DNA from: a bacterium
GTDB lineage: Bacteria > BMS3Abin14
Direction of reading: 5' to 3'
Length of the DNA stretch: 64,000 nt
NCBI GenBank assembly: GCA_020350725.1
Contig: CP070719.1
Location: 376,837-440,836 of the forward strand
The notes beneath the pieces were generated by a model. The model made no database searches. It was not told the DNA's origin and saw only the letters and a list, made by a program, of their open reading frames with translations. Within the stretch, counting starts at the first letter, position 1; every line of letters begins with the position of its first letter. Position numbers and translations under genes: made by a program. Below, one piece after another: positions 1-64,000 of the stretch.

Positions 1-2
1 CT

Positions 3-269
3 GTGGCGGTGGCCGCAATGCCCGGCGCCGCCCCCGGAGCCGCTGCGGAGGAGGAGAAGACCGAGTTCGACGTGGTTCTCTCCGAAGTGGGAGCCGAGAA
101 GATCAAGGTCATCAAGGTCGTGCGCTCCCTCACGGGCCTCGGGCTGAAAGAGGCCAAAGACCTCGTCGACGGGGCCCCAAACCCGGTCAAGGAGGGCGTT
201 TCCAAGGATGAGGCGGAGGATGCCAGGAAGCAGCTCGAAGAGGTCGGTGCCAAAGCGGACATCAAGTAG
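3..269 (+). CDS. rplL: 50S ribosomal protein L7/L12, C-terminal part (cut by window start)
   Basis: The frame is open to the left edge, so this is the end of a gene of about 125 codons and the apparent GTG start is internal. An Ala/Pro/Gly-rich flexible hinge (about residues 1-15) leads into the globular C-terminal domain, which has the conserved KIKVIKVVR and [14 protein letters not shown] segments. L7/L12 forms the ribosomal stalk that recruits and stimulates the translational GTPases, including EF-G and EF-Tu encoded further along. It sits 99 bp upstream of rpoB, the normal end of the rplJL-rpoBC arrangement. Confidence 0.95.
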
Positions 270-290
270 AGCGCGGATGTTCCCAATTAT

Positions 291-328
291 GCTGACGGAG
301 GGAGTCCTCCGGGCTCCCTTCCGTCAGC
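291..328 (+). promoter_or_regulatory. Hairpin in the rplL-rpoB gap (attenuator or RNA processing site)
   Basis: The 5' arm at 291-304 pairs with 314-328 through about 14 base pairs with one bulged base. No T-run follows, so it is not a complete intrinsic terminator. In several bacteria the rplL-rpoB gap holds a partial attenuator or RNase III site that lowers rpoBC expression relative to the ribosomal genes. That role is inferred here from position and structure. Confidence 0.6.
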
Positions 329-368
329 CGTTCGATTCTAACGTCTATAGCTAAAACGGGGTGAGACG

Positions 369-3300
369 ATGGCAACAGCCACTCAGACCAGGTTCTCCCT
401 GAGAAGAGATTATTCAAGACTTCCTTCCATTATCAGCATGCCCAACCTCATTGAGGTCCAGAAGGAGTCTTACGAGAAATTCCTCCAGATGAATGTGGCG
501 CCGGCGGAGCGGGAGGAGATCGGCCTCCAGGCCGTATTCAAGGGGATCTTCCCCATCGAGGACTACTCCAGGACGACGCTCCTCGATTTCGTCGAATACG
601 ACATCAAGGAGCCCAAGTTCGATGTCCAGGAGTGTCAGGACCGGGGGATGACCTATGCGGCCCCCCTCAACGTGACGATCAGGCTCGTCCATCTGGACGT
701 GGACGAGGAGACGAAGAACAAGAAGGTGCGGGAGGTCAAGGAACAGGAGGTCTACCTCGGCGAGATCCCCCTCATGACCCCCAACGGAACCTTCACCATC
801 AACGGTACCGAGAGGGTCATCGTCAGCCAGCTCCACCGGTCTCCCGGCGTCTTCTACGAACTGGACAAGACAAAATCCATGCTCGGCGGCCGGCCCCTCT
901 ACTCTGCCCGTGTCATCCCATACCGGGGGTCGTGGCTCGATTTCGAGTACGATGCCAAGGGTCTGATCAACGTCAGGATCGACCGGAGGCGCAAGATCCC
1001 CGCCACCATCCTCCTCAAAGCGCTTGGCTTCGGCCCCGAGGAGATCATCCGGAACTTCTATCTCCTGGACGTCATCAGGCTGCAGAAGGGTAAGGCCTTC
1101 AAGAGGTATCAGAAGGAAACCCTCGAGTACCAGAAGGTCTCCCGGGATATTACGGACGGCCGGTCCGGTGAGGTCCTCGTGCGGGAGGGGAGGAAGGTAT
1201 ACTCCTCGACCATCCGAAAGATCGAGGCGGCCGAGATCGCCGAGTTCGAGGTCGATCCGGTCGAGGAGCTCGTCGGGAAGTATATCGCTTCGGATCTGAT
1301 CGACACGAACACGGGCGAGGTCATCGCCGAATGCAACGATCAGATCACACCGGAGATCTACGACCGCATCGTGGAGGCGGGGATCGGCGAGCTCGAGGTC
1401 ATCTTCATCGACAATCTGAAATACGAGACGTCCCTCAGGGACACTCTCGCCGCCGACAAGGTCAAGGACAACGACGAGGCTCTTCTGGAGATCTACCGGA
1501 AACTCCGGCCGGGTGATCCCCCGACCCTGGAAACCGCCAAGGCCCACTTCGACCGTCTCTTCTTCTCGGATGACCGTTACGATCTCTCCAAGGTCGGCCG
1601 GTTGAAGCTCAATAAAAAGCTCGGACTGGACACACCGCTGGGCATGCGGACCCTGATGAGCGAGGACATCATGGCCATCATGCAGTACCTGGTCAAACTG
1701 CGAAGCGGGGCGAAAGAAGTCCAGATGGACGACATCGACCACCTGGGGAACCGGAGAGTGAGGAGCGTCGGCGAGCTCCTCGAGAATCAGTTCCGCATCG
1801 GCCTGGTCCGGATGGAGAGGGCCATCAAGGAGAGGATGAGCATCCAGGAGATGGAAACGGTCATGCCTCACGACCTGATCAATGCCAAGCCCGTCTCGGC
1901 GGTGGTCAAGGAATTCTTCGGCAGCAGCCAGCTCTCCCAGTTCATGGACCAGACCAATCCCCTGTCCGAGATCACACACAAAAGGAGGCTGTCGGCCCTG
2001 GGCCCCGGCGGTCTGACCCGGGAGAGGGCCGGATTCGAGGTCAGGGACGTTCACCCCACCCACTACGGCCGCATCTGCCCCATCGAGACCCCGGAGGGCC
2101 CCAACATCGGCCTGATCTCCTCTCTGAGCACCTTTGCCCAGATCAACGAGTTCGGTTTCATCGAGACCCCCTACCGGATTGTGGACAACGCCAAAGTCAC
2201 TGACGAGATCGTGTACCTATCCGCGCTGGATGAGGACAAGTATATCATCGCCCAGGCCAACGCCCCCCTCGACAAGAGGGGCCGGTTCGTCAACGAGCTC
2301 GTTTCCTGCCGCAAGGGAGGAGAGCCGATCATGGTGGGCCGAGACGAGGTGAGCCTGATGGACGTGTCCCCGAAACAGCTCGTTTCCGTGGCTGCGTCGC
2401 TCATCCCCTTTCTGGAAAACGACGACGCCAACAGAGCTCTCATGGGATCCAACATGCAGAGGCAGGCCGTTCCGCTTCTCAAGACCGGCACACCGCTGGT
2501 CGGCACGGGGATGGAGGCAACCGCCGCCAGAGATTCCGGCGCCGTCGTGGTTGCCAAGAGGAGCGGCAGGGTGGAAAGCGTCGATGCCGGACGGGTCGTC
2601 ATCCAGGTCGATGAGTCCGAGGAGGACAAGGAAGGAGTCGAGGGCTCCTCGAACGTCGACATCTACCATCTGATCAAGTTCAAGAGATCGAACCAGAACA
2701 CCTGTATCAATCAGGTTCCCATAGTCGAACCCGGCCAGATCGTCGCAACCGGCGACGTCATCGCCGACGGGCCGGCCACGGACGGCGGGGAGCTGGCCCT
2801 CGGTCAGAATATCCTCGTGGCCTTCATGCCCTGGGGCGGCTACAACTTCGAGGATTCCATCCTGGTGAGCGAGAGGCTCGTCCAGGACGACGTCTTCACC
2901 TCCATCCACATCGAGGAGTTCGAGGTCATGGCCCGGGACACCAAGCTGGGCAAGGAGGAGATCACCAGGGATATTCCCAATGTGGGGGAGGATGCCCTCA
3001 AGGACCTTGACGAGGCCGGTATCGTCCGCATCGGAGCCGAGGTCAAATCGGGCGACATCCTCGTCGGCAAGGTCACCCCGAAGGGGGAGACGCAGCTGAC
3101 GCCCGAGGAGAAACTCCTCCGGGCCATCTTCGGCGAGAAGGCCGGTGACGTGAGGGACACATCCCTTCGGGTCCCGCCCGGAGTGGAGGGGGTCGTCATC
3201 GACGTGAAGGTCTTCTCCCGGAGGGGCATGGACAAGGACGCCCGCGCTCAGGCCATCGAGGATGAACAGGTGGCCCGTTATATCAAGGACAGGGACGACG

Positions 3301-4523
3301 AGATCAGGATCGTACGCAACAGCATGTACGAGAAGATCCGGTCCACCATCAACGGCAAGAAGCTGGCCGCCGACGTCAAGGCCCCCGACGGATCCGTCCT
3401 GAGCAAGAAGGACGGCAAGGTCACGAACAAGATCCTCGACGAGCTCCCCAAGATCAAGTGGTTCGACATTCCTCTCACCGACCCGAAGGCCCTCGAGAGG
3501 ATGGCCCTCCTGCGGCAGCGGTCCGAGAACCAGGAGGAGATGATCAGGACCCTGTTCGACGGCAAGATCGAGAAGCTCAGAAAGGGTGACGAGCTTCCGC
3601 CGGGCGTCATCAAAATGGTCAAGGTATACCTTGCCATCAAGAGACATCTCTCCGTCGGGGACAAGATGGCCGGCCGACACGGCAACAAGGGCGTCCTGTC
3701 CAAAATCGTCCCGGTTGAGGACATGCCATATATGGAAGACGGCACGCCGGTCGATATGATCCTGAATCCCCTCGGCGTCCCCAGCCGGATGAACGTAGGC
3801 CAGATCCTGGAGACAATGCTGGGCTGGGCGGCGAAGGGGATCGGTGACAGGATCGACGAGATGCTCACCAACAGCACGAGCCCGGCGAAGGTGAGGCAGT
3901 TTCTCAAGAAGATCTACACACCCGACCAGGCCACCGAGTCCTCGTCGAAGGCGGTCGACCTGATCAACAGCCTGGAGGATGAAGAGGTCTTACGCCTGGT
4001 CGACACCATGAGGCCAGGACTCCGGGTCGCCTCACCGGTCTTCGACGGGGCCCACGAGGAGGAGATCCAGACACTCCTCACCATGGCCGACCTCCCCATC
4101 AGGGGGCAGGCCCGCCTTTTCGACGGTCGGACCGGTCATCCCTTCCACCGGAAGGTGACCGTTGGATTCATCTACATGATGAAGCTTCACCACCTCGTGG
4201 ATGACAAGATCCACGCCCGGTCCATCGGCCCGTATTCGTTGGTCACGCAGCAGCCCCTGGGCGGCAAGGCCCAGTTCGGAGGTCAGAGGTTCGGAGAGAT
4301 GGAAGTGTGGGCGCTTGAGGGATACGGTGCGGCCCACACCCTGCAGGAGATGCTCACCGTGAAATCCGATGACGTGGCCGGCCGGACCAAGATGTACGAG
4401 GCCATCGTCAAGGGAAACAATGCCATGGAGGCCGGCCTCCCTGAATCCTTCAACGTACTGGTAAAAGAGCTCCAGAGCTTCTGCCTGGATGTGGAGTTGC
4501 TGGAGGTTGAGGACGAGACGTGA
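369..4523 (+). CDS. rpoB: DNA-directed RNA polymerase subunit beta
   Basis: The product is 1384 aa, full length for the family. The ATG at 369 follows a GGGGTGAG Shine-Dalgarno. It is the catalytic beta subunit of RNA polymerase. Visible landmarks are the N-terminal [20 protein letters not shown] segment, the rifampicin-pocket region [17 protein letters not shown]...[12 protein letters not shown], which looks like the susceptible type, the [12 protein letters not shown] block, the [13 protein letters not shown] lysine/histidine motif and the C-terminal [20 protein letters not shown] clamp segment. rpoC follows after 74 bp in the usual order. A long antisense open frame over its 5' part is a codon-bias shadow. 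Confidence 0.99.
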
Positions 4524-4597
4524 CACCGGGCGCATCATCCCGCGGGGAGCACTCAGGTGCTTAGATCCCCTGTATTATATGGTTACGGAGGTATTCC

Positions 4598-7500
4598 ATG
4601 CCTTTAACAGATTTCTACAGTGAGTATTTCGACAGGCCGAAGTACCCGACCAACTTCAACTCCATCAGGCTTAAACTCGCCTCACCGGACAAGATCCGGG
4701 CGTGGTCCTACGGCGAGGTCAAGAAACCGGAGACGATCAACTACAGGACCTTCAAGCCGGAGAGGGACGGCCTGTTCTGCGCCAAGATCTTCGGCCCCAC
4801 GAAGGATTACGAGTGCAACTGCGGCAAATACAAAAGGATGAAACACAGGGGCATCGTGTGCGAGAAGTGCGGCGTGGAGGTCATTCAGTCCAAGGTCCGG
4901 CGTGAACGGTTGGGACACATCGAGCTGGCCTCGCCCGTCGCACACATCTGGTTCATGAAGGGGATTCCGAGCCGTATCGGTCTCATGCTCGACATGTCCC
5001 TCAGGGAACTGGAGAGAGTGCTCTATTTCGAGGAATACATCGTCCTGGATCCGGGAGGCGAGGAGACCGGCCTTAAGGAAATGGACCTCGTTTCCGAGGA
5101 CCGGTTCCGGGAGCTGAGGGAGAGATTCGGGGACACCTTCATCGTCGGCATGGGAGCTGAGGCGATCCGCGATCTCCTGACGCGTATCGATCTGGACCCC
5201 GTGGCCGGCGATCTGAGACAGGAGATGCTCGAGACCAATTCCGAGGCCAAACGGAAGAAGATCGTCAAGAGGCTCAAGACAGTGGAATCCTTCCGGGAAT
5301 CGGGCAACAGGCCCGAGTGGATGATCCTCGACGTGATCCCCGTTCTGCCGCCGGAGCTGAGGCCCCTGGTCCCACTGGATGGGGGACGTTTCGCCACTTC
5401 GGACCTCAACGATCTCTATCGGAGGGTCATCAACAGGAACAACCGCCTCAAGAGGCTCATGGAGCTCCGGGCACCGGAGATCATCGTCCGAAACGAGAAG
5501 AGGATGCTCCAGGAGGCCGTGGATGCCCTGTTCGACAACGGGCGCCGCGGCCGCCCCATAGTGGGATCCAACAAGAGGCCCCTCAAATCACTGAGCGACA
5601 TGCTCAAGGGAAAACAGGGCCGTTTCCGCCAGAACCTGCTCGGCAAGAGGGTGGACTACTCGGGGCGGAGCGTCATCGTCATAGGCCCCGAGCTGAAGCT
5701 CCACCAATGCGGGCTGCCCAAGAAGATGGCCCTGGAGCTCTTCAAGCCCTTCATCTATCAGAAGCTGGAGCAGTACGAGCACGTCACGACCATCAAGAGC
5801 GCCAAGAAGATGGTGGAAAAGGAGAGGCCGGAAGTCTGGGATGTCCTCGACGAGGTGATCAAGGACCATCCTGTTCTGCTCAACCGGGCGCCAACCCTTC
5901 ACAGGCTCGGTATCCAGGCCTTTGAGCCCGTCCTCATCGAGGGAAAAGCCATCCAGCTGCATCCGTTGGTCTGTGCCGCATTCAATGCCGACTTCGACGG
6001 GGACCAGATGGCCGTTCACGTGCCCCTGTCGCTGGAGGCCCAGTTAGAGGCCAGGACCCTCATGCTCGCCACCAACAATGTCCTGTCTCCAGCCAACGGC
6101 AGGCCCATTGTCGTTCCGACCCAGGACATCGTCCTGGGGGCCTACTGGATGACGAAAGAGCGACCCAAATCGAAGGGCGATGGTCTGATCTTCGCCAACT
6201 TCGACGAGGTGCGCATGGCCTATGACCGGGATGCCGTGGCCCTCCAGGCCATGATCAAGGTCCGCCACAACGGGGAGCTGGTCGATACCACCGTGGGCAG
6301 GGTCCTCCTCTACGAGATCATGCCGGTCGAGATCCCCTTCGAGAGGGTCAACCAGCTACTGCGCAAAAAGGAGATCGGAGAGCTCGTCAAGAAATCCTTC
6401 GTCCTGGCCGGGAGCGAGAAGACCATTTACCTGCTTGACAACCTCAAGGACATGGGCTTCGCCTACGCGACCCAGTCCGGCCTGTCCATCTGCATCGAGG
6501 ACATGCACGTTCCGATCAGCAAGGCGGATCTGCTCGAGCACGCCGAGAAAGAGGTCGGTGAGGTCCAGGCCCAGTATACGGACGGCCTCATCACCGACGG
6601 GGAACGCTACAACAAGGTCGTGGACATCTGGGCCAACGTCACCGAAGAGATCGCCCGCGAGGTCAACAAGACCCTCGAGGACGAGGGAACCGAGGGCGTT
6701 GGACGGTTCAACTCCATCTACATGATGGCCGATTCCGGCGCGCGGGGATCGGCCCAGCAGATCAGGCAGCTGGCCGGCATGAGAGGCCTGATGGCCAAGC
6801 CCTCCGGTGAGATCATCGAAACTCCCATCAGAGCCAATTTCAGGGAAGGCCTTAAGGTCCTCGAGTACTTCATCTCCACCCACGGCGCCAGGAAGGGCCT
6901 TGCCGATACAGCCCTGAAGACGGCCAATTCAGGATATCTGACCAGGCGGCTCATCGATGTCGCTCAGGACTGCATCGTCACCTCGGATGACTGCGGGACG
7001 CCCGACGGGATCATCGTCACCTCACTGGTCGAGAGCGGTGAGGTCATCCAGCCGCTCGAGGAGAGGATCCTCGGCCGCATCGCCCTCGAGGACATTCGGG
7101 ATCCCGAGACGGAGGAGGTCATTGTCCCCTCCGGTGAGGAGATCGACGAGGAAGGGGTGCAGGAGATCGACCGCAGGGGCCTGGGATACGAGGGTGTCGC
7201 CATACGTTCGGTGCTCACCTGCCGTTCCACCCAGGGCGTCTGCGCCAGGTGCTACGGCCGGGACCTCGCCCGTGGCAGGCTGGCCGCCGTTGGAGAGGCC
7301 GTCGGGATCATCGCCGCTCAGTCCATAGGCGAGCCCGGTACACAGCTGACCATGAGGACCTTCCACATCGGGGGGACGGCCAGCCGGCGGGTCGAGCAGA
7401 CGTCTCTCGAGGCGCCCATTCCCGGTACCGTTCGTTTTATCAACTTGAGCACGATCCAGAACAGGGACGGCGATCTGGTGGTGATGAACAGGCACGGGGA

Positions 7501-8692
7501 GATCGCCATCACCGACGACAGCGGAAGAGAGAAGAAGAGATATCCTGTGATCTACGGGGCAAAACTCAAGATCGGAGACGCCGTCGACGTCGAGGCCGGC
7601 CAGCTTCTGGCCGAGTGGGACCCCTTCAGCACGCCCATCCTCACCGAGGTGGGCGGGCACGTGAAATTCGGCGATATCATCGAAGGAAGGACCATGAAGG
7701 AGCAGGTGGACGAGGTGACCGGAATAGCGAGCAAGGTGATCACCGAATACCAGGGGACCGACCTGCGCCCGAGGATCTCCATCAAGAGCGACGAGGGCAA
7801 GACCCTCAGGGTCCCCGGCACCAAGTCCACGGCCAGGTATTTCATGCCCTCCTCGGCCATTATCCTGGTCAACGAGGGCGACCCGGTTCAGCCGGGCGAC
7901 ATCATCGCCAAGATCCCCATCGAGACCACCAAGACGAAGGACATCACGGGTGGTCTGCCCCGTGTGGCGGAGCTGTTCGAGGCCCGCGTGCCCAAAGAGC
8001 AGGCCACCATCAGCGAGATCGACGGGACGGTCCACTTCGGAAGGGACGTCAAGGGCAAGAGGCGGATCGAGATCAGACCCGACGTCGGTGAGCCGAGGGA
8101 GTATCTTATCCCCCGCGGCAAGCACATCAGCGTTCACGAGGGCGATCGGGTCAGGGCCGGAGAACCCCTCATGGACGGTTCACCCAACCCCCACGACATC
8201 CTTCACGTCCTGGGGGAAAAGGAACTCCAGAAATACCTGGTGAACGAGGTCCAGGAGGTCTATCTCCTCCAGGGAGTCAAGATAAACGACAAGCACATCG
8301 AGGTCATCATCCGTCAGATGCTGAGGAAGGTGCGCATAGAGGATGTCGGCGACACCGGGTTCCTCGTCGGTGAGCAGGTAGACAGGTTCGACTTCGTCAG
8401 GGAGAACCAGAGGGTCATCGTGGAGGGGGGAGCCCCGGCCACCGGCAAGCCCATCCTGCAGGGGATCACAAAGGCGGCCCTCAACACGGAGAGCTTCATC
8501 TCGGCAGCCTCTTTCCAGGAGACCACCCGAGTCCTCACCGAGGCGGGGATATCCGGGAAAGTCGACTATCTGAGAGGCCTCAAGGAGAATGTCATCGTCG
8601 GCCGGCTGATCCCGGCCGGAACCGGGCTGAAGAGTTACTGCGACTCGGGTATAAAGCCCAAGGATCTCGCCGAAGGCAAGCTCGCCCAATAG
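4598..8692 (+). CDS. rpoC: DNA-directed RNA polymerase subunit beta'
   Basis: The product is 1364 aa and complete. The N-terminal zinc finger uses C73, C75, C88 and C91. The catalytic NADFDGD motif supplies the Mg-binding aspartates D465, D467 and D469. The Cys set around [17 protein letters not shown] forms the second zinc site, followed by the trigger-loop and bridge-helix region with [24 protein letters not shown]. The ATG follows a GGAGG at 4586-4590. A strong terminator 71 bp downstream separates the rpoBC unit from the str cluster. Confidence 0.99.
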
Positions 8693-8763
8693 TCGGCCCT
8701 TAACCGACCCCTTCTGGATAAGGGCTCGGCCCGCACGCCAGGGGGATCGCCGACAGAATGCAT

Positions 8764-8799
8764 GCGGACGGGATGTCAACCATCCCGTCCGCTTTTATT
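8764..8799 (+). terminator. Intrinsic terminator after rpoC
   Basis: A perfect 12-bp GC-rich stem (8764-8775 with 8781-8792) closes a TCAAC loop and is followed directly by TTTTATT. This is a textbook Rho-independent terminator, placed to end the rplL-rpoB-rpoC transcript before the str-cluster promoter. Confidence 0.93.
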
Positions 8800-8834
8800 G
8801 GTCACGCAAATCCGAAATCCCGTACGGTTTTGGC

Positions 8835-8863
8835 TTGACAAATACTCCCGGTGCTGTTAGCTT
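8835..8863 (+). promoter_or_regulatory. Probable sigma-70 promoter of the rpsL (str) cluster
   Basis: A perfect TTGACA lies at 8835-8840. A TTAGCT/TAGCTT hexamer follows at a 16-17 bp spacing (8857-8863), a modest match to the -10 consensus. It sits just downstream of the rpoC terminator and upstream of the str, S10, spc and alpha genes, where a strong promoter is expected. The -10 is the weak part of the call. Confidence 0.55.
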
Positions 8864-9075
8864 CACCAAGTTTTCCCCAAGCTACATCAGCCGTGGGGGT
8901 AATACAAACAGAGGTAAAAAAACAGTTGGTCTGGCGGGGACTTACGAGCATGCTCCCGGAACCCGCAGCGCTTCCTGCGGAAGCCCGGAGCGGAGGCTCC
9001 AGCCCGCGACAGGATCGTTTTGTCCTTTCGAAGGTTCAGGGGGACAGGACTGCATTTCTTGAAGGAGTGGACGGT
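8864..9075 (+). promoter_or_regulatory. Long structured leader upstream of rpsL
   Basis: About 210 bases separate the predicted promoter from the rpsL start. The stretch contains inverted repeats such as CCGCAG/CTGCGG (about 8960-8980) and a GGAG Shine-Dalgarno at 9064-9067. An N-terminally extended rpsL frame runs through it, but the extension has no ribosomal-protein character and S12 normally starts MPT. A leader this long could carry autogenous control by a ribosomal protein, though I recognise no known binding motif. Confidence 0.4.
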
Positions 9076-9447
9076 ATGCCGACACTGAATCAACTGGTGA
9101 GAAAGAGCCGGAAGAATGTGACCAAAAAATCCAAGAGTCCGGCCATGCAGCAGTGCCCGCAGAAAAGGGGTGTGTGCACCCGCGTCTACACCACCACCCC
9201 CAAGAAGCCCAACTCCGCACTGCGGAAGGTGGCCAGGGTCAGGCTTACCAACGGTATCGAGGTGACCTCCTACATCCCGGGGGTGGGGCACAACCTCCAG
9301 GAGCACTCCGTTGTGCTTATCAGGGGCGGCAGGGTCAAGGACCTCCCGGGTGTGAGGTACCACATCGTCCGGGGGAGTCTGGATACGGCTGGAGTTGCCG
9401 ACAGGAGGCAGAGTCGATCCAAATACGGAGCAAAGAGGCCCAAGTAG
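9076..9447 (+). CDS. rpsL: 30S ribosomal protein S12
   Basis: The product is 123 aa. The start was set at the ATG at 9076 because the protein then begins [12 protein letters not shown], the invariant S12 N-terminus, with GGAG upstream. S12 is a decoding-site protein of the small subunit. The conserved loops [18 protein letters not shown] and [16 protein letters not shown] are intact, including the lysines (TPKKPNSA) where streptomycin-resistance changes usually fall, so it appears wild type. It heads the rpsL-rpsG-fusA-tuf cluster. Confidence 0.97.
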
Positions 9448-9469
9448 GGTCGGTAGAGTTCGGAGGTAA

Positions 9470-9946
<477 letters not shown>

Positions 9947-9988
9947 GGCGGCGAGATCAATCGCCCTCAGAATATCTGGAGTTGTCAC

Positions 9989-12070
9989 GTGGCCAGGCAG
10001 TATCAGTTGGATAAACACAGAAACATCGGCATCATGGCCCACATCGATGCCGGCAAGACCACTACGACGGAGAGGATCCTCTTCTACACCGGGGTCTCCC
10101 ACAAGATGGGAGAGGTCCACGACGGTGCTGCGGTGATGGACTGGATGGAGCAGGAGCAGGAGAGGGGAATTACCATCACGTCGGCGGCCACCACCTCTTT
10201 CTGGAAGGATACCCGCATCAATATCATCGACACTCCCGGCCACGTTGACTTCACGGTCGAGGTTGAGCGATCCCTGAGGGTCCTGGATGGCGCCATCGCT
10301 GTTTTCTGTTCCGTGGGCGGCGTCGAACCGCAGTCGGAGACCGTGTGGCGGCAGGCTGACAAATACCACGTTCCCAGAGTGGCCTTCGTCAACAAGATGG
10401 ATCGGACAGGAGCCGATTTCAGCCGTGTTGTCCGCATGATGAAGGACAGGCTCGGCGCCAACGCGGTCCCCATTCAGCTGCCCATCGGCTCGGAGGAACA
10501 TTTCAGGGGTGTTATCGATCTGGTGCGCGGGGTGTGCTACACCTTCGACGAGAGCACCCTGGGCGCGAAGATGGAGGAGGGCCCGATCCCACAGGACATG
10601 GTGGAACGGGTCGATGAGGCAAGGGAGACGTTGATCGAAGCCCTGGCCGATGTGGATGATACCCTTCTGGAGCGCTATCTGGAGGGGGGCGAGATCGACG
10701 AGGGAGAGATCAAAAAAGCCATCAGAAGAGCCACTCTCCGCCTGGTCATCGTCCCGGTGCTCTGCGGGTCCGCCTTTAAGAACAAGGGGGTTCAGCCTCT
10801 GCTGGACGCAGTGGTGGACTACCTCCCATCGCCCCTCGATGTTCCGCCCGTCACCGCCACCAGCCTCCAGTCCGGTGAATCCATTGAGATCACCGCCGAT
10901 GACGAGAAACCCTTCTCCGCACTGGCATTCAAGATCATGACCGACCCCTATGTCGGACAGCTGACATTCATCAGGATCTACTCGGGTCACCTGGGGGCGG
11001 GAAGCTACGTTCTGAACACGACCACCGGCAAGAAGGAAAGGATCGGCCGTCTCCTCAAAATGCACTCCAACAAGAGAGAGGACATCAAGGACGTATATTC
11101 CGGGGACATTGTGGCCTGCGTGGGCCTGTCCAAAACCCTGACGGGAGACACGCTCTGCGATCCGGAAAGGCCGGTTAGCCTGGAGGAGATGGAATTTCCA
11201 AAACCGGTGATCTCCATCGCCATCGAACCGAAAACCCAGGCCGACCAGGATAAGCTGAGCGCATCCCTGGCCAAGCTTTCCCAGGAGGATCCCACCTTCC
11301 GAGTCAGCACGGATCCGGATACGGGGCAGACCCTGATCTCAGGCATGGGCGAACTTCACCTGGAGATCATCGTGGATCGGCTCATGCGGGAGTTCAAGGT
11401 CGGCGCCAACGTGGGCAAGCCCCAGGTGGCTTACCGTGAGACCATCACCGCCTCCGTCAAGGCGGAGGGACGTTTCGTCAAACAGAGCGGTGGGCGCGGG
11501 CAATACGGTCACGTTCTTGTCGAGATGTCGCCGAACGAAGCCGGGACGGGATTCACCTTCCACAACAACATCATCGGCGGAGCGATCCCCAAGGAATTCA
11601 TTCCGTCGGTGAGCAAGGGCATCGAGGAGGCAATGGAGCAGGGGATCCTCGCCGGTTTCCCGATGATCGATGTCAACGTCTCCCTTTACGACGGCTCCTA
11701 TCACGAGGTGGATTCCTCCGAGATGGCCTTTAAAGTGGCCGGTTCTCTGGCCTTCAAAGACGGGGCGCGGAAGGCCGGGGCCGTCCTCCTCGAACCCATC
11801 ATGGATGTCGAGGTGGTCGTTCCGGAGGAGTACATGGGAGATGTCATGGGGGATCTCAACGCCAGGCGGGGCAGGGTCACCAGTATGGATGAAAGGGCCG
11901 GTGCCAAGGTCATCACCTGCCTTGTACCCCTGGCGGAGATGTTCGGCTACGCCACCGACCTGAGGTCCATGACACAGGGAAGGGCGACCTACACGATGCA
12001 TTACGCTCATTATGAGCGGGTTCCGCAGAATATCGCCGAAGAGGTCATGGCACAGTCCGGCGTTGCCTGA
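9989..12070 (+). CDS. fusA: Translation elongation factor G
   Basis: The product is 693 aa, with a GTG start giving [29 protein letters not shown] is the GTPase that drives tRNA-mRNA translocation. The G-domain motifs are all present: G1 AHIDAGKTT, switch-[17 protein letters not shown], and NKMDRTGAD. Domain IV has the GGRGQYGHV loop. Length and domain order are standard, without the extra insertions of mitochondrial-like EF-G2 paralogues. It lies between rpsG and tuf, as in most bacteria. Confidence 0.98.
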
Positions 12071-12110
12071 AAAGCGATTAGACTGAAGGATTTACCGTAA
12101 GGAGGAGATG

Positions 12111-13310
12111 ATGTCTAAGGCGAAGTTTGAGAGGACGAAGCCTCACGTGAACGTCGGGACGATCGGTCACGTGGATCATGGCAAGACGACGTTGACGGCC
12201 GCGATCACGAAGTGTTTGGCGAATACGGGCAAGGCCCAGTTCATACCATTCGATGAGATCGACAAGGCGCCCGAGGAGCGCGAGCGGGGGATCACGATCG
12301 CGACGGCACACGTGGAGTACGAGACGGATAATCGTCATTACGCTCATGTGGACTGTCCTGGTCACGCCGATTACGTGAAGAACATGATCACGGGTGCGGC
12401 GCAGATGGACGGAGCGATCCTTGTGGTATCGGCTGCGGACGGTCCGATGCCCCAGACGCGTGAGCACATCCTTCTTGCCCGTCAGGTTGGTGTTCCTTTC
12501 ATTGTTGTGTACCTGAACAAGGTTGACATGGTTGACGACCCTGAGCTTTTGGAGCTTGTGGAGCTTGAGGTCCGTGAGCTTTTGAGCCAGTACGAGTTTC
12601 CCGGTGACGACATTCCTGTGGTCAAGGGCAGCGCTCTGAAGGCGTTGGAGCATGGTTGCGGTGATGAGGGCTGCGCGGACTGCGGTTCGGTGTTTGAGTT
12701 GATGGCTGCTGTTGACAGTTACATTCCTGAGCCTGAGCGGGTGATCGACAAGCCGTTTTTGATGCCTGTTGAGGACGTTTTTTCCATTTCCGGCCGCGGT
12801 ACGGTTGCCACGGGTCGTGTTGATCGGGGCGTGATCAAGGTGGGTGACGAGGTTGAGATCGTCGGTATCCGTGAGACGCAGAAGACGGTTGTGACGGGCG
12901 TGGAGATGTTCCGCAAGCTTTTGGATCAGGGCCAGGCCGGTGACAACGTTGGTCTTCTTCTCCGGGGCATCAAGCGTGACGAGATCGAGCGTGGTCAGGT
13001 GGTGTGCATTCCGGCGAGCATCAAGCCTCACACGAAGTTCAAGGCTGAGGTTTACATTCTGACGAAGGAGGAGGGTGGCCGCCACACGCCTTTCTTTGAC
13101 GGTTACCGGCCGCAGTTTTATTTTCGGACGACGGACGTGACGGGGGTGGTGACGCTTCCTGAGGACGTGAAGATGGTGATGCCTGGGGACAACGTGTCGA
13201 TGGAGGTCAACCTGATCACACCCATCGCCATGGAGAAGGAGCTTCGGTTCGCCATCCGGGAGGGTGGCCGGACCGTGGGTGCCGGCGTCGTCAGCGATAT
13301 CATCGAGTAG
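12111..13310 (+). CDS. tuf: Translation elongation factor Tu
   Basis: The product is 399 aa from the second of two adjacent ATGs. The one at 12111 gives [27 protein letters not shown] and sits 5 bases after AAGGAGG. EF-Tu-GTP delivers aminoacyl-tRNA to the ribosome. The GTPase motifs [16 protein letters not shown] and NKVDMVDD are intact. Between the G domain and domain 2 there is a Cys-rich segment, C183-X4-C188-X2-C191, where many EF-Tu proteins have a plain helix. Codon choice from the start to about 13,200 is rich in GTT, GTG, CTT, TTG and ACG, unlike the C-ending usage of fusA and rpsJ, and reverts to the local pattern in the last 35 or so codons. This suggests a recombined or converted gene segment. 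Confidence 0.98.
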
Positions 13311-13366
13311 GGACCCCGAAACGGGGACGGGACTACGCCTTTCGGCGGGCAGGAGGATTGAAGGCA

Positions 13367-13678
13367 ATGGAACAACAGAAGATCCGGATCAAACTGAAGG
13401 CCTATGATCACCGGATCCTGGACGCATCGGTCAACGAGATCGTCGAGACAGCCAGGCGGACAGGTGCGAGGGTCTGCGGGCCCATCCCGCTTCCTACGAG
13501 AAAGAGCGTCTATACGGTCCTCCGGTCCCCGTTCATCGACAAGAAGTCCAGGGAGCAGTTTGAGATCCGGGTCCACAAGAGGATGCTGGACATCGTCGAG
13601 CCGACGCCGCAGACGGTGGATTCGCTGATGAAACTGGATCTCTCCGCAGGCGTGGACGTCGAGATCAAGCTCTCTTAA
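13367..13678 (+). CDS. rpsJ: 30S ribosomal protein S10
   Basis: The product is 103 aa starting [21 protein letters not shown]. The ATG at 13367 is preferred over a TTG 9 bases upstream because it lies 10 bases after AGGAGG and fits the family N-terminus. S10 (NusE) belongs to the 30S head and also bridges NusB/NusG in transcription antitermination. It is the first gene of the S10 cluster and should be followed by rplC, but the next gene is rplD, 9 bases after the stop codon. Confidence 0.97.
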
Positions 13679-13687
13679 GGATAGGTG

Positions 13688-14314
13688 ATGATCATGCCCC
13701 AGGTGGAAATCCTCAATACGAAAAGAGAAGTCGTGGGCAAGGTTGATCTGGCGGCCTGGTGGGGCGAACCGCCCAGTGTGCCCATCGTCCACCAGGCGGT
13801 CGTCTCCGCCCTCGCCGGCGCCAGGAGAGGCAGCTCCTCCAGCAAAGGCCGCTCGGAGGTTCGCGGGGGCGGGGCGAAGCCGTTCCGGCAGAAGGGCACC
13901 GGCCGCGCCAGGCAGGGCACCATCCGTGCCCCCCAGATGAGGGGCGGTGGCGTCGTTTTCGGCCCCAAGCCGCGCGATTTCTCAAAATCCATGAACAAGA
14001 AGATGAGCAGAAAAGCCCTCAGAAGTGCCCTGGCGCACAAGGCGGCCACAGATGCACTTCTGGTGCTGGACGGCGTGGCGATCGAAAACCCCAAGACCCG
14101 AGAGCTGGTGGCCCTGATGGACAATCTCGACGTCATCAGTGCCCTGCTCGTCCTGGAGGAGATCCCGGAGACGCTTCAGAGGGCCTCCTCGAACCTGAGG
14201 TGGCTCAAGATCGTAACGACCGACAGGGTAAACACCTATGATGTCCTCGGATTCGAAAAACTCATCGTCACAAAGGGGGCCCTCGAAGCCCTGGAAGGAG
14301 CCCTTTCCCGATGA
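13688..14314 (+). CDS. rplD: 50S ribosomal protein L4
   Basis: The product is about 208 aa. The start is one of ATG 13688 or 13694; AAGGA at 13677-13681 favours 13688. The conserved long loop reaching the exit tunnel is present ([30 protein letters not shown]), as is the C-terminal [17 protein letters not shown] segment. L4 is an early assembly protein and, in E. coli, the autogenous repressor of the S10 operon. Its direct contact with rpsJ is abnormal, because rplC is missing between them. It overlaps rplW by 4 bp (ATGA). Confidence 0.96.
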
Positions 14315-14601
14315 AACCCTTCAGCAAGGTGATCCTCCGGCCACTTCTCACGGAAAAGAACGCGTTTATGAAGGAGCTGGAGAACCGCGTGGTGTTCGAA
14401 GTGGCCAGGAGCGCCAATAAGGTGGAGATCAAGCAGGCCATCGAGGAGGCGTTCAAGGTCTCGGTGGAGGCAGTCAATATCGTCAACGTCAGGGGGAAGG
14501 TAAAGAGACTCGGCCGGAATGTGGGAAAGCGCCGGGATTGGAAAAAGGCCATCGTAACCCTCAAGGAGGGAGAATCCATCGAGTTCTTCGAGGGCGTGTG
14601 A
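14311..14601 (+). CDS. rplW: 50S ribosomal protein L23
   Basis: The product is 96 aa, normal for the family. It opens with the typical [12 protein letters not shown] segment and has the [16 protein letters not shown]-like beta-alpha core. L23 sits at the polypeptide exit tunnel and docks trigger factor and the signal recognition particle. Its ATG overlaps the rplD stop, implying translational coupling. The next gene, rplB, lies 118 bp away, the largest gap inside this S10 cluster. Confidence 0.96.
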
Positions 14602-14612
14602 TGGGACTTTGT

Positions 14613-14712
14613 CTCCCCTGATCCCTCGCTCCGGGCAGGTTCGCGGCGGTGAGTACGCCCGAGGACGTCAGGAACGGTGGATTGGGGAATAGAGGCAGCA
14701 TCGATCAGGGAG
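14613..14712 (+). promoter_or_regulatory. Long-range inverted repeat covering the rplB ribosome-binding site
   Basis: CTCCCCTGATC at 14613-14623 is complementary, with one bulge, to GATCAGGGAG at 14703-14712. The 3' arm contains the AGGGAG Shine-Dalgarno of rplB, 7 bases before its ATG. Folding would hide that site, so translation of rplB could be switchable or coupled to rplW. This is a structural inference. Confidence 0.35.
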
Positions 14713-14719
14713 TCAGTAT

Positions 14720-15541
14720 ATGGGAGTTCGAAAGCTCAAACCGACGTCGCCGGGCAGGCGGTTTCAAACGGTGTCCGATTTTGCAGAGGTCACGACAGAC
14801 AAGCCGGAGAAGAGCCTTCTGGTTCCCCTGAAGAAAACGGGCGGCAGGAATAACACCGGCAGGATCACGGCCTGGCAGAGAGGTGGCGGGCACAAGAGGC
14901 GCTATCGGATCGTCGATTTCAGGAGAAACAAATACGACATCCCCGCCAAGGTCAGGTCCATCGAGTACGATCCGAACCGGTCGGCATATATAGCTCTGCT
15001 TGTCTATGCGGACGGTGAGAAGAGGTACATCCTCGCCCCGCAGAATCTCAACGTCGGTGACCAGGTCGTCTCCGGCGAGAGGACCGATGTCCGTCCCGGC
15101 AACGCCATGAAGATCAGGAACATCCCTCTGGGAACCCTCGTTCACAACATAGAGCTCAAGAGCGGCAAGGGGGGGCAGATGGTTCGCAGTGCCGGTGGAT
15201 ATGCCCAGCTCATGGCCAAGGAGGGCGATCACGCCACCCTCAGACTTCCCTCCGGGGAGATCAGGCTGGTCCGGCAGGACTGCATGGCCACCGTTGGGGA
15301 GATCAGCAATCCCCAGCACGAGATCATCTCCAAAGGAAAAGCCGGCAGGAACCGGTGGCTCGGGAGACGTCCAAACGTCAGGGGGGTGGCCATGAACCCC
15401 GTTGACCACCCCATGGGGGGCGGCGAGGGCAAGAGCTCTGGAGGACGGCATCCGTGCACACCCTGGGGTGTCCCCACGAAGGGCTTCAAGACGAGAAAGA
15501 ACAAGAATTCCGATCGCTACATCGTGAAACGGCGGTCCTAA
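14720..15541 (+). CDS. rplB: 50S ribosomal protein L2
   Basis: The product is 273 aa. L2 is a primary rRNA-binding protein needed for subunit joining and peptidyl transferase activity. The signature [17 protein letters not shown] block with its essential histidine is present at about residues 220-236, together with the N-terminal KPTSPGRRF and the [21 protein letters not shown]-binding segment. Length and C-terminus are standard. It is followed 15 bp later by rpsS. Confidence 0.98.
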
Positions 15542-15556
15542 CCCAGGAGGAGAGCA

Positions 15557-15838
15557 TTGGCCAGGTCGATAAAAAAGGGCCCCTTCGTCGATGACCATTT
15601 ACTTAAGAAGCTCCAGCATATGCATGAGAGCAGCGAGAAAAAGGTCATCAAAACCTGGTCCAGAAGGTCCATGATCATCCCCGACATGGTCGGCTACACC
15701 TTCGCTGTCCACAACGGGCGCAAGTTTGTACCCGTCTTCGTCACGGAGAACATGGTGGGCCACAGGCTGGGAGAATTCTCCCCGACCCGAACCTACAAAG
15801 GACACACCTCCAAGACCGACAGAAGGGGCAGGAAGTAA
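15557..15838 (+). CDS. rpsS: 30S ribosomal protein S19
   Basis: The product is 93 aa, read from a TTG start that gives [15 protein letters not shown], the conserved N-terminus. An AGGAGG at 15545-15550 lies 6 bases upstream, so the TTG is well supported. S19 forms a head complex with S13 and contacts the A-site finger. The typical [22 protein letters not shown] and [16 protein letters not shown] segments are intact. Confidence 0.97.
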
Positions 15839-15853
15839 GGATAGGGACAACCC

Positions 15854-16186
15854 ATGGAAGCTCAAGCGAAGGCAAAATACGTTCGGATCGCTCCCAGGAA
15901 GGTCCGACTCGTGATGGATATGGTGAGGGGCAAGTCCGTGTCCGAAGCCCTCAACACCCTCGGTCTGGTTCGCAAGGCCGCCTCGCCGGTGATCGCCAAG
16001 GTCATCCGGTCGGCGGTCGCCAACGCGGAAAATGCGAAGGAGATGAATCCGGACGCCCTCTATATCAAAAGGGCCTTTGTCGACGAAGGACCCACGATGA
16101 GGCGCTTCATGCCGAGGGCAATGGGGAGGGCGACCTTGATCCGCAAGAGAACGAGCCACATTACCGTGGTGCTGGGTGAGAAGTAA
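15854..16186 (+). CDS. rplV: 50S ribosomal protein L22
   Basis: The product is 110 aa. L22 spans the 50S domains, and its beta-hairpin lines the exit tunnel opposite L4. The N-terminal [23 protein letters not shown] and the hairpin segment with [11 protein letters not shown], where macrolide-resistance insertions are found in other species, are present and ungapped. It starts 15 bp after rpsS and ends 11 bp before rpsC. Confidence 0.97.
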
Positions 16187-16197
16187 GGAGGAACGAT

Positions 16198-16854
16198 TTG
16201 GGTCAGAAAGTCCATCCCAAGGGATTCCGGCTGGGGATCATCAAGGACTGGGATTCCCGCTGGTACGCAGAGAGGGAATACTCGAAGCTTCTCCACGAGG
16301 ATATCAGCATTAGGAACACCATCAAGGAGAGGCTCTATCACGCGGGTATTTCCCAGATCATTATCGAGAGGACGGCAAAGAGGGCGAGGATCAACATTCA
16401 CGCCGCCAGGCCGGGCATCATTATCGGCAAGAAAGGCTCTGAAGTGGAGTCCCTGCGGCGCGAGATCCAGAAGATGACCGAAAAGGACATCTTCATCAAC
16501 ATTATCGAGGTGCGGAAACCGGAGATCGAGGCCCAGCTCGTCGCCGAGAACATCGCCGGCCAGCTGGAACGCCGCGTCGCCTTCAGACGGGCCCTTAAGC
16601 GGAGCGTTACGTCGGCCCTTCGGTTCGGAGCCGAGGGGATCAAGGTGATGTGCGCCGGCCGTCTCAATGGCGCCGAGATGTCCCGGCGCGAATGGTACAG
16701 AGAGGGACGGGTTCCCCTCCAGACCCTCAGGGCTGATATCGACTACGGTTTCGCCGAAGCGAAAACGACCTACGGCGTCATCGGCGTCAAGGTCTGGGTC
16801 TTCAAGGGCGAAGTCATGACCAACAGAGGGGAATCCGAGGTCACCGTCGGCTGA
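16198..16854 (+). CDS. rpsC: 30S ribosomal protein S3
   Basis: The product is 218 aa from a TTG start ([13 protein letters not shown], the universal N-terminus) behind AAGGAGG. S3 lies at the mRNA entry channel and contributes helicase activity with S4. A type-II KH domain holds the GKKG loop ([17 protein letters not shown]), and the C-terminal domain carries the SGRLNGAE-like [23 protein letters not shown] segment. The length is standard. Confidence 0.97.
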
Positions 16855-16898
16855 GGTCGGACCTGCGGGACGAGACGGTCTGATGTGGAGATTGCGCC

Positions 16899-17315
16899 AT
16901 GTTGATGCCTAAAAAGGTTAAATTCAGGAAACAGCAGAGGGGCAGGATGAGGGGTGCCGCGAGGAGAGGCAACGTTCTCAATTTCGGTGATTTCGGCCTC
17001 CAGGCCCTGACGCCGGGCTGGGTCACATCCCGGCAGATCGAGTCCGCCCGGATCGCCATTACCAGGCACGTCAAGAGGGGCGGTAAAGTCTGGATCCGGA
17101 TCTTTCCCGACAAGCCCATTACCAAAAAACCGGCCGAGACCCGGATGGGCAAGGGTAAAGGATCCCCCGAAGCATGGGTTGCCGTCGTCAAACCGGGGCG
17201 GATTCTCTACGAGCTCGAGGGTGTTCCCGAGGCGGTGGCACGGGAAGCCATGAGGTTGGCATCCCACAAGCTCCCCATTAAAACCCGGATTCTCGTCAGG
17301 GAGGAGAAGGGATGA
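16899..17315 (+). CDS. rplP: 50S ribosomal protein L16
   Basis: The product is 138 aa beginning [17 protein letters not shown]16 organises the A-site region of the 50S subunit. The conserved [27 protein letters not shown] and [25 protein letters not shown] segments are present. The Arg-containing [10 protein letters not shown] loop is the usual site of ribosomal oxygenase modification in some proteobacteria. The stop overlaps the rpmC start by 4 bp. Confidence 0.97.
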
Positions 17316-17518
17316 AAGCGGGGGCACTCAGGGACATGACGATCGAGGAACTGATCCAGAAGGAGAAGGACCTGTACGCGGAACTCTTCAACCTCCGCTT
17401 CCAGCTGGCCACCAACCAGCTGGAAAATCCCATGCGCCTTCCCCTGACCAAGAAGGATCTGGCAAGGGTCAAGACGATCATTGCGGAAAAACGGCAGTCA
17501 TCCGAGAGGGCTGAATGA
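17312..17518 (+). CDS. rpmC: 50S ribosomal protein L29
   Basis: The product is 68 aa. This small two-helix protein sits near the tunnel exit beside L23. The family signature [23 protein letters not shown] is complete, and the N-terminal [13 protein letters not shown] helix follows a short MKAGALRD extension. It overlaps rplP upstream (ATGA) and rpsQ downstream (TGATG), so the three genes are probably translationally coupled. Confidence 0.95.
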
Positions 17519-17796
17519 TGTCGGACGAGTCAAGAACAAGGAACAGGAAGATCATCACCGGGACCGTGGTGAGCAACAGGATGGACAAGACGGCGGTGGT
17601 CCAGACCCAGAGGAAATTCATGCACCCCGTCTTCAAAAAATTCGTCAGCAAGAGAGTCAAATACAAGGTCCACGACGAGAAGAACACTCTGGATATCGGG
17701 GATACCGTCCGGATCGTGGAAACAAGGCCTTTGAGCCGCGACAAGCGGTGGCGACTCCTGGATATTCTGGAAAAGGTCCAGCAGGAAGAGACATAG
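17515..17796 (+). CDS. rpsQ: 30S ribosomal protein S17
   Basis: The product is 93 aa, with alternative starts at adjacent ATGs 17515 and 17518. S17 is a primary 16S-binding OB-fold protein. The family core [20 protein letters not shown]...HPVFKKFV and the C-terminal [14 protein letters not shown] block are clear. It overlaps rpmC by 4 bp and is followed by rplN after 24 bp. Confidence 0.95.
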
Positions 17797-17820
17797 GTTG
17801 GCGATCGAGGGGAAGAGGAA

Positions 17821-18189
17821 ATGATCAAGGTGGAAACGGTCCTGGATGTGGCCGATAACAGCGGCGCCAAAAAGGTGCTCTGCTTCCGCATACTCGGTGG
17901 CTCACGACGGAAGTCCGCCTCAGTTGGGGATGTCATCGTCGTCTCGATCAAGGAAGCGGCACCTGAATCAAAGGTTAAAAAGGGCGAGGTCCACAGGGCG
18001 GTTATCGTCAGAACCAAGAAGGAGGTCCGCCGTCCAGATGGATCCTACATTCGCTTCGACAACAACGCTGCGGTGATCATCAACGACCAGAGGGAACCCA
18101 TCGGGACGAGGATCTTCGGCCCCATAGCGCGGGAACTGAGGGGAAAGAACTTCATGAAGATCGTTTCCCTCGCTCCGGAGGTCCTTTAA
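17821..18189 (+). CDS. rplN: 50S ribosomal protein L14
   Basis: The product is 122 aa, the invariant length of the family. L14 forms an intersubunit bridge and is the docking site of the silencing factor RsfS. The segments [18 protein letters not shown] and [10 protein letters not shown]-like [24 protein letters not shown] are intact, as is the C-terminal [13 protein letters not shown]. The start ATG follows a GGGAAGAGGA stretch. Confidence 0.97.
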
Positions 18190-18200
18190 AGGAGGCTCCC

Positions 18201-18521
18201 ATGGGAAAGACGAGCATTAGAAAAAACGATATGGTGATCGTCACGGCAGGCAAGGAGAAAGGCAAGAAGGGGAAGGTCCTGAGAGTCGTGCCTGAGAAGA
18301 AACGGGTCATCGTGGAGAAGATCAATTTCATAAAGAAGCACCAGAGGCCGACCAGTGCCCAGAAACAGGGCGGCATCATTGAGAAGGAAGGGCTGATCCA
18401 CATCTCCAACGTCATGATCTTCTGCGAGAAATGCGGCAAGGGCGTAAGGGTTCGCCATCAACGTCTTGCCGACGGCAGCACTGAGAGGATGTGCGCCGGG
18501 TGCGGCGAGTCCTTCGATTGA
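18201..18521 (+). CDS. rplX: 50S ribosomal protein L24, zinc-ribbon form
   Basis: The product is 106 aa. An N-terminal KOW domain ([22 protein letters not shown]) binds the 5' end of 23S rRNA and starts 50S assembly. The C-terminus carries two CxxC pairs, C75/C78 and C98/C101, in [11 protein letters not shown] and MCAGCGESF. They should bind zinc; many species have lost these cysteines. It lies 11 bp after rplN with an AGGAGG site. Confidence 0.96.
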
Positions 18522-18537
18522 GTGGGAGATAACGTTC

Positions 18538-19077
18538 ATGGACAGTCTTCAGAACAGGTACCGCAAAGAGATCATCCCGGCGATGATGAAGAGATTCAAC
18601 TACGGGAACATCATGCAGGTTCCCAGGCTGGAGAAGATCGTCATCAATATGGGACTGGGTGACGCTCTTCAGAACGCCAGGATCCTCGACACGTCCATTG
18701 ACGAGCTCTCCCTCATAACCGGCCAGAGACCGGTCCTGACCCGGGCAAGAAAGTCCATCGCGAACTTCAAGCTCAGGGAGGGAAATCCCATCGGCTGCAT
18801 GGTCACGCTCAGGAAAAAGCGAATGTACGAGTTCCTCGACAGGCTGCTCAACGTCGCCCTGCCCCGGGTGAGGGACTTCAAAGGGACCTCACCGAAGGCT
18901 TTCGACGGTCGGGGAAACTACACCCTCGGCATCCGGGAACAGCTTATATTTCCCGAGATCAATTACGATAAGGTGGAGCAGATCAAAGGGATGAACATCA
19001 CCATCGTCACCACCGCCAAAACGGACGAGGAAGCCAGGGAGCTTCTGTCCCTTATCGGCGTGCCGTTCAGGAATTAG
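18538..19077 (+). CDS. rplE: 50S ribosomal protein L5
   Basis: The product is 179 aa from the ATG at 18538 ([23 protein letters not shown]). A longer frame begins inside rplX but lacks family similarity in the extension. L5 binds 5S rRNA and contacts P-site tRNA. The conserved [37 protein letters not shown] and [10 protein letters not shown] segments are present. It lies 16 bp after rplX. Confidence 0.96.
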
Positions 19078-19090
19078 GACTGGAGGAAAA

Positions 19091-19276
19091 ATGGCCAAGA
19101 AAGCCCTGATAAACAAGGCCAGGCGCGAACCGAAGTTCGCGGTGAGAAGCTACAATCGATGCCCCCTCTGCGGCAGGTCCAGGGGATATCTGAGAAAATT
19201 TGCCATGTGCAGGATCTGCTTCCGCGCACGAGCCCTCGCCGGGGAGATCCCGGGCGTGGTCAAGGCAAGCTGGTAG
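19091..19276 (+). CDS. rpsN: 30S ribosomal protein S14, zinc-binding type (61 aa)
   Basis: The product is 61 aa, the short zinc-containing form rather than the ~100-aa cysteine-less one. C24, C27, C40 and C43 form the CPLCG...CRICF ribbon. S14 belongs to the 30S head near S3 and S10. It is preceded by a GGAGG and lies between rplE and rpsH as in standard spc clusters. Zinc-free duplicates of this gene exist in some bacteria; none is in this window. Confidence 0.97.
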
Positions 19277-19286
19277 GAGGATCACC

Positions 19287-19685
19287 ATGTCCATGACCGA
19301 CCCCGTAGCCGACATGCTCACCCGGATCCGGAACGCCCTTCTGGCGGGCAAGGAGAGGGTCGATGTCCCCGCCTCCTCCCTGAAGGAGGACATCGCGAGG
19401 ATCCTCAAGGAAGAGGGATATATCAAGAGCTACAAACTCATTGAGGACAGCAAGCAGGGAGTTCTCCGGGTCACCCTGAAGTACGGTGATCAGGCCACTC
19501 CCGCCATCACCGCGATCCGCAGGATCAGCAAGCCCGGACGGAGGGTCTACGTCAGCACGAAGGAAGTCCCGCGAGTGCTCAACGGCCTCGGGGTGGCCAT
19601 CATGTCCACTTCGAAGGGCGTCATGACCGACAGGGAATCGCGAAAACAGAATGTCGGCGGCGAAGTGCTCTGCTACGTCTGGTAA
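19287..19685 (+). CDS. rpsH: 30S ribosomal protein S8
   Basis: The product is 132 aa from ATG 19287, with AGGAGG 5 bases upstream ([21 protein letters not shown]). S8 binds helix 21 of 16S rRNA and in E. coli represses the spc operon by binding its mRNA near rplE. The C-terminal [31 protein letters not shown] segment is canonical. The longer upstream frame overlaps rpsN and is not a credible extension. Confidence 0.96.
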
Positions 19686-19743
19686 CGGCCCTCGGACGGC
19701 CCCAGGGTCGGACGGGGGAAGATTTCCCCTTGGAGCGAAAGAG

Positions 19744-20283
19744 ATGTCAAGAATCGGAAAGCATCCTGTACAGATACCCGGCGGTGTAGAAGTCAGGTTC
19801 GAGGGACGGACGGTCTTCGCCAAAGGTCCTCTCGGAGAGCTCCAGCGGGATCTGCCCGCCGGTGTCGAACTGAAGATCGAGGAGGACAACATTCAGGTCC
19901 TTCCTCCCCAGAGGCCAAAGGAAAAGACCGCCATGCAGGGGCTCACCCGCACCCTCATCGACAACCTGGTCGTCGGCGTCTCACAGGGATTCACCAAGGA
20001 CCTCGACATGGAGGGAGTCGGCTACCGGGCCATGGTGAAGGGAAGGACCCTGGAGTTGATGGTCGGCTTTTCCAATCCGGTCCAGTTTGAGATACCGGAG
20101 GGTATCTCGGCGGAGGTCGGGCAGAATAACAGGATCACCATAAAGGGAATCAGCAAGGAGAAGGTAGGGCAGACGGCAGCGGACATCAGGGCCATCCGTC
20201 CCCCGGAACCCTACAAGGGTAAGGGTATCCGATACGCGGGAGAGCGGATCAAGCGCAAGGCGGGTAAGGCCGCGGTGACCTAA
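19744..20283 (+). CDS. rplF: 50S ribosomal protein L6
   Basis: The product is 179 aa from ATG 19744 ([17 protein letters not shown]). L6 lies near the sarcin-ricin loop and factor-binding site. The C-terminal signature [26 protein letters not shown] is present. An in-frame extension back into rpsH lacks family features. The start follows a 58-bp gap that carries a small GC-rich inverted repeat. Confidence 0.96.
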
Positions 20284-20306
20284 CCTGCGCCTCGGAGGGT
20301 TCAAAA

Positions 20307-20675
20307 TTGACAAGGATCGAAGCGAAGACCGGCGCGCGCATCAAGAGGAGGAGGAGGATCCGCGGCAGGATCCGGGGAACGGCCGAACGGCCCCGCCTCT
20401 CGGTGTACCGAAGCGCCCGCCATATATATGCCCAGATCATCAACGACGATACGGGCGTCGTTCTGACCAGTGCGTCCACAGTTGACAGAGAACTCAGGGG
20501 GACGGTCAAGAACGGGGGTAACGCGGACGCCGCCCGCGAGGTGGGTAAGCTCCTCGCTACACGCGCTGTGGAGAAGAGGGTTCAGAGTGTCACCTTCGAC
20601 AGGGGAGGATTTCGCTATCACGGCAGGGTCAAAGCCCTGGCCGAGGCCGCCAGGGAGGGCGGGCTCAAATTCTAA
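20307..20675 (+). CDS. rplR: 50S ribosomal protein L18
   Basis: The product is 122 aa from a TTG start. L18 brings 5S rRNA into the central protuberance with L5. The conserved [19 protein letters not shown] and [27 protein letters not shown] blocks are intact, and the N-terminus is Arg-rich ([12 protein letters not shown]) as expected for the RNA-binding tail. CGGAGGG lies upstream of the TTG. Confidence 0.96.
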
Positions 20676-20722
20676 GGCCCCTGCCGGCCCCCCGACCGGG
20701 AAGGCGGCGCAGGAGCATGGGA

Positions 20723-21256
20723 GTGACAATGAAGAGATCCTTAAAAAAGCCGCTCAGGGATGTCACCATCGACGAGACTGACCTGATCGACAAAGTCGTC
20801 TTCATCAACCGCGTGGCCAAGGTCGTCAAGGGCGGCAGGCGGTTTCGCTTCAGTGCCCTGGTGGTGGTCGGCGACGGAAAGGGAACAGTCGGCGTCGGCT
20901 CCGGCAAGGCGAACGAGGTGCCGGAGGCCATCCGCAAGGGCATCGACAACGCCAAGAAGAATCTCCACAGGATACCCCTCAGCGGAACCACTGTGCCCCA
21001 TCAGGTCATGGGCCGCTGGGGAGCCGCCAGGGTTCTTCTCAAGCCGGCCTCACCGGGCACGGGCGTTATCGCCGGCGGACCCGTGAGGGCTCTGATGGAA
21101 TCCCTGGGTGTGAAGGACATCCTCACCAAGTGCATCGGGACGAACAATCCCAGCAACGTCCTCATGGCCTCTATGCAGGGGCTCCTTACTCTGAGAAGCC
21201 CGGAAGAGGTCGCTCTCCTCAGGGGCAAGAGTGTCGGTGACGTCCTCCACAGATAG
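20723..21256 (+). CDS. rpsE: 30S ribosomal protein S5
   Basis: The product is about 177 aa. Possible starts are ATG 20717, GTG 20723 and ATG 20729. The AGGAG at 20711-20715 gives ideal spacing only to GTG 20723, so I prefer it. S5 forms the mRNA entry and accuracy region with S4. The [33 protein letters not shown] core and the C-terminal fold are complete. The GGRRF spectinomycin loop looks wild type. Confidence 0.95.
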
Positions 21257-21270
21257 TGCGGGAGAGCATA

Positions 21271-21459
21271 ATGGCTAAGATCAGCATAACCCTGGTTCGA
21301 AGTACCATCGGCAGGCCCGAGAAGCACCGCAGGATCGTCCGCAGCCTCGGACTCAGAAAACTCCACCAGACGGTCTGTCACGACGACAACCCGAGAATCA
21401 GAGGCATGATCGAGAAAGTCCCCCATCTCGTCAGAGCCGAGGTCCTGGAGGAAAAATAG
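21271..21459 (+). CDS. rpmD: 50S ribosomal protein L30
   Basis: The product is 62 aa from ATG 21271 ([21 protein letters not shown]), behind GGGAGAG. L30 is a small surface protein of the 50S subunit and is dispensable in some lineages. The [22 protein letters not shown] segment is diagnostic. Its stop codon is immediately followed by the rplO ATG with no spacer, suggesting coupled translation. Confidence 0.96.
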
Positions 21460-21894
21460 ATGCTGGATCAGCTGAAATCCGCAAAAGGGGCGGCGAAAAA
21501 GAGAAAACGGGTCGGTCGCGGTCCGGGGTCAGGGATCGGCAAAACCTGCGGGCGCGGCGCCAACGGACAGTGGGCCCGCTCCGGAGGCGGTGTCAAGGCC
21601 GGATTCGAGGGGGGACAGATGCCCCTTCAGCGGAGGCTTCCCAAGAGGGGTTTCACCAACATCTTCCGGAAGGAATACTCCATTGTGAATCTCAAGGACC
21701 TGGGCCGGGTGGCCGACGTCGATGTCGTGGATCCCGATCTGATGATCAAGCTGAGGCTGGCGAGAAAAGGGCTCCCGGTCAAGATCCTGGGCGTCGGTGA
21801 GCTTGACCGACCTCTCACCGTGAGGGCCCACAAAGCAAGCCGGACTGCCGCCGAGAAGATCGAGAAGGCCGGTGGCAAAATCGAGATCATCTGA
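21460..21894 (+). CDS. rplO: 50S ribosomal protein L15
   Basis: The product is 144 aa. L15 is a late-assembly protein with a long Gly/Arg-rich N-terminal extension ([18 protein letters not shown]) that threads into 23S rRNA, followed by a globular domain with [12 protein letters not shown]. It starts directly after the rpmD stop and ends 11 bp before secY. Confidence 0.96.
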
Positions 21895-21905
21895 GAGGGA
21901 ACAAG

Positions 21906-23213
21906 TTGTTCAGCAGCCTACAGAATATCTTCAAGATCCCCGAACTGAAGAGGAGGATCTTCTTCACCTTCGGCCTGCTCGCCATCTACCGGGTGGGTGC
22001 CCATATTCCCACGCCGGGAATCGATGGGACGGCGCTGGCGGAGTTCTTCAGGCAGGCTCAGGGTACTCTGCTGGGATTCTTCGATATGTTCGCCGGCGGG
22101 GCGCTCCTGAGGATGACGATATTTGCCCTCGGGATCATGCCCTACATCAGCGCCAGCATCATCATCCAGCTCCTGACCGTCGTCATCCCGCACCTGGAGA
22201 GGCTCTCCAAGGAGGGCGAGGCGGGCCGCAGGAAGATCATCCGTTACACCCGTTACGGGACGGTGGGGCTTGCCGCCTTCCAGAGCTTCGGCATCTCCGT
22301 CGGTCTGGAACAGATGACGAGCCCGGGGGGAGCGGCCATCGTGCCCTTTCCCGGCTGGGGTTTTCGCATGATGACGGTTATCAGCCTCACCGCGGGGACG
22401 GCCTTTATCATGTGGCTGGGTGAGCAGATCACGGAGAGGGGTATCGGCAACGGGATATCGTTGATCATCTTCGCCGGAATCGTCGCCAGGATGCCCACCG
22501 CCACCGGAAGGACGGTAACCCTTGTCAGAACAGGGGAAATATCGACCTTCCTGACGCTCTTCGTCCTGATCCTGATGGTGGCTGTCGTCGCCTTTATCAT
22601 CTACATGGAGAGAGGTCAGAGGAAGATACCGGTCCAGTATGCCAAACGGGTCGTGGGGCGGAAGATGTACGGAGGGCAGAGCACGCACCTCCCCATGAAG
22701 GTGAACACGGCGGGGGTCATACCACCCATTTTCGCCTCCTCGATCCTCATGTTCCCTGCAACGGTGGCCGGCTTCATCAAGAACCCCATCATGGAGGCGA
22801 TCGCCAACACCTTCGCCCCCGGAAGGGCCCTGTACACCGTCCTTTACGTGGGCCTGATCATTTTCTTCTGCTATTTCTACACCGCGATCCAGTTCAACCC
22901 GGTGGACGTGGCGGACAACCTCAAGAAATATGGAGGTTACATCCCGGGCATAAGGCCGGGGAGGAAAACGGCCGAATACCTGGACAGGGTCCTGTCGAGG
23001 ATCACATTCGGTGGGGCCATCTACCTGTCCCTGGTATGCGTCCTCCCCGAGATCCTCTACAGGATCTTTAATGTTCCCTTCTATTTCGGGGGCACAGGAC
23101 TCCTCATCGTCATCGGCGTGGCCCTCGACACTGTCACTCAGATCGAGACCCATCTGCTCACCAGACACTACGAGGGGTTCCTCAAGAAGGGAAAGATCAG
23201 AGGGAGGCGCTGA
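21906..23213 (+). CDS. secY: Preprotein translocase subunit SecY
   Basis: The product is 435 aa from a TTG start (MFSSLQNIFKIPELKRRIFFT). It is the channel-forming inner-membrane subunit of the Sec translocon, with ten predicted membrane spans. The family landmarks AIYRVGAHIPTPGID, the GIMPYISASIIIQLLTVV plug/TM2 region and the cytoplasmic loop with PVQYAKRVVGRKMYGGQSTHLP are visible. Secretion of the exported proteins encoded later in the window depends on it. The final bases overlap the adk start codon. Confidence 0.98.
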   Translation: MFSSLQNIFKIPELKRRIFFTFGLLAIYRVGAHIPTPGIDGTALAEFFRQAQGTLLGFFDMFAGGALLRMTIFALGIMPYISASIIIQLLTVVIPHLERLSKEGEAGRRKIIRYTRYGTVGLAAFQSFGISVGLEQMTSPGGAAIVPFPGWGFRMMTVISLTAGTAFIMWLGEQITERGIGNGISLIIFAGIVARMPTATGRTVTLVRTGEISTFLTLFVLILMVAVVAFIIYMERGQRKIPVQYAKRVVGRKMYGGQSTHLPMKVNTAGVIPPIFASSILMFPATVAGFIKNPIMEAIANTFAPGRALYTVLYVGLIIFFCYFYTAIQFNPVDVADNLKKYGGYIPGIRPGRKTAEYLDRVLSRITFGGAIYLSLVCVLPEILYRIFNVPFYFGGTGLLIVIGVALDTVTQIETHLLTRHYEGFLKKGKIRGRR

Positions 23214-23857
23214 TGGACATTATCCTTCTCGGACCACCTGGAGCCGGAAAGGGAACTCAGGCGAAGTTCATGGTTGACAAGTGGGAGATCCCCCAGATAT
23301 CGACGGGCGACATCCTGAGGGGCGCCGTCCGCGATGGCACTCCGCTCGGTCTTGAGGCCAAGGGCTTCATGGATCGGGGAGAGCTGGTCCCCGACCGGGT
23401 CGTTATCGGAATTATCGCCGAGCGCCTCAGGGAGGACGATGCCCAGAGGGGTTTTATCCTGGACGGTTTCCCGCGCACCATTCCCCAGGCGGAGGCCCTG
23501 GAGGAGATTCTCACCGAACTCGGTCGCAATATCGACCATGTCGTCAGCATTGACGTGGACGATGAGGAGCTGGTGAGAAGACTGACGGGGAGGAGGATGT
23601 GCAAGGGGTGCGGAGAGAGTTTCCACATGGTCTTCAACCCCCCCCGGACGGAGGGCGTGTGCGACAGCTGCCGGGGGGAGCTCTATCAGCGGGACGACGA
23701 CAACGAGGAAACCATCCGGCAACGACTCAAGGTGTACAACGACCAGACCTCCCCCCTGATCGATTTCTACAGAGGGCTGGGAAAACTTCGGGAGATCAAT
23801 GGGACGCGAACTCCCCCCGAGATCTTCTCCGACATCGTGAGCACCCTGTCCGGGTAG
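23213..23857 (+). CDS. adk: Adenylate kinase, zinc-LID type
   Basis: The product is 214 aa. It catalyses ATP + AMP to 2 ADP. The P-loop GPPGAGKGTQ lies at residues 7-16, and the NMP-binding and DGFPRT segments follow. The LID domain carries C130, C133, C150 and C153, the zinc-binding form found in many Gram-positive and some Gram-negative bacteria. The ATG overlaps the secY stop (TGATG). Its place between secY and map is the standard spc-cluster order. Confidence 0.97.
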   Translation: MDIILLGPPGAGKGTQAKFMVDKWEIPQISTGDILRGAVRDGTPLGLEAKGFMDRGELVPDRVVIGIIAERLREDDAQRGFILDGFPRTIPQAEALEEILTELGRNIDHVVSIDVDDEELVRRLTGRRMCKGCGESFHMVFNPPRTEGVCDSCRGELYQRDDDNEETIRQRLKVYNDQTSPLIDFYRGLGKLREINGTRTPPEIFSDIVSTLSG

Positions 23858-23921
23858 GGCTCACGGATCAGGCTCCCGTGAATCCCCTCACGTCCCGGGG
23901 TGGGAACAACGAAACCTCCCG

Positions 23922-24671
23922 ATGATATACAGAAAGTCAGCGGCTGAGATAGGCCTCATGAGGGAGGGCGGCAAGGCCGTTGCCAGGATCCTTGAAAGAA
24001 TGAGGGATGTCGTAAGGCCGGGCGTCCCGACATCCGAGATCGAGCAGGAAGCCGAAGGGATGTCCAGGACCCTCGGGATCGTACCCGCATTCAAGGGGTA
24101 CATGGGTTACCCCAGCAGTATTTGCGTCTCCATCAACGATGAGGTGGTACACGGCATCCCCTCGGAGAAGAGGCTCCTCAAGGGAGGCGACATCGTCGGT
24201 CTCGACTTCGGTGCCCTGTATCAGGGATATTACGCCGATGCGGCCATCACTCTCCCCGTTGGAGAACTCGAGGGTGAGGCCGAGCATCTGCTCAAGGTCA
24301 CGAGGGAGGCTCTTTTCAAGGGAATCGAGGCCGCGGTGGTCGACAACCGCGTGGGGGACATCTCCCACGCCGTTCAGAACCACGTGGAGAGCCACGGTTA
24401 CTCGGTGGTGAAGACCTTTGTCGGCCACGGGATCGGACGAAAGCTCCATGAGGAGCCGCAGGTTCCCAACTTCGGGAGCCCCGAGTGGGGCGCCCGGCTG
24501 AAGGAGGGAATGACCCTGGCCATCGAACCTATGGTCAACGCAGGATCCGACGGTATCAGGGTCCTCGACGACGGCTGGACAGCGGTCACAATGGACGGCA
24601 GCCTGTCAGCTCATTTCGAACATACGGTCGCGGTCACGGCCAACGGTCCGATGATCCTGACCGATATCTGA
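23922..24671 (+). CDS. map: Methionine aminopeptidase, type I
   Basis: The product is 249 aa. It removes the initiator methionine from nascent proteins. The five metal ligands can be placed in VGLDFGALYQGYYADAA (two Asp), FVGHGIGRKLHEEP (His), LAIEPMVN (Glu) and HFEHTVAVT (Glu). There is no N-terminal zinc-finger extension. It follows adk after 64 bp and precedes infA by 27 bp. Confidence 0.97.
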   Translation: MIYRKSAAEIGLMREGGKAVARILERMRDVVRPGVPTSEIEQEAEGMSRTLGIVPAFKGYMGYPSSICVSINDEVVHGIPSEKRLLKGGDIVGLDFGALYQGYYADAAITLPVGELEGEAEHLLKVTREALFKGIEAAVVDNRVGDISHAVQNHVESHGYSVVKTFVGHGIGRKLHEEPQVPNFGSPEWGARLKEGMTLAIEPMVNAGSDGIRVLDDGWTAVTMDGSLSAHFEHTVAVTANGPMILTDI

Positions 24672-24698
24672 GAGGCGGGCGGAGGAGAGAAAAGGGAT

Positions 24699-24917
24699 AT
24701 GGCTAAGGAAGAAGCGATTGAGGTCGAAGGAACGGTGGTGGAGCCTTTGCCCAACGCCATGTTCAGGGTTGAGCTCGAGAACGGCCACCAGGTCCTGGCG
24801 CATATCTCCGGCAAGATGAGGATGCATTACATCAGGATATTGCCCGGGGACAGGGTAACGGTTGAGCTCTCGCCCTACGACCTGACCAGGGGAAGGATAA
24901 CTTACAGGGCAAAATAG
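24699..24917 (+). CDS. infA: Translation initiation factor IF-1
   Basis: The product is 72 aa, the usual size. IF-1 is an OB-fold protein that occupies the ribosomal A site during initiation. The signature segments [53 protein letters not shown] and RGRITYR are all present. It is the first of the alpha-cluster group infA-rpmJ-rpsM-rpsK-rpsD-rpoA-rplQ. Confidence 0.98.
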
Positions 24918-24942
24918 CCTTCCCGAAAGGAAATTGTGAGAG

Positions 24943-25056
24943 ATGAAAGTCAGACCATCTGTCAAGAAGATGTGCGACAAGTGTAAGATCATCCGCCGCA
25001 AAGGGGTTGTGAGGGTGATCTGCGAGAACCCGAAGCATAAGCAGCGGCAGGGATAA
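24943..25056 (+). CDS. rpmJ: 50S ribosomal protein L36
   Basis: The 37-codon gene starts [15 protein letters not shown] and ends HKQRQG. It is a zinc-ribbon protein with C11, C14, C27 and H32 as ligands, matching the zinc-containing L36 family exactly. L36 stabilises domain interactions in 23S rRNA. It lies 25 bp after infA and 18 bp before rpsM, its expected place. Only a short purine-rich GAGAG stretch precedes the ATG. Confidence 0.96.
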
Positions 25057-25074
25057 TACTGAGGAGGTACTGCA

Positions 25075-25446
25075 GTGGCGCGTATCGCCGGAGTGGACTT
25101 ACCGAGGAGCAAAAGGATCGAGGTCGCCCTGACCTACATCTACGGGATCGGCCCGACCAAGGCCGCGCAGATAGTCAGGGATTCCGAAGTCGATCCGAAT
25201 ACCAGGGTTAACGAGCTGGATGAGACCCAGGTCAGCCGACTGAGGGACACCATCGTCAAGAACCACATGGTGGAGGGCGACCTCCGCAGGGAGGTCTCAT
25301 TCAATATCAAACGCAAGATGGACCTCGGTTCATACGAGGGGCTGCGCCACAGACGAGGTCTGCCCGTCCGGGGCCAGAGGACCAAAACCAACGCGAGATC
25401 CAGGAAGGGACACAAACCTTCCATTGGCGGCAGGAAGAAGAAGTAA
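25075..25446 (+). CDS. rpsM: 30S ribosomal protein S13
   Basis: The product is 123 aa from a GTG start ([26 protein letters not shown]) with GAGGAGG upstream. S13 contacts P-site tRNA and bridges to L5. The helix-two-turn-helix core and the basic C-terminal tail ([19 protein letters not shown]...KKK) are complete. It ends 21 bp before rpsK. Confidence 0.97.
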
Positions 25447-25467
25447 GCGTCTGCACTGGAGGAAACG

Positions 25468-25857
25468 ATGGCTAGACCGAAGAAGGGATCTGCCCGAAAG
25501 GTTAAGAAGAACATACCGGTTGGTGTGGCCCACATTCAGGCGACATTCAACAACACGATCATCACCATCACCGACCCCTCTGGAAATACCGTCGCCTGGT
25601 GCAGCGCCGGCAGCAAGGGTTTCAAGGGATCGAGGAAGAGCACGCCTTTTGCCGCCCAGCTGGCCGCTGAGGATGCAGCCAAAAAGGCCATGGAGCACGG
25701 TGTGCGCAGGGTGGATGTTATGGTCAAAGGACCGGGATCGGGGCGTGAGGCCGCCCTCAGATCCCTCCAGGCCGCCGGCCTTGAGGTCACCATGATCCGT
25801 GATGTCACACCCATCCCCCATAATGGATGCAGGCCTCCCAAGAGGCGGAGGGTTTAG
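25468..25857 (+). CDS. rpsK: 30S ribosomal protein S11
   Basis: The product is 129 aa. S11 lies in the platform near the E site. The signature [22 protein letters not shown], the [17 protein letters not shown] helix and the C-terminal [16 protein letters not shown] motif are intact. The Asn-Gly in that motif is a known site of isoaspartate formation in E. coli S11. rpsD begins 66 bp later. Confidence 0.97.
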
Positions 25858-25923
25858 ATCCCAGTGGGATACAGAGGGTCCACGAGAAGATATCTGCACT
25901 GTCTGTGATCAAGGAGGACGAAA

Positions 25924-26550
25924 TTGGCTCGATACAGAGAATCAGTCTGTCGACTCTGCAGAAGAGAGGGTACGAAGCTCTTCCTCAAGGGAGATCGATG
26001 CTATTCGGATAAATGTGCCGTTGAGCGCCGGCCCTATCCCCCCGGAGTGCATGGGACGAGGCGGATGAAACACTCCGACTACGGTGTCCAGCTCCGGGAG
26101 AAGCAGAAGGCCAAGAGGATCTACGGGGTCATGGAATCCCAGTTCCGGAATTACTTCAAAACGGCCGACCGGATGAAGGGCGTGACGGGGGAAAATCTGC
26201 TTGTCCTCCTCGAGAGGCGCCTGGACAGCACCGTTTTCCGCCTCGGGTTCGCCCAGTCGAGGGCGGATGCCAGACAGCTCATCCGCCACGGTCATCTTCT
26301 GGTCAACGACAGGAAAGTGGACATCCCGTCCTACAGCCTCCGACCGGGTGACGTCATCCAGATCAGGGAAAAGAGCAGGAACTCGGTGCGGATCCAGGAA
26401 GCTCTTGTCGCGGCGGAGAGGAAGAGCGTGCCGGCCTGGCTTGACCTGGAGGTCAAGGATTTCAAGGGCACCTTCAGGAACTACCCGAGCCGGGATGAGA
26501 TTGCCCTGCCCGTCCAGGAACAGCTCATAGTGGAGCTTTACTCCAAATAG
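25924..26550 (+). CDS. rpsD: 30S ribosomal protein S4, zinc-binding type
   Basis: The product is 208 aa from a TTG start ([16 protein letters not shown]) that follows AAGGAGGACG. S4 is the primary 16S-binding protein of the body and, in several bacteria, an autogenous repressor of the alpha operon. The N-terminal zinc site is C9, C12, C26 and C31. An S4 RNA-binding domain follows ([32 protein letters not shown]). Confidence 0.97.
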
Positions 26551-26577
26551 GGCCGAACCTGCGAGGAGAGATAAACC

Positions 26578-27606
26578 ATGTTGGAAAAGAATTGGAAGAG
26601 CCTTACCCGCCCTAAGAAACTCGATTTTGATGTCGAATCGAAAACAGACACATTCTGCAGGTTCACGGCTGAGCCCTTCGAGAGGGGATTTGGAACCACC
26701 CTGGGGAACGGGTTGAGGAGGATCCTCCTGTCTTCCCTTCAGGGGGCTGCGATCACGGCGTTCCGGGTCGAGGGGGTGCTCCACGAATTTTCGACCATCC
26801 CGGGGGTTTTCGAGGATGTCACCCAGATCGTGCTCAATCTCAAGGAGCTCCGGTTCAGGGTTCACACCGATAAAGCCAAGATCATCTCCCTGGACATGAA
26901 CCAGGAGGGTGTCGTCACGGGGGGCGATATCATCACCGATCAGGACGTGGAGATCCTCAATCCTGAGAAGGTGATCGCCACCCTGGAAAAAGGCGCCCAT
27001 CTGAAGATGGAAATGGTTGTCCGCCTGAACAGCGGTTTCATCACATCGGACAGGAACAAGGACGAGGATCTCCCGGTGGATTTCATCGCCCTCGATTCCA
27101 TCCATTCGCCCATAATCAAGGTGAATTACTGGGTTGAGAACGCCAGGGTGGGGCGGATGACAGACTTCGACAAGCTCAGCATGGATATCACCACAGACGG
27201 CAGCATTTCGCCTGAGGATGCCCTGGCCATCTCGGCCAAGATCCTCAAAGAGCACATGACCCTCTTCATCAACTTCGAGGAGCACGATATCACCGAGGAA
27301 GAGGCGGAGAGGGAGTCGGAGGAGGAGCGGCAGCGGCTCTACGAGAAGCTCAACAAGCACGTCAACGAGCTCGAGCTCTCCGTCCGGTCCATCAACTGCC
27401 TTCAGAATGCCAATATCGGGACCATCGGCGAGCTGGTTCAGAAGACCGAAGCCGACATGCTGAGGACCAAGAACTTCGGCAGAAAGTCCCTCAATGAGCT
27501 GAAGGAGATCCTCGATGAGATGAAGTTGAGCTTCGGTATGGATATAAAGGGCTGGACGCCTGAACAAGCCGGGTTCGAGGAGGAAGAACTGTCTGAGGAG
27601 GCCTAG
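26578..27606 (+). CDS. rpoA: DNA-directed RNA polymerase subunit alpha
   Basis: The product is 342 aa. The N-terminal domain dimerises and assembles beta and beta' ([20 protein letters not shown] motif). After a linker of about 15 residues rich in Glu/Arg, the C-terminal domain with [27 protein letters not shown] and [13 protein letters not shown] binds UP elements and activators. Length and layout are normal. rplQ follows 40 bp later. Confidence 0.98.
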
Positions 27607-27646
27607 CGGGCCGATCAGATTTCGTCAGGGAAAGGCAGGAGATTTC

Positions 27647-28231
27647 ATGCGTCATCTTAAATCAGGGAAAAAACTGGGAAGGACCCCGTCTCACCGGAAG
27701 GCCCTCTTCCGGAATATGGTCACCTCTCTCCTCCAGCATGAAAGGATCGTGACCACGGAGGTGAAGGCCAAGGAGGTGGGCAGATTGGCGGAAAAGATGA
27801 TCACCCTCGGTAAGCGGGGAGACCTGCATGCCAGACGGCAGGCCATCGCCTTCGTCAGGAGCAACGAGGTCGTGAAACGGGTCTTCACCGAATATGCCGA
27901 GAGGTACAGGAACAGAGAGGGTGGTTATACCCGGGTTCTCAAGCTCGAGCCCAGGTCCGGTGACAACGCACCCATGGCCCTGGTGGAACTGGTGGACCGT
28001 CCGGTCCGGGAGCCGGCTAAGGAGAAGAAGCCCGCCAAGGAGGCAGCGAAGAAAGCGAAAGCCCCCGAGAAGAAGGAAAAGGCCGCCAAGCCGAAAAAGG
28101 CGCCTGCCAAAAAGGCCGGGAAAGAGGAGGAGAAGCCGGCGGCCAAAAAAACCACCAAGAAGGCTGCAGCTGAGAAAAAAGCGCCCCCATCAGCAGCGAA
28201 GAAGAAAACCGCCGAGAAGGGGACTGAATAG
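27647..28231 (+). CDS. rplQ: 50S ribosomal protein L17 with a long Lys/Ala-rich C-terminal tail
   Basis: The product is 194 aa. The first ~120 residues are a normal L17 ([29 protein letters not shown]..., [30 protein letters not shown]). The last ~70 residues are almost only Lys, Ala, Glu and Pro in AKK/PAKK-like words, resembling histone H1 or AlgP-type tails. Such tails are intrinsically disordered and bind nucleic acid in other proteins. The tail is in frame and in the same codon style, so it is not an assembly artefact by appearance. A terminator follows. Confidence 0.96.
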
Positions 28232-28265
28232 GAACTCCGGACCTCGTCCCATCACATTTCCAAAG

Positions 28266-28308
28266 ACAGGGAGGTTGAGCTTTAGCCCGATCTCTCTGTT
28301 TTTGTTTT
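28266..28308 (+). terminator. Intrinsic terminator after rplQ
   Basis: ACAGGGAGGT at 28266-28275 pairs with ATCTCTCTGT at 28290-28299 as a 10-bp RNA stem, counting two G-U pairs. TTTTGTTTT follows. It closes the long ribosomal gene block before the ABC ATPase gene. Confidence 0.8.
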
Positions 28309-28385
28309 AGGGTTTTTCTTGCCGGGCCGAGATCCTACTGGAAAAATCCCGCCCTCTGGACCGGGGTTTGCCGATCAGGAATCCC

Positions 28386-30134
28386 ATGCCTTTTCTGGAC
28401 ATCAAAGGACTGACGTACACCTATCCCGGCCAGACCAGGCCGGCGCTTCTGGACGTTGAACTGGAGATGGAGAGGGGCGAGCTGGTCGCCCTCGTAGGCC
28501 CCAATGCGTCCGGGAAGAGCACCCTAGCCAGGGCCATTAAAGGGCTCATTGAACCGCAGGGGGGAGAGATCACCATCGGCGGTCAGGCCGCGGCGGCCGG
28601 GTCGGTTGACAGGCGGGTCGGCTTCCTCCTGTCCAATCCCGAGAATCAGCTTGTCACGTCCATCGTCGAGGAGGACGTTGCATTCGGAATGGAGGCCCTC
28701 GGAATGGCCCCGGACGTGATCAGGGAGTCTGTGGACAGGATCCTTGAGACACTGGGAATTGTCGACCTTCGAAGGATGATGCCGCACAGGCTGTCGGGAG
28801 GGGAGCAGCAGATGGTGGCCCTGGCCGGCGCCCTGGCCCCGGACCCCGACATCCTGATCCTCGACGAGCCTACGGCCTACCTCGATCCCTACGGCAGGCG
28901 TTCGGTCCTGGATGCCCTGAACGAGGTCGTCCGCCGCGGGAAGGCCGTTCTCCTCATAACACATGACATGGAGGAGGCGGCTTTGGCCGACCGGGTCGCC
29001 CTTATCCACAATGGACGTATCGAACGGGTCTCCAGGCCCCTCAGGTTCTTCACCGACCGCACCGGTCTGGAGGCGGTCCGGTTGCGTCAGCCCTTCTCTG
29101 CCAGGCTGTGGAACACCCTGACAGAGGAGGGCATAAGCATAATGGATCCTCTCCTGGACCTCGATGCACTTGTCCCGATGCTGGTTCAGCACGCTGGGAA
29201 CGTCCACCGGCGCCGGGCCACCGGGGGATCGTCCGAGTGCGATCATGGGGGACCTGCGGTGTTTCCATCGGCCATGGAGTTCCAGGACATCGGATTTCGA
29301 TACGGTACCGGTGGTGAGGCCGATGGGGATGTCCTGGACGGATTTGACCTGAACATACCCAAGACCAGCTTTTCCGTTTTGGTGGGTGCCAACGGCGCCG
29401 GAAAGAGCACGCTCCTGCAGATGTCCAACGGCCTTCTCGAGCCGGACAGAGGTCGGATCCTCATCAACGGTCTGACCATGGACGAGACCAGGCGTCTGCC
29501 GGGAGGGGTCCCCTCCCGTGTCGCCCTCCTCTTCCAGAACCCCGAACGCCAGGTCTTTTCCGACACGGTCTATGACGACATAGCCTTCGGACCCAGAAAC
29601 CTGGGGAGGACGGAAGCGGAGGTTCGCACTTCGGTGGAACAGGCATTGACGTGGGTCGGACTGGCCGCGGAAACCCTGCAGCGTTCCCCGTTCCACCTCA
29701 GTGGGGGGCAACTGCGCAGGGTAGCGGTCGCCGGTGTCCTCGCCATGGGCTCTGATGTCCTGGTTCTGGACGAGCCCACGGACGGCCTCGATCCGGCCGG
29801 GGTGGATGAGTTCATGTCCAGGGTGGGAGAGTATATCACCCGCACGGGGTCGACCGTTCTCCTTGCCACCCATCGGGTTCCGGAACAGATGGAGGGTGTG
29901 GATCTCCTTGCAACACTCGGGGAGGGAAGGATCAGGGGGTGCGGTGCCCCGTCGAGGGTGCTCTTCTCACCGGACCCCTCCCTGGCTCTGGACTTTTACC
30001 CCTCGCATGTTCGGGTGCAGGTGGAGCTTCTTCGGTGCGGCATTGACATCGGAGAGCCGTCCCTGGACCCTGGTGAGGCGGCCCGTATCGTTGCCCAGAC
30101 CCTCCGCAAGGGAACAGGGCGAGGGGAGGAATAG
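28386..30134 (+). CDS. Fused two-domain ABC ATPase, EcfA/CbiO type
   Basis: The product is about 582 aa. The ATG at 28386 has AGGA upstream; an in-frame TTG at 28368 is possible. Two complete ATPase domains are fused. The first has Walker A GPNASGKST, signature LSGGEQQ and Walker B ILILDEPTAYLD. The second, after a ~60-residue linker, has GANGAGKST, LSGGQLRR and VLVLDEPTDGLD. NPENQ and NPERQ Q-loops are typical of energy-coupling-factor (ECF) vitamin and metal transporters. ECF ATPases often follow rplQ in Firmicutes, but no EcfT transmembrane or S-component gene is next to it here. The substrate is unknown. Confidence 0.85.
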   Translation: MPFLDIKGLTYTYPGQTRPALLDVELEMERGELVALVGPNASGKSTLARAIKGLIEPQGGEITIGGQAAAAGSVDRRVGFLLSNPENQLVTSIVEEDVAFGMEALGMAPDVIRESVDRILETLGIVDLRRMMPHRLSGGEQQMVALAGALAPDPDILILDEPTAYLDPYGRRSVLDALNEVVRRGKAVLLITHDMEEAALADRVALIHNGRIERVSRPLRFFTDRTGLEAVRLRQPFSARLWNTLTEEGISIMDPLLDLDALVPMLVQHAGNVHRRRATGGSSECDHGGPAVFPSAMEFQDIGFRYGTGGEADGDVLDGFDLNIPKTSFSVLVGANGAGKSTLLQMSNGLLEPDRGRILINGLTMDETRRLPGGVPSRVALLFQNPERQVFSDTVYDDIAFGPRNLGRTEAEVRTSVEQALTWVGLAAETLQRSPFHLSGGQLRRVAVAGVLAMGSDVLVLDEPTDGLDPAGVDEFMSRVGEYITRTGSTVLLATHRVPEQMEGVDLLATLGEGRIRGCGAPSRVLFSPDPSLALDFYPSHVRVQVELLRCGIDIGEPSLDPGEAARIVAQTLRKGTGRGEE

Positions 30135-30138
30135 CCTG

Positions 30139-30230
30139 CAGTTGCCGGTTTACACTTTACCGTATCCAGTTGCCGGTTCCCGGTTTTCAGCGGGAACCTG
30201 AAACGTAAAAACCGGAACGACCTTGCAGAT
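30139..30230 (+). repeat. Word-repeat hairpin element (30135-30415 gap)
   Basis: CAGTTGCCGGTT occurs twice (30139-30150 and 30167-30178). GGTTCCCG at 30175-30182 pairs with CGGGAACC at 30191-30198. Further degenerate copies of the same words, CCGGTTT and AAACCGG, extend to about 30230. The rest of this 281-bp gap holds an AGGAA/TTCCT hairpin near 30253, a TATATT that could be a -10 element, a GGGG/CCCC hairpin at about 30380-30395 and the trpB2 Shine-Dalgarno. Confidence 0.6.
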
Positions 30231-30415
30231 CGCAGCATCGAATTGCTGATCAGGAAGTATTCCTTTACGTTCCTAAAATTGCTATATTTCAGGATTCAAA
30301 AGCCGGCAACAACCATCCACTGATCGGGCGGATCTGGCTGACGGTGCAGGATGCGAATCCGGCAGATATCGGGTCCGAGGGGGAAATCGCCCCATAAGAT
30401 GAAAAGGAGAGGGAA

Positions 30416-31771
30416 ATGATAGCCAAGAAGATCCACCTGGATGAGAAGGAGATGCCTAAGGCTTGGTACAATATCCTGCCTGATATGCCGACTCCTCCCG
30501 ATCCCCCCCTCAACCCGGGGACCGGCCAGCCCATCGGGCCGGAAGATCTGGCCCCCATATTCCCCATGGGCCTTATCGAACAGGAGGTTTCCCAGGAGAG
30601 ATGGATCTCGATCCCCGAGGACATTCTCGACATCTACAGGCTGTGGCGTCCCTCTCCCCTCTATCGTGCCTATCATCTGGAGGAGGTCCTCGATACGCCG
30701 GCAAGGATCTACTACAAATATGAGGGCGGCAGCCCGGCCGGCAGTCACAAGCCCAACACCTCCATCGCCCAGGCCTACTATAACAAGAGGGAAGGGGTCA
30801 GGCGCCTCGCCACCGAGACGGGGGCCGGCCAGTGGGGCAGTGCCCTGTCCCTGGCCTGCCAGTTCTTCGACCTTGAATGCACCGTTTACATGGTCAAGGT
30901 GAGCTATCATCAGAAGCCTTACCGCCGGTCCATGATGCAGGTTTGGGGCAGCGAGGTCATTCCCAGCCCCAGTGACAAAACAAACGCCGGACGGGGCATT
31001 CTCGAGAAGGACCCCGATTCCCCGGGAAGCCTGGGCATCGCCATAAGTGAGGCCGTCGAGGACGCGGCCACAAGGGAGGACACGAAATATTCCCTCGGCA
31101 GCGTTCTGAACCACGTTCTTCTCCATCAGACCATAATCGGGCTGGAGGTCAAAGAACAGCTCAAGAAGGTGGGCGAGAAACCCGACGTGCTCATCGGGTG
31201 CTGCGGCGGCGGCAGCAACTTCGCCGGCCTCGTCTTCCCGTTCCTGCCGGAGAAGTTGGCCGGCGAAAAGATCAGGTTTCTGGCCGTCGAACCCACATCC
31301 TGTCCGACCCTGACGAAGGGAGAGTTCGCCTACGATTTCGGGGACACGGCCCAGATGACGCCGCTCATGCCGATGTACACCCTCGGTCACGATTTCATTC
31401 CCCCCGGGATCCACGCGGGAGGTCTGAGGTACCACGGCGAATCCCCTCTGGTGAGCGTCCTGCATCGTGACGGGATCGTCGATGCTGTGGCCTATACTCA
31501 GAACCCCGTTTTCAGCGCGGCTCTGACCTTTGCCAGGGCGGAAGGGATCATACCGGCGCCCGAGTCAGCCCATGCGGTGAAGGCGACCTTCGAAGAAGCC
31601 ATCCGCTTCAAGGAGGAGGGCAAGGAAGGCGTCATCGTGTTCAACCTCAGCGGACATGGTCACTTCGATATGGCGGCTTACGACGCCTTTCTGGCTGGTG
31701 ATCTCGAGGACTACACCTATCCCGAGGAGAAGATCGCCGAGTCCCTCAAGAACCTGCCGAAGGTCAAATAA
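30416..31771 (+). CDS. trpB: Tryptophan synthase beta chain, TrpB2 type
   Basis: The product is 451 aa, longer than ordinary TrpB and with the TrpB2-type N-terminus (WYNILPDMP...[16 protein letters not shown]). This PLP enzyme joins indole and serine into tryptophan. The PLP lysine lies in [12 protein letters not shown], the catalytic glutamate region in [10 protein letters not shown] and the phosphate-binding loop in [11 protein letters not shown]. No trpA or other trp gene is adjacent, which fits TrpB2 acting alone on free indole or with a distant TrpA. AGGAGAGGG lies upstream. It precedes accD by 10 bp and is probably co-transcribed with it. Confidence 0.93.
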
Positions 31772-31781
31772 GGTCCCGTTC

Positions 31782-32633
31782 ATGGTGTCCTGGTTCCGAA
31801 GAAGGTCTTCCCGGCCAGAGCGGTCGGACCGCCGCAAGGTGTCGGTCCCCGAAGGGCTGTGGATCAAGTGCAACAACTGTGGTGAGATCGTCTACAGCAG
31901 GGAGATCGAGCGGAATCTGAAAGTCTGTCCCAAATGCGATTATCACTTCAGGATAACGGCCCGCGAGAGGATCGATCTGCTCGTTGATGCCGGATCCTTT
32001 GAGGAATTCGATTCGAGCATCGAGAGCCTCGATCCTCTCCAGTTCAGGGATTCCCAGAAATATTTTGACCGCATCAGGACATCCAAGAAGAAGACGGGGC
32101 TCACCGAGGCGGTGGTATCCGGATCCTGCACCATCGAGGGAAAGAGGACCATCCTCTCCGTATTCGATTTCTTCTTTATGGGGGGCAGCATGGGATCGGT
32201 GGTCGGGGAGAAGGTCGCCAGAGCCATCGAGAGGGCGATCCAGGACAGGTGCGGCCTTGTTATCGTCTCCTCATCAGGGGGCGCCAGGATGCAGGAGGGA
32301 GCTCTGTCCCTTATGCAGATGGCCAAAACGAGCGCGGCCCTGGCCAAGCTCCGGCGACTTCATCTGCCTTTTATATCGGTGCTCACCGACCCCACGACCG
32401 GCGGGGTCACCGCCAGCTTCGCCATGCTCGGCGACGTTATCCTGGCCGAACCCAAGGCCCTGATCGGTTTCGCCGGCCCCAGGGTCATCGAACAGACTAT
32501 CAGGCAGGAACTCCCCGAGGGTTTTCAGAGATCCGAGTTCCTCCTCGAGCACGGTATGGTCGACCGCATCGTCAACCGCAAAGAACTCAAGAACACTATC
32601 GCCTTCCTGCTTGACGCCTTCACCAGGCAATGA
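31782..32633 (+). CDS. accD: Acetyl-CoA carboxylase carboxyltransferase subunit beta
   Basis: The product is 283 aa from ATG 31782. It transfers CO2 from biotin to acetyl-CoA to make malonyl-CoA, working with AccA (not in the window). An N-terminal zinc ribbon uses C30, C33, C49 and C52. The crotonase-like core includes [25 protein letters not shown] and [17 protein letters not shown]. The longer upstream frame overlapping trpB2 lacks family similarity. The stop overlaps the folC start (ATGA). An accD-folC pair is common in proteobacteria. Confidence 0.97.
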
Positions 32634-33886
32634 CCTATCAGGAGGCCGTTGACTATCTCTCCGGCCTGGTCGAGGTGCGCATACTTCCCGGGCTTACCCG
32701 GATCCGGCAGGCTCTGGATGCCCTCGGACAACCCCATCGGTCCTTTCCTCACCTGCTTGTCGGGGGGACGAACGGAAAGGGTTCGACATCCTCTTTCCTG
32801 GGGTCCGTGCTCACGGCCGCCGGGTATCGGGTCGGGCTCTACACCTCACCTCATCTTTTCAGCTTCCGGGAGAGGATAAGGATCGGTGACGACCTCCTGA
32901 CGAGGAAGGATCTCCCCCGGCTTGTTGAGGCGGTCATAGAGACCGGAATCTCCCTGTCCTATTTTGAATTCGCCACGGCCATGGCCCTGGTCCATTTCGC
33001 CCGGCAGCATGTCGATATGGCCATCCTGGAAGTGGGCCTGGGGGGGCGCTGGGACGCGACCAATGCCACCGATCCCATCCTGTCGGTCATCACGAATGTG
33101 GATATGGATCACAGTGAATGGCTTGGTCGAACCGTGGAGGAGGTCGCGGGGGAAAAGGCATGCATTATGAGACCGGGACGGCCGGCTGTCCTGGGCGCCG
33201 GGGAGGGGACCGGTCTGGACACCCTCCTCGAGAAGGCAGCCGAAATGGGGGCCGACGCCCTTGTTGCAGGCCGTGATTTTCTCATGACGAGAGGGCCTCA
33301 AGGTCTTTGTTTCAAGGCGCCGGGATGGGCGATCGACGGGCTGCGTCCCGGCCTGAAGGGGCAATTTCAGGTGGCCAACGCAGCGTGTGCCCTGGCCAGT
33401 GTGGGCATTCTTAGGGAAAAGGGATTCCAGGTCGCGGCGGAGGCCGTCAGGCGTGGCATAGAAGCCGTCCAGTGGCCGGGCAGGTTCCAGGTGATAGGAG
33501 GTCCGGTCAAACTCGTCGTCGATTCAGCCCACAATCCTGCGGCAATGAAAGCCCTTGTCGAATCCCTCGATCTGGTCCCATCCGAGGTGATCTGGCTTTT
33601 TTCAGCCCTGAGTGATAAGGATGTGCCCGGGATGATCCGTCAGATCCCCCGTCCGACAGGCGGGGTGGTGGCGGTTCCTCTCGATCATGACAGAGCCATG
33701 TCCCTGGATGACCTGGTGGCCGCCTTCCGGGAAAGCGGGCTGGATGTAGTGGCGGAAACCGGCATATCCTCAGGGCTGCGCAAGGCCGTCGAAAAGGCCG
33801 GGCGCCGGGGCACGGTCATCGTGGCCGGCTCGATATTTCTCGCTGCTGCTGTTCTGGGATCATGGAAGATGGGTGCGGACGCTTGA
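32630..33886 (+). CDS. folC: Bifunctional folylpolyglutamate synthase / dihydrofolate synthase
   Basis: The product is 418 aa. It adds glutamate to dihydropteroate and to folates. The ATP-binding P-loop is GTNGKGST, followed by [13 protein letters not shown], the [11 protein letters not shown] block and [11 protein letters not shown] typical of Mur-ligase-like enzymes, then the C-terminal [11 protein letters not shown] domain. The start overlaps accD by 4 bp, and the last 25 bp overlap the longest lptD frame. Confidence 0.95.
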
Positions 33887-35814
33887 AGGCAGTAAGTTTG
33901 CGGTTGAGGCTTCTTTCCCTTGTGACGACGGCCATGCTCTGCTTCCTGTCCGGTGAAGTCAGGGCGGGAGCGGGGGATGTCAACATCGAGGCCGAAAAGA
34001 TGCTCGCCTACCCCGACGGCACCCTGGAGGCGGAGGGAGGGGTGACTGTCGAGGGACAGACCTTTTCCGCCAGGGCTGATCGATTGTATTACGACCCCGG
34101 GACAGCCCGGATCAGGCTGGTGGGAAACGTTGAAATGTCCGAGGTAAAGGGAGGTCTGTTTACGGGAAAATCCCTGGAACTGGATCTGAACACCCTGGCC
34201 GGGGCCGTGAGCGGCGGTGAATTCTTCATCGAGGAGAGCGGCATTCGGATCATCGGCGAAGTGATAACGCGACTGGGCCCCGATGAATTGGAGGTGAGGA
34301 AAGGCGAATTCACCTCCTGTCCCGGTGATTGCCCTGACTGGTCCTTTACCGCCTCCAGGCTGAAGATCCGGAAGGAGGGGTATGTAACCGCCAGGCACGC
34401 CGCCTTCAGAATCGCCGGCATTCCTGTTTTCTACAGCCCCTATCTGTTTTTCCCGGTCAAGACCGAGAGACAGTCGGGACTTCTTCTCCCTGAATTGAGC
34501 TACACCGAGCGGTCCGGCCTTGAGGTCTCGCTGCCCGTTTACATCACCCTGGGCGATGCCGCAGACCTGACCATCACCCCCCGAACCTTTACCAGGGATG
34601 AAACGGGCCTGCAGGGCGAGTTCCGCTATGATCTTCCATGGGGCGGCGGAGGAGAATGGTCTGGATTCTCCATAGGTGATCGGGAGGACAGGGGGCTGGA
34701 CCGCTGGTATGCCTCCGCCACCCATGCCATGAGAACCGTGACGGGCGTGTGGACCCGGGGCCGATGGTACGATGCCGGGAATCCGGATGCACCGGTTGAT
34801 TTCGGCGACAGTTTCCAGGACAGGAATCCAGGTGCTGTGGACCGCCACCTTTTCGTCGAGGGCGACTGGGACCGAGCCGGTATCAGGGTGGGCATGGCGA
34901 GCCTGGTTCCGGATGCCGGGAACGCCGGAAGCCTCGCGGTCCTGGATAGGCTGGAGGCGGGAGCGGGTCTGGGATGGTACAAAGTGGGATCCCTGGATGT
35001 TCAAGCGGGCCTGGAATACACCGAATTCGACATCGGTGGTGAGCGCCTCCTCGTCAACCAGGGACTGTCCCTCGGCCTGGCGGGACCCGGGCCGCTGTCG
35101 GGAAGATTGTGGGCTCAATGGCAAGGCTCGCATGACGGCGAAGGGACAGTGGAGGATTCCTTCTCCCTCCTCGCCCTGGAAGAGAGGATCTCGCTGTCCA
35201 AAAGGGCATCATGGGGACTGCACCGGCTGGAAATGTCCCTTGCCGGAGTCCGTTCCACCCCCTTCACCTACAACGAGTCGGCGCCAAGGGACAGCAGGGA
35301 CAACGGCCGGGAGCATGCGCTTGTGTCGGGGCGTTTCCGAAGTCTGGTCATCGGTCCTTCCTATTCCTGGGAGCTGCTGGCATCGGGCTGGTCGGACTCC
35401 AAGATGGACAAAGCCATGGGTTTCGGGAGGACACTCCTGAAGAAGGATCCCTGGTATCTCGAAGCCACCGTCAACCGCGATGCTGAATTTGGCCTGGTTC
35501 TGCCCCTTCAGGCCGGTGTGGAAGGCCGGTGGGAAGGCTGGACCGCGGGTGCCGGTTTCAATTCCGACGCAGCGGAACTCGAGGTCGAGTGGGAGTCCAG
35601 AGAGGATAAACCGCTGATTCTGTCCGGGTCGTACCGCTATACCCTGAAAGCTTTCGAGTTCGAAGGCAGCGCCCAGTTCGACCTTGACACCGATCGCACC
35701 TCCGACGAGCGACACACAGTAACCTATCTGGCCGACTGCTGGGAACTGGGCGTGTCAAGGCTCAGGAACCTGAGCCGGACGGACTGGCGACTGGTCTTCC
35801 GGCTTGCTAATTAA
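33862..35814 (+). CDS. lptD: LPS-assembly outer-membrane protein LptD
   Basis: The product is 650 aa from ATG 33862, or 643 aa from TTG 33883, which overlaps the folC stop (TTGA) and gives a cleaner signal peptide ([30 protein letters not shown]). The N-terminal OstA/LptA-like beta-jellyroll (about residues 40-150: NIEAEKMLAYPDGTLEAEGGV...) is followed by the barrel domain with the diagnostic FTSCPGDCPDWSF cysteine pair and HAAFRIAGIPVFYSPYLFFPV. The protein inserts lipopolysaccharide into the outer leaflet with LptE, so it marks a diderm envelope. It is somewhat shorter than E. coli LptD. Confidence 0.9.
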   Translation: MEDGCGRLKAVSLRLRLLSLVTTAMLCFLSGEVRAGAGDVNIEAEKMLAYPDGTLEAEGGVTVEGQTFSARADRLYYDPGTARIRLVGNVEMSEVKGGLFTGKSLELDLNTLAGAVSGGEFFIEESGIRIIGEVITRLGPDELEVRKGEFTSCPGDCPDWSFTASRLKIRKEGYVTARHAAFRIAGIPVFYSPYLFFPVKTERQSGLLLPELSYTERSGLEVSLPVYITLGDAADLTITPRTFTRDETGLQGEFRYDLPWGGGGEWSGFSIGDREDRGLDRWYASATHAMRTVTGVWTRGRWYDAGNPDAPVDFGDSFQDRNPGAVDRHLFVEGDWDRAGIRVGMASLVPDAGNAGSLAVLDRLEAGAGLGWYKVGSLDVQAGLEYTEFDIGGERLLVNQGLSLGLAGPGPLSGRLWAQWQGSHDGEGTVEDSFSLLALEERISLSKRASWGLHRLEMSLAGVRSTPFTYNESAPRDSRDNGREHALVSGRFRSLVIGPSYSWELLASGWSDSKMDKAMGFGRTLLKKDPWYLEATVNRDAEFGLVLPLQAGVEGRWEGWTAGAGFNSDAAELEVEWESREDKPLILSGSYRYTLKAFEFEGSAQFDLDTDRTSDERHTVTYLADCWELGVSRLRNLSRTDWRLVFRLAN

Positions 35815-35861
35815 AGGGTCCAGAGGTCGGCCGCCAACCGGGGTTTCCAATACGCATTGAC

Positions 35862-36161
35862 ATGAAAGGCCCCTTATTCTATATTCTAGCGCCCTTCGCA
35901 CTGGCCTTCGGCCTGTTCGTGGTCTACCTGCTGGTCGGCATCCTCATGGGTGATCCGGCCAGGCCCTTCAGGATGTTTGCCGCGGGACCCCTTCGCGATC
36001 CTGTCTCCGAGGCGGAAAGGATCCTGGATTCGATAGAGAGCGGGGATATCCCGGAGGATGAACGGGCTGAGCTGAGGAGCCGTCTGCAGGAAATCATTGA
36101 TTCGGGGGGAGAGGGAGAGCGCTGGGAGCGGATTTTCGCCAGATCGAGGGATCACCTTTGA
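35862..36161 (+). CDS. Small single-span membrane protein of unknown function
   Basis: The product is 99 aa. Residues 5-30 form one hydrophobic segment ([25 protein letters not shown]). The rest is a charged, helix-prone cytoplasmic or periplasmic tail with acidic stretches ([23 protein letters not shown]). There is no recognisable family and no clear Shine-Dalgarno. It sits 47 bp after lptD and 52 bp before lepA in the same direction, and its codon style matches its neighbours, so it is likely a real gene. Confidence 0.65.
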
Positions 36162-36213
36162 GCCCCCGTGCGGTGACAGGGAAAAGACATCCCCATCCCC
36201 TTGCGGCCACGTC

Positions 36214-38016
36214 ATGACATCCAAACAGGACCACATCAGGAACTTTTCCATAATAGCCCACATTGATCACGGCAAGTCCACCCTGGCCGACAGGATCCTG
36301 GAGATGACCGGAGCGGTCACCGGGAGAGAGATGACCGGCCAGGTGCTGGATTCCATGGATATCGAGAGGGAGAGGGGAATCACCATCAAGGCTCAGACGG
36401 CCCGCATAACCTACCGTGACTCGGGGGGAAGGGAATACCAGCTCAATCTCATCGATACGCCGGGGCATGTCGACTTTTCCTATGAGGTCTCCAGATCCCT
36501 GGCCGCCTGTGAAGGGGCGCTTCTCGTGGTGGATGCGGCCCAGGGGGTCGAGGCCCAGACGATAGCGAACGCATATCTGGCCGTAGAACAGGATCTGACT
36601 ATCATACCCGTTATCAACAAGATCGACCTGCCCGGTGCCGAGCCGGACAGGGCCAAGGAGGAGTTGAGCACCCTGCTCGGTATCGATCCGGCTGATGTCC
36701 TGGAGATCAGTGCGAAGGAAGGGACCGGGATGGTGGACCTGCTGGAGGCGATCGTGTCGAGGATCCCCCCGCCGGCGGGAGATGTGGACGAGCCGCTGAG
36801 GGCCCTCATCGTAGACTCATGGTATGACAATTACGTGGGCGTCGTGGCCCTTGTGAGGGTATTTCAGGGGGCCATGACATCGCGGTCCGGCATCCGGTTG
36901 ATGGTTCAGGGGGGGGACTATGAATTGGGTGACATCGGCGTTTTCGTGCCTGCCGCCAGGACCGTCAAATCCCTGGCCGCCGGCGAGGTGGGCTACATCG
37001 TCCCCGGCATCAAGGACCTGAAAAAAGTGCAGGTCGGTGACACGGTCACCCATAAGGCGCGTCCGGCCAGTGACCCTCTGCCCGGGTTCAGACGGATGAG
37101 GCCCATGGTCTTTGCCGGAATGTATCCTGCCGCAAGCGAGGACTTTGCCGCCCTGAGAGAGGCTCTGGGAAAACTGCAGCTTAACGATTCCTCCCTGGTC
37201 TTCGAGCCCGAGACATCCGTGGCCCTCGGTTTCGGTTTCCGCTGCGGCTTCCTGGGGATGCTGCACATGGAGATCGTGCAGGAGCGGCTGGAGAGGCATT
37301 TCGAGCTCGACCTCGTGACCACTGCCCCCACGGTCGTCTACCGGGTCATGACCAGGGACGGGCGGTGGGTAGAGGTGGACAACCCGGCCAAGATGCCGTC
37401 TGCCGGGGAGGTGGAGGAGATCCACGAACCCCACGTCCGAGGAACGATCATGCTCCCGGATAATTATCTCGGGGGCATCCTGGCACTGCTCACCGAACGC
37501 AGGGGGGAGCAGCGGGCAATGAATTACCTTGAGGACAGGAGGGTCATTCTCGAGTATGATATCCCACTGTCCGAGGTCATCTATGATTTTTATGATAGAC
37601 TCAAGAGCCTCAGCCGGGGATACGCTTCCCTGGATTACGATCCCATAGGCTACAAGGTCGGAGACCTGGTCAAATTGGACATCAGGGTGAACGGGGAGGC
37701 GGTGGATGCTCTTTCCGTCATCGTTCCCAAGGAAAGAGCCTACCACAGGGGGCGGGACCTCGCCGGGAGGATGAAGGAACTGATCCCCCGCCAGATGTTC
37801 GAGGTCGTGATCCAGGCATCCATCGGAAGCCGGATCATCGCCCGGGAAACAGTCAAACCTATCAGGAAGAACGTCCTGGCCAAATGCTACGGGGGGGATG
37901 TAACGCGGAAGCGGAAACTCCTGGAGAAGCAGAAAGAGGGCAAAAAGAGGATGAAGAGCATCGGCAGGGTCCAGATCCCCCAGGACGCCTTCATGGCCAT
38001 CCTGAAGGTGGAATAA
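36214..38016 (+). CDS. lepA: Elongation factor 4 (LepA), back-translocating GTPase
   Basis: The product is 600 aa from ATG 36214 ([23 protein letters not shown]). An in-frame extension upstream overlaps the preceding gene and is not conserved in character. LepA acts on stalled or mistranslocated ribosomes and in initiation. The G motifs [24 protein letters not shown] and NKIDLPGA are present. The C-terminal domain includes [25 protein letters not shown], its signature. lepB follows, an association seen in many proteobacteria. Confidence 0.97.
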
Positions 38017-38046
38017 TTGGACCTGGAGATAAGTCCCCCGTTCCAA

Positions 38047-38108
38047 GTTCCAGGTGCCAGGCTGTTGTCATCAGTGAGACCGGGCAAATGACTCCTGGAA
38101 CCTGGAAC
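38047..38108 (+). repeat. Word-repeat inverted repeat between lepA and lepB
   Basis: GTTCCAGGTGCCAGG at 38047-38061 matches the reverse complement of 38094-38108 in 14 of 15 positions. The arms are tandem copies of a GTTCCAG word around a 32-base loop. The sequence fills most of the 129-bp lepA-lepB gap. There is no T-run, so it is not a terminator. Confidence 0.75.
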
Positions 38109-38145
38109 CGGATGATCAGGATCGATTCATGACCAAGGAGGAAAA

Positions 38146-38817
38146 GTGTCGGTGGACCGGGACAAGGCAGCTCCGCAGCAGCAGGGAGGAGGGCCCCTTT
38201 CGATGAGAAGGTTGTGGCCGAGGGGCAAACTCTGGGAGTATCTCGAGGCGATCATTCTCGCCCTCGTTCTGGCCCTGTTCATAAGGACTTTCGTCGTCCA
38301 GGCCTTCAAGATCCCGTCGCCGTCCATGGTCCCGACCCTTCTTGTCGGAGACCACATCCTCGTCAACAAGTTCCTCTACGGTTTCACCGTCCCCTATACG
38401 GACAACAAGGTCCTGGCCCTGAGGACGCCCGATCAGGGGGATGTCGTCGTCTTCAAGTACCCCAAGAACAAGAAAATGGATTTCATCAAGCGATGCGTCG
38501 CGGTGGGCGGTGACACGCTCCAGATCAAGGAAAAGACCCTCTACGTCAACGGGGAAAAGGTCCCCGATGAGCATGCGGTCTTCCTCAGCGAAGGCGGTTC
38601 TTCCCTCCTCAAGGGAAGGGACGATTTCGGCCCGGTCACGGTGCCCGAAGGGAAAATATTCGTGATGGGTGACAACAGGGACAACAGCAACGACAGCCGA
38701 TTCTGGGGCTTCGTGGATATTTCCGAGGTCAAGGGAAAGGCCATGGTGATCTACTGGTCGTGGGACAGGGCGAGGAAGTGGCCGAGGTTCTCCCGTATCG
38801 GAGACGTCGTGAGGTAG
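38146..38817 (+). CDS. lepB: Signal peptidase I
   Basis: The product is 223 aa from a GTG start with AAGGAGG at 38135-38141. It cleaves signal peptides of Sec and Tat substrates at the outer face of the inner membrane. One membrane span (about residues 30-52) is followed by the catalytic serine in IPSPSMVPTL and the lysine in FIKRCVAVGGD. Box E GDNRDNSNDSRFWG is present. It should process the exported proteins encoded at 58-64 kb. Confidence 0.97.
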   Translation: MSVDRDKAAPQQQGGGPLSMRRLWPRGKLWEYLEAIILALVLALFIRTFVVQAFKIPSPSMVPTLLVGDHILVNKFLYGFTVPYTDNKVLALRTPDQGDVVVFKYPKNKKMDFIKRCVAVGGDTLQIKEKTLYVNGEKVPDEHAVFLSEGGSSLLKGRDDFGPVTVPEGKIFVMGDNRDNSNDSRFWGFVDISEVKGKAMVIYWSWDRARKWPRFSRIGDVVR

Positions 38818-39006
38818 GTCCGACGTTCCGCGCCTCCCCGGCCGCAGGTTCATGCCGGGGCTGGCTCCAAATCCTGTCCCGGGAAGCCGCGGAGGGGAAA
38901 CCTGCCTTCAGGGTGCCTGGGGAATGCTCTCTTTCAGCCTTTAACCAGAACTTTCCACCCTCTCAAACCCCTTTTCCCTTTCCTCCTTTTCTGCTAATAA
39001 ATCCCC

Positions 39007-39384
39007 ATGAACAAGCAGCGGCTGAAGAACCTTCTCCTCCTCCTCGTCGCCGGCTATCTGATCGTCTCCGGTGTCAAGCTGGGGACTCCGTGGCTGCGCA
39101 ACCAGATGTTCGTGGAGGAGATGGACAATCAGGCCAGGGCCCTTGTCGTGGACGGAACGGCTGAGCGAACAACGAGGAGGCTCCTGGAATCTGCCCGGGG
39201 GTACAAGATCCCCATCGACGAGAGAAACCTCACTGTGATCAGGGACCTCGAGAGGGGCCAGGTGCTGGTGGAGGCCAAGTACAGGGTTGTGGTCGTCCTT
39301 CCCTTCGGCCTCTACACCCACACCTGGAATTTCAATCCCCGTTTCGTGAGGGTCATCCCGTCCAAGCTCCGGGGCAGATTCTGA
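39007..39384 (+). CDS. Small membrane-anchored protein of unknown function (DUF4845-like)
   Basis: The product is 125 aa. An N-terminal hydrophobic anchor (residues 7-27) is followed by a small soluble domain ending in a beta-rich stretch (GQVLVEAKYRVVVVLPFGLYTHTWNFNPRF). Size, anchor and position just after lepB resemble DUF4845 proteins of proteobacteria, but I cannot confirm the family. The 189-bp gap upstream contains long-range GCAGGTT/AACCTGC complementarity and a ~45-base polypyrimidine tract. No Shine-Dalgarno is visible before the ATG. Confidence 0.6.
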   Translation: MNKQRLKNLLLLLVAGYLIVSGVKLGTPWLRNQMFVEEMDNQARALVVDGTAERTTRRLLESARGYKIPIDERNLTVIRDLERGQVLVEAKYRVVVVLPFGLYTHTWNFNPRFVRVIPSKLRGRF

Positions 39385-39428
39385 GTGGGTTCTGCGATGC
39401 CTTCCGGCCAGCGGCGGTGCAGCCGTTA

Positions 39429-39466
39429 GGACTCCCTCTGCCGACCGGAGGTCCCCTTTACTTTTT
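39429..39466 (+). terminator. Possible terminator before the pyr operon
   Basis: GGACTCC at 39429-39435 pairs with GGAGGTCC at 39447-39454, with one bulge, and a CTTTACTTTTT-type stretch follows. It would end the lepB transcript 45 bases before the pyr promoter. The stem is short, so the call is tentative. Confidence 0.45.
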
Positions 39467-39510
39467 CCCCCGCTCAAGCTGTTGATTTCCCTCGCGAATC
39501 TCAAGGGGGG

Positions 39511-39538
39511 TTGACAACAATACGGGGAAGGGTAATAA
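39511..39538 (+). promoter_or_regulatory. Sigma-70 promoter of the pyrimidine operon
   Basis: TTGACA at 39511-39516 and TAATAA at 39533-39538 are separated by 16 bp. Transcription should start near 39545, placing the PyrR hairpin almost at the 5' end of the mRNA and the terminator about 90 bases in. Confidence 0.8.
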
Positions 39539-39555
39539 AGGTATCCGGATCTTGA

Positions 39556-39588
39556 CCCTTTAATCTAATTCCGTGAGATTAGAAAGGG
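39556..39588 (+). ncRNA. PyrR-binding RNA hairpin in the pyr leader
   Basis: Lower stem CCCTT/AAGGG (39556-39560 with 39584-39588), a 5'-side TAA bulge, upper stem TCTAAT/ATTAGA and loop TCCGTGAG reproduce the layout of PyrR-binding loops: lower stem, purine-rich bulge, upper stem and a loop of the UCC-N-G-N-GAG type. With UMP bound, PyrR would stabilise it. Its 3' arm contains the AAGGG that could serve as Shine-Dalgarno for the leader frame at 39596. Confidence 0.75.
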
Positions 39589-39595
39589 AACCGCA

Positions 39596-39754
39596 GTGAA
39601 AGATGTGCCGAAAATGACGAGTGCAGGCCCCACCGTTCTGAAGCGGGGGGGCTTTTTTTTGCTCTGTCGGGTGGGGTGGTTTGCCGGTGATCCCTTACGC
39701 ATGACTCGGGGGAAGATGGTTGCCGGTTCCATGGTGCCGGTCCCCAGACCGTAA
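39596..39754 (+). CDS. Putative 52-codon leader peptide spanning the attenuator
   Basis: A GTG-initiated frame (MKDVPKMTSAGPTVLKRGG...) begins 7 bases after AAGGG and stays open through the whole terminator hairpin and its T-run, ending at TAA 39752-39754, 44 bases before pyrR. A ribosome translating it would melt the terminator. PyrR binding would mask its ribosome-binding site. I see no classical antiterminator pairing, which makes this alternative worth testing. Conservation is unknown, and the frame may be fortuitous. Confidence 0.35.
   Translation: MKDVPKMTSAGPTVLKRGGFFLLCRVGWFAGDPLRMTRGKMVAGSMVPVPRP
39627..39660 (+). terminator. Attenuator terminator upstream of pyrR
   Basis: GCCCCACCG at 39627-39635 pairs with CGGGGGGGC at 39644-39652, with one A-G mismatch, around an 8-base loop. 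Eight T residues follow. It lies inside the leader, 138 bases before pyrR, and after the PyrR hairpin, so it is the regulated attenuator of the operon. Confidence 0.9.
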
Positions 39755-39798
39755 AAACGGGGCCACCCGGACCGGCCGATCAATCAGAGGGTGACGAC

Positions 39799-40347
39799 AT
39801 GAAGGGAAGAAGGCAAAGAGAGATCCTCGAGCAGGGCGATATCGATCGCGCGGTGAGGAGAATCGCCCACGAGATCCTGGAGAAGAACAAAGGGGCGTCA
39901 GATCTCATTCTCATCGGCATACCCACACCGGGACCGGTGCTGGCCAGACGGATCAAGGCTCTGATCGAGGAGGCGGAGGGTGTCTCCGTTCCCGCGGGCA
40001 GCCTTGATATCACCTTCTACCGTGACGATATCTCAAAAAGGCCAAAGCCGCTGCCGAAACACACCGATCTCCCGTCCAATATCGACGGAAAGACAGTGGT
40101 TCTCATCGACGATGTGCTCTTCACAGGCAGGACCATCCGGGCTGCCCTGGATGCCCTGATGGACCACGGAAGGCCATCCAAGGTCCAGCTGGCGGTCCTG
40201 GTGGACCGCGGGCACCGGGAACTTCCGGTCAGGGCGGACTTCGTCGGCCGCAATATCCCGACGGGCAGACACGAGGAGATCCACGTTCTGCTGAGCGAGA
40301 TGGGGCACGATGAGGACAAGGTGTACATCACCGAGGGGGAAGTATAA
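39799..40347 (+). CDS. pyrR: Bifunctional pyr operon regulator / uracil phosphoribosyltransferase PyrR
   Basis: The product is 182 aa. PyrR binds pyr leader RNA when UMP or UTP is high and also has uracil phosphoribosyltransferase activity. The PRPP motif is VVLIDDVLFTGRTIRAA (about residues 96-112), and the N-terminal DIDRAVRRIAHEILEKN and TFYRDDIS segments are typical. It heads the operon it presumably controls through the hairpin and terminator just upstream. GAGGGTG precedes the ATG. Confidence 0.96.
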   Translation: MKGRRQREILEQGDIDRAVRRIAHEILEKNKGASDLILIGIPTPGPVLARRIKALIEEAEGVSVPAGSLDITFYRDDISKRPKPLPKHTDLPSNIDGKTVVLIDDVLFTGRTIRAALDALMDHGRPSKVQLAVLVDRGHRELPVRADFVGRNIPTGRHEEIHVLLSEMGHDEDKVYITEGEV

Positions 40348-40354
40348 GGATCCG

Positions 40355-40435
40355 AAATCCAAGGTCCAAAATCCAAAAACACCCTTCTTGCGAATAGTCA
40401 TCGGCGGTCTGTTTTTGACCTCGGACTCTGGATTT
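40355..40435 (+). repeat. Word-repeat inverted repeat between pyrR and pyrB
   Basis: The 5' arm at 40355-40380 (AATCCAAGGTCCAAAATCC words) is complementary to 40411-40435 over about 26 bases. The mismatches are purine transitions that become G-U pairs in RNA, plus one bulge. The pyrB Shine-Dalgarno (GGAGG, 40447-40451) lies just after the 3' arm. Confidence 0.75.
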
Positions 40436-40458
40436 TGGGCTGTTCTGGAGGAACGCTC

Positions 40459-41394
40459 ATGATCGGTAACAACCGTCACCTTCTGGACCTCGATACCACC
40501 TCCGCCGAGGATATCAGGCGGATCCTGGACACGGCGGAGGGCATGAAGGAGATCTCCACCCGAAAGATCAAGAAGGTCCCCACTCTTCGCGGGAAAACGG
40601 TGGTGAATCTGTTCTTTGAACCGAGTACCCGGACCCGGACATCCTTTGAGATCGCCGCCAAGAGGCTCTCGGCGGACGCAGTGAATTTCACGGCCTCCGC
40701 CAGCAGCACCGCCAAGGGCGAGACACTCCTGGACACAGCCAAAAATCTCGATTCCATGGCTCCCGATGTGGTGGTCATCCGTCACAGGTTCTCGGGAGCT
40801 CCGGAGATCCTGGCCCGGAACCTCGACTGCTCGGTGGTCAACGCCGGTGACGGATGCCATCAACACCCCACCCAGGGCCTCCTGGACCTGTTCACCGTTC
40901 GGGAACGAAAGGGGAGGCTGGACGGCCTGAAAGTGTCCATCATCGGCGACATCGCCCACAGCCGTGTTGCCCGGTCGGATATCTCGGGTTTTACAACCAT
41001 GGGGGCGGAGGTCTTCGTCAGCGGACCGTCGACCATGATCCCCACCGGCATAGAGCGGCTGGGCGTCAGGGTGGCGGACAGCTTCGAGCACGCCCTCGAG
41101 GGAGCGGACGTGATCATCATGCTCAGGATCCAACTCGAGAGGAGGAGCGGGTCCCTTATTCCCACCTTGAGGGAGTATGCCCGCTTCTTCGGGCTCAACC
41201 GGGAGAGACTCCGGCTGGCCAGACCGGATGCCCTCGTCATGCATCCGGGGCCGATCAACCGAGGCGTCGAGATCTCCTCGGATATCGCGGACGGTCCCGA
41301 AAGCGTGATCCTGGATCAGGTGGAAAACGGTGTGGCGGTGAGGATGGCGGTCCTGTACCTGCTGACTGGAGGGAGCGATGAAACGACTGATTAA
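40459..41394 (+). CDS. pyrB: Aspartate carbamoyltransferase catalytic subunit
   Basis: The product is 311 aa from ATG 40459, 7 bases after GGAGG; a longer frame from TTG 40435 is less likely. It condenses carbamoyl phosphate with aspartate in the second step of UMP synthesis. The carbamoyl-phosphate site [13 protein letters not shown], the [13 protein letters not shown] loop, [10 protein letters not shown] and the aspartate-site HPGPINRG are intact. No regulatory pyrI follows. The 3' end overlaps pyrC by 17 bp. Confidence 0.97.
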
Positions 41395-42673
41395 AGGCGG
41401 CAGGATCCTCGACCCCGCCAGCGGCAGAGACGAGATCCTGGATCTGCTCATCGAGGACGGTCGCATCGCCCGGCTCGAAAAAGACATGAAGGATCGGGAT
41501 GGGGGGGACGTCTTCGACGCTTCGGGCCTGGCGGTAATGCCCGGCTTTATCGACATGCACTGCCACCTCAGGGAACCGGGCTACGAATACAAGGAAACCG
41601 TCGCCACAGGCTGTGCCGCGGCCGTCAAGGGAGGGATCACCTCCCTGATGTGCATGGCCAACACCGACCCCGTCAACGATTGTGCCTCAGTGACCACCCA
41701 TATCCTGGAAAGGGCGCACGAGGCAGGCCTGGCGAAGGTCTACCCGGTGGGATGCCTGACCAAGGGTATGAGGGGCGAATCCCTGTCGGAAATGGGTGAA
41801 TTGGCCGCATCGGGGTGTATCGCGGTCTCCGATGACGGCAGGCCGGTGCCCAGCGGCGAGATCATGAGGAGGGCCATTGCCTATGCCGGCATATACGGAC
41901 TTCTGGTGATCGATCACGCGGAGGACCTGACCATCGCCGGGGACGGTGTGATGCACGAGGGGTACGTTTCCACCATGTTGGGGCTGGAGGGGATACCCGC
42001 CTCGGCGGCCTTTTCCGAGGTGGCCCGGAACATCGCCCTGATAAAGGAGTTCGGCGGACGGATCCACATCGCTCATGTGAGCACGGCCATGGTGGTGGGG
42101 CTCGTAAGGCGGGCGAAGGCTGAAGGTCTCGCCGTGACCGCTGAGACGTGTCCCCACTACTTCACCCTCGATCACGAGGCCGTCATCGGCTATGACACCA
42201 ACGCAAAGGTAAAGCCGCCCCTGAGGACCGCGGAGGACGTGGAAGCGATCATCGAGGGGCTGGCCGACGGGGCCATTGACGTCATCGCCACCGACCACGC
42301 GCCCCACCACGCCGATGAGAAGCAGGTGGAATTCGACCTGGCGGCATTCGGGATCTCAGGCCTGGAGACGGCCTTCGCTCTGACAATGGGCCTCGTCCAC
42401 GGGGGGCGCATTCCCATCCTGCAGGCTGTCTCCAAGTGGACCGATGCCCCGGCCGCTGTCACGGGGATCCGGGGCGGATCCCTCGGGGTGGGAGAGCCTG
42501 CCGACGTCGTCATCGCCGACCTGGATGCCCAATGGAGGGTGAACCCGGAAGAATTCCTCTCCCGGGGCAGAAACTCGCCCTTTGCCGGTATGGAGGTGAG
42601 AGGCCAGGTGACCGCCACCTTCGTGGATGGAAGACTGGTCTACACCAGGGAGAAGGGGATCACAGGTAAATAG
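41378..42673 (+). CDS. pyrC: Dihydroorotase
   Basis: The product is 431 aa, of the long class-I multifunctional-type dihydroorotase. It closes carbamoyl aspartate to dihydroorotate. The metal-binding [12 protein letters not shown], the carboxylated-lysine/[11 protein letters not shown] region and the VIDHAEDL and IAHVSTA histidine segments are present, so it should be catalytically active. The start lies within pyrB behind GGAGGGAG. In some bacteria an inactive paralogue pairs with PyrB, but the ligands argue against that here. Confidence 0.96.
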
Positions 42674-42786
42674 GAATTCAGAAGACAGTAGTCAGTATTC
42701 AGGAAAAATTCCTTCGTAACGCCCTTAGGGGGAATCAGTAAAGACCCTGCGGAATGCCGAATACCGGGTCCTGAACACTGGAGTTC
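42674..42786 (+). repeat. Word-repeat inverted repeat between pyrC and carA, including the carA ribosome-binding site
   Basis: The 5' arm at 42674-42703 (GAATTCAG/CAGTATTCAG words) is imperfectly complementary to 42757-42786. GGAG at 42780-42783, 6 bases before the carA TTG, lies in the 3' arm and would pair with GAATTC. It fills almost the entire 116-bp gap. Confidence 0.65.
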
Positions 42787-42789
42787 AAA

Positions 42790-43965
42790 TTGCTCAGTCT
42801 TTCCCAGATCCTCAAGGAAAACAAACCCAGGGCCACGCTGGCTCTGGCCGACGGGACGCTCTTCCGCGGCTGGGGATTCGGGGCCAGGGGACCGGCGACG
42901 GGAGAGGTCGTGTTCAACACCTGCATGACGGGGTATCAGGAGGTGCTCACGGATCCGTCCTACCACCGCCAGATCGTGGTGATGACTCCGGTTCAGATTG
43001 GAAATACGGGCGTCAACCCTTTCGACGGTGAATCCTCCAGGCCCTGGGTTGCCGGGTTCGTCGTCCGGGAAAGCTCCATCATCACCAGCAGCTGGCGCGC
43101 CGAGGAGGGGATGGAGGAATACCTTGCCAGAAACGGCATCACGGGGATCGAGGGGATCGATACCAGGGCGCTCACCCGGCATATCAGGGACAAGGGCGCC
43201 CAGGGGGGGGTGATCGGGATCGGAGAGACGGATCCCGATGAGCTCGTCGCCCGGGCCCGGGCCTGGGGCTCCATGGAGGGGAAGGACCTCGTTGCCGAAG
43301 TCACTCCCGATGGTGAGTATGGATGGGAGGAAGGTCCCTACCATCCGGTTCTCGGATTCCGTCCCACCGTGATGAGCCGGCACGTCGTCGCCATGGATTT
43401 CGGCATCAAGAGAAATATCCTGCGGGAGCTGGCCGGCATGGGCTGCAGGGTGACGGTGGTGCCGGCCGGTACGGCACCGGAGAGGATCATGGAACTGGGA
43501 CCTCACGGTCTGTTCCTGTCCAACGGTCCCGGAGATCCCGATCCGGTTCGGTACGCAGTGAAGACGGTCAGGGAACTGCTGGGCAGGCTGCCCGTCTTCG
43601 GTATCTGCCTGGGGCACCAGATCCTCGGCCTGGCCCTCGGCGGCAGGACGTACAAGCTTACATTCGGCCATCACGGGGGCAATCACCCCGTCATGGACCT
43701 CGAGACGGGAAAGGTGGAGATCACCAGCCAGAACCACGGATTCGTGGTCGATCCTGATTCCCTGCTGGCGGCGGGGCAGAGAGTGGCGGTGACCCATGTC
43801 AATTTGAACGACCGGACGGTGGAGGGAATCCGACACACCGAGATCCCGGCTTTCTCGGTCCAGTATCACCCTGAAGCTTCGCCGGGCCCCCGCGATTCTC
43901 ACTATCTCTTCCAGAGGTTTATCGACCTGATGGATGAACACGGGACGAAGAGCCGGGGCGGATGA
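42790..43965 (+). CDS. carA: Carbamoyl-phosphate synthase small (glutaminase) subunit
   Basis: The product is 391 aa from a TTG start with GGAG 6 bases upstream. It releases ammonia from glutamine for CarB. The glutamine amidotransferase triad is visible: Cys in [16 protein letters not shown], and His and Glu in [11 protein letters not shown]. The N-terminal [17 protein letters not shown] and [18 protein letters not shown] segments are typical. carB follows after 82 bp. Confidence 0.97.
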
Positions 43966-44047
43966 GCGAAGACTCGGCGAGGATGCGTTCCCCGGTTGCC
44001 CTTCGTTCTGAGGTCTCTGTTCTCCGCTCCGTCCCAAGGAGTCTCCT

Positions 44048-47000
44048 TTGCCTCGACGTGACGATATAGAGAAGATCCTCCTCATCGGGTCCGGACCCAT
44101 AGTCATCGGCCAGGCGTGCGAATTCGACTACTCCGGTACGCAGGCCTGCAAGGTCCTGAGGGAGGACGGTTTCGAGGTCGTTCTGGTGAACAGCAACCCT
44201 GCCACTATCATGACCGATCCCGAGTATGCCCACAGGACCTACGTTGAGCCGCTGCTCCCGGAATTCGTTGAGAGGATCATCGAAAAGGAGAGGCCCCAGG
44301 CCGTTCTTCCCACCCTGGGAGGCCAGACGGCCCTGAACCTGGCGATAGCCCTTTCCGAAAGGGGGGTTCTTGACCGGTACGGAGTCGAGATGATCGGGGC
44401 CGACAGGAATGCCATCGAGAAGGCTGAAGACAGAGACCGGTTCAAGGTGGCCATGGAGAGGATCGGGCTCGATCTTCCCAGGAGCGGCTATGCGAGATCC
44501 TTCACCGAGGCCCAGCGGTTCCTGGGGCTCGTCGGTCTTCCGGCCATCATCCGGCCGTCGTTCACCCTCGGCGGTACGGGCGGCAACGTCGCCTTCAATC
44601 TCGAGGAGTATGAACGCCACGTGAAGTGGGGCCTGGATCTGTCACCGACCGGCGAGGTCCTCATCGAAGAGAGCATCCTCGGGTGGAAGGAGTTCGAACT
44701 CGAGGTCATGCGTGACCGGAAGGACAATGTGGTCATCGTCTGTCCCATCGAGAACTTCGATCCCATGGGGATCCACACGGGAGACTCCATCACCGTGGCT
44801 CCGGCCATGACCCTCACCGACCGTGAATACCAGGAGATGAGGGACGCGTCTCTCAAGATCATCCGGGAGATCGGGGTGGACACCGGCGGATGCAACATCC
44901 AGTTCGGAGTGGACCCTGGATCGGGCAGGATGGTCGTCATCGAGATGAATCCCAGAGTGTCAAGATCCAGTGCGCTGGCCTCGAAGGCCACAGGGTTCCC
45001 CATCGCAAAGATCGCGGCGAAATTGGCCGTGGGATACACCCTGGATGAGATCACCAACGATATAACCAAGGAGACGCCCGCCTGTTTCGAGCCCACCATA
45101 GACTACGTCGTGGTCAAGGTTCCGCGGTTCGCCTTCGAGAAATTTCCCCGTGCCGACCAGGTTCTCACCACCCAGATGAAATCAGTGGGCGAAGCCATGG
45201 CCATCGGCCGGACGTTCAAGGAGGCCATCGGAAAGGCCTTGTCCTCCCTGGAGGTGGATTCGGCCGGCTTCGAACCCAGATCGGAAGCCACCGATGACGA
45301 GATCAGGCAGGGGCTGAAGATACCGAACTGGGAGAGGCTGTGGGTTCTCGCCGAGGCCTTTCGGAGGGAGTTCCCCTTCGAGGAGATCCACAGGCTGACG
45401 GCCATCGATCCCTGGTTCCTGGACCAGATAAGCCAGATCATTCAGGCCGAGGACTGGTTCACCGGCAAGACCCTTGAGGATCTGAGTGACGAGGACCTCC
45501 TGGTGGCCAAGCAGGCTGGATTCTCGGACATCAGGCTGTCCGACCTCACCGGCGCGGACATCGAACGCCTGAAAGAGAGAAGGGCCGCCTCGGGCATCCT
45601 CGCTGTTTTCAAGACTGTGGACACCTGCGGGGCGGAGTTCGAAGCCTACACCCCCTACCTCTACTCCACCTACGAGATGGAAGACGAGGCTAGACCCACC
45701 GACCGCCGCAAGATCATTATCCTGGGGGGCGGTCCGAACCGGATAGGGCAGGGCATTGAATTCGACTACTGCTGCGTCCACGGTCTCTTCGCCCTCAGTG
45801 AGGAGGGTTACGAGACCATCATGGTCAACTGCAATCCGGAGACCGTCAGCACCGATTACGACGCTTCCGACAGGCTTTATTTCGAACCCCTGACCCTCGA
45901 GCACGTTCTCAATATCGTCGATGTCGAGAAACCGGATGGGGTCATCGTCCAGTTTGGCGGTCAGACACCCCTCAAACTGGCACTTGACCTCGAGGCTGCA
46001 GGGGTTCCCATCATCGGCACCAGTCCGGAGAAGATCGACCTCGCCGAGGACAGAGAGCGTTTCAAGGAGCTTCTCCATCGGCTTGGCCTCAAGCAGCCTC
46101 CCAACGGGGTGGCCACCTCGTTTGAGGAGGCGAAGAAGGTGGCCTTTCAAATCGGCTATCCCGTCGTGGTGAGACCCTCCTACGTCCTGGGGGGGAGAGC
46201 CATGGAGATCGTCTACGACGAGGCGAGCCTGAAGCGATACATGACGGAGGCGGTATCGGTATCCCCTGAGCATCCGGTCCTCATCGACAAGTTCGTCGAC
46301 GGCGCGATCGAGGTGGATGTCGATGCCATAGGTGACGGCGAAAGAGTGGTGATCGGCGGTGTTATGGAGCACATCGAGGAAGCTGGTGTCCATTCAGGAG
46401 ATTCCGCCTGCAGCCTGCCGGCGATCTCCCTTGGCCCCGAGTTGGTGGCGGAAATCGGCCGCCAGACGAGGCTTCTGGGTGAGGCGCTGGAGGTACGCGG
46501 CCTGATGAACGTTCAATACGCCGTGAGGAACGGGGAGGTTCTCATCCTCGAGGTCAACCCGAGGGCCTCCCGGACAATTCCCTTCGTCAGCAAGGCCATC
46601 GGCGTTCCTCTGGCCCGACTCGCGGCAAAGGTCATGGTGGGGATGTCCCTGGCGGACCTCGGGTTCACCGAGGAGGTCATACCCCGTCACATCTCCGTAA
46701 AGGAGGCGGTCTTCCCGTTCATCAAGTTCCCCGGTGTGGACTGTCTCCTCGGCCCGGAGATGAAATCCACCGGGGAGGTCATGGGCATCGACCGGACGTT
46801 TCCGCTGGCTTTCGCCAAGGCCCAATTGGCCGCCGGCATGAGGATCCCCGTCGAAGGTGCAGCCCTCCTCTCCATCAAGGACGGGGACAAGGAGGCGGTT
46901 CTTCCTCTGGCGGAGAGTCTGGTTGCCATGGGCTTTAAGATCATCGCCACGAGGGGTACGCGGGACCACCTTGTGAACCGTGGAATTCCGGCCGGCGTCG

Positions 47001-47248
47001 TCAACAAGGTCCGGGAGGGGCGTCCCCATGTAGTGGACTCCATCATCAACGGCGAGGTCCAGCTCGTTATCAACACAGTTGAGGGGGTGGAGGCTATCGG
47101 GGACTCCTACACCATCCGCCGGTCATCGGTTGATATGAGCGTGGCCTATTTTACCACTGTCCCCGGGGCCAAGGCGGCGGTCCTTGGCATAGAGGCCTTA
47201 AAGAGGAAAGATTGGGACGTCAAGGCTCTTCAGGACTACTATCTCTGA
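44048..47248 (+). CDS. carB: Carbamoyl-phosphate synthase large subunit
   Basis: The product is 1066 aa from a TTG start ([30 protein letters not shown]). Two homologous halves each contain an ATP-grasp domain. The second begins near residue 555 ([20 protein letters not shown]). An MGS-like allosteric domain occupies the last ~130 residues. The subunit makes carbamoyl phosphate from bicarbonate, ammonia and 2 ATP for both pyrimidine and arginine synthesis. The last 37 bp overlap the lipoprotein gene. Confidence 0.98.
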
Positions 47249-48681
47249 CGGTGGCCCTGGCACTGGTTCTCCTGCCCGGGTGTCGTGATCAGGGAACAGT
47301 CACCACCGACCCGGCATCCCGCTTCGGGGGATCCGATGAGGGTGTTGCCAGGACTCTGGGCATCTACTCGGGTGGGGGACAGCGGGTGGGGACCCATCGG
47401 GCTGAACAGCGCAGGGGACTGTGGGACAGCAGCGTCAGGGCCATCGAGGTGGTCGAGAGGACCGAACTGAACCTTTCATTCCGGGGTGACCGTTTCACCA
47501 TCCACACCGACCAGACATCCTACCTCGAGGAGGAGAGCCTGGAGTTGCTGGCCTCTGCCAGTACCATCGATTTCGGGGGACAGAGGTGGAAGACCCGATG
47601 GGTCAGGGAGGGGATGAACCGGTACCGAAAGACCGAGAGCCTCGGGGGAAGTGAGCGCACCGAGATCCAGACCGTGCCCGCCGGGGTCCTGACCATGGAT
47701 GCAATGGATCTTCTCCTTGCCCGAATGGCCTTCGACGGGGATCGTGACCGGTCAAGGCGGATACACCTTTACAACATGACCCTGGGAAGAAGCCTCCCGG
47801 TGGAGGTCTCCTGGAAAGGGCGACAGGGCCCCGAACGGGGGTTCGTCCTCTCCATCTGGGGTATGGAGGAGGAGATCTGGCTGGATGAGAATGGGCTCGT
47901 GCTTCGCGAGACGATGCCATGGGGCGGCATCACGGCCCGTGGGACGGTTCCCGGGGAGCGACAGGGCCCCCTGTCCCTTGAGGAAGTTTTCTCCAAGACC
48001 TCCGTTGCCGCCAGGGACATCCCGGAATCCCTCCGGTACCGGAACGGGGCGGTACTTGTCCTGCGAGGCGTCCAGGACCTCCCCCCGCAGACACCCTGGC
48101 AGAGGGTCGAGGCGGAGGGTGATACCGTCACGGTCAGGCTGACGCGGCCGGACATGGCTTCCGGGATCGAGGCGGGCGGCGCGGGTCCGGTGGATGCGGC
48201 CGGTGATGAAAACCGCCTCAACCTGACCGATCCCAGGATAAAGGAGCTGGCGGGGGAGATCACCGGGGAGCTGACGGATCCCTGGGAGAAAGCGCTGGCC
48301 ATCGGTGCCTGGGTGTACGGGAACATGGGCAAGAGCATGCGGGAGTGTCTGACCGCCATCGAGGCCCTTGAGGCTGGGGAAGGGGAGTGCCAATCCCACA
48401 GCCTTCTGATGGTGGCCCTCTGCCGCGTCAGCGGGATTCCGGCCCGGTTCCTTTACGGGGCGGTCTATCTGCCTGATCGGGGAGCCTATCTTTTTCATAC
48501 GTGGGTCGATGTCTTCGTGGGGAGATGGATGCCGGTGGATCCCACTCTGGGTCATTTTCCGGCAGGCGTTGATCACCTGGTCCTCGGCATGGGGAGCTAC
48601 ATGGACCAGTTCCAGGTTTTTCCCTTCGTCCTCGGAGCGGGAAATTGGAGTATCGCGTTTAAACCGGATGAGGCGAAATAG
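47212..48681 (+). CDS. Transglutaminase-like lipoprotein embedded in the pyr operon
   Basis: The product is 489 aa from TTG 47212 inside carB. The N-terminus [24 protein letters not shown] is a lipoprotein signal with C24 as the lipidated residue. A C-terminal transglutaminase-like domain has the full Cys-His-Asp triad: C393 in GECQSHS, H429 in FHTWVDV and D443 in VDPTLG. About residues 75-300 form a beta-rich region without a recognised family. Such domains often act as proteases or amidases at the envelope. It has no known link to pyrimidine synthesis, so its place between carB and pyrK is unexplained. Confidence 0.85.
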
Positions 48682-48714
48682 CGGCAATCGACCCATGAGC
48701 AGGAACAAAACCGT

Positions 48715-48797
48715 CAGATCGCGGGGAAAGGCGCGGAGAAAGGCGGAACCGTCCCCGTTCTTGTCCGCCCTTTCCCCTGTGTCCCCCGTGATCTCTG
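48715..48797 (+). repeat. Word-repeat inverted repeat upstream of pyrK
   Basis: The arm 48715-48747 (GCGGGGAAAGGCGCGGAGAA words) is imperfectly complementary to 48764-48797. A second word repeat, GATCACCGACCGCGAATCAC...GATCACGGACC, follows at 48817-48847. Together they fill the 178-bp gap between the lipoprotein gene and pyrK. Confidence 0.65.
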
Positions 48798-48859
48798 TGG
48801 TAGAATTTTCCTTCGGATCACCGACCGCGAATCACTGATCACGGACCGGGGAAGCCAAT

Positions 48860-49717
48860 ATGACCGCCGGACATGACGATCGACACTGCGCGGCCCCATC
48901 CCCATCCGCCCTCATGGAGGCCGAGGTGCTCACCAACACCGAGGTGGCAGCCGGTCTCTGGCGGCTGAGGCTTGGGATGCCGCAATGGAGCCGGAGCGAG
49001 CCTTCTCCGGGCCAGTTCGTCATGGTGCGGGTTTCCGATGACGGGGACCCCCTCCTGGGAAGGCCCTTCGGGATCGCGGGGTTCTGGCTCCACGGCCCGA
49101 CGGCAGAGATGGAGATCATATTCCGCGTCGTCGGCAAAGGGACCGGATTCATGACCCGATGGAGTTCGGGATCTCCCGTCCGTCTCCTGGGTCCCCTGGG
49201 AAACGGCTTTCCCCTTCCCCCGCTCGGTTCCAGGTGTATCCTTGTCGCGGGGGGGGTGGGTCTGCCACCCCTTTTGGCCCTGGCCCGGAGTCTGGAGTCC
49301 GGGGGCCGGGGCGGGGACGTGCTCCTCCTCTACGGCGAGGCGAACCGGGACAGGATGCTCGACCTGGATACCCTCCCCGACCTGGGCGTGCGGTTCGCAA
49401 CCTGCACCGAGGACGGAAGCTGCGGCAGGGAGGGCCTGGTCACCGACCTCCTGGCCGCAGCGGAGATCGGGGAGGATTCTCTCGTTTACGCCTGCGGACC
49501 GGCGCCCATGATGAGGGCCGTCCACGAACGGGTGAGTGGCCGGTGTCTGGACTCCTTCTACTCCCTGGAGTCACGGATGGCGTGCGGTTTCGGGGTCTGT
49601 GCGGGCTGCGCTGTCGAGGTGAGGGAGGGCGATGAATGGACTTATGTCAGGGTGTGCTCGGAGGGACCCGTATTCAGTGGTGATCTCCTGACGGAGAGGT
49701 CGTTCCGGCAAGCATGA
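48860..49717 (+). CDS. pyrK: Dihydroorotate dehydrogenase electron transfer subunit
   Basis: The product is 285 aa; ATG 48860 follows GGGGAAG, and an internal ATG at 48914 is an alternative. PyrK carries FAD and a [2Fe-2S] cluster and passes electrons from PyrD to NAD+. The FAD domain (PGQFVMVRV, GRPFGIAG) and NAD domain (VAGGVGLPPLLALA, VYACGPAPMM) are followed by the cluster motif SRMACGFGVCAGCAVEV plus a later Cys (VRVCSEGPVF). It pairs with the PyrD 1B subunit just downstream. Confidence 0.95.
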   Translation: MTAGHDDRHCAAPSPSALMEAEVLTNTEVAAGLWRLRLGMPQWSRSEPSPGQFVMVRVSDDGDPLLGRPFGIAGFWLHGPTAEMEIIFRVVGKGTGFMTRWSSGSPVRLLGPLGNGFPLPPLGSRCILVAGGVGLPPLLALARSLESGGRGGDVLLLYGEANRDRMLDLDTLPDLGVRFATCTEDGSCGREGLVTDLLAAAEIGEDSLVYACGPAPMMRAVHERVSGRCLDSFYSLESRMACGFGVCAGCAVEVREGDEWTYVRVCSEGPVFSGDLLTERSFRQA

Positions 49718-49785
49718 TGAGGTCGTCCAGAGTCCGACGCCCGACGTCCCACCGATCTGATGTGTTTTGGGCCCTGAATTGAATG

Positions 49786-49822
49786 CCCGGAAACCGGGAT
49801 CCGGCGTTTAGGGGAGCCGGAT
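49786..49822 (+). promoter_or_regulatory. Tandem hairpins upstream of pyrD
   Basis: CCCGG-AAA-CCGGG (49786-49798) and ATCCGGC/GCCGGAT (49799-49805 with 49816-49822) are two adjacent small stem-loops in the 150-bp pyrK-pyrD gap. The gap also has GTCCGACG-type word repeats at about 49732-49750. No T-run follows either. Their role is unknown. Confidence 0.4.
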
Positions 49823-49867
49823 TACACTCCGGGTGACGGTCTGCCGCCCAGGATGTGGAAAAGCTCA

Positions 49868-50818
49868 ATGACTGGTAAAAACAGAAAGGCCGTCCCTGAC
49901 CTGACGGTGGATCTGGGCAGGGGCCTTGTCCTCAAGAACCCGGTGATGACTGCCTCCGGAACCTTCGGTTACGGCGAGGAGGCCTCTGCCTATCTGGACC
50001 TTTCCGAGCTCGGCGCCGTGGTGGTCAAGGGGATCAGTGAGGAGCCCCGCAGGGGGAATCCACCCCCGAGGGTGGTGGAAACGCCGGCCGGGATGCTCAA
50101 TTCAATCGGTCTGCAGAACGTTGGGGTCAAGGCCTTCCTGGCCGAGAAGCTGCCCTTCCTCCTGGACAGGGGAGCCACCGTTGTCGTGAACGTTCTGGGG
50201 AGCACGGTGGAGGAATATCTGCGGGTGACCGAACGGCTGTCCACAGCCCCGGTGATAGGAGGGATCGAGGTCAACATCTCCTGTCCCAATGTCAAGGAAG
50301 GTGGAGTCCAGTTCGGCATGTGCCCCGACATGGCGGCCGGCCTGGTGGCATCCCTCAGGAGCGCCACGGATCTGCATCTCATGGTCAAGCTTTCACCCAA
50401 TTCGGGCGACATCCCCGGAATGGCCAGAGCGGTCGAGGAGGCCGGGGCTGACTCCGTCTCCCTGATCAACACGATCACCGGTATGGATATCGACATCCGA
50501 ACCCGAAGGCCGGCCCTGGGAGGGGTTTTCGGCGGCCTTTCCGGACCCGCCATCAGGCCCGTCGCCCTCAGGATGGTGTATGAGGCCTTCGGTGCTGTCC
50601 GTATTCCCGTGGTGGGGATAGGTGGCATTGCGGACCCGGAGCACGCCGTCAAATTCATTATCGCCGGCTCCCTGGCCGTCCAGGTTGGGACCGCCTTCTT
50701 CCTCGATCCCCTGACCCCCCTGAGGGTGATAAAGGGGATAGAGGAATACTTGAGCCGGGAAGGCATGCTTTCCCTCGCCGACGCAAGGGGCTCTCTCGTC
50801 GTGGGAGACCCGGGCTAA
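49868..50818 (+). CDS. pyrD: Dihydroorotate dehydrogenase, class 1B catalytic subunit
   Basis: The product is 316 aa from ATG 49868; ATG 49853 adds five residues. It oxidises dihydroorotate to orotate with FMN. The catalytic base is Cys (C139 in VNISCPNVK), which marks class 1B, the NAD-linked form that needs PyrK. The PAGMLNSIGLQN segment, LSPNSGDI and VGIGGI FMN-phosphate site are intact. The adjacent pyrK supports the assignment. Confidence 0.96.
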   Translation: MTGKNRKAVPDLTVDLGRGLVLKNPVMTASGTFGYGEEASAYLDLSELGAVVVKGISEEPRRGNPPPRVVETPAGMLNSIGLQNVGVKAFLAEKLPFLLDRGATVVVNVLGSTVEEYLRVTERLSTAPVIGGIEVNISCPNVKEGGVQFGMCPDMAAGLVASLRSATDLHLMVKLSPNSGDIPGMARAVEEAGADSVSLINTITGMDIDIRTRRPALGGVFGGLSGPAIRPVALRMVYEAFGAVRIPVVGIGGIADPEHAVKFIIAGSLAVQVGTAFFLDPLTPLRVIKGIEEYLSREGMLSLADARGSLVVGDPG

Positions 50819-50854
50819 CCGTCCGCGGTGCTTGATTTTCCCATCCATTGTTGT

Positions 50855-50874
50855 TAAGCAGATAGATATGCTTA
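50855..50874 (+). promoter_or_regulatory. Small inverted repeat upstream of pyrF
   Basis: TAAGCA (50855-50860) and TGCTTA (50869-50874) form a perfect 6-bp stem around an 8-base loop, 13 bases before the pyrF ATG and overlapping no Shine-Dalgarno. The function is unknown. Confidence 0.3.
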
Positions 50875-50887
50875 GGGGAGACGGAGG

Positions 50888-51577
50888 ATGAAGGCAGGAC
50901 TCATGGTCGCCCTCGACCTCGATGACGGTGAGGAGGCCGTCTCGCTGGCGAGGGAGATCGGAGGTTCTGTCACCGCGCTGAAAGTCGGGCCGCAGCTTTT
51001 TTTGAGATACGGTCTGGACATCATCAGGCGAATCCGGGGGGAAGGTGCCGAGGTATTCCTCGACCTGAAGTTTCACGATATCCCGAACACAGTCAGAAAA
51101 GCGGTAGAGGGGGTCGGCCCTCTCGGTGTATCATGGTTCACCGTTCACGCATCCGGCGGCAGGGATATGATCACAGCGGCCAAGGAGGCGGCGGGAGATG
51201 CCAAAGTCCTGGCCGTTACCATTCTGACGAGCCTCACAGCTGATCATGCGCATGACATAGGGTTCACGGGGCCGATCGGGGACCATGTTCTCCGTCTGGC
51301 CCGTCTGGCCCGGGGGGCGGGAGCTGACGGCATCGTATGTTCGCCCCTTGAGGTTTCCGGGCTGAGGGGTGCCCTGGATGAGGACTGTCTTCTGGTGACG
51401 CCCGGCGTTCGTCCGGCAGGCTCCTCCAGTGACGACCAGGCGAGGGTGTCCACTCCGGCCCGGGCCGTGAGGGCGGGTGCCGACTTTCTGGTTGTGGGGA
51501 GGCCGATCGTTTTGGCAGAAGACAGGATGGCGGCGGTGGACCGGATCCTCGCCGAAATGAGAACAGACGGTCCATGA
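50888..51577 (+). CDS. pyrF: Orotidine 5'-phosphate decarboxylase
   Basis: The product is 229 aa. It decarboxylates OMP to UMP, the last step of the pathway. The catalytic Asp-Lys-Asp array is in FLDLKFHDIPNTV, and the phosphate-binding TPGVRPAGSSSDDQ and VVGRPI segments are present. GACGGAGG lies upstream. The next gene in the operon is not pyrE but a response regulator. Confidence 0.96.
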   Translation: MKAGLMVALDLDDGEEAVSLAREIGGSVTALKVGPQLFLRYGLDIIRRIRGEGAEVFLDLKFHDIPNTVRKAVEGVGPLGVSWFTVHASGGRDMITAAKEAAGDAKVLAVTILTSLTADHAHDIGFTGPIGDHVLRLARLARGAGADGIVCSPLEVSGLRGALDEDCLLVTPGVRPAGSSSDDQARVSTPARAVRAGADFLVVGRPIVLAEDRMAAVDRILAEMRTDGP

Positions 51578-51638
51578 AGGCCAGGTTGGCGAGGGCGCAG
51601 TATCCACTCTGAGGGATGGGATCCAAAGGGAGGTTGAG

Positions 51639-52019
51639 ATGGCCGAGAGAATACTCATCGTGGAGGACAATATCGTGATCCTGACGATGCAGAAACAGAT
51701 CTTTGAGATGGAAGGTTACGAGATCTTGACGGCACAGGAGGGAACCGACGCGCTCAGGAAGGTCCATGAGGAGCGGCCCGACATTGTCCTTTTGGACGTC
51801 AACATCCCCGGCATGAACGGATTCGAACTCTGCCGACAGATCAAGGAGGATCCATCCCTGTCCAGAATTATCGTCGTAATGATATCAGCCGTTTACTACT
51901 CCGATGAGGACGCCAAAAAGGGGATGGCCATGGGAGCCGACGCCTATTTCACCAAGCCCTACGAGAACGAGGTTCTCCAGAGCAAGATCAAGGAACTGCT
52001 GGAAAAGAGAAATGCGTGA
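51639..52019 (+). CDS. Single-domain response regulator (CheY-like receiver)
   Basis: The product is 126 aa, a receiver domain with no output domain. The acidic pair is in LIVEDNIVI, the phosphoacceptor Asp in VLLDVNIPGMNG, the Ser/Thr switch in VVMISAVYY and the conserved Lys in AYFTKPYEN, so it should be phosphorylatable. It starts 61 bp after pyrF with GGGAGG-type spacing and its last 8 bp overlap pyrE, tying its translation to the pyr operon. No cognate histidine kinase is in the window. Confidence 0.93.
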   Translation: MAERILIVEDNIVILTMQKQIFEMEGYEILTAQEGTDALRKVHEERPDIVLLDVNIPGMNGFELCRQIKEDPSLSRIIVVMISAVYYSDEDAKKGMAMGADAYFTKPYENEVLQSKIKELLEKRNA

Positions 52020-52587
52020 TGATCTGCTGCAGATATTCCGGGAAAAGGGTGCGCTCCTGGAGGGTCATTTCGGTCTGACGTCGGGAAAGCACAGCACCGT
52101 CTACCTCCAGTGCGCCCTGGTCCTGCAGTATCCTGATATCGCCCGGGAGATCGGCAGGGAAATGGCCCGACTCGCCGGTGAGGGGATCGACCTGGTGGTC
52201 TCGCCGGCCGTGGGCGGCATCGTGATAGGACAGGAAGTGGCCTATTTCCTCGGGGCAAGGGCCATCTTCACGGAAAGGATGGAGGGAAAGATGGCCCTGA
52301 GGAGGGGCTTCGCGGTGAAGCCCGGTGAACGGGTGCTGGCCGTTGAAGACGTGGTCACCACCGGCGGGTCCGCAAGGGAAGCAGCCGAACTGGCCGTGAA
52401 CATGGGGGGCGACCTGGTCGCCACCGCTTCCATCGTTCACCGGTTTGTCGACCGTCCGGTCAACCCCATGGACGTGCCCCACCACTCCCTCCTGCAGGTC
52501 CACGCGCCGGCCTTCGATCCCGATCGGTGTCCTCAGTGCGGCGCGGGTATCCCGGTGGAGAAGCCGGGAAGCAGAGGGATAAAATAA
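52012..52587 (+). CDS. pyrE: Orotate phosphoribosyltransferase
   Basis: The product is 191 aa from ATG 52012, overlapping the response regulator by 8 bp; the longer upstream frame is a shadow. It joins orotate and PRPP to OMP. The PRPP motif VLAVEDVVTTGGSAREA and the FGLTSGKHSTVYLQC segment are present. The C-terminus carries a CPQCG pair, as in the PyrE group of many anaerobes. It is the last gene of the operon. Confidence 0.95.
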   Translation: MRDDLLQIFREKGALLEGHFGLTSGKHSTVYLQCALVLQYPDIAREIGREMARLAGEGIDLVVSPAVGGIVIGQEVAYFLGARAIFTERMEGKMALRRGFAVKPGERVLAVEDVVTTGGSAREAAELAVNMGGDLVATASIVHRFVDRPVNPMDVPHHSLLQVHAPAFDPDRCPQCGAGIPVEKPGSRGIK

Positions 52588-53029
52588 TTCCCCATTCCGC
52601 ACCCCCATTCCAGACCCGGGGCCTTTTGCTTCTAAATCAAGCCTTTAAATTGAGATAATTATAATGGATTCGGCCCAGGTTCCCGGTGCTGGCAGGGGAA
52701 GCCCTGTCCGTTGACAGGGACCCGAGGATCGCTCTGTTTGACATTCTGCGGTTTTTCCCGCCCGATCGGGAAGCCATAGTCTGGAATGTGGAATCAGGAA
52801 CTGTTTACGAATCCCTGGCAACAGCTGTTATTCGACGGCAAACCGTGAACGCCAACGGGAAACCATCCTTTTGGCATCTGGAATTCCCAGCCCCGCCGGT
52901 CACTTACCATTAAATACCTGAAATCCAACCTGAATAAATCCGATTAAATCCCTTGACAGAAAAGGATAATTACATATAGATTAAACCGTAAGCGGCAATT
53001 AACACTTAATACTTTTTGGTGAGGTGACG
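52588..53029 (+). other. 442-bp intergenic region after pyrE
   Basis: No credible gene. A 75-codon frame at 52686-52913 has no Shine-Dalgarno, no family character and atypical codons. An AT-rich core at 52630-52670 contains a perfect TATAAT at 52660-52665 but no good -35. ATTCCGCACCCCCATTCCAGA words near 52590-52615 have a partial inverse copy at 52779-52795. I see no convincing terminator for the pyr operon. The promoter of the next operon lies at its right end. Confidence 0.6.
52953..52980 (+). promoter_or_regulatory. Sigma-70 promoter for the MerR-like / HD-GYP operon
   Basis: TTGACA at 52953-52958 and TATAGA at 52975-52980 are separated by 16 bp in an AT-rich context. About 40 bases of leader would precede the Shine-Dalgarno (GGTGAGG, 53018-53024) of the next gene. 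Confidence 0.8.
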
Positions 53030-53299
53030 ATGTCGAAGCTTGTGAAGAGGAAGGATATCTGTCGGCTGCTGGGTATCTCTCCGTCCAAGGTGAACTTCTA
53101 CACGACACAGGGACTGTTCCCCCTCGAGGGGAGAACCCAGGGAGGTTACGGTCTTTACGATCCCGACGAGATCAAGGCCAGGTTCAAGAGGATCATGGAC
53201 CTGAAGGACGAGCGTCTGACGATAGCCGAGATACGGGACCGGATCATGGAGGAAGAGAGGGAGCGACGTCAGTTCCTCGAGCTGAAATTTGATGAATAG
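53030..53299 (+). CDS. MerR-family-like DNA-binding regulator (short)
   Basis: The product is 89 aa from ATG 53030, 5 bases after GGTGAGG. Residues 1-70 form a MerR-type winged helix (VKRKDICRLLGISPSKVNFYTTQGLF...GGYGLYDPDEIKARFKRI). The remainder is a short charged coiled coil (IAEIRDRIMEEERERRQFLELKF). No metal-binding or ligand domain follows, so it may be regulated by dimerisation alone or by partners. Its stop overlaps the longest frame of the HD-GYP gene, suggesting a functional pair. Confidence 0.85.
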   Translation: MSKLVKRKDICRLLGISPSKVNFYTTQGLFPLEGRTQGGYGLYDPDEIKARFKRIMDLKDERLTIAEIRDRIMEEERERRQFLELKFDE

Positions 53300-53336
53300 A
53301 CATACCAGCACGACCGGAAGCGGGGGAGATTCCGCG

Positions 53337-55511
53337 ATGAAACTCCTCCTCCGGCAGAGCAGTGAAGTCGTGACGGATAAACTGGCCGGCATTTTCCCCA
53401 GCAGGCTCTTTCAGCTTGTCAGTGCCCGCACCGCAGAGGAGATAGTGGCCCGCATCGCTTCGCAGGATGTGGACGTCGTTCTGCTTGACGTTTCCATCCC
53501 GGCGATGGAGAACAAGCGGACCTTCGATGCGGTAAGGTCCCTGAGCCCCGCACCTCCTGTCATGGTCTTCGGAGACGTTGATTCCACACCCACCATGTCC
53601 AGTTTCCTCAGGCATGGCGCCACCGGCATGTTCACCCTCCAGACCGAACCGGATGTGATCATCCATCAGGTCCGGCAGGCCGTTCTGGGACACCGCCTTG
53701 CCAGAGAGAATGCCGAATTGAGGGACACCCTCATCAGGAAGGAAAAAGCGGTGGATATCCTCGAGCACCTCGGGGAGGCGATGTCCACGGTCTTCGATAC
53801 GCGCCGCATCCTCAACCTCACCCTCAAGATCGTTCGACGGGCTCTCGACTGCGAGATCTGCAGCCTGTTCCTGATCCACGAGGGATCGGGGGAACTGGTG
53901 GACAGCAGGGAAATCGGCCGGGACGGGGCTTCCCTGCAGCTTGCCCTCTGGGGGGAGGTGGGTAGGGGGCGGCAGCAATTTCTCCTCAAGGCGGCCAGAC
54001 GGTCCATAAAGTCTTCCGAGGGGCTGTGTCTCAACCGGCCCGAGGAGATCACCGCCCTGTTTCCGGAGTCACGGGTTCAGCCGGTGGACGACGGCATTAG
54101 ATCTCTCCTCACCGCACCCCTGACGGTAAAGCGCCGACACCTCGGCGTCCTCGTCGTGGCCAACAGGATCGGCAGGCCCGGATTCAGCGGTGAGGAGATC
54201 GAGGTCCTCCAATCCATCGCGAGGCAGACCGCCCTCGCGCTGGAGGGTGTGAGATCACTTGAGCGCGAGACGTCATTCCAGGAGAAACTCAGTGAACAGG
54301 TGGACCTCGCGACCACGAGGCTCAAGGAGAGAAATCTGGACCTCCAGAAGCGCCTGGCCGAGAAGGAGAGGGCAAACCGCAAGATAAACGCCATGGCTGA
54401 GGAGATCCGGGTAAAGAATCTGTCCCTCAAGAATATGATCGAGCAGTTCCGGGTTATCCACGAGATCAGCCAGGTCATAGGATCGGAGCTCGAGAACGAG
54501 ACGCTGATCAAAAAGATCATCTCGGAGGCGGCCTCTCTGCTGAGGGCTGAGACCGTATCGATCATGCTCAGGAACGGTGACGGCAACCTCAGGATCAAGC
54601 ACGCCCTGGGACTCAGCAATGAGGTGATCAAGAACACCCGGGTCAAGCAGGGCGAAGGGATCTCGGGCTGGGTTATGGAGGAGGGAAAGCCGATCCTGGT
54701 CAAGGACGTCAAGAGCGTGCGCAAGGAGCCCGCCAACGACACCAAGTACACGACCGACTCCCTCCTCTGCGTTCCCCTCAAGATCAAGGGAAAGAACTTC
54801 GGCGTCCTCAATGTCACGAACCGGAGCGGAGGGGGTGCCTTCGATGAGCGCGACCTCTTCCTGCTGACCATTCTGGGCAATCACGCCGCCGTTGCCATCG
54901 AGAACGCCCGCCTTTACGGCACCATCAGGGATAACTACTTCAACACGATCAAGGCCCTTGTCAATGCCGTTGAGGCCAAGGACACCTGGACAAAGGACCA
55001 CTCCGAGAACGTTACCAATTACAGCCTGAAGATCGCCGACTTCCTCGGGCTCTCGGAGAAGCAGAAGGACACCATCAAGTACGCTGGTGTCCTCCATGAC
55101 ATCGGCAAGATCGTCATCAGCAACTCGATAACGGACAAGCCGACCAGCCTGACCGACGATGAATGGGAGATCATGCGTGAGCATCCCCTCATCGGGCAGA
55201 GGATCCTGGATCCCATCGATTTTCTCGAGCCGGTGAAGATCTGCATTCAGACCCACCACGAGAGATGCGACGGCTCAGGATACCCCTTCGGATTAATGGC
55301 CCACGAGATCCCCCTCGAGACGAGGATCCTCTCGGTGGCGGATGCCTTCGACGCCATGATTCACTCGAGGCCTTATCGAGCGGCCTTGAGCGTCGGCGAG
55401 GCTGTTGCCGAACTGAAACGCTCCTCCGGATCACAGTTTGACCCTGCGGTAGTGGACGGCCTGATCAGGATCGTCGAGGCGGAGGCCCTGATGACCCGGA
55501 GAGAGCAGTAG
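53337..55511 (+). CDS. Pseudo-receiver / tandem GAF / HD-GYP phosphodiesterase
   Basis: The product is 724 aa from ATG 53337, 8 bases after GGGGGAG; starts at 53289-53292 overlap the regulator gene. Residues 1-115 resemble a receiver with the central Asp (VVLLDVSIPAM), but the N-terminal acidic pair and the conserved Lys (FTLQTEP) are absent. A first GAF domain follows (about 135-305), then a coiled coil (about 310-370), a second GAF (about 375-530) and an HD-GYP domain with HDIGKI near 586 and HHERCDGSGYP near 640-650. HD-GYP enzymes hydrolyse cyclic di-GMP; the motifs needed for this are intact. Confidence 0.9.
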   Translation: MKLLLRQSSEVVTDKLAGIFPSRLFQLVSARTAEEIVARIASQDVDVVLLDVSIPAMENKRTFDAVRSLSPAPPVMVFGDVDSTPTMSSFLRHGATGMFTLQTEPDVIIHQVRQAVLGHRLARENAELRDTLIRKEKAVDILEHLGEAMSTVFDTRRILNLTLKIVRRALDCEICSLFLIHEGSGELVDSREIGRDGASLQLALWGEVGRGRQQFLLKAARRSIKSSEGLCLNRPEEITALFPESRVQPVDDGIRSLLTAPLTVKRRHLGVLVVANRIGRPGFSGEEIEVLQSIARQTALALEGVRSLERETSFQEKLSEQVDLATTRLKERNLDLQKRLAEKERANRKINAMAEEIRVKNLSLKNMIEQFRVIHEISQVIGSELENETLIKKIISEAASLLRAETVSIMLRNGDGNLRIKHALGLSNEVIKNTRVKQGEGISGWVMEEGKPILVKDVKSVRKEPANDTKYTTDSLLCVPLKIKGKNFGVLNVTNRSGGGAFDERDLFLLTILGNHAAVAIENARLYGTIRDNYFNTIKALVNAVEAKDTWTKDHSENVTNYSLKIADFLGLSEKQKDTIKYAGVLHDIGKIVISNSITDKPTSLTDDEWEIMREHPLIGQRILDPIDFLEPVKICIQTHHERCDGSGYPFGLMAHEIPLETRILSVADAFDAMIHSRPYRAALSVGEAVAELKRSSGSQFDPAVVDGLIRIVEAEALMTRREQ

Positions 55512-55565
55512 CCTGGGGCCTGCAGTCCGGAAAAGGAAAGGGCGAGGTTGTAGATTGAAGATCAG

Positions 55566-55620
55566 GAATTCGAGATCCGGGCATCAGCGCATCCGGCGGC
55601 TGATGTCCCGATCTCTATTC
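55566..55620 (+). repeat. Word-repeat inverted repeat upstream of the GGDEF gene
   Basis: GAATTCGAGATCCGGGCATCAG at 55566-55587 pairs with 55600-55620 around a 12-base loop, with few mismatches. Less regular complementarity (ATCAGGA / TCTGGAT) extends outward to about 55561 and 55632. It sits in the 156-bp gap between the HD-GYP and GGDEF genes. Confidence 0.7.
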
Positions 55621-55667
55621 TCCGGTTCTGGATGCCCTGCGAGGATGCGGCTGTCCGGGAAGGTGCG

Positions 55668-57743
55668 ATGAGAGTCAAGGGAGAGGTGGACGGTTTTGAG
55701 TCCTATCTGAGGATCTTTGCCGAATCCATGGGCGTCCATCTCCTCCTCAAGGGCACCGATGGAAGAATTCTCACCGGCCCTGTGGGCCTGAAGGGGATCT
55801 GCGCCTGGATGTGCCAGCGCAGGTACAGCCCCTGCAGGGAGACATGCCTGGAGCCCCTTTCCGGTATCCACGGAAATGACGTTGTCCGTTTCAGGCACTG
55901 TTCCTTGGGCCTTATCGTTTTCTCCTCACCCGTCATGCACAGGGGGAGGCTGGCCGGGTATCTCATGGGTGGAGGAGCTCTTCCCAGGGAGGGATATCGG
56001 CCGGATGCCGAGCGCTTGCGCAATATACGGTTGAAGGACGCCGATCCGTCGACGGTCGCGTCCATGACCTTCCAGAACAGCTTCCGGTCGATCGACGAAC
56101 TCTCTTCGCTTATCGGCGGCGTGAAAAGGAGCCTCCAGGTCTTTGCCAGCACCCTGAAGATCAAGGACACGGCGGAGAGGAGGATCCGGCAGGTCGAGAG
56201 CCTGTTCGCCTGCATGGAGAGCACCTATCCGGGTCTTCCCCTGAAGGAGGGGATGGATATCATCCTCAACTCCCTCTCCATCTTCTTCCGGTTCGGGGCC
56301 GCACTGGTTGCCGTCCCCAGGCCTCTCGTCCAGGGTTACTACTTCCTCTCCGTCACGGGCCCTCCCTCCCTTCTTCCGGGTGATGCCGGGGGCAATGCCG
56401 GCGACGGATTCCCGGCGGTGTTGAGGGAGGAGGATCAGCCCTGTTTCATCCAGAACACGTCCCTGCTCATGGATGCCGGATTCCCTGAAGGGGTTCGATC
56501 GGGCTGGTTCTTTCCGGTCCTCCTCGGGGACAGCAGGGAGGGGATCATGGCGATCCTCAACCCGTCCCTGGCCCGTGAGGAGATCAGGATCCTGCGGGGA
56601 TATGCCAGGTTCCTCGCCCAGACCATGCGCATCTTCAATCTGGAACGGTCGGAGGAATCCCTCCTCGACGAGAGGGAGTTCCTCCTCTCCCTGATCAGGG
56701 AGCTGACCGGGATCTCGGACAGGGACAGCATCTATGACATCTTTCTGAGCAAGGCCTGCTCGATCACCGGGGCGGAAAAGGGCTCCCTGATGCTGATGGA
56801 CGAGGACGGCGAACTTTCCGTGGCCAAGACCCTGGGGCAGGATGAGGTGATCCTTCACGGGTTCAAGATCAAACCCGGTGAGGGCATCGCGGGCCGGGCC
56901 TTCCTGAAGGGCTCGGCTATTTGGACGCAGGATCTGGAGAAAGACGCCGAGAGATTGGGCAGGTTGAGGCCCCGGTACAAGACAGGCTCCTTCATCTCCT
57001 TTCCCCTCTACCCGAAGGCGAGTCCGCCCGGCGTGCTGAACCTGTCCGACAAGCGATCAGGACATCCGTTCACCAGGCAGGACCTGGACCGCGTCCGCGC
57101 CCTCAGCGATCACGCGCTTATGGCCATCGAGAGGGCTTTCCTGCATGAGAAGGTCAGGATCGTGAGCTCCCAGGCGGCCATCGACGACCTGACCGGTCTG
57201 GCGACGAGAAAGCACCTTAGGACTTTCCTGGAGGCTGAGATCGCCCGCTGCGAGAGACACGGCCGGTCCATGGCGCTGATCATGGCCGATGTCGACCGGT
57301 TCAAGGAATACAACGACCTCAACGGTCACCTGGCGGGTGACGAGGCCCTCAAACTCATCGCCGCAATATTGCGTCAGTCCGTCCGTACCATGGACATGGC
57401 CTGCCGCTTCGGAGGCGAGGAGTTCTGCCTGGTCCTGACCGAGGCCGGCCTGGATGAGGCTGTGAGGATCGCCGAGAGGATAAGAGCCGAGGTCGAGACC
57501 ACCCACTTCCCGGGTGAAGACGGGATGGAGTCCGGAAACCTCACCTTGAGCCTCGGAGTGGCCAGTTTCCCGGGTTCATCGGTCACCCCCGAGGAATTCC
57601 TTCACACCGCCGACATCGCCATGTACGCGGCGAAAAGGGAGGGACGGAACCGCGTTCGCTGGGCCCTGGGCGGTTGCAAGAAGCTGTTAAGGGATCACAT
57701 CTCGGAAGCAAACAGACGTCGGGACAGGGTCTCCCTGACCTAG
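55668..57743 (+). CDS. PocR / GAF / GGDEF diguanylate cyclase
   Basis: The product is 691 aa from ATG 55668, which has GGGAAGG upstream. Residues about 10-155 form a PocR-like sensory domain with clustered cysteines (CAWMCQRRYSPCRETC...HCSLGL). A coiled segment, a degenerate GAF-like region and a clear GAF domain (about 340-490) follow. The GGDEF domain has GGEEF at 582-586 and an RTMD inhibitory site at 573-576, five residues before it, so an active, product-inhibited cyclic di-GMP synthase is predicted. PocR domains in other proteins sense small hydrocarbon derivatives; the ligand here is unknown. Confidence 0.92.
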   Translation: MRVKGEVDGFESYLRIFAESMGVHLLLKGTDGRILTGPVGLKGICAWMCQRRYSPCRETCLEPLSGIHGNDVVRFRHCSLGLIVFSSPVMHRGRLAGYLMGGGALPREGYRPDAERLRNIRLKDADPSTVASMTFQNSFRSIDELSSLIGGVKRSLQVFASTLKIKDTAERRIRQVESLFACMESTYPGLPLKEGMDIILNSLSIFFRFGAALVAVPRPLVQGYYFLSVTGPPSLLPGDAGGNAGDGFPAVLREEDQPCFIQNTSLLMDAGFPEGVRSGWFFPVLLGDSREGIMAILNPSLAREEIRILRGYARFLAQTMRIFNLERSEESLLDEREFLLSLIRELTGISDRDSIYDIFLSKACSITGAEKGSLMLMDEDGELSVAKTLGQDEVILHGFKIKPGEGIAGRAFLKGSAIWTQDLEKDAERLGRLRPRYKTGSFISFPLYPKASPPGVLNLSDKRSGHPFTRQDLDRVRALSDHALMAIERAFLHEKVRIVSSQAAIDDLTGLATRKHLRTFLEAEIARCERHGRSMALIMADVDRFKEYNDLNGHLAGDEALKLIAAILRQSVRTMDMACRFGGEEFCLVLTEAGLDEAVRIAERIRAEVETTHFPGEDGMESGNLTLSLGVASFPGSSVTPEEFLHTADIAMYAAKREGRNRVRWALGGCKKLLRDHISEANRRRDRVSLT

Positions 57744-58005
57744 GTCCGAATTCCTTCGGCCATCCATGCCCGCTCCTCCGCCACAGGGACAGGGGATCAC
57801 CGGCCCCTTCAGCCGTGGGCGCTCCGGACGGCTCTCCACATAAGCCATTGGAAAGATAATGTTTTTCCTTGCCGGTTGAGGTGATTTGTCAACCCGCATG
57901 TAATTATTTCAAACTGGCTGCCCACCGGCCATGCACAAGGAGGGATGAAGACAAAAAAGTCTTTTTTATACAATAACTTAGCCGTTCTCCCCACACAATG
58001 ATCGA
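57744..58005 (+). other. Gene-free region between the GGDEF gene and the DUF11 cluster
   Basis: No gene is seen. AGCCGT/ACGGCT (57811-57816 with 57828-57833) is a 6-bp hairpin without a T-run. AAGAC/GTCTT (57948-57952 with 57959-57963) around six A residues runs into TTTT and could be a weak terminator. From about 57,850 the sequence turns AT-rich, in contrast to the flanking genes, as expected for a regulatory region. Confidence 0.5.
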
Positions 58006-58021
58006 TGGCATATTAATTGCC
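58006..58021 (+). promoter_or_regulatory. Sigma-54 (RpoN) -24/-12 promoter element
   Basis: TGGCATATTAATTGCC contains the invariant GG and GC dinucleotides with exactly 10 bases between them and matches the TGGCA...TTGC consensus. It lies 168 bp before the start of the first DUF11 gene. The predicted transcript would start near 58,032 with a GTGTC/GACAC hairpin (58031-58045). The element is also a palindrome (ATGGCA/TGCCAT), so a chance or operator origin is possible. No sigma-54 activator gene is in the window. Confidence 0.65.
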
Positions 58022-58188
58022 ATGACAAGGGTGTCCCGAAGACACTGCTAATTAAGGTGTAAAAATTGACTAATTTAATAATCTCTGTGGGCCGACGGGA
58101 TCACCGTCCGGGGCACCTCCGGGAGGAGGGGCTGACTGTCGCCCTGCGGAGAGAGGATTCCCCGGGCGACAGGACAGGTCACGGTATC

Positions 58189-60846
58189 ATGAACCCGGTC
58201 ATCACCGTCCTGATCTCCGTTCTGGCTCTCCTTTTCTCCTCGTTCCTCCCGGCCCAAGCGGCCGTGGTTGGTTCCTTCGATCTCTCCCTGCCCGCGGGGA
58301 CCGGCCTGGTGATGGGGGACAGCACCGCAACCCTGCCCTTCACCCTGGAGAACGACTCCTCCAGCGCCGACTCCATCCGCTGGGTCCGTCTATACTTCGA
58401 TGCGGCATTATATTACGTCAGTGTCGCCAACACCCCACCGGCGGGCTGGTCCGTAACCGAGATCAAGAACGCCGGTGCCGGCCAGACCTACATCACCTAC
58501 GGGGCCACGACGGGGGCCCTCGACCCCGGCGACTCGGTGGACTTTTCCATCCTCGTCACCGGGTCCAACGACGGCCCCTTCCCGGCTGACGTCAGCGACA
58601 TCACCGACTCCCTCGAGAGTTTCGACATCAGGACCGGACCGAGGAACAACGACGACACCTTCAACGGCTCCTCCCCGATCTGGACCCGGCACGGTCTGGC
58701 AGCCTCGATCGTTGCCTTCCCGGCATCGTCCGAGGCCGGCGACCTCATCACCGTCTCGGTCGCGGTAACCAACCGGACCACGGTCCTCCAGGCGGGGGTC
58801 ACGCCGGGGGTGCTGACCACACCAGGGAGCGGGACGGTGAGTTACGTGGGTGGTCCGAGTCCCGCCAGTGTCACCCTCGATTCCGGTCAGGAGCAGGTGT
58901 TTCTGTATACCTATCAGGCGGGCTCTGCCGGAGTCGTGCTCTTCTCCGGCTCCGCCTCCGGTTCCACATCACCGCTTTCTTCCCCGACATTCCAGTCCAA
59001 CAGTGTCGCCATCGGCGATTTTACCGCCCAAATGGCACTCGATCCCGCCTTCGCCATCAGCGGACAGCAGGTCACGGTCTCCATAACGCTCAACAACAAC
59101 GGGACGACACCGCTGATCGGTATCACACCCACGATCGTTGCCTCTCCGTCAAGCACCGCGGGAATCGCCGCCGTTTCCGGGCCCATCCCGCCGGCCATCG
59201 GTTCCCTGGCGCCGGGACAGTCCGCCGTCGTCCAGCGGGCCTTCACCGTGACGGGAGCAGCCGGCGACACCTTTCTCTTCACGGGCCAGGCGTTCTCCAC
59301 GACCCTGAGCACCGATCCGGTCGACACCTCCGTGGGGGAGATCTTCTCCTACTCGGCGACCGTCGCTCCGGACACCTTCCTTTCCGGATCCGCCAACGTC
59401 ACCCTTGCTTTCACTGCCTACAACGGCGGCGTGGACCCGGCGAGAAAAGTGGGGGTAACCATCCCGGGCGGCTGGGTCTTTCAGTCGGGAGCCGGCCCAA
59501 CCGGGTGGACCATCTCCTCGTCGGGCAACCCGACGGTGGTCGCCTTCCAGAACACCGTTTCCCCCATCCCGGGCGGGGGAAGCGAGACGTTCACCCTCAC
59601 CTTCTCCACTATTCCGGCGGTATTAAGCCCGACCCCCTACAATTTCCTGGTCAGTTTCTGGGATACCAATACCAACATGAACCAGGAACCGACCGGGGCG
59701 GTGGAGACGGCCGTGGAGGTCCTGCCCTACCAGGTGGTTCTCACCGCGTCCGTACCGGTTGGATTTTCCAGTCCACCCATCGCCGACGGCGTGGAATACT
59801 ATGACCTGGTGGCCACAGTCACGGATGGCGGCAGTCCTCTGGCAGGAGTGCCCGTTCTGTTCTCCGCCACGGTCGGATACCTGGGCGGCGCATCGGCTGT
59901 GACAGACAGCCTGGGCCGGGCGGTCAACACCCTGACCGGCCCGTTGTCCACGGTGGCCCTGAGCGCCGCGGTCACGGCAGAATACCTGAGCGCGGTCGGC
60001 GTCACCGTCCTCCCCTTCGATCCGTACACGGGCCTCGCCCTGGACTATGTTCCGGGCTCGCTGTCCCCCATGTCCGTCAACACCGGCGACCCTTCGGTCG
60101 CCTTCTCGTTGAGGGTGATCAACGTCGGGACCACGGACGCGACCCTGACCACCGCCTCCTCCTTCAGCTTCACCGATTCCCCCACGGCCGTCCCCCATAC
60201 GTTTGCGGTCCCTTTGGCCTCGTCCGGCCCGGCGACAGTCCCGCCGGGAGGGACAGCCGTCCTCACCTTTGACCCCGGCGGCGTGGATCCCGCCTTCCAG
60301 CCGGGCAGCTATTTCCCGCTTCTTTTCCTCTCCGACGGGGCGTCCTCCGGCTACCGGCCGGTGACCGACCCGGTGGCCGTGGCGGCTTTTCCGGACCTGC
60401 TGGTGATGAAGCAGGTCACCCTGATCAGCGATCCGGTCAGTGCGGTGAATCCCAAGGCCATCCCCGGCTCCGTCGTCCAGTACACGATCACCGTGGTGAA
60501 CACCGGCTCGGGGACTGCCGACGGCGACTCCGTGGTCATCGATGATTCGGTCCCGAACGGCGCGGAGCTTTTCGTGGGCGATCTTCCAGGGGGATCCGGT
60601 CCGGTCATGTTCTCCCCCATGACCAGCGGCCTTACCTACACCTTCCAGGGTCTGGGCAGCCCCGGCGACGGGGTGGCCTTCTCCGCCGACGGGGGATCCA
60701 GTTTCAATTACATTCCCGTTCCCGATACCGACGGCTTCGACAGCGATGTCACCGACATCAGGATCAATCCCGACGGTGTCCTCAACGGCAAGACAGGTCC
60801 GACGAATCCCGGTTTCAGTCTCAGTTTCCGGGTGAGGATCCGATGA
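58189..60846 (+). CDS. Large exported protein with Ig-like and DUF11 domains
   Basis: The product is 885 aa from ATG 58189; a longer frame begins at 58066, but this start gives a clear signal peptide (MNPVITVLISVLALLFSSFLPAQAA). The protein is Ser/Thr/Gly/Pro-rich with several beta-sandwich-like units (VTVSVAVTNRTTV, VTVSITLNNNGTT, NVTLAFTAYNGG). About residues 515-614 look like a Big_1 invasin-type Ig domain (VATVTDGGSPLAGVPVLFSA). About residues 733-815 form a DUF11/TIGR01451-like repeat (NPKAIPGSVVQYTITVVNTG...). No membrane anchor or LPXTG motif is seen. It is likely extracellular or surface-bound. Confidence 0.8.
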   Translation: MNPVITVLISVLALLFSSFLPAQAAVVGSFDLSLPAGTGLVMGDSTATLPFTLENDSSSADSIRWVRLYFDAALYYVSVANTPPAGWSVTEIKNAGAGQTYITYGATTGALDPGDSVDFSILVTGSNDGPFPADVSDITDSLESFDIRTGPRNNDDTFNGSSPIWTRHGLAASIVAFPASSEAGDLITVSVAVTNRTTVLQAGVTPGVLTTPGSGTVSYVGGPSPASVTLDSGQEQVFLYTYQAGSAGVVLFSGSASGSTSPLSSPTFQSNSVAIGDFTAQMALDPAFAISGQQVTVSITLNNNGTTPLIGITPTIVASPSSTAGIAAVSGPIPPAIGSLAPGQSAVVQRAFTVTGAAGDTFLFTGQAFSTTLSTDPVDTSVGEIFSYSATVAPDTFLSGSANVTLAFTAYNGGVDPARKVGVTIPGGWVFQSGAGPTGWTISSSGNPTVVAFQNTVSPIPGGGSETFTLTFSTIPAVLSPTPYNFLVSFWDTNTNMNQEPTGAVETAVEVLPYQVVLTASVPVGFSSPPIADGVEYYDLVATVTDGGSPLAGVPVLFSATVGYLGGASAVTDSLGRAVNTLTGPLSTVALSAAVTAEYLSAVGVTVLPFDPYTGLALDYVPGSLSPMSVNTGDPSVAFSLRVINVGTTDATLTTASSFSFTDSPTAVPHTFAVPLASSGPATVPPGGTAVLTFDPGGVDPAFQPGSYFPLLFLSDGASSGYRPVTDPVAVAAFPDLLVMKQVTLISDPVSAVNPKAIPGSVVQYTITVVNTGSGTADGDSVVIDDSVPNGAELFVGDLPGGSGPVMFSPMTSGLTYTFQGLGSPGDGVAFSADGGSSFNYIPVPDTDGFDSDVTDIRINPDGVLNGKTGPTNPGFSLSFRVRIR

Positions 60847-60920
60847 TGCAGACGTTTATCGAAGGCAGGCGCTTTCCCGTCATGAGGAAGGGGCCGGTTT
60901 TTTCCAAGGAGGTTGCAGTC

Positions 60921-61898
60921 ATGAAGCGTTACCTTGTAGCCGTTCTGACCGTTTTGGCCGTGTTTTTGGCTGCCCAGCCCGTCTGGGCGGCGGGAACCCC
61001 TGTGAACACGGTCATCGCCAACCAGGCCACCGCGGACTATCTCATCAACTCCAACCCGCTGAGTTCCACCAGCAACACGGTGTCCACGGCGGTGGCGGAG
61101 GTGATCGACGTCGTCGTGGTCTGGCAGGACAGTCCCTCCCTGGTGGTTTCGCCGGGAGACGCCGACCAGGCTCTGGCGTTCCTCATGTCCAACACGGGAA
61201 ACGGGGCCGAGACGTTCGATCTGTCCGCCACCAGCACGGTGCCGGGTGATGATTTCGACCCGGTCCTGCAGGCGCCTGCCCTATACGCGGACACCAACAC
61301 CAACGGCGTCTACGATGCCGGCACCGATCTCGCCATAGCCGGATCCACGGTTACCCTGAACGCCGACGAGGGAGTCCTCATCTTCGTGGTCAGCAACATC
61401 CCCGCCGGCATCTCCACGGACGGCTTCACCGGCGACACCCAGCTGACGGTGACGTCCCAGACGGCTGCAGCGGCGGGAACGACCCCGGGAAGCGGGCTCT
61501 CCAACGGAGGCGACGGCGGTGCAGTGGACGCCGTGGTGGGCAGCACCAGCGGTACGGCCACCGTCACGGGGACCTATCAGGTCTTCACCACCCAGCTGAC
61601 CATCCTCAAGAACGCCACCGTGTCCAATGCCTTCGGCGGTACCGAACCGATCCCCGGGGCAACGATCACCTACGACATCATCGTGACGGTGAGCGGTTCG
61701 GGACAGGCCGACAGTGTGGTGGTCACGGATCCGATCCCCGGTAACACGACCTACAGCTCAGGCACCCTCGCCGTGAACCCCGGGCCGGCCGTAAGCGCCA
61801 CCGTCGGGGGGGCGCCCCTGGGCGTGGCCGTCGATTTCGGGACCCTCGATTCCACGAACACACCCCAGACGATCACCTTCGATGTGACCATCGACTAA
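60921..61898 (+). CDS. Exported DUF11-type protein A
   Basis: The product is 325 aa from ATG 60921 with AAGGAGG at 60907-60913; an in-frame start at 60843 overlaps the previous gene. The signal peptide is MKRYLVAVLTVLAVFLAAQPVWA. The mature N-terminus (GTPVNTVIANQATADY) and an EF-hand-like loop DTNTNGVYDAGTD are followed by a C-terminal DUF11-like repeat (EPIPGATITYDIIVTVSGSGQADSVVVTDPIP). Its layout parallels the protein at 62645, so the two are probably paralogues. Confidence 0.8.
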   Translation: MKRYLVAVLTVLAVFLAAQPVWAAGTPVNTVIANQATADYLINSNPLSSTSNTVSTAVAEVIDVVVVWQDSPSLVVSPGDADQALAFLMSNTGNGAETFDLSATSTVPGDDFDPVLQAPALYADTNTNGVYDAGTDLAIAGSTVTLNADEGVLIFVVSNIPAGISTDGFTGDTQLTVTSQTAAAAGTTPGSGLSNGGDGGAVDAVVGSTSGTATVTGTYQVFTTQLTILKNATVSNAFGGTEPIPGATITYDIIVTVSGSGQADSVVVTDPIPGNTTYSSGTLAVNPGPAVSATVGGAPLGVAVDFGTLDSTNTPQTITFDVTID

Positions 61899-61914
61899 CG
61901 GGGAGGACGGGAAG

Positions 61915-62412
61915 ATGAAAAGAATTACTCTGATGACACTGTGCTCTATGGTTCTTCTCCTTTCGGTGCCCGTCACCGGCTTCGCCCAGGAAAAGGGCCA
62001 CATCGAACTGAAATCGATCGCCGAGATCGAATTGGAGACGACGGACGACAAGGGCGAGAGGGTGTGGGTGAGGTCTCCGGCCGAAAAGGCCTTTCCCGGC
62101 GACGAGATCATCTTCACCACCACCTACACCAACATCAGCGAGGAAAGGGCGGACAACGTCGCCATCACCAATCCCATACCCGAACAGATAACCTACCGGG
62201 CCGACAGCGCGGAGGGACAGGGGGCGGTCGTCACCTTCTCGGTGGACGGCGGCCGGACCTTCGACAAGCCCGAAAACCTCAGGGTCACCGGGGAGGACGG
62301 GAGGGAGAGGCCGGCAAGACCCTCCGAGTATACCCATATCCGTTGGCTGCTCCAGGGTGCCCTCCCTCCCGGCAGGGAAGGCACGGTGAGCTTCCGGGGG
62401 ATCATCAAATAG
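61915..62412 (+). CDS. Small exported single-DUF11 protein
   Basis: The product is 165 aa with signal peptide MKRITLMTLCSMVLLLSVPVTGFAQ. After a short acidic/basic segment (IELKSIAEIELETTDDKGERVW), one DUF11-like repeat makes up the rest (KAFPGDEIIFTTTYTNISEERADNVAITNPIP), ending in a FSVDGGRTF motif also present near the C-terminus of the 885-aa protein (FSADGGSSF). GGGGAGG lies upstream, 17 bp after the previous gene. It may be a minor subunit or adaptor; that is inference. Confidence 0.8.
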   Translation: MKRITLMTLCSMVLLLSVPVTGFAQEKGHIELKSIAEIELETTDDKGERVWVRSPAEKAFPGDEIIFTTTYTNISEERADNVAITNPIPEQITYRADSAEGQGAVVTFSVDGGRTFDKPENLRVTGEDGRERPARPSEYTHIRWLLQGALPPGREGTVSFRGIIK

Positions 62413-62541
62413 AGATTGAAAGAGGGCGCGGATCCACTCCCTCGGGCGAGGGGACCGCGTCCTGAACGGTGAGAAAAAATAAAAAGAGCGCAGGAGGTGA
62501 GGGATATCGAGAACCATGCAGGGACCTTGACCAGGATGGGC

Positions 62542-62591
62542 GACCCCCTGCTCCGGGCACTGTCCGGGCGGATCGGGGGTCAAGGAGCAGG
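62542..62591 (+). promoter_or_regulatory. Mutually exclusive hairpins in a 232-bp leader
   Basis: GACCCCC (62542-62548) can pair with GGGGGTC (62575-62581). CCTGCTCC (62547-62554) can pair perfectly with GGAGCAGG (62584-62591). The helices overlap by two bases, so both cannot fully form. A further CGCGG/CCGCG and CCCTCG/CGAGGG hairpin lies at about 62428-62458. The surrounding gap, 62413-62644, has no gene and ends with the GGAGAGGAG site of the next gene. It may be a regulatory RNA of no class I recognise. Confidence 0.45.
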
Positions 62592-62644
62592 AAAACAATG
62601 ACAGATCGACTGTTTGAAAACCCTAAAGGAGAGGAGAAGGTGAC

Positions 62645-63739
62645 ATGAAGTTACTGAAACGAGCACCGTTGAGGACATTAGCCGCCCTGGCTCTGTTTGC
62701 CCTGGCTATGCCGCAGACGGCGCTGGCCATCGGCACCGAAGCCGGGACCACCATCAGCAATACCGCCTCGGTGAGCTATTCCCTCGGGGCGGTATCCCAG
62801 AGGCCGGTGGAGAGCTCCCCCAGTGGAAACTCCGTTGCCGGAACAGGCAACGGGACGGCGACCACCTTTCTTGTCGACAACAAGGTCAACCTTGTGACGG
62901 CGGAGTTGGTCGCGGCGGCGACCCAGGCCGGCCCCGGACAGACCAACACGGTCTTCGCCTTCAACGTGTCCAACACCGGCAACACGGTACAGGATTATAC
63001 GGTCGTGGCCTCGAACTTCGCTGTCGGTGACACGGTGAATCTCGGCGGTCTGCTTACCGACGACATGGACGTGACCATCACAGCCGTAGCCGTCGACACC
63101 AGTGGAGACAATGCCTACGGTGCCGGTGACACCACGACCGCCGGAAACAGCGCCGTGATCAGCAACCTTTCCCCCAGCACCGCCGGGACGGACAGTAACA
63201 TCACCGTCTTCGTCCTGGCTACCGTGCCCATCAGCGCCGTGGACGGAAGCGTCGCGGTCGTCGGCCTCAACGCGACCACATTCGATGCCGGCGGCGGAGG
63301 TATCACCTCATCGAACGCCGGCGACGTCTGGGACACCACCACGGTACAGGTCGTGTTCGCCGATGGAGCGGGTTCCGATGACGTTGCCCTCAACGGCGAT
63401 TACTCGGCCCGGGGGGCCTATGTCGCGGCTGCAGCCCTCCTGACGGTGACCAAGAGCGCTGACGTGATCTCGGACCCGTTCACCACCACCGGAAATCCCA
63501 AGGCCATACCGGGAGCCGTGATCGAGTACACCGTCGAGATCAACAACTCGGGAACCGCGGCTGCGGACAGCGTCATCTTAACGGATGTCCTGCCTGCCAC
63601 CCTCGGCGCACCGGTCACCATCACCGGCGGCACCAGCAGCGCCTATAACTCGACCACCAACACGGTGACCATCGATTTCGGCACGATCGGCGCCGGTGCT
63701 GCCACCGCAACCGCGACTATCAGGGCCGTCATTCAGTAG
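62645..63739 (+). CDS. Exported DUF11-type protein B
   Basis: The product is 364 aa with signal peptide MKLLKRAPLRTLAALALFALAMPQTALA. The mature start (IGTEAGTTISNTASVSYSLG) and a Ca-loop-like DTSGDNAYGAGD resemble the protein at 60921. The C-terminal repeat NPKAIPGAVIEYTVEINNSGTAAADSVILTDVLP matches the repeat of the 885-aa protein almost word for word (NPKAIPGSVVQYTI). The low Cys and Lys content and Thr/Ala/Gly richness suggest an extracellular structural subunit. The group may continue beyond the window. Confidence 0.8.
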   Translation: MKLLKRAPLRTLAALALFALAMPQTALAIGTEAGTTISNTASVSYSLGAVSQRPVESSPSGNSVAGTGNGTATTFLVDNKVNLVTAELVAAATQAGPGQTNTVFAFNVSNTGNTVQDYTVVASNFAVGDTVNLGGLLTDDMDVTITAVAVDTSGDNAYGAGDTTTAGNSAVISNLSPSTAGTDSNITVFVLATVPISAVDGSVAVVGLNATTFDAGGGGITSSNAGDVWDTTTVQVVFADGAGSDDVALNGDYSARGAYVAAAALLTVTKSADVISDPFTTTGNPKAIPGAVIEYTVEINNSGTAAADSVILTDVLPATLGAPVTITGGTSSAYNSTTNTVTIDFGTIGAGAATATATIRAVIQ

Positions 63740-64000
63740 ATCCGGATGATGTGAAGCCGTATGGGTAACAGGCTGAGCGGAATCCTGCGCTTCTGGCGCT
63801 TTGCTGCCCACCCGATGGGTGGAACAGGGGATCCGTCTGCTCGAAAACTTACCTGTAAGCCATTAACCGGTCGGCGGGAGGGCATTAAGGCCCGTACGCC
63901 CACCCAGTGCGCGCCATCCCTACCGGCCCCCATGCGGGGACGCCGGCGCCAAAAGGTCCAGTACGCCCAGGTGCTGGTAATACAGCATACCCCGGCGGCC
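63740..64000 (+). other. Window-end region, no assigned gene
   Basis: A frame from ATG 63761 stays open to the edge, but its translation is Arg/Pro-rich, lacks a signal peptide and does not follow local codon style, so I do not call it a gene. Small perfect stems occur (GCGC/GCGC near 63788-63800; CCCACC/GGGTGG near 63810-63825). The stretch could be an untranslated leader for a further gene outside the window. Confidence 0.4.

Follow-up and report, generated by a model that had tools for sequence, protein, structure and literature searches.

The gene for ribosomal protein L3 lies far from the S10 cluster, behind a candidate regulatory RNA leader, in a small bacterial lineage

The window analysed here, a stretch of 64,000 nucleotides (376,837-440,836) of a genome consisting of a single contig of 2,777,163 bases, carries the S10, spc and alpha clusters of ribosomal protein genes (Table 1). 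Its S10 operon resembles the canonical one in all other genes, in their order and in their tight spacing, but rplC is gone and rpsJ directly joins rplD. The stop codon of rpsJ (TAA, 13676-13678) is overlapped by an AAGGA ribosome-binding site (13677-13681), and of the possible in-frame starts of rplD (GTG at 13685, ATG at 13688 and ATG at 13694) the ATG at 13688 is most likely the one used; with the stop of rpsJ directly before the start of rplD, rplC has no room at the junction. The identities of S10 and L4 are backed by Pfam and NCBIfam profiles, and tblastn searches started from rplW, rplB and rpsS hit S10 clusters across phyla; the names of the spc and alpha genes, the last of which is rplQ (27647-28231 in the list of open reading frames), were assigned from the N-termini and order of the reading frames rather than from gene-by-gene profiles. 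The original prediction, that rplC is missing between rpsJ and rplD with the other genes from rpsJ to rplQ present in order, is borne out by these reading frames and N-termini. Neither the junction sequence nor a search of the whole genome with PF00297 revealed a second L3 or a remnant of rplC at the junction.

Table 1. Ribosomal protein genes and the rpsJ-rplD junction, in window coordinates.
Feature	Position	Strand	Basis
rpsJ (uS10), the gene after which rplC is lacking	13358..13678	+	ORF; PF00338 128 bits; TIGR01049/NF001861
rpsJ-rplD junction, usual site of rplC	13676..13687	+	sequence; same in all 10 relatives with data
rplD (uL4)	13685..14314	+	ORF; TIGR03953 218.7 bits
rplW, rplB, rpsS, rplV, rpsC, rplP, rpmC (rest of S10 operon, canonical order)	14311..17518	+	ORFs
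spc and alpha clusters, rpsQ to rplQ, including secY, adk, map, infA, rpmJ, rpoA	17481..28231	+	ORF order, complete

As a primary assembly protein L3 is universal, and the position of its gene in the operon is taken as near-invariant. A profile search of the rest of the genome, which the original prediction had proposed, found one L3 (PF00297 match at C1:2095832-2096098, minus strand), encoded 1.7 Mb from the S10 cluster by a solitary, intact, single-copy gene of 227 codons (about C1:2095697-2096380, minus strand). The protein is a bacterial uL3 according to the equivalog model TIGR03625 (284.1 bits against a cutoff of 142.9, residues 5-205 aligned to positions 2-202 of 202); it matches the core at full length and differs in having the HE type of loop and an acidic C-terminal tail specific to the lineage. 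This tail, rich in Glu, Ala and Pro, extends 17-104 residues past the core in all 11 L3 proteins of the lineage (L012:9697-9750; L139-L148) and is absent from 15 other solitary L3 proteins checked; unusual as it is for a basic ribosomal protein, it is perhaps a built-in aid to solubility or assembly. The gene is flanked upstream by a gene for a VWA-domain protein and downstream by genes for a response regulator, an ArsR-type regulator, an aminotransferase and MetH. The response regulator gene begins 2-3 nt after rplC, an odd operon partner for a ribosomal protein gene, and a single-domain response regulator also follows rplC closely in several lineage members (L003, L004, L010, L001).

Whether run at family, order or phylum level, the searches gave an identical set of 12 genomes, which makes the lineage small and isolated in the collection. 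L3 was found in 11 of the 12, never near rplD; the twelfth, 71% complete, has neither L3 nor L4. The comparison of the junction in related genomes, likewise proposed beforehand, gave rpsJ joined to rplD without rplC in every genome with data (11/11, or 10/10 relatives), a pattern that neither chance nor faulty assembly explains. The neighbourhood of L3 is also common to the lineage, with the response regulator, ArsR regulator, aminotransferase and MetH genes downstream in most genomes and the VWA-protein cluster upstream in three, and together with the shared junction it indicates one ancestral event. The absence of rplC from the S10 cluster is thus an old, fixed state of the lineage. An assembly error or a strain-specific deletion at 13676-13696 has no point in its favour that we could find and, given the identical junction in 11/11 genomes and the intact L3 gene elsewhere in each, may be considered extremely improbable. 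Where the original prediction allowed that rplC had moved, had been deleted in this copy or had been lost in assembly, the intact single-copy gene far away favours the first option, and loss in assembly is refuted. Even so, "moved" may partly mean "replaced by another type of L3", because solitary rplC genes recur across bacteria and the L3 gene tree conflicts with that of the S10 cluster.

Outside the lineage, L3 is encoded away from rplD in 11 of 130 genomes of other phyla that have both L3 and L4, with rpsJ directly before rplD in each (some of the pairs being judged by eye with two tables side by side), and in five named "Deltaproteobacteria" or proteobacterial metagenome-assembled genomes. 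The neighbourhoods of rplC differ in all of these solitary lineages, and a conserved partner gene upstream of rplC was rejected, as reading frames of similar size there are unrelated or unlikely to be genes. The survey of other-phylum genomes found none with two L3 genes. One genome of 4.8 Mb, rated 100% complete, has no match to PF00297; its L4 gene is cut at the start of a contig, and the missing L3 is therefore likely to reflect a contig break.

Upstream of the relocated rplC, all 11 lineage genomes have the sequence TTGAC, 41-47 nt before the CTAAA that begins the leader core, a conserved -35-like element and candidate part of a promoter belonging to rplC itself; its -10 counterpart is no more than approximate and was not called by a promoter scan. 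The leader of about 65 nt follows the same order in the 11 genomes: TTGAC is followed by CTAAA[AC]CAT[CT]C, next by a hairpin whose length varies, and then by GGATAAGAT[AG]G and the Shine-Dalgarno sequence. RNAalifold predicts a consensus of three helices, the outermost of which pairs CUCC, as its 5' strand, with the Shine-Dalgarno GGAGG. Inside it lie a CUA/UAG helix of 3 bp, the AAMC/AAGA internal loop, which is invariant, and the variable hairpin. The covariation score is 0.315, compared with 0.228 +/- 0.025 in shuffled alignments (0 of 500 reach it), and 93.9% of cells are paired as opposed to 40-48% in slid controls, although the alignment was fitted to the model and these counts therefore lean towards it. 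Changes on both sides are carried by helices 1 and 3; helix 2 and the internal loop, being nearly invariant, have no covariation of their own. Folds of single sequences and a MAFFT-based prediction agree with the structure of the model.

A covariance model of the leader has one strong match per genome, always before rplC (11/11, E values 9e-10 to 9e-15; next-best match 0.24), and none in 133 genomes of other phyla or at 72 control loci. The model also finds no counterpart in the other solitary-rplC lineages, so the leader is not a general requirement of a solitary rplC, and the idea that it is a general companion of such genes was rejected. No family of Rfam 15 matches above chance (the best, BTH_s1, scores 13.6 bits against a gathering score of 74), and a literature search on relocation of rplC or a leader of L3 found nothing relevant. 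The new observation, then, is that every relocated rplC of the lineage has a TTGAC promoter element of its own and a leader of about 65 nt, which is a well-supported candidate regulatory RNA confined to one small lineage.

On balance, the absence of rplC is probably to be explained by an ancestral separate L3 locus, loss of the operonic gene and control of the remaining gene by its own promoter and a leader repressed by uL3. In the common ancestor of the lineage, one gene at a separate site in the chromosome would have become the sole source of L3, the copy in the operon disappearing without a scar. Excess free uL3 would then bind the invariant internal loop and stabilise the helix that sequesters the Shine-Dalgarno sequence, repressing its own translation; such control would stand in for the uL4-type or operon-coupled regulation lost when the gene left the S10 transcript. 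That uL3 is probably the ligand of an autogenous leader is suggested by anatomy: autogenous leaders are built in this way, with the ribosome-binding site of a ribosomal protein gene hidden in a helix and an invariant internal loop above it. The ribosomal protein uL3 is linked to the stability of domains 0 and VI of 23S rRNA (PMC9687910). Compared with the complete 23S rRNA of E. coli, the leader core has its best local match at 2722-2741 in domain VI, a position that reads GCTAAATCCGGAAAGGATAA in the organism's own rRNA; the match is weak, and because shuffled 23S sequences reach the same score in 7-12 of 300 cases (2-4%), this resemblance to domain VI is only suggestive and is taken as a hint. 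The full leader model has no match in the roughly 340 nt of the 3' end of the organism's 23S rRNA used for the comparison (C1:489587-489696; L175, about 4097-4196 not covered).

An ordinary rearrangement, by segmental duplication and asymmetric loss, with the leader being a mere fold of the 5' untranslated region or the binding site of another factor, is unlikely to account for these features. Duplication and differential loss is likewise a proposed route of change in the rearranged str, S10 and spc clusters of Gammaproteobacteria and Bacilli (Brandis 2021, PMC8046335), a study in which rplC is not mentioned, and the ligand of the leader is a putative one; against this reading stand the invariant internal loop and the Shine-Dalgarno pairing, both kept across the genera examined, and the occurrence of the leader once per genome and specifically at rplC. 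Five proteins of the S10 cluster reject a single ancestral relocation shared by all bacteria with a solitary rplC, both with 83 taxa (p 0.00018) and in a careful run with 50 taxa (p 1e-7, difference in log likelihood 193). L3 itself does not reject a clade of solitary lineages (p 0.48 on the full set of columns, p 0.38 once the loop is removed), although this group was named after the location data had been seen and long branches are present. Because a quick, free search of the L3 tree without the loop ended 60 log units below a constrained search, the careful 50-taxon runs were used in place of quick L3 trees. The HE loop, at the position of HGTHESKRGPGSIG, is present in 26 of 27 solitary but 7 of 114 operonic L3 proteins (16 of 17 solitary when the family is counted once; Fisher p 3e-14), and most of the L3 columns associated with gene location lie in it.

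The straightforward reading of this conflict is that a distinct, solitary L3 with the HE loop, spread by horizontal transfer or surviving from an ancient duplication, has repeatedly displaced a native operonic rplC that was then deleted. The recurrence of solitary genes in other phyla and the five metagenome-assembled genomes, the disagreement between S10 proteins and L3, and the distribution of the loop all suggest it, and it is compatible with regulation by the leader; it is nevertheless a strong lead rather than a conclusion, quite possible but falling somewhat short of an even chance. Non-rejection by L3 is no proof of a clade, the support in loop-less L3 trees is moderate (81/95) with operonic L3 proteins falling inside, and FastTree without the loop gives 11 changes, as does the S10 tree (11). 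Moreover, there is no genome with two L3 genes and no identified donor, seven operonic L3 proteins also have the loop, and the phylogenetically independent starred pairs number only 4, too few for a sign test. Convergence would mean many independent departures of rplC from the operon, with the loop either favoured in an L3 produced on its own or simply an old polymorphism of certain lineages; it would fit the 9-13 changes of location that S10 trees need, the different neighbourhoods outside the family and the concentration of location-associated columns in the loop. It appears rather doubtful, since even the part of L3 beyond the loop fails to reject a single clade and there is no known reason for the loop to depend on the location of the gene. 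The boldest combination, an HE-loop class of uL3 with a solitary gene that has repeatedly displaced operonic rplC across phyla and is controlled here by an undescribed autoregulatory RNA that binds uL3 and imitates domain VI of 23S rRNA, is unlikely.

That rplC has been lost from the operon throughout a lineage, and that the same is seen in about 8% of the bacterial lineages sampled, has a bearing on how operons of ribosomal proteins stay together. If displacement is true, uL3 would be unsafe as a vertically inherited marker in these groups, though it is used in concatenated ribosomal trees. Under the autogenous reading, the rplC leader is a candidate for a new ribosomal protein ligand in autogenous control: L3 is not among the ligands in the table of 20 motifs given by Eckert and Weinberg 2020 (PMC7247131). 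The known leaders of this kind (uL1, uL4/S10, L10, L20, L31, S4, S15) are likewise short, conserved, folded RNAs with covariation, located directly before a ribosomal protein gene, and some of them mimic rRNA; the leader described here differs from them in matching no family of Rfam 15, in belonging to one small lineage and in standing before rplC.
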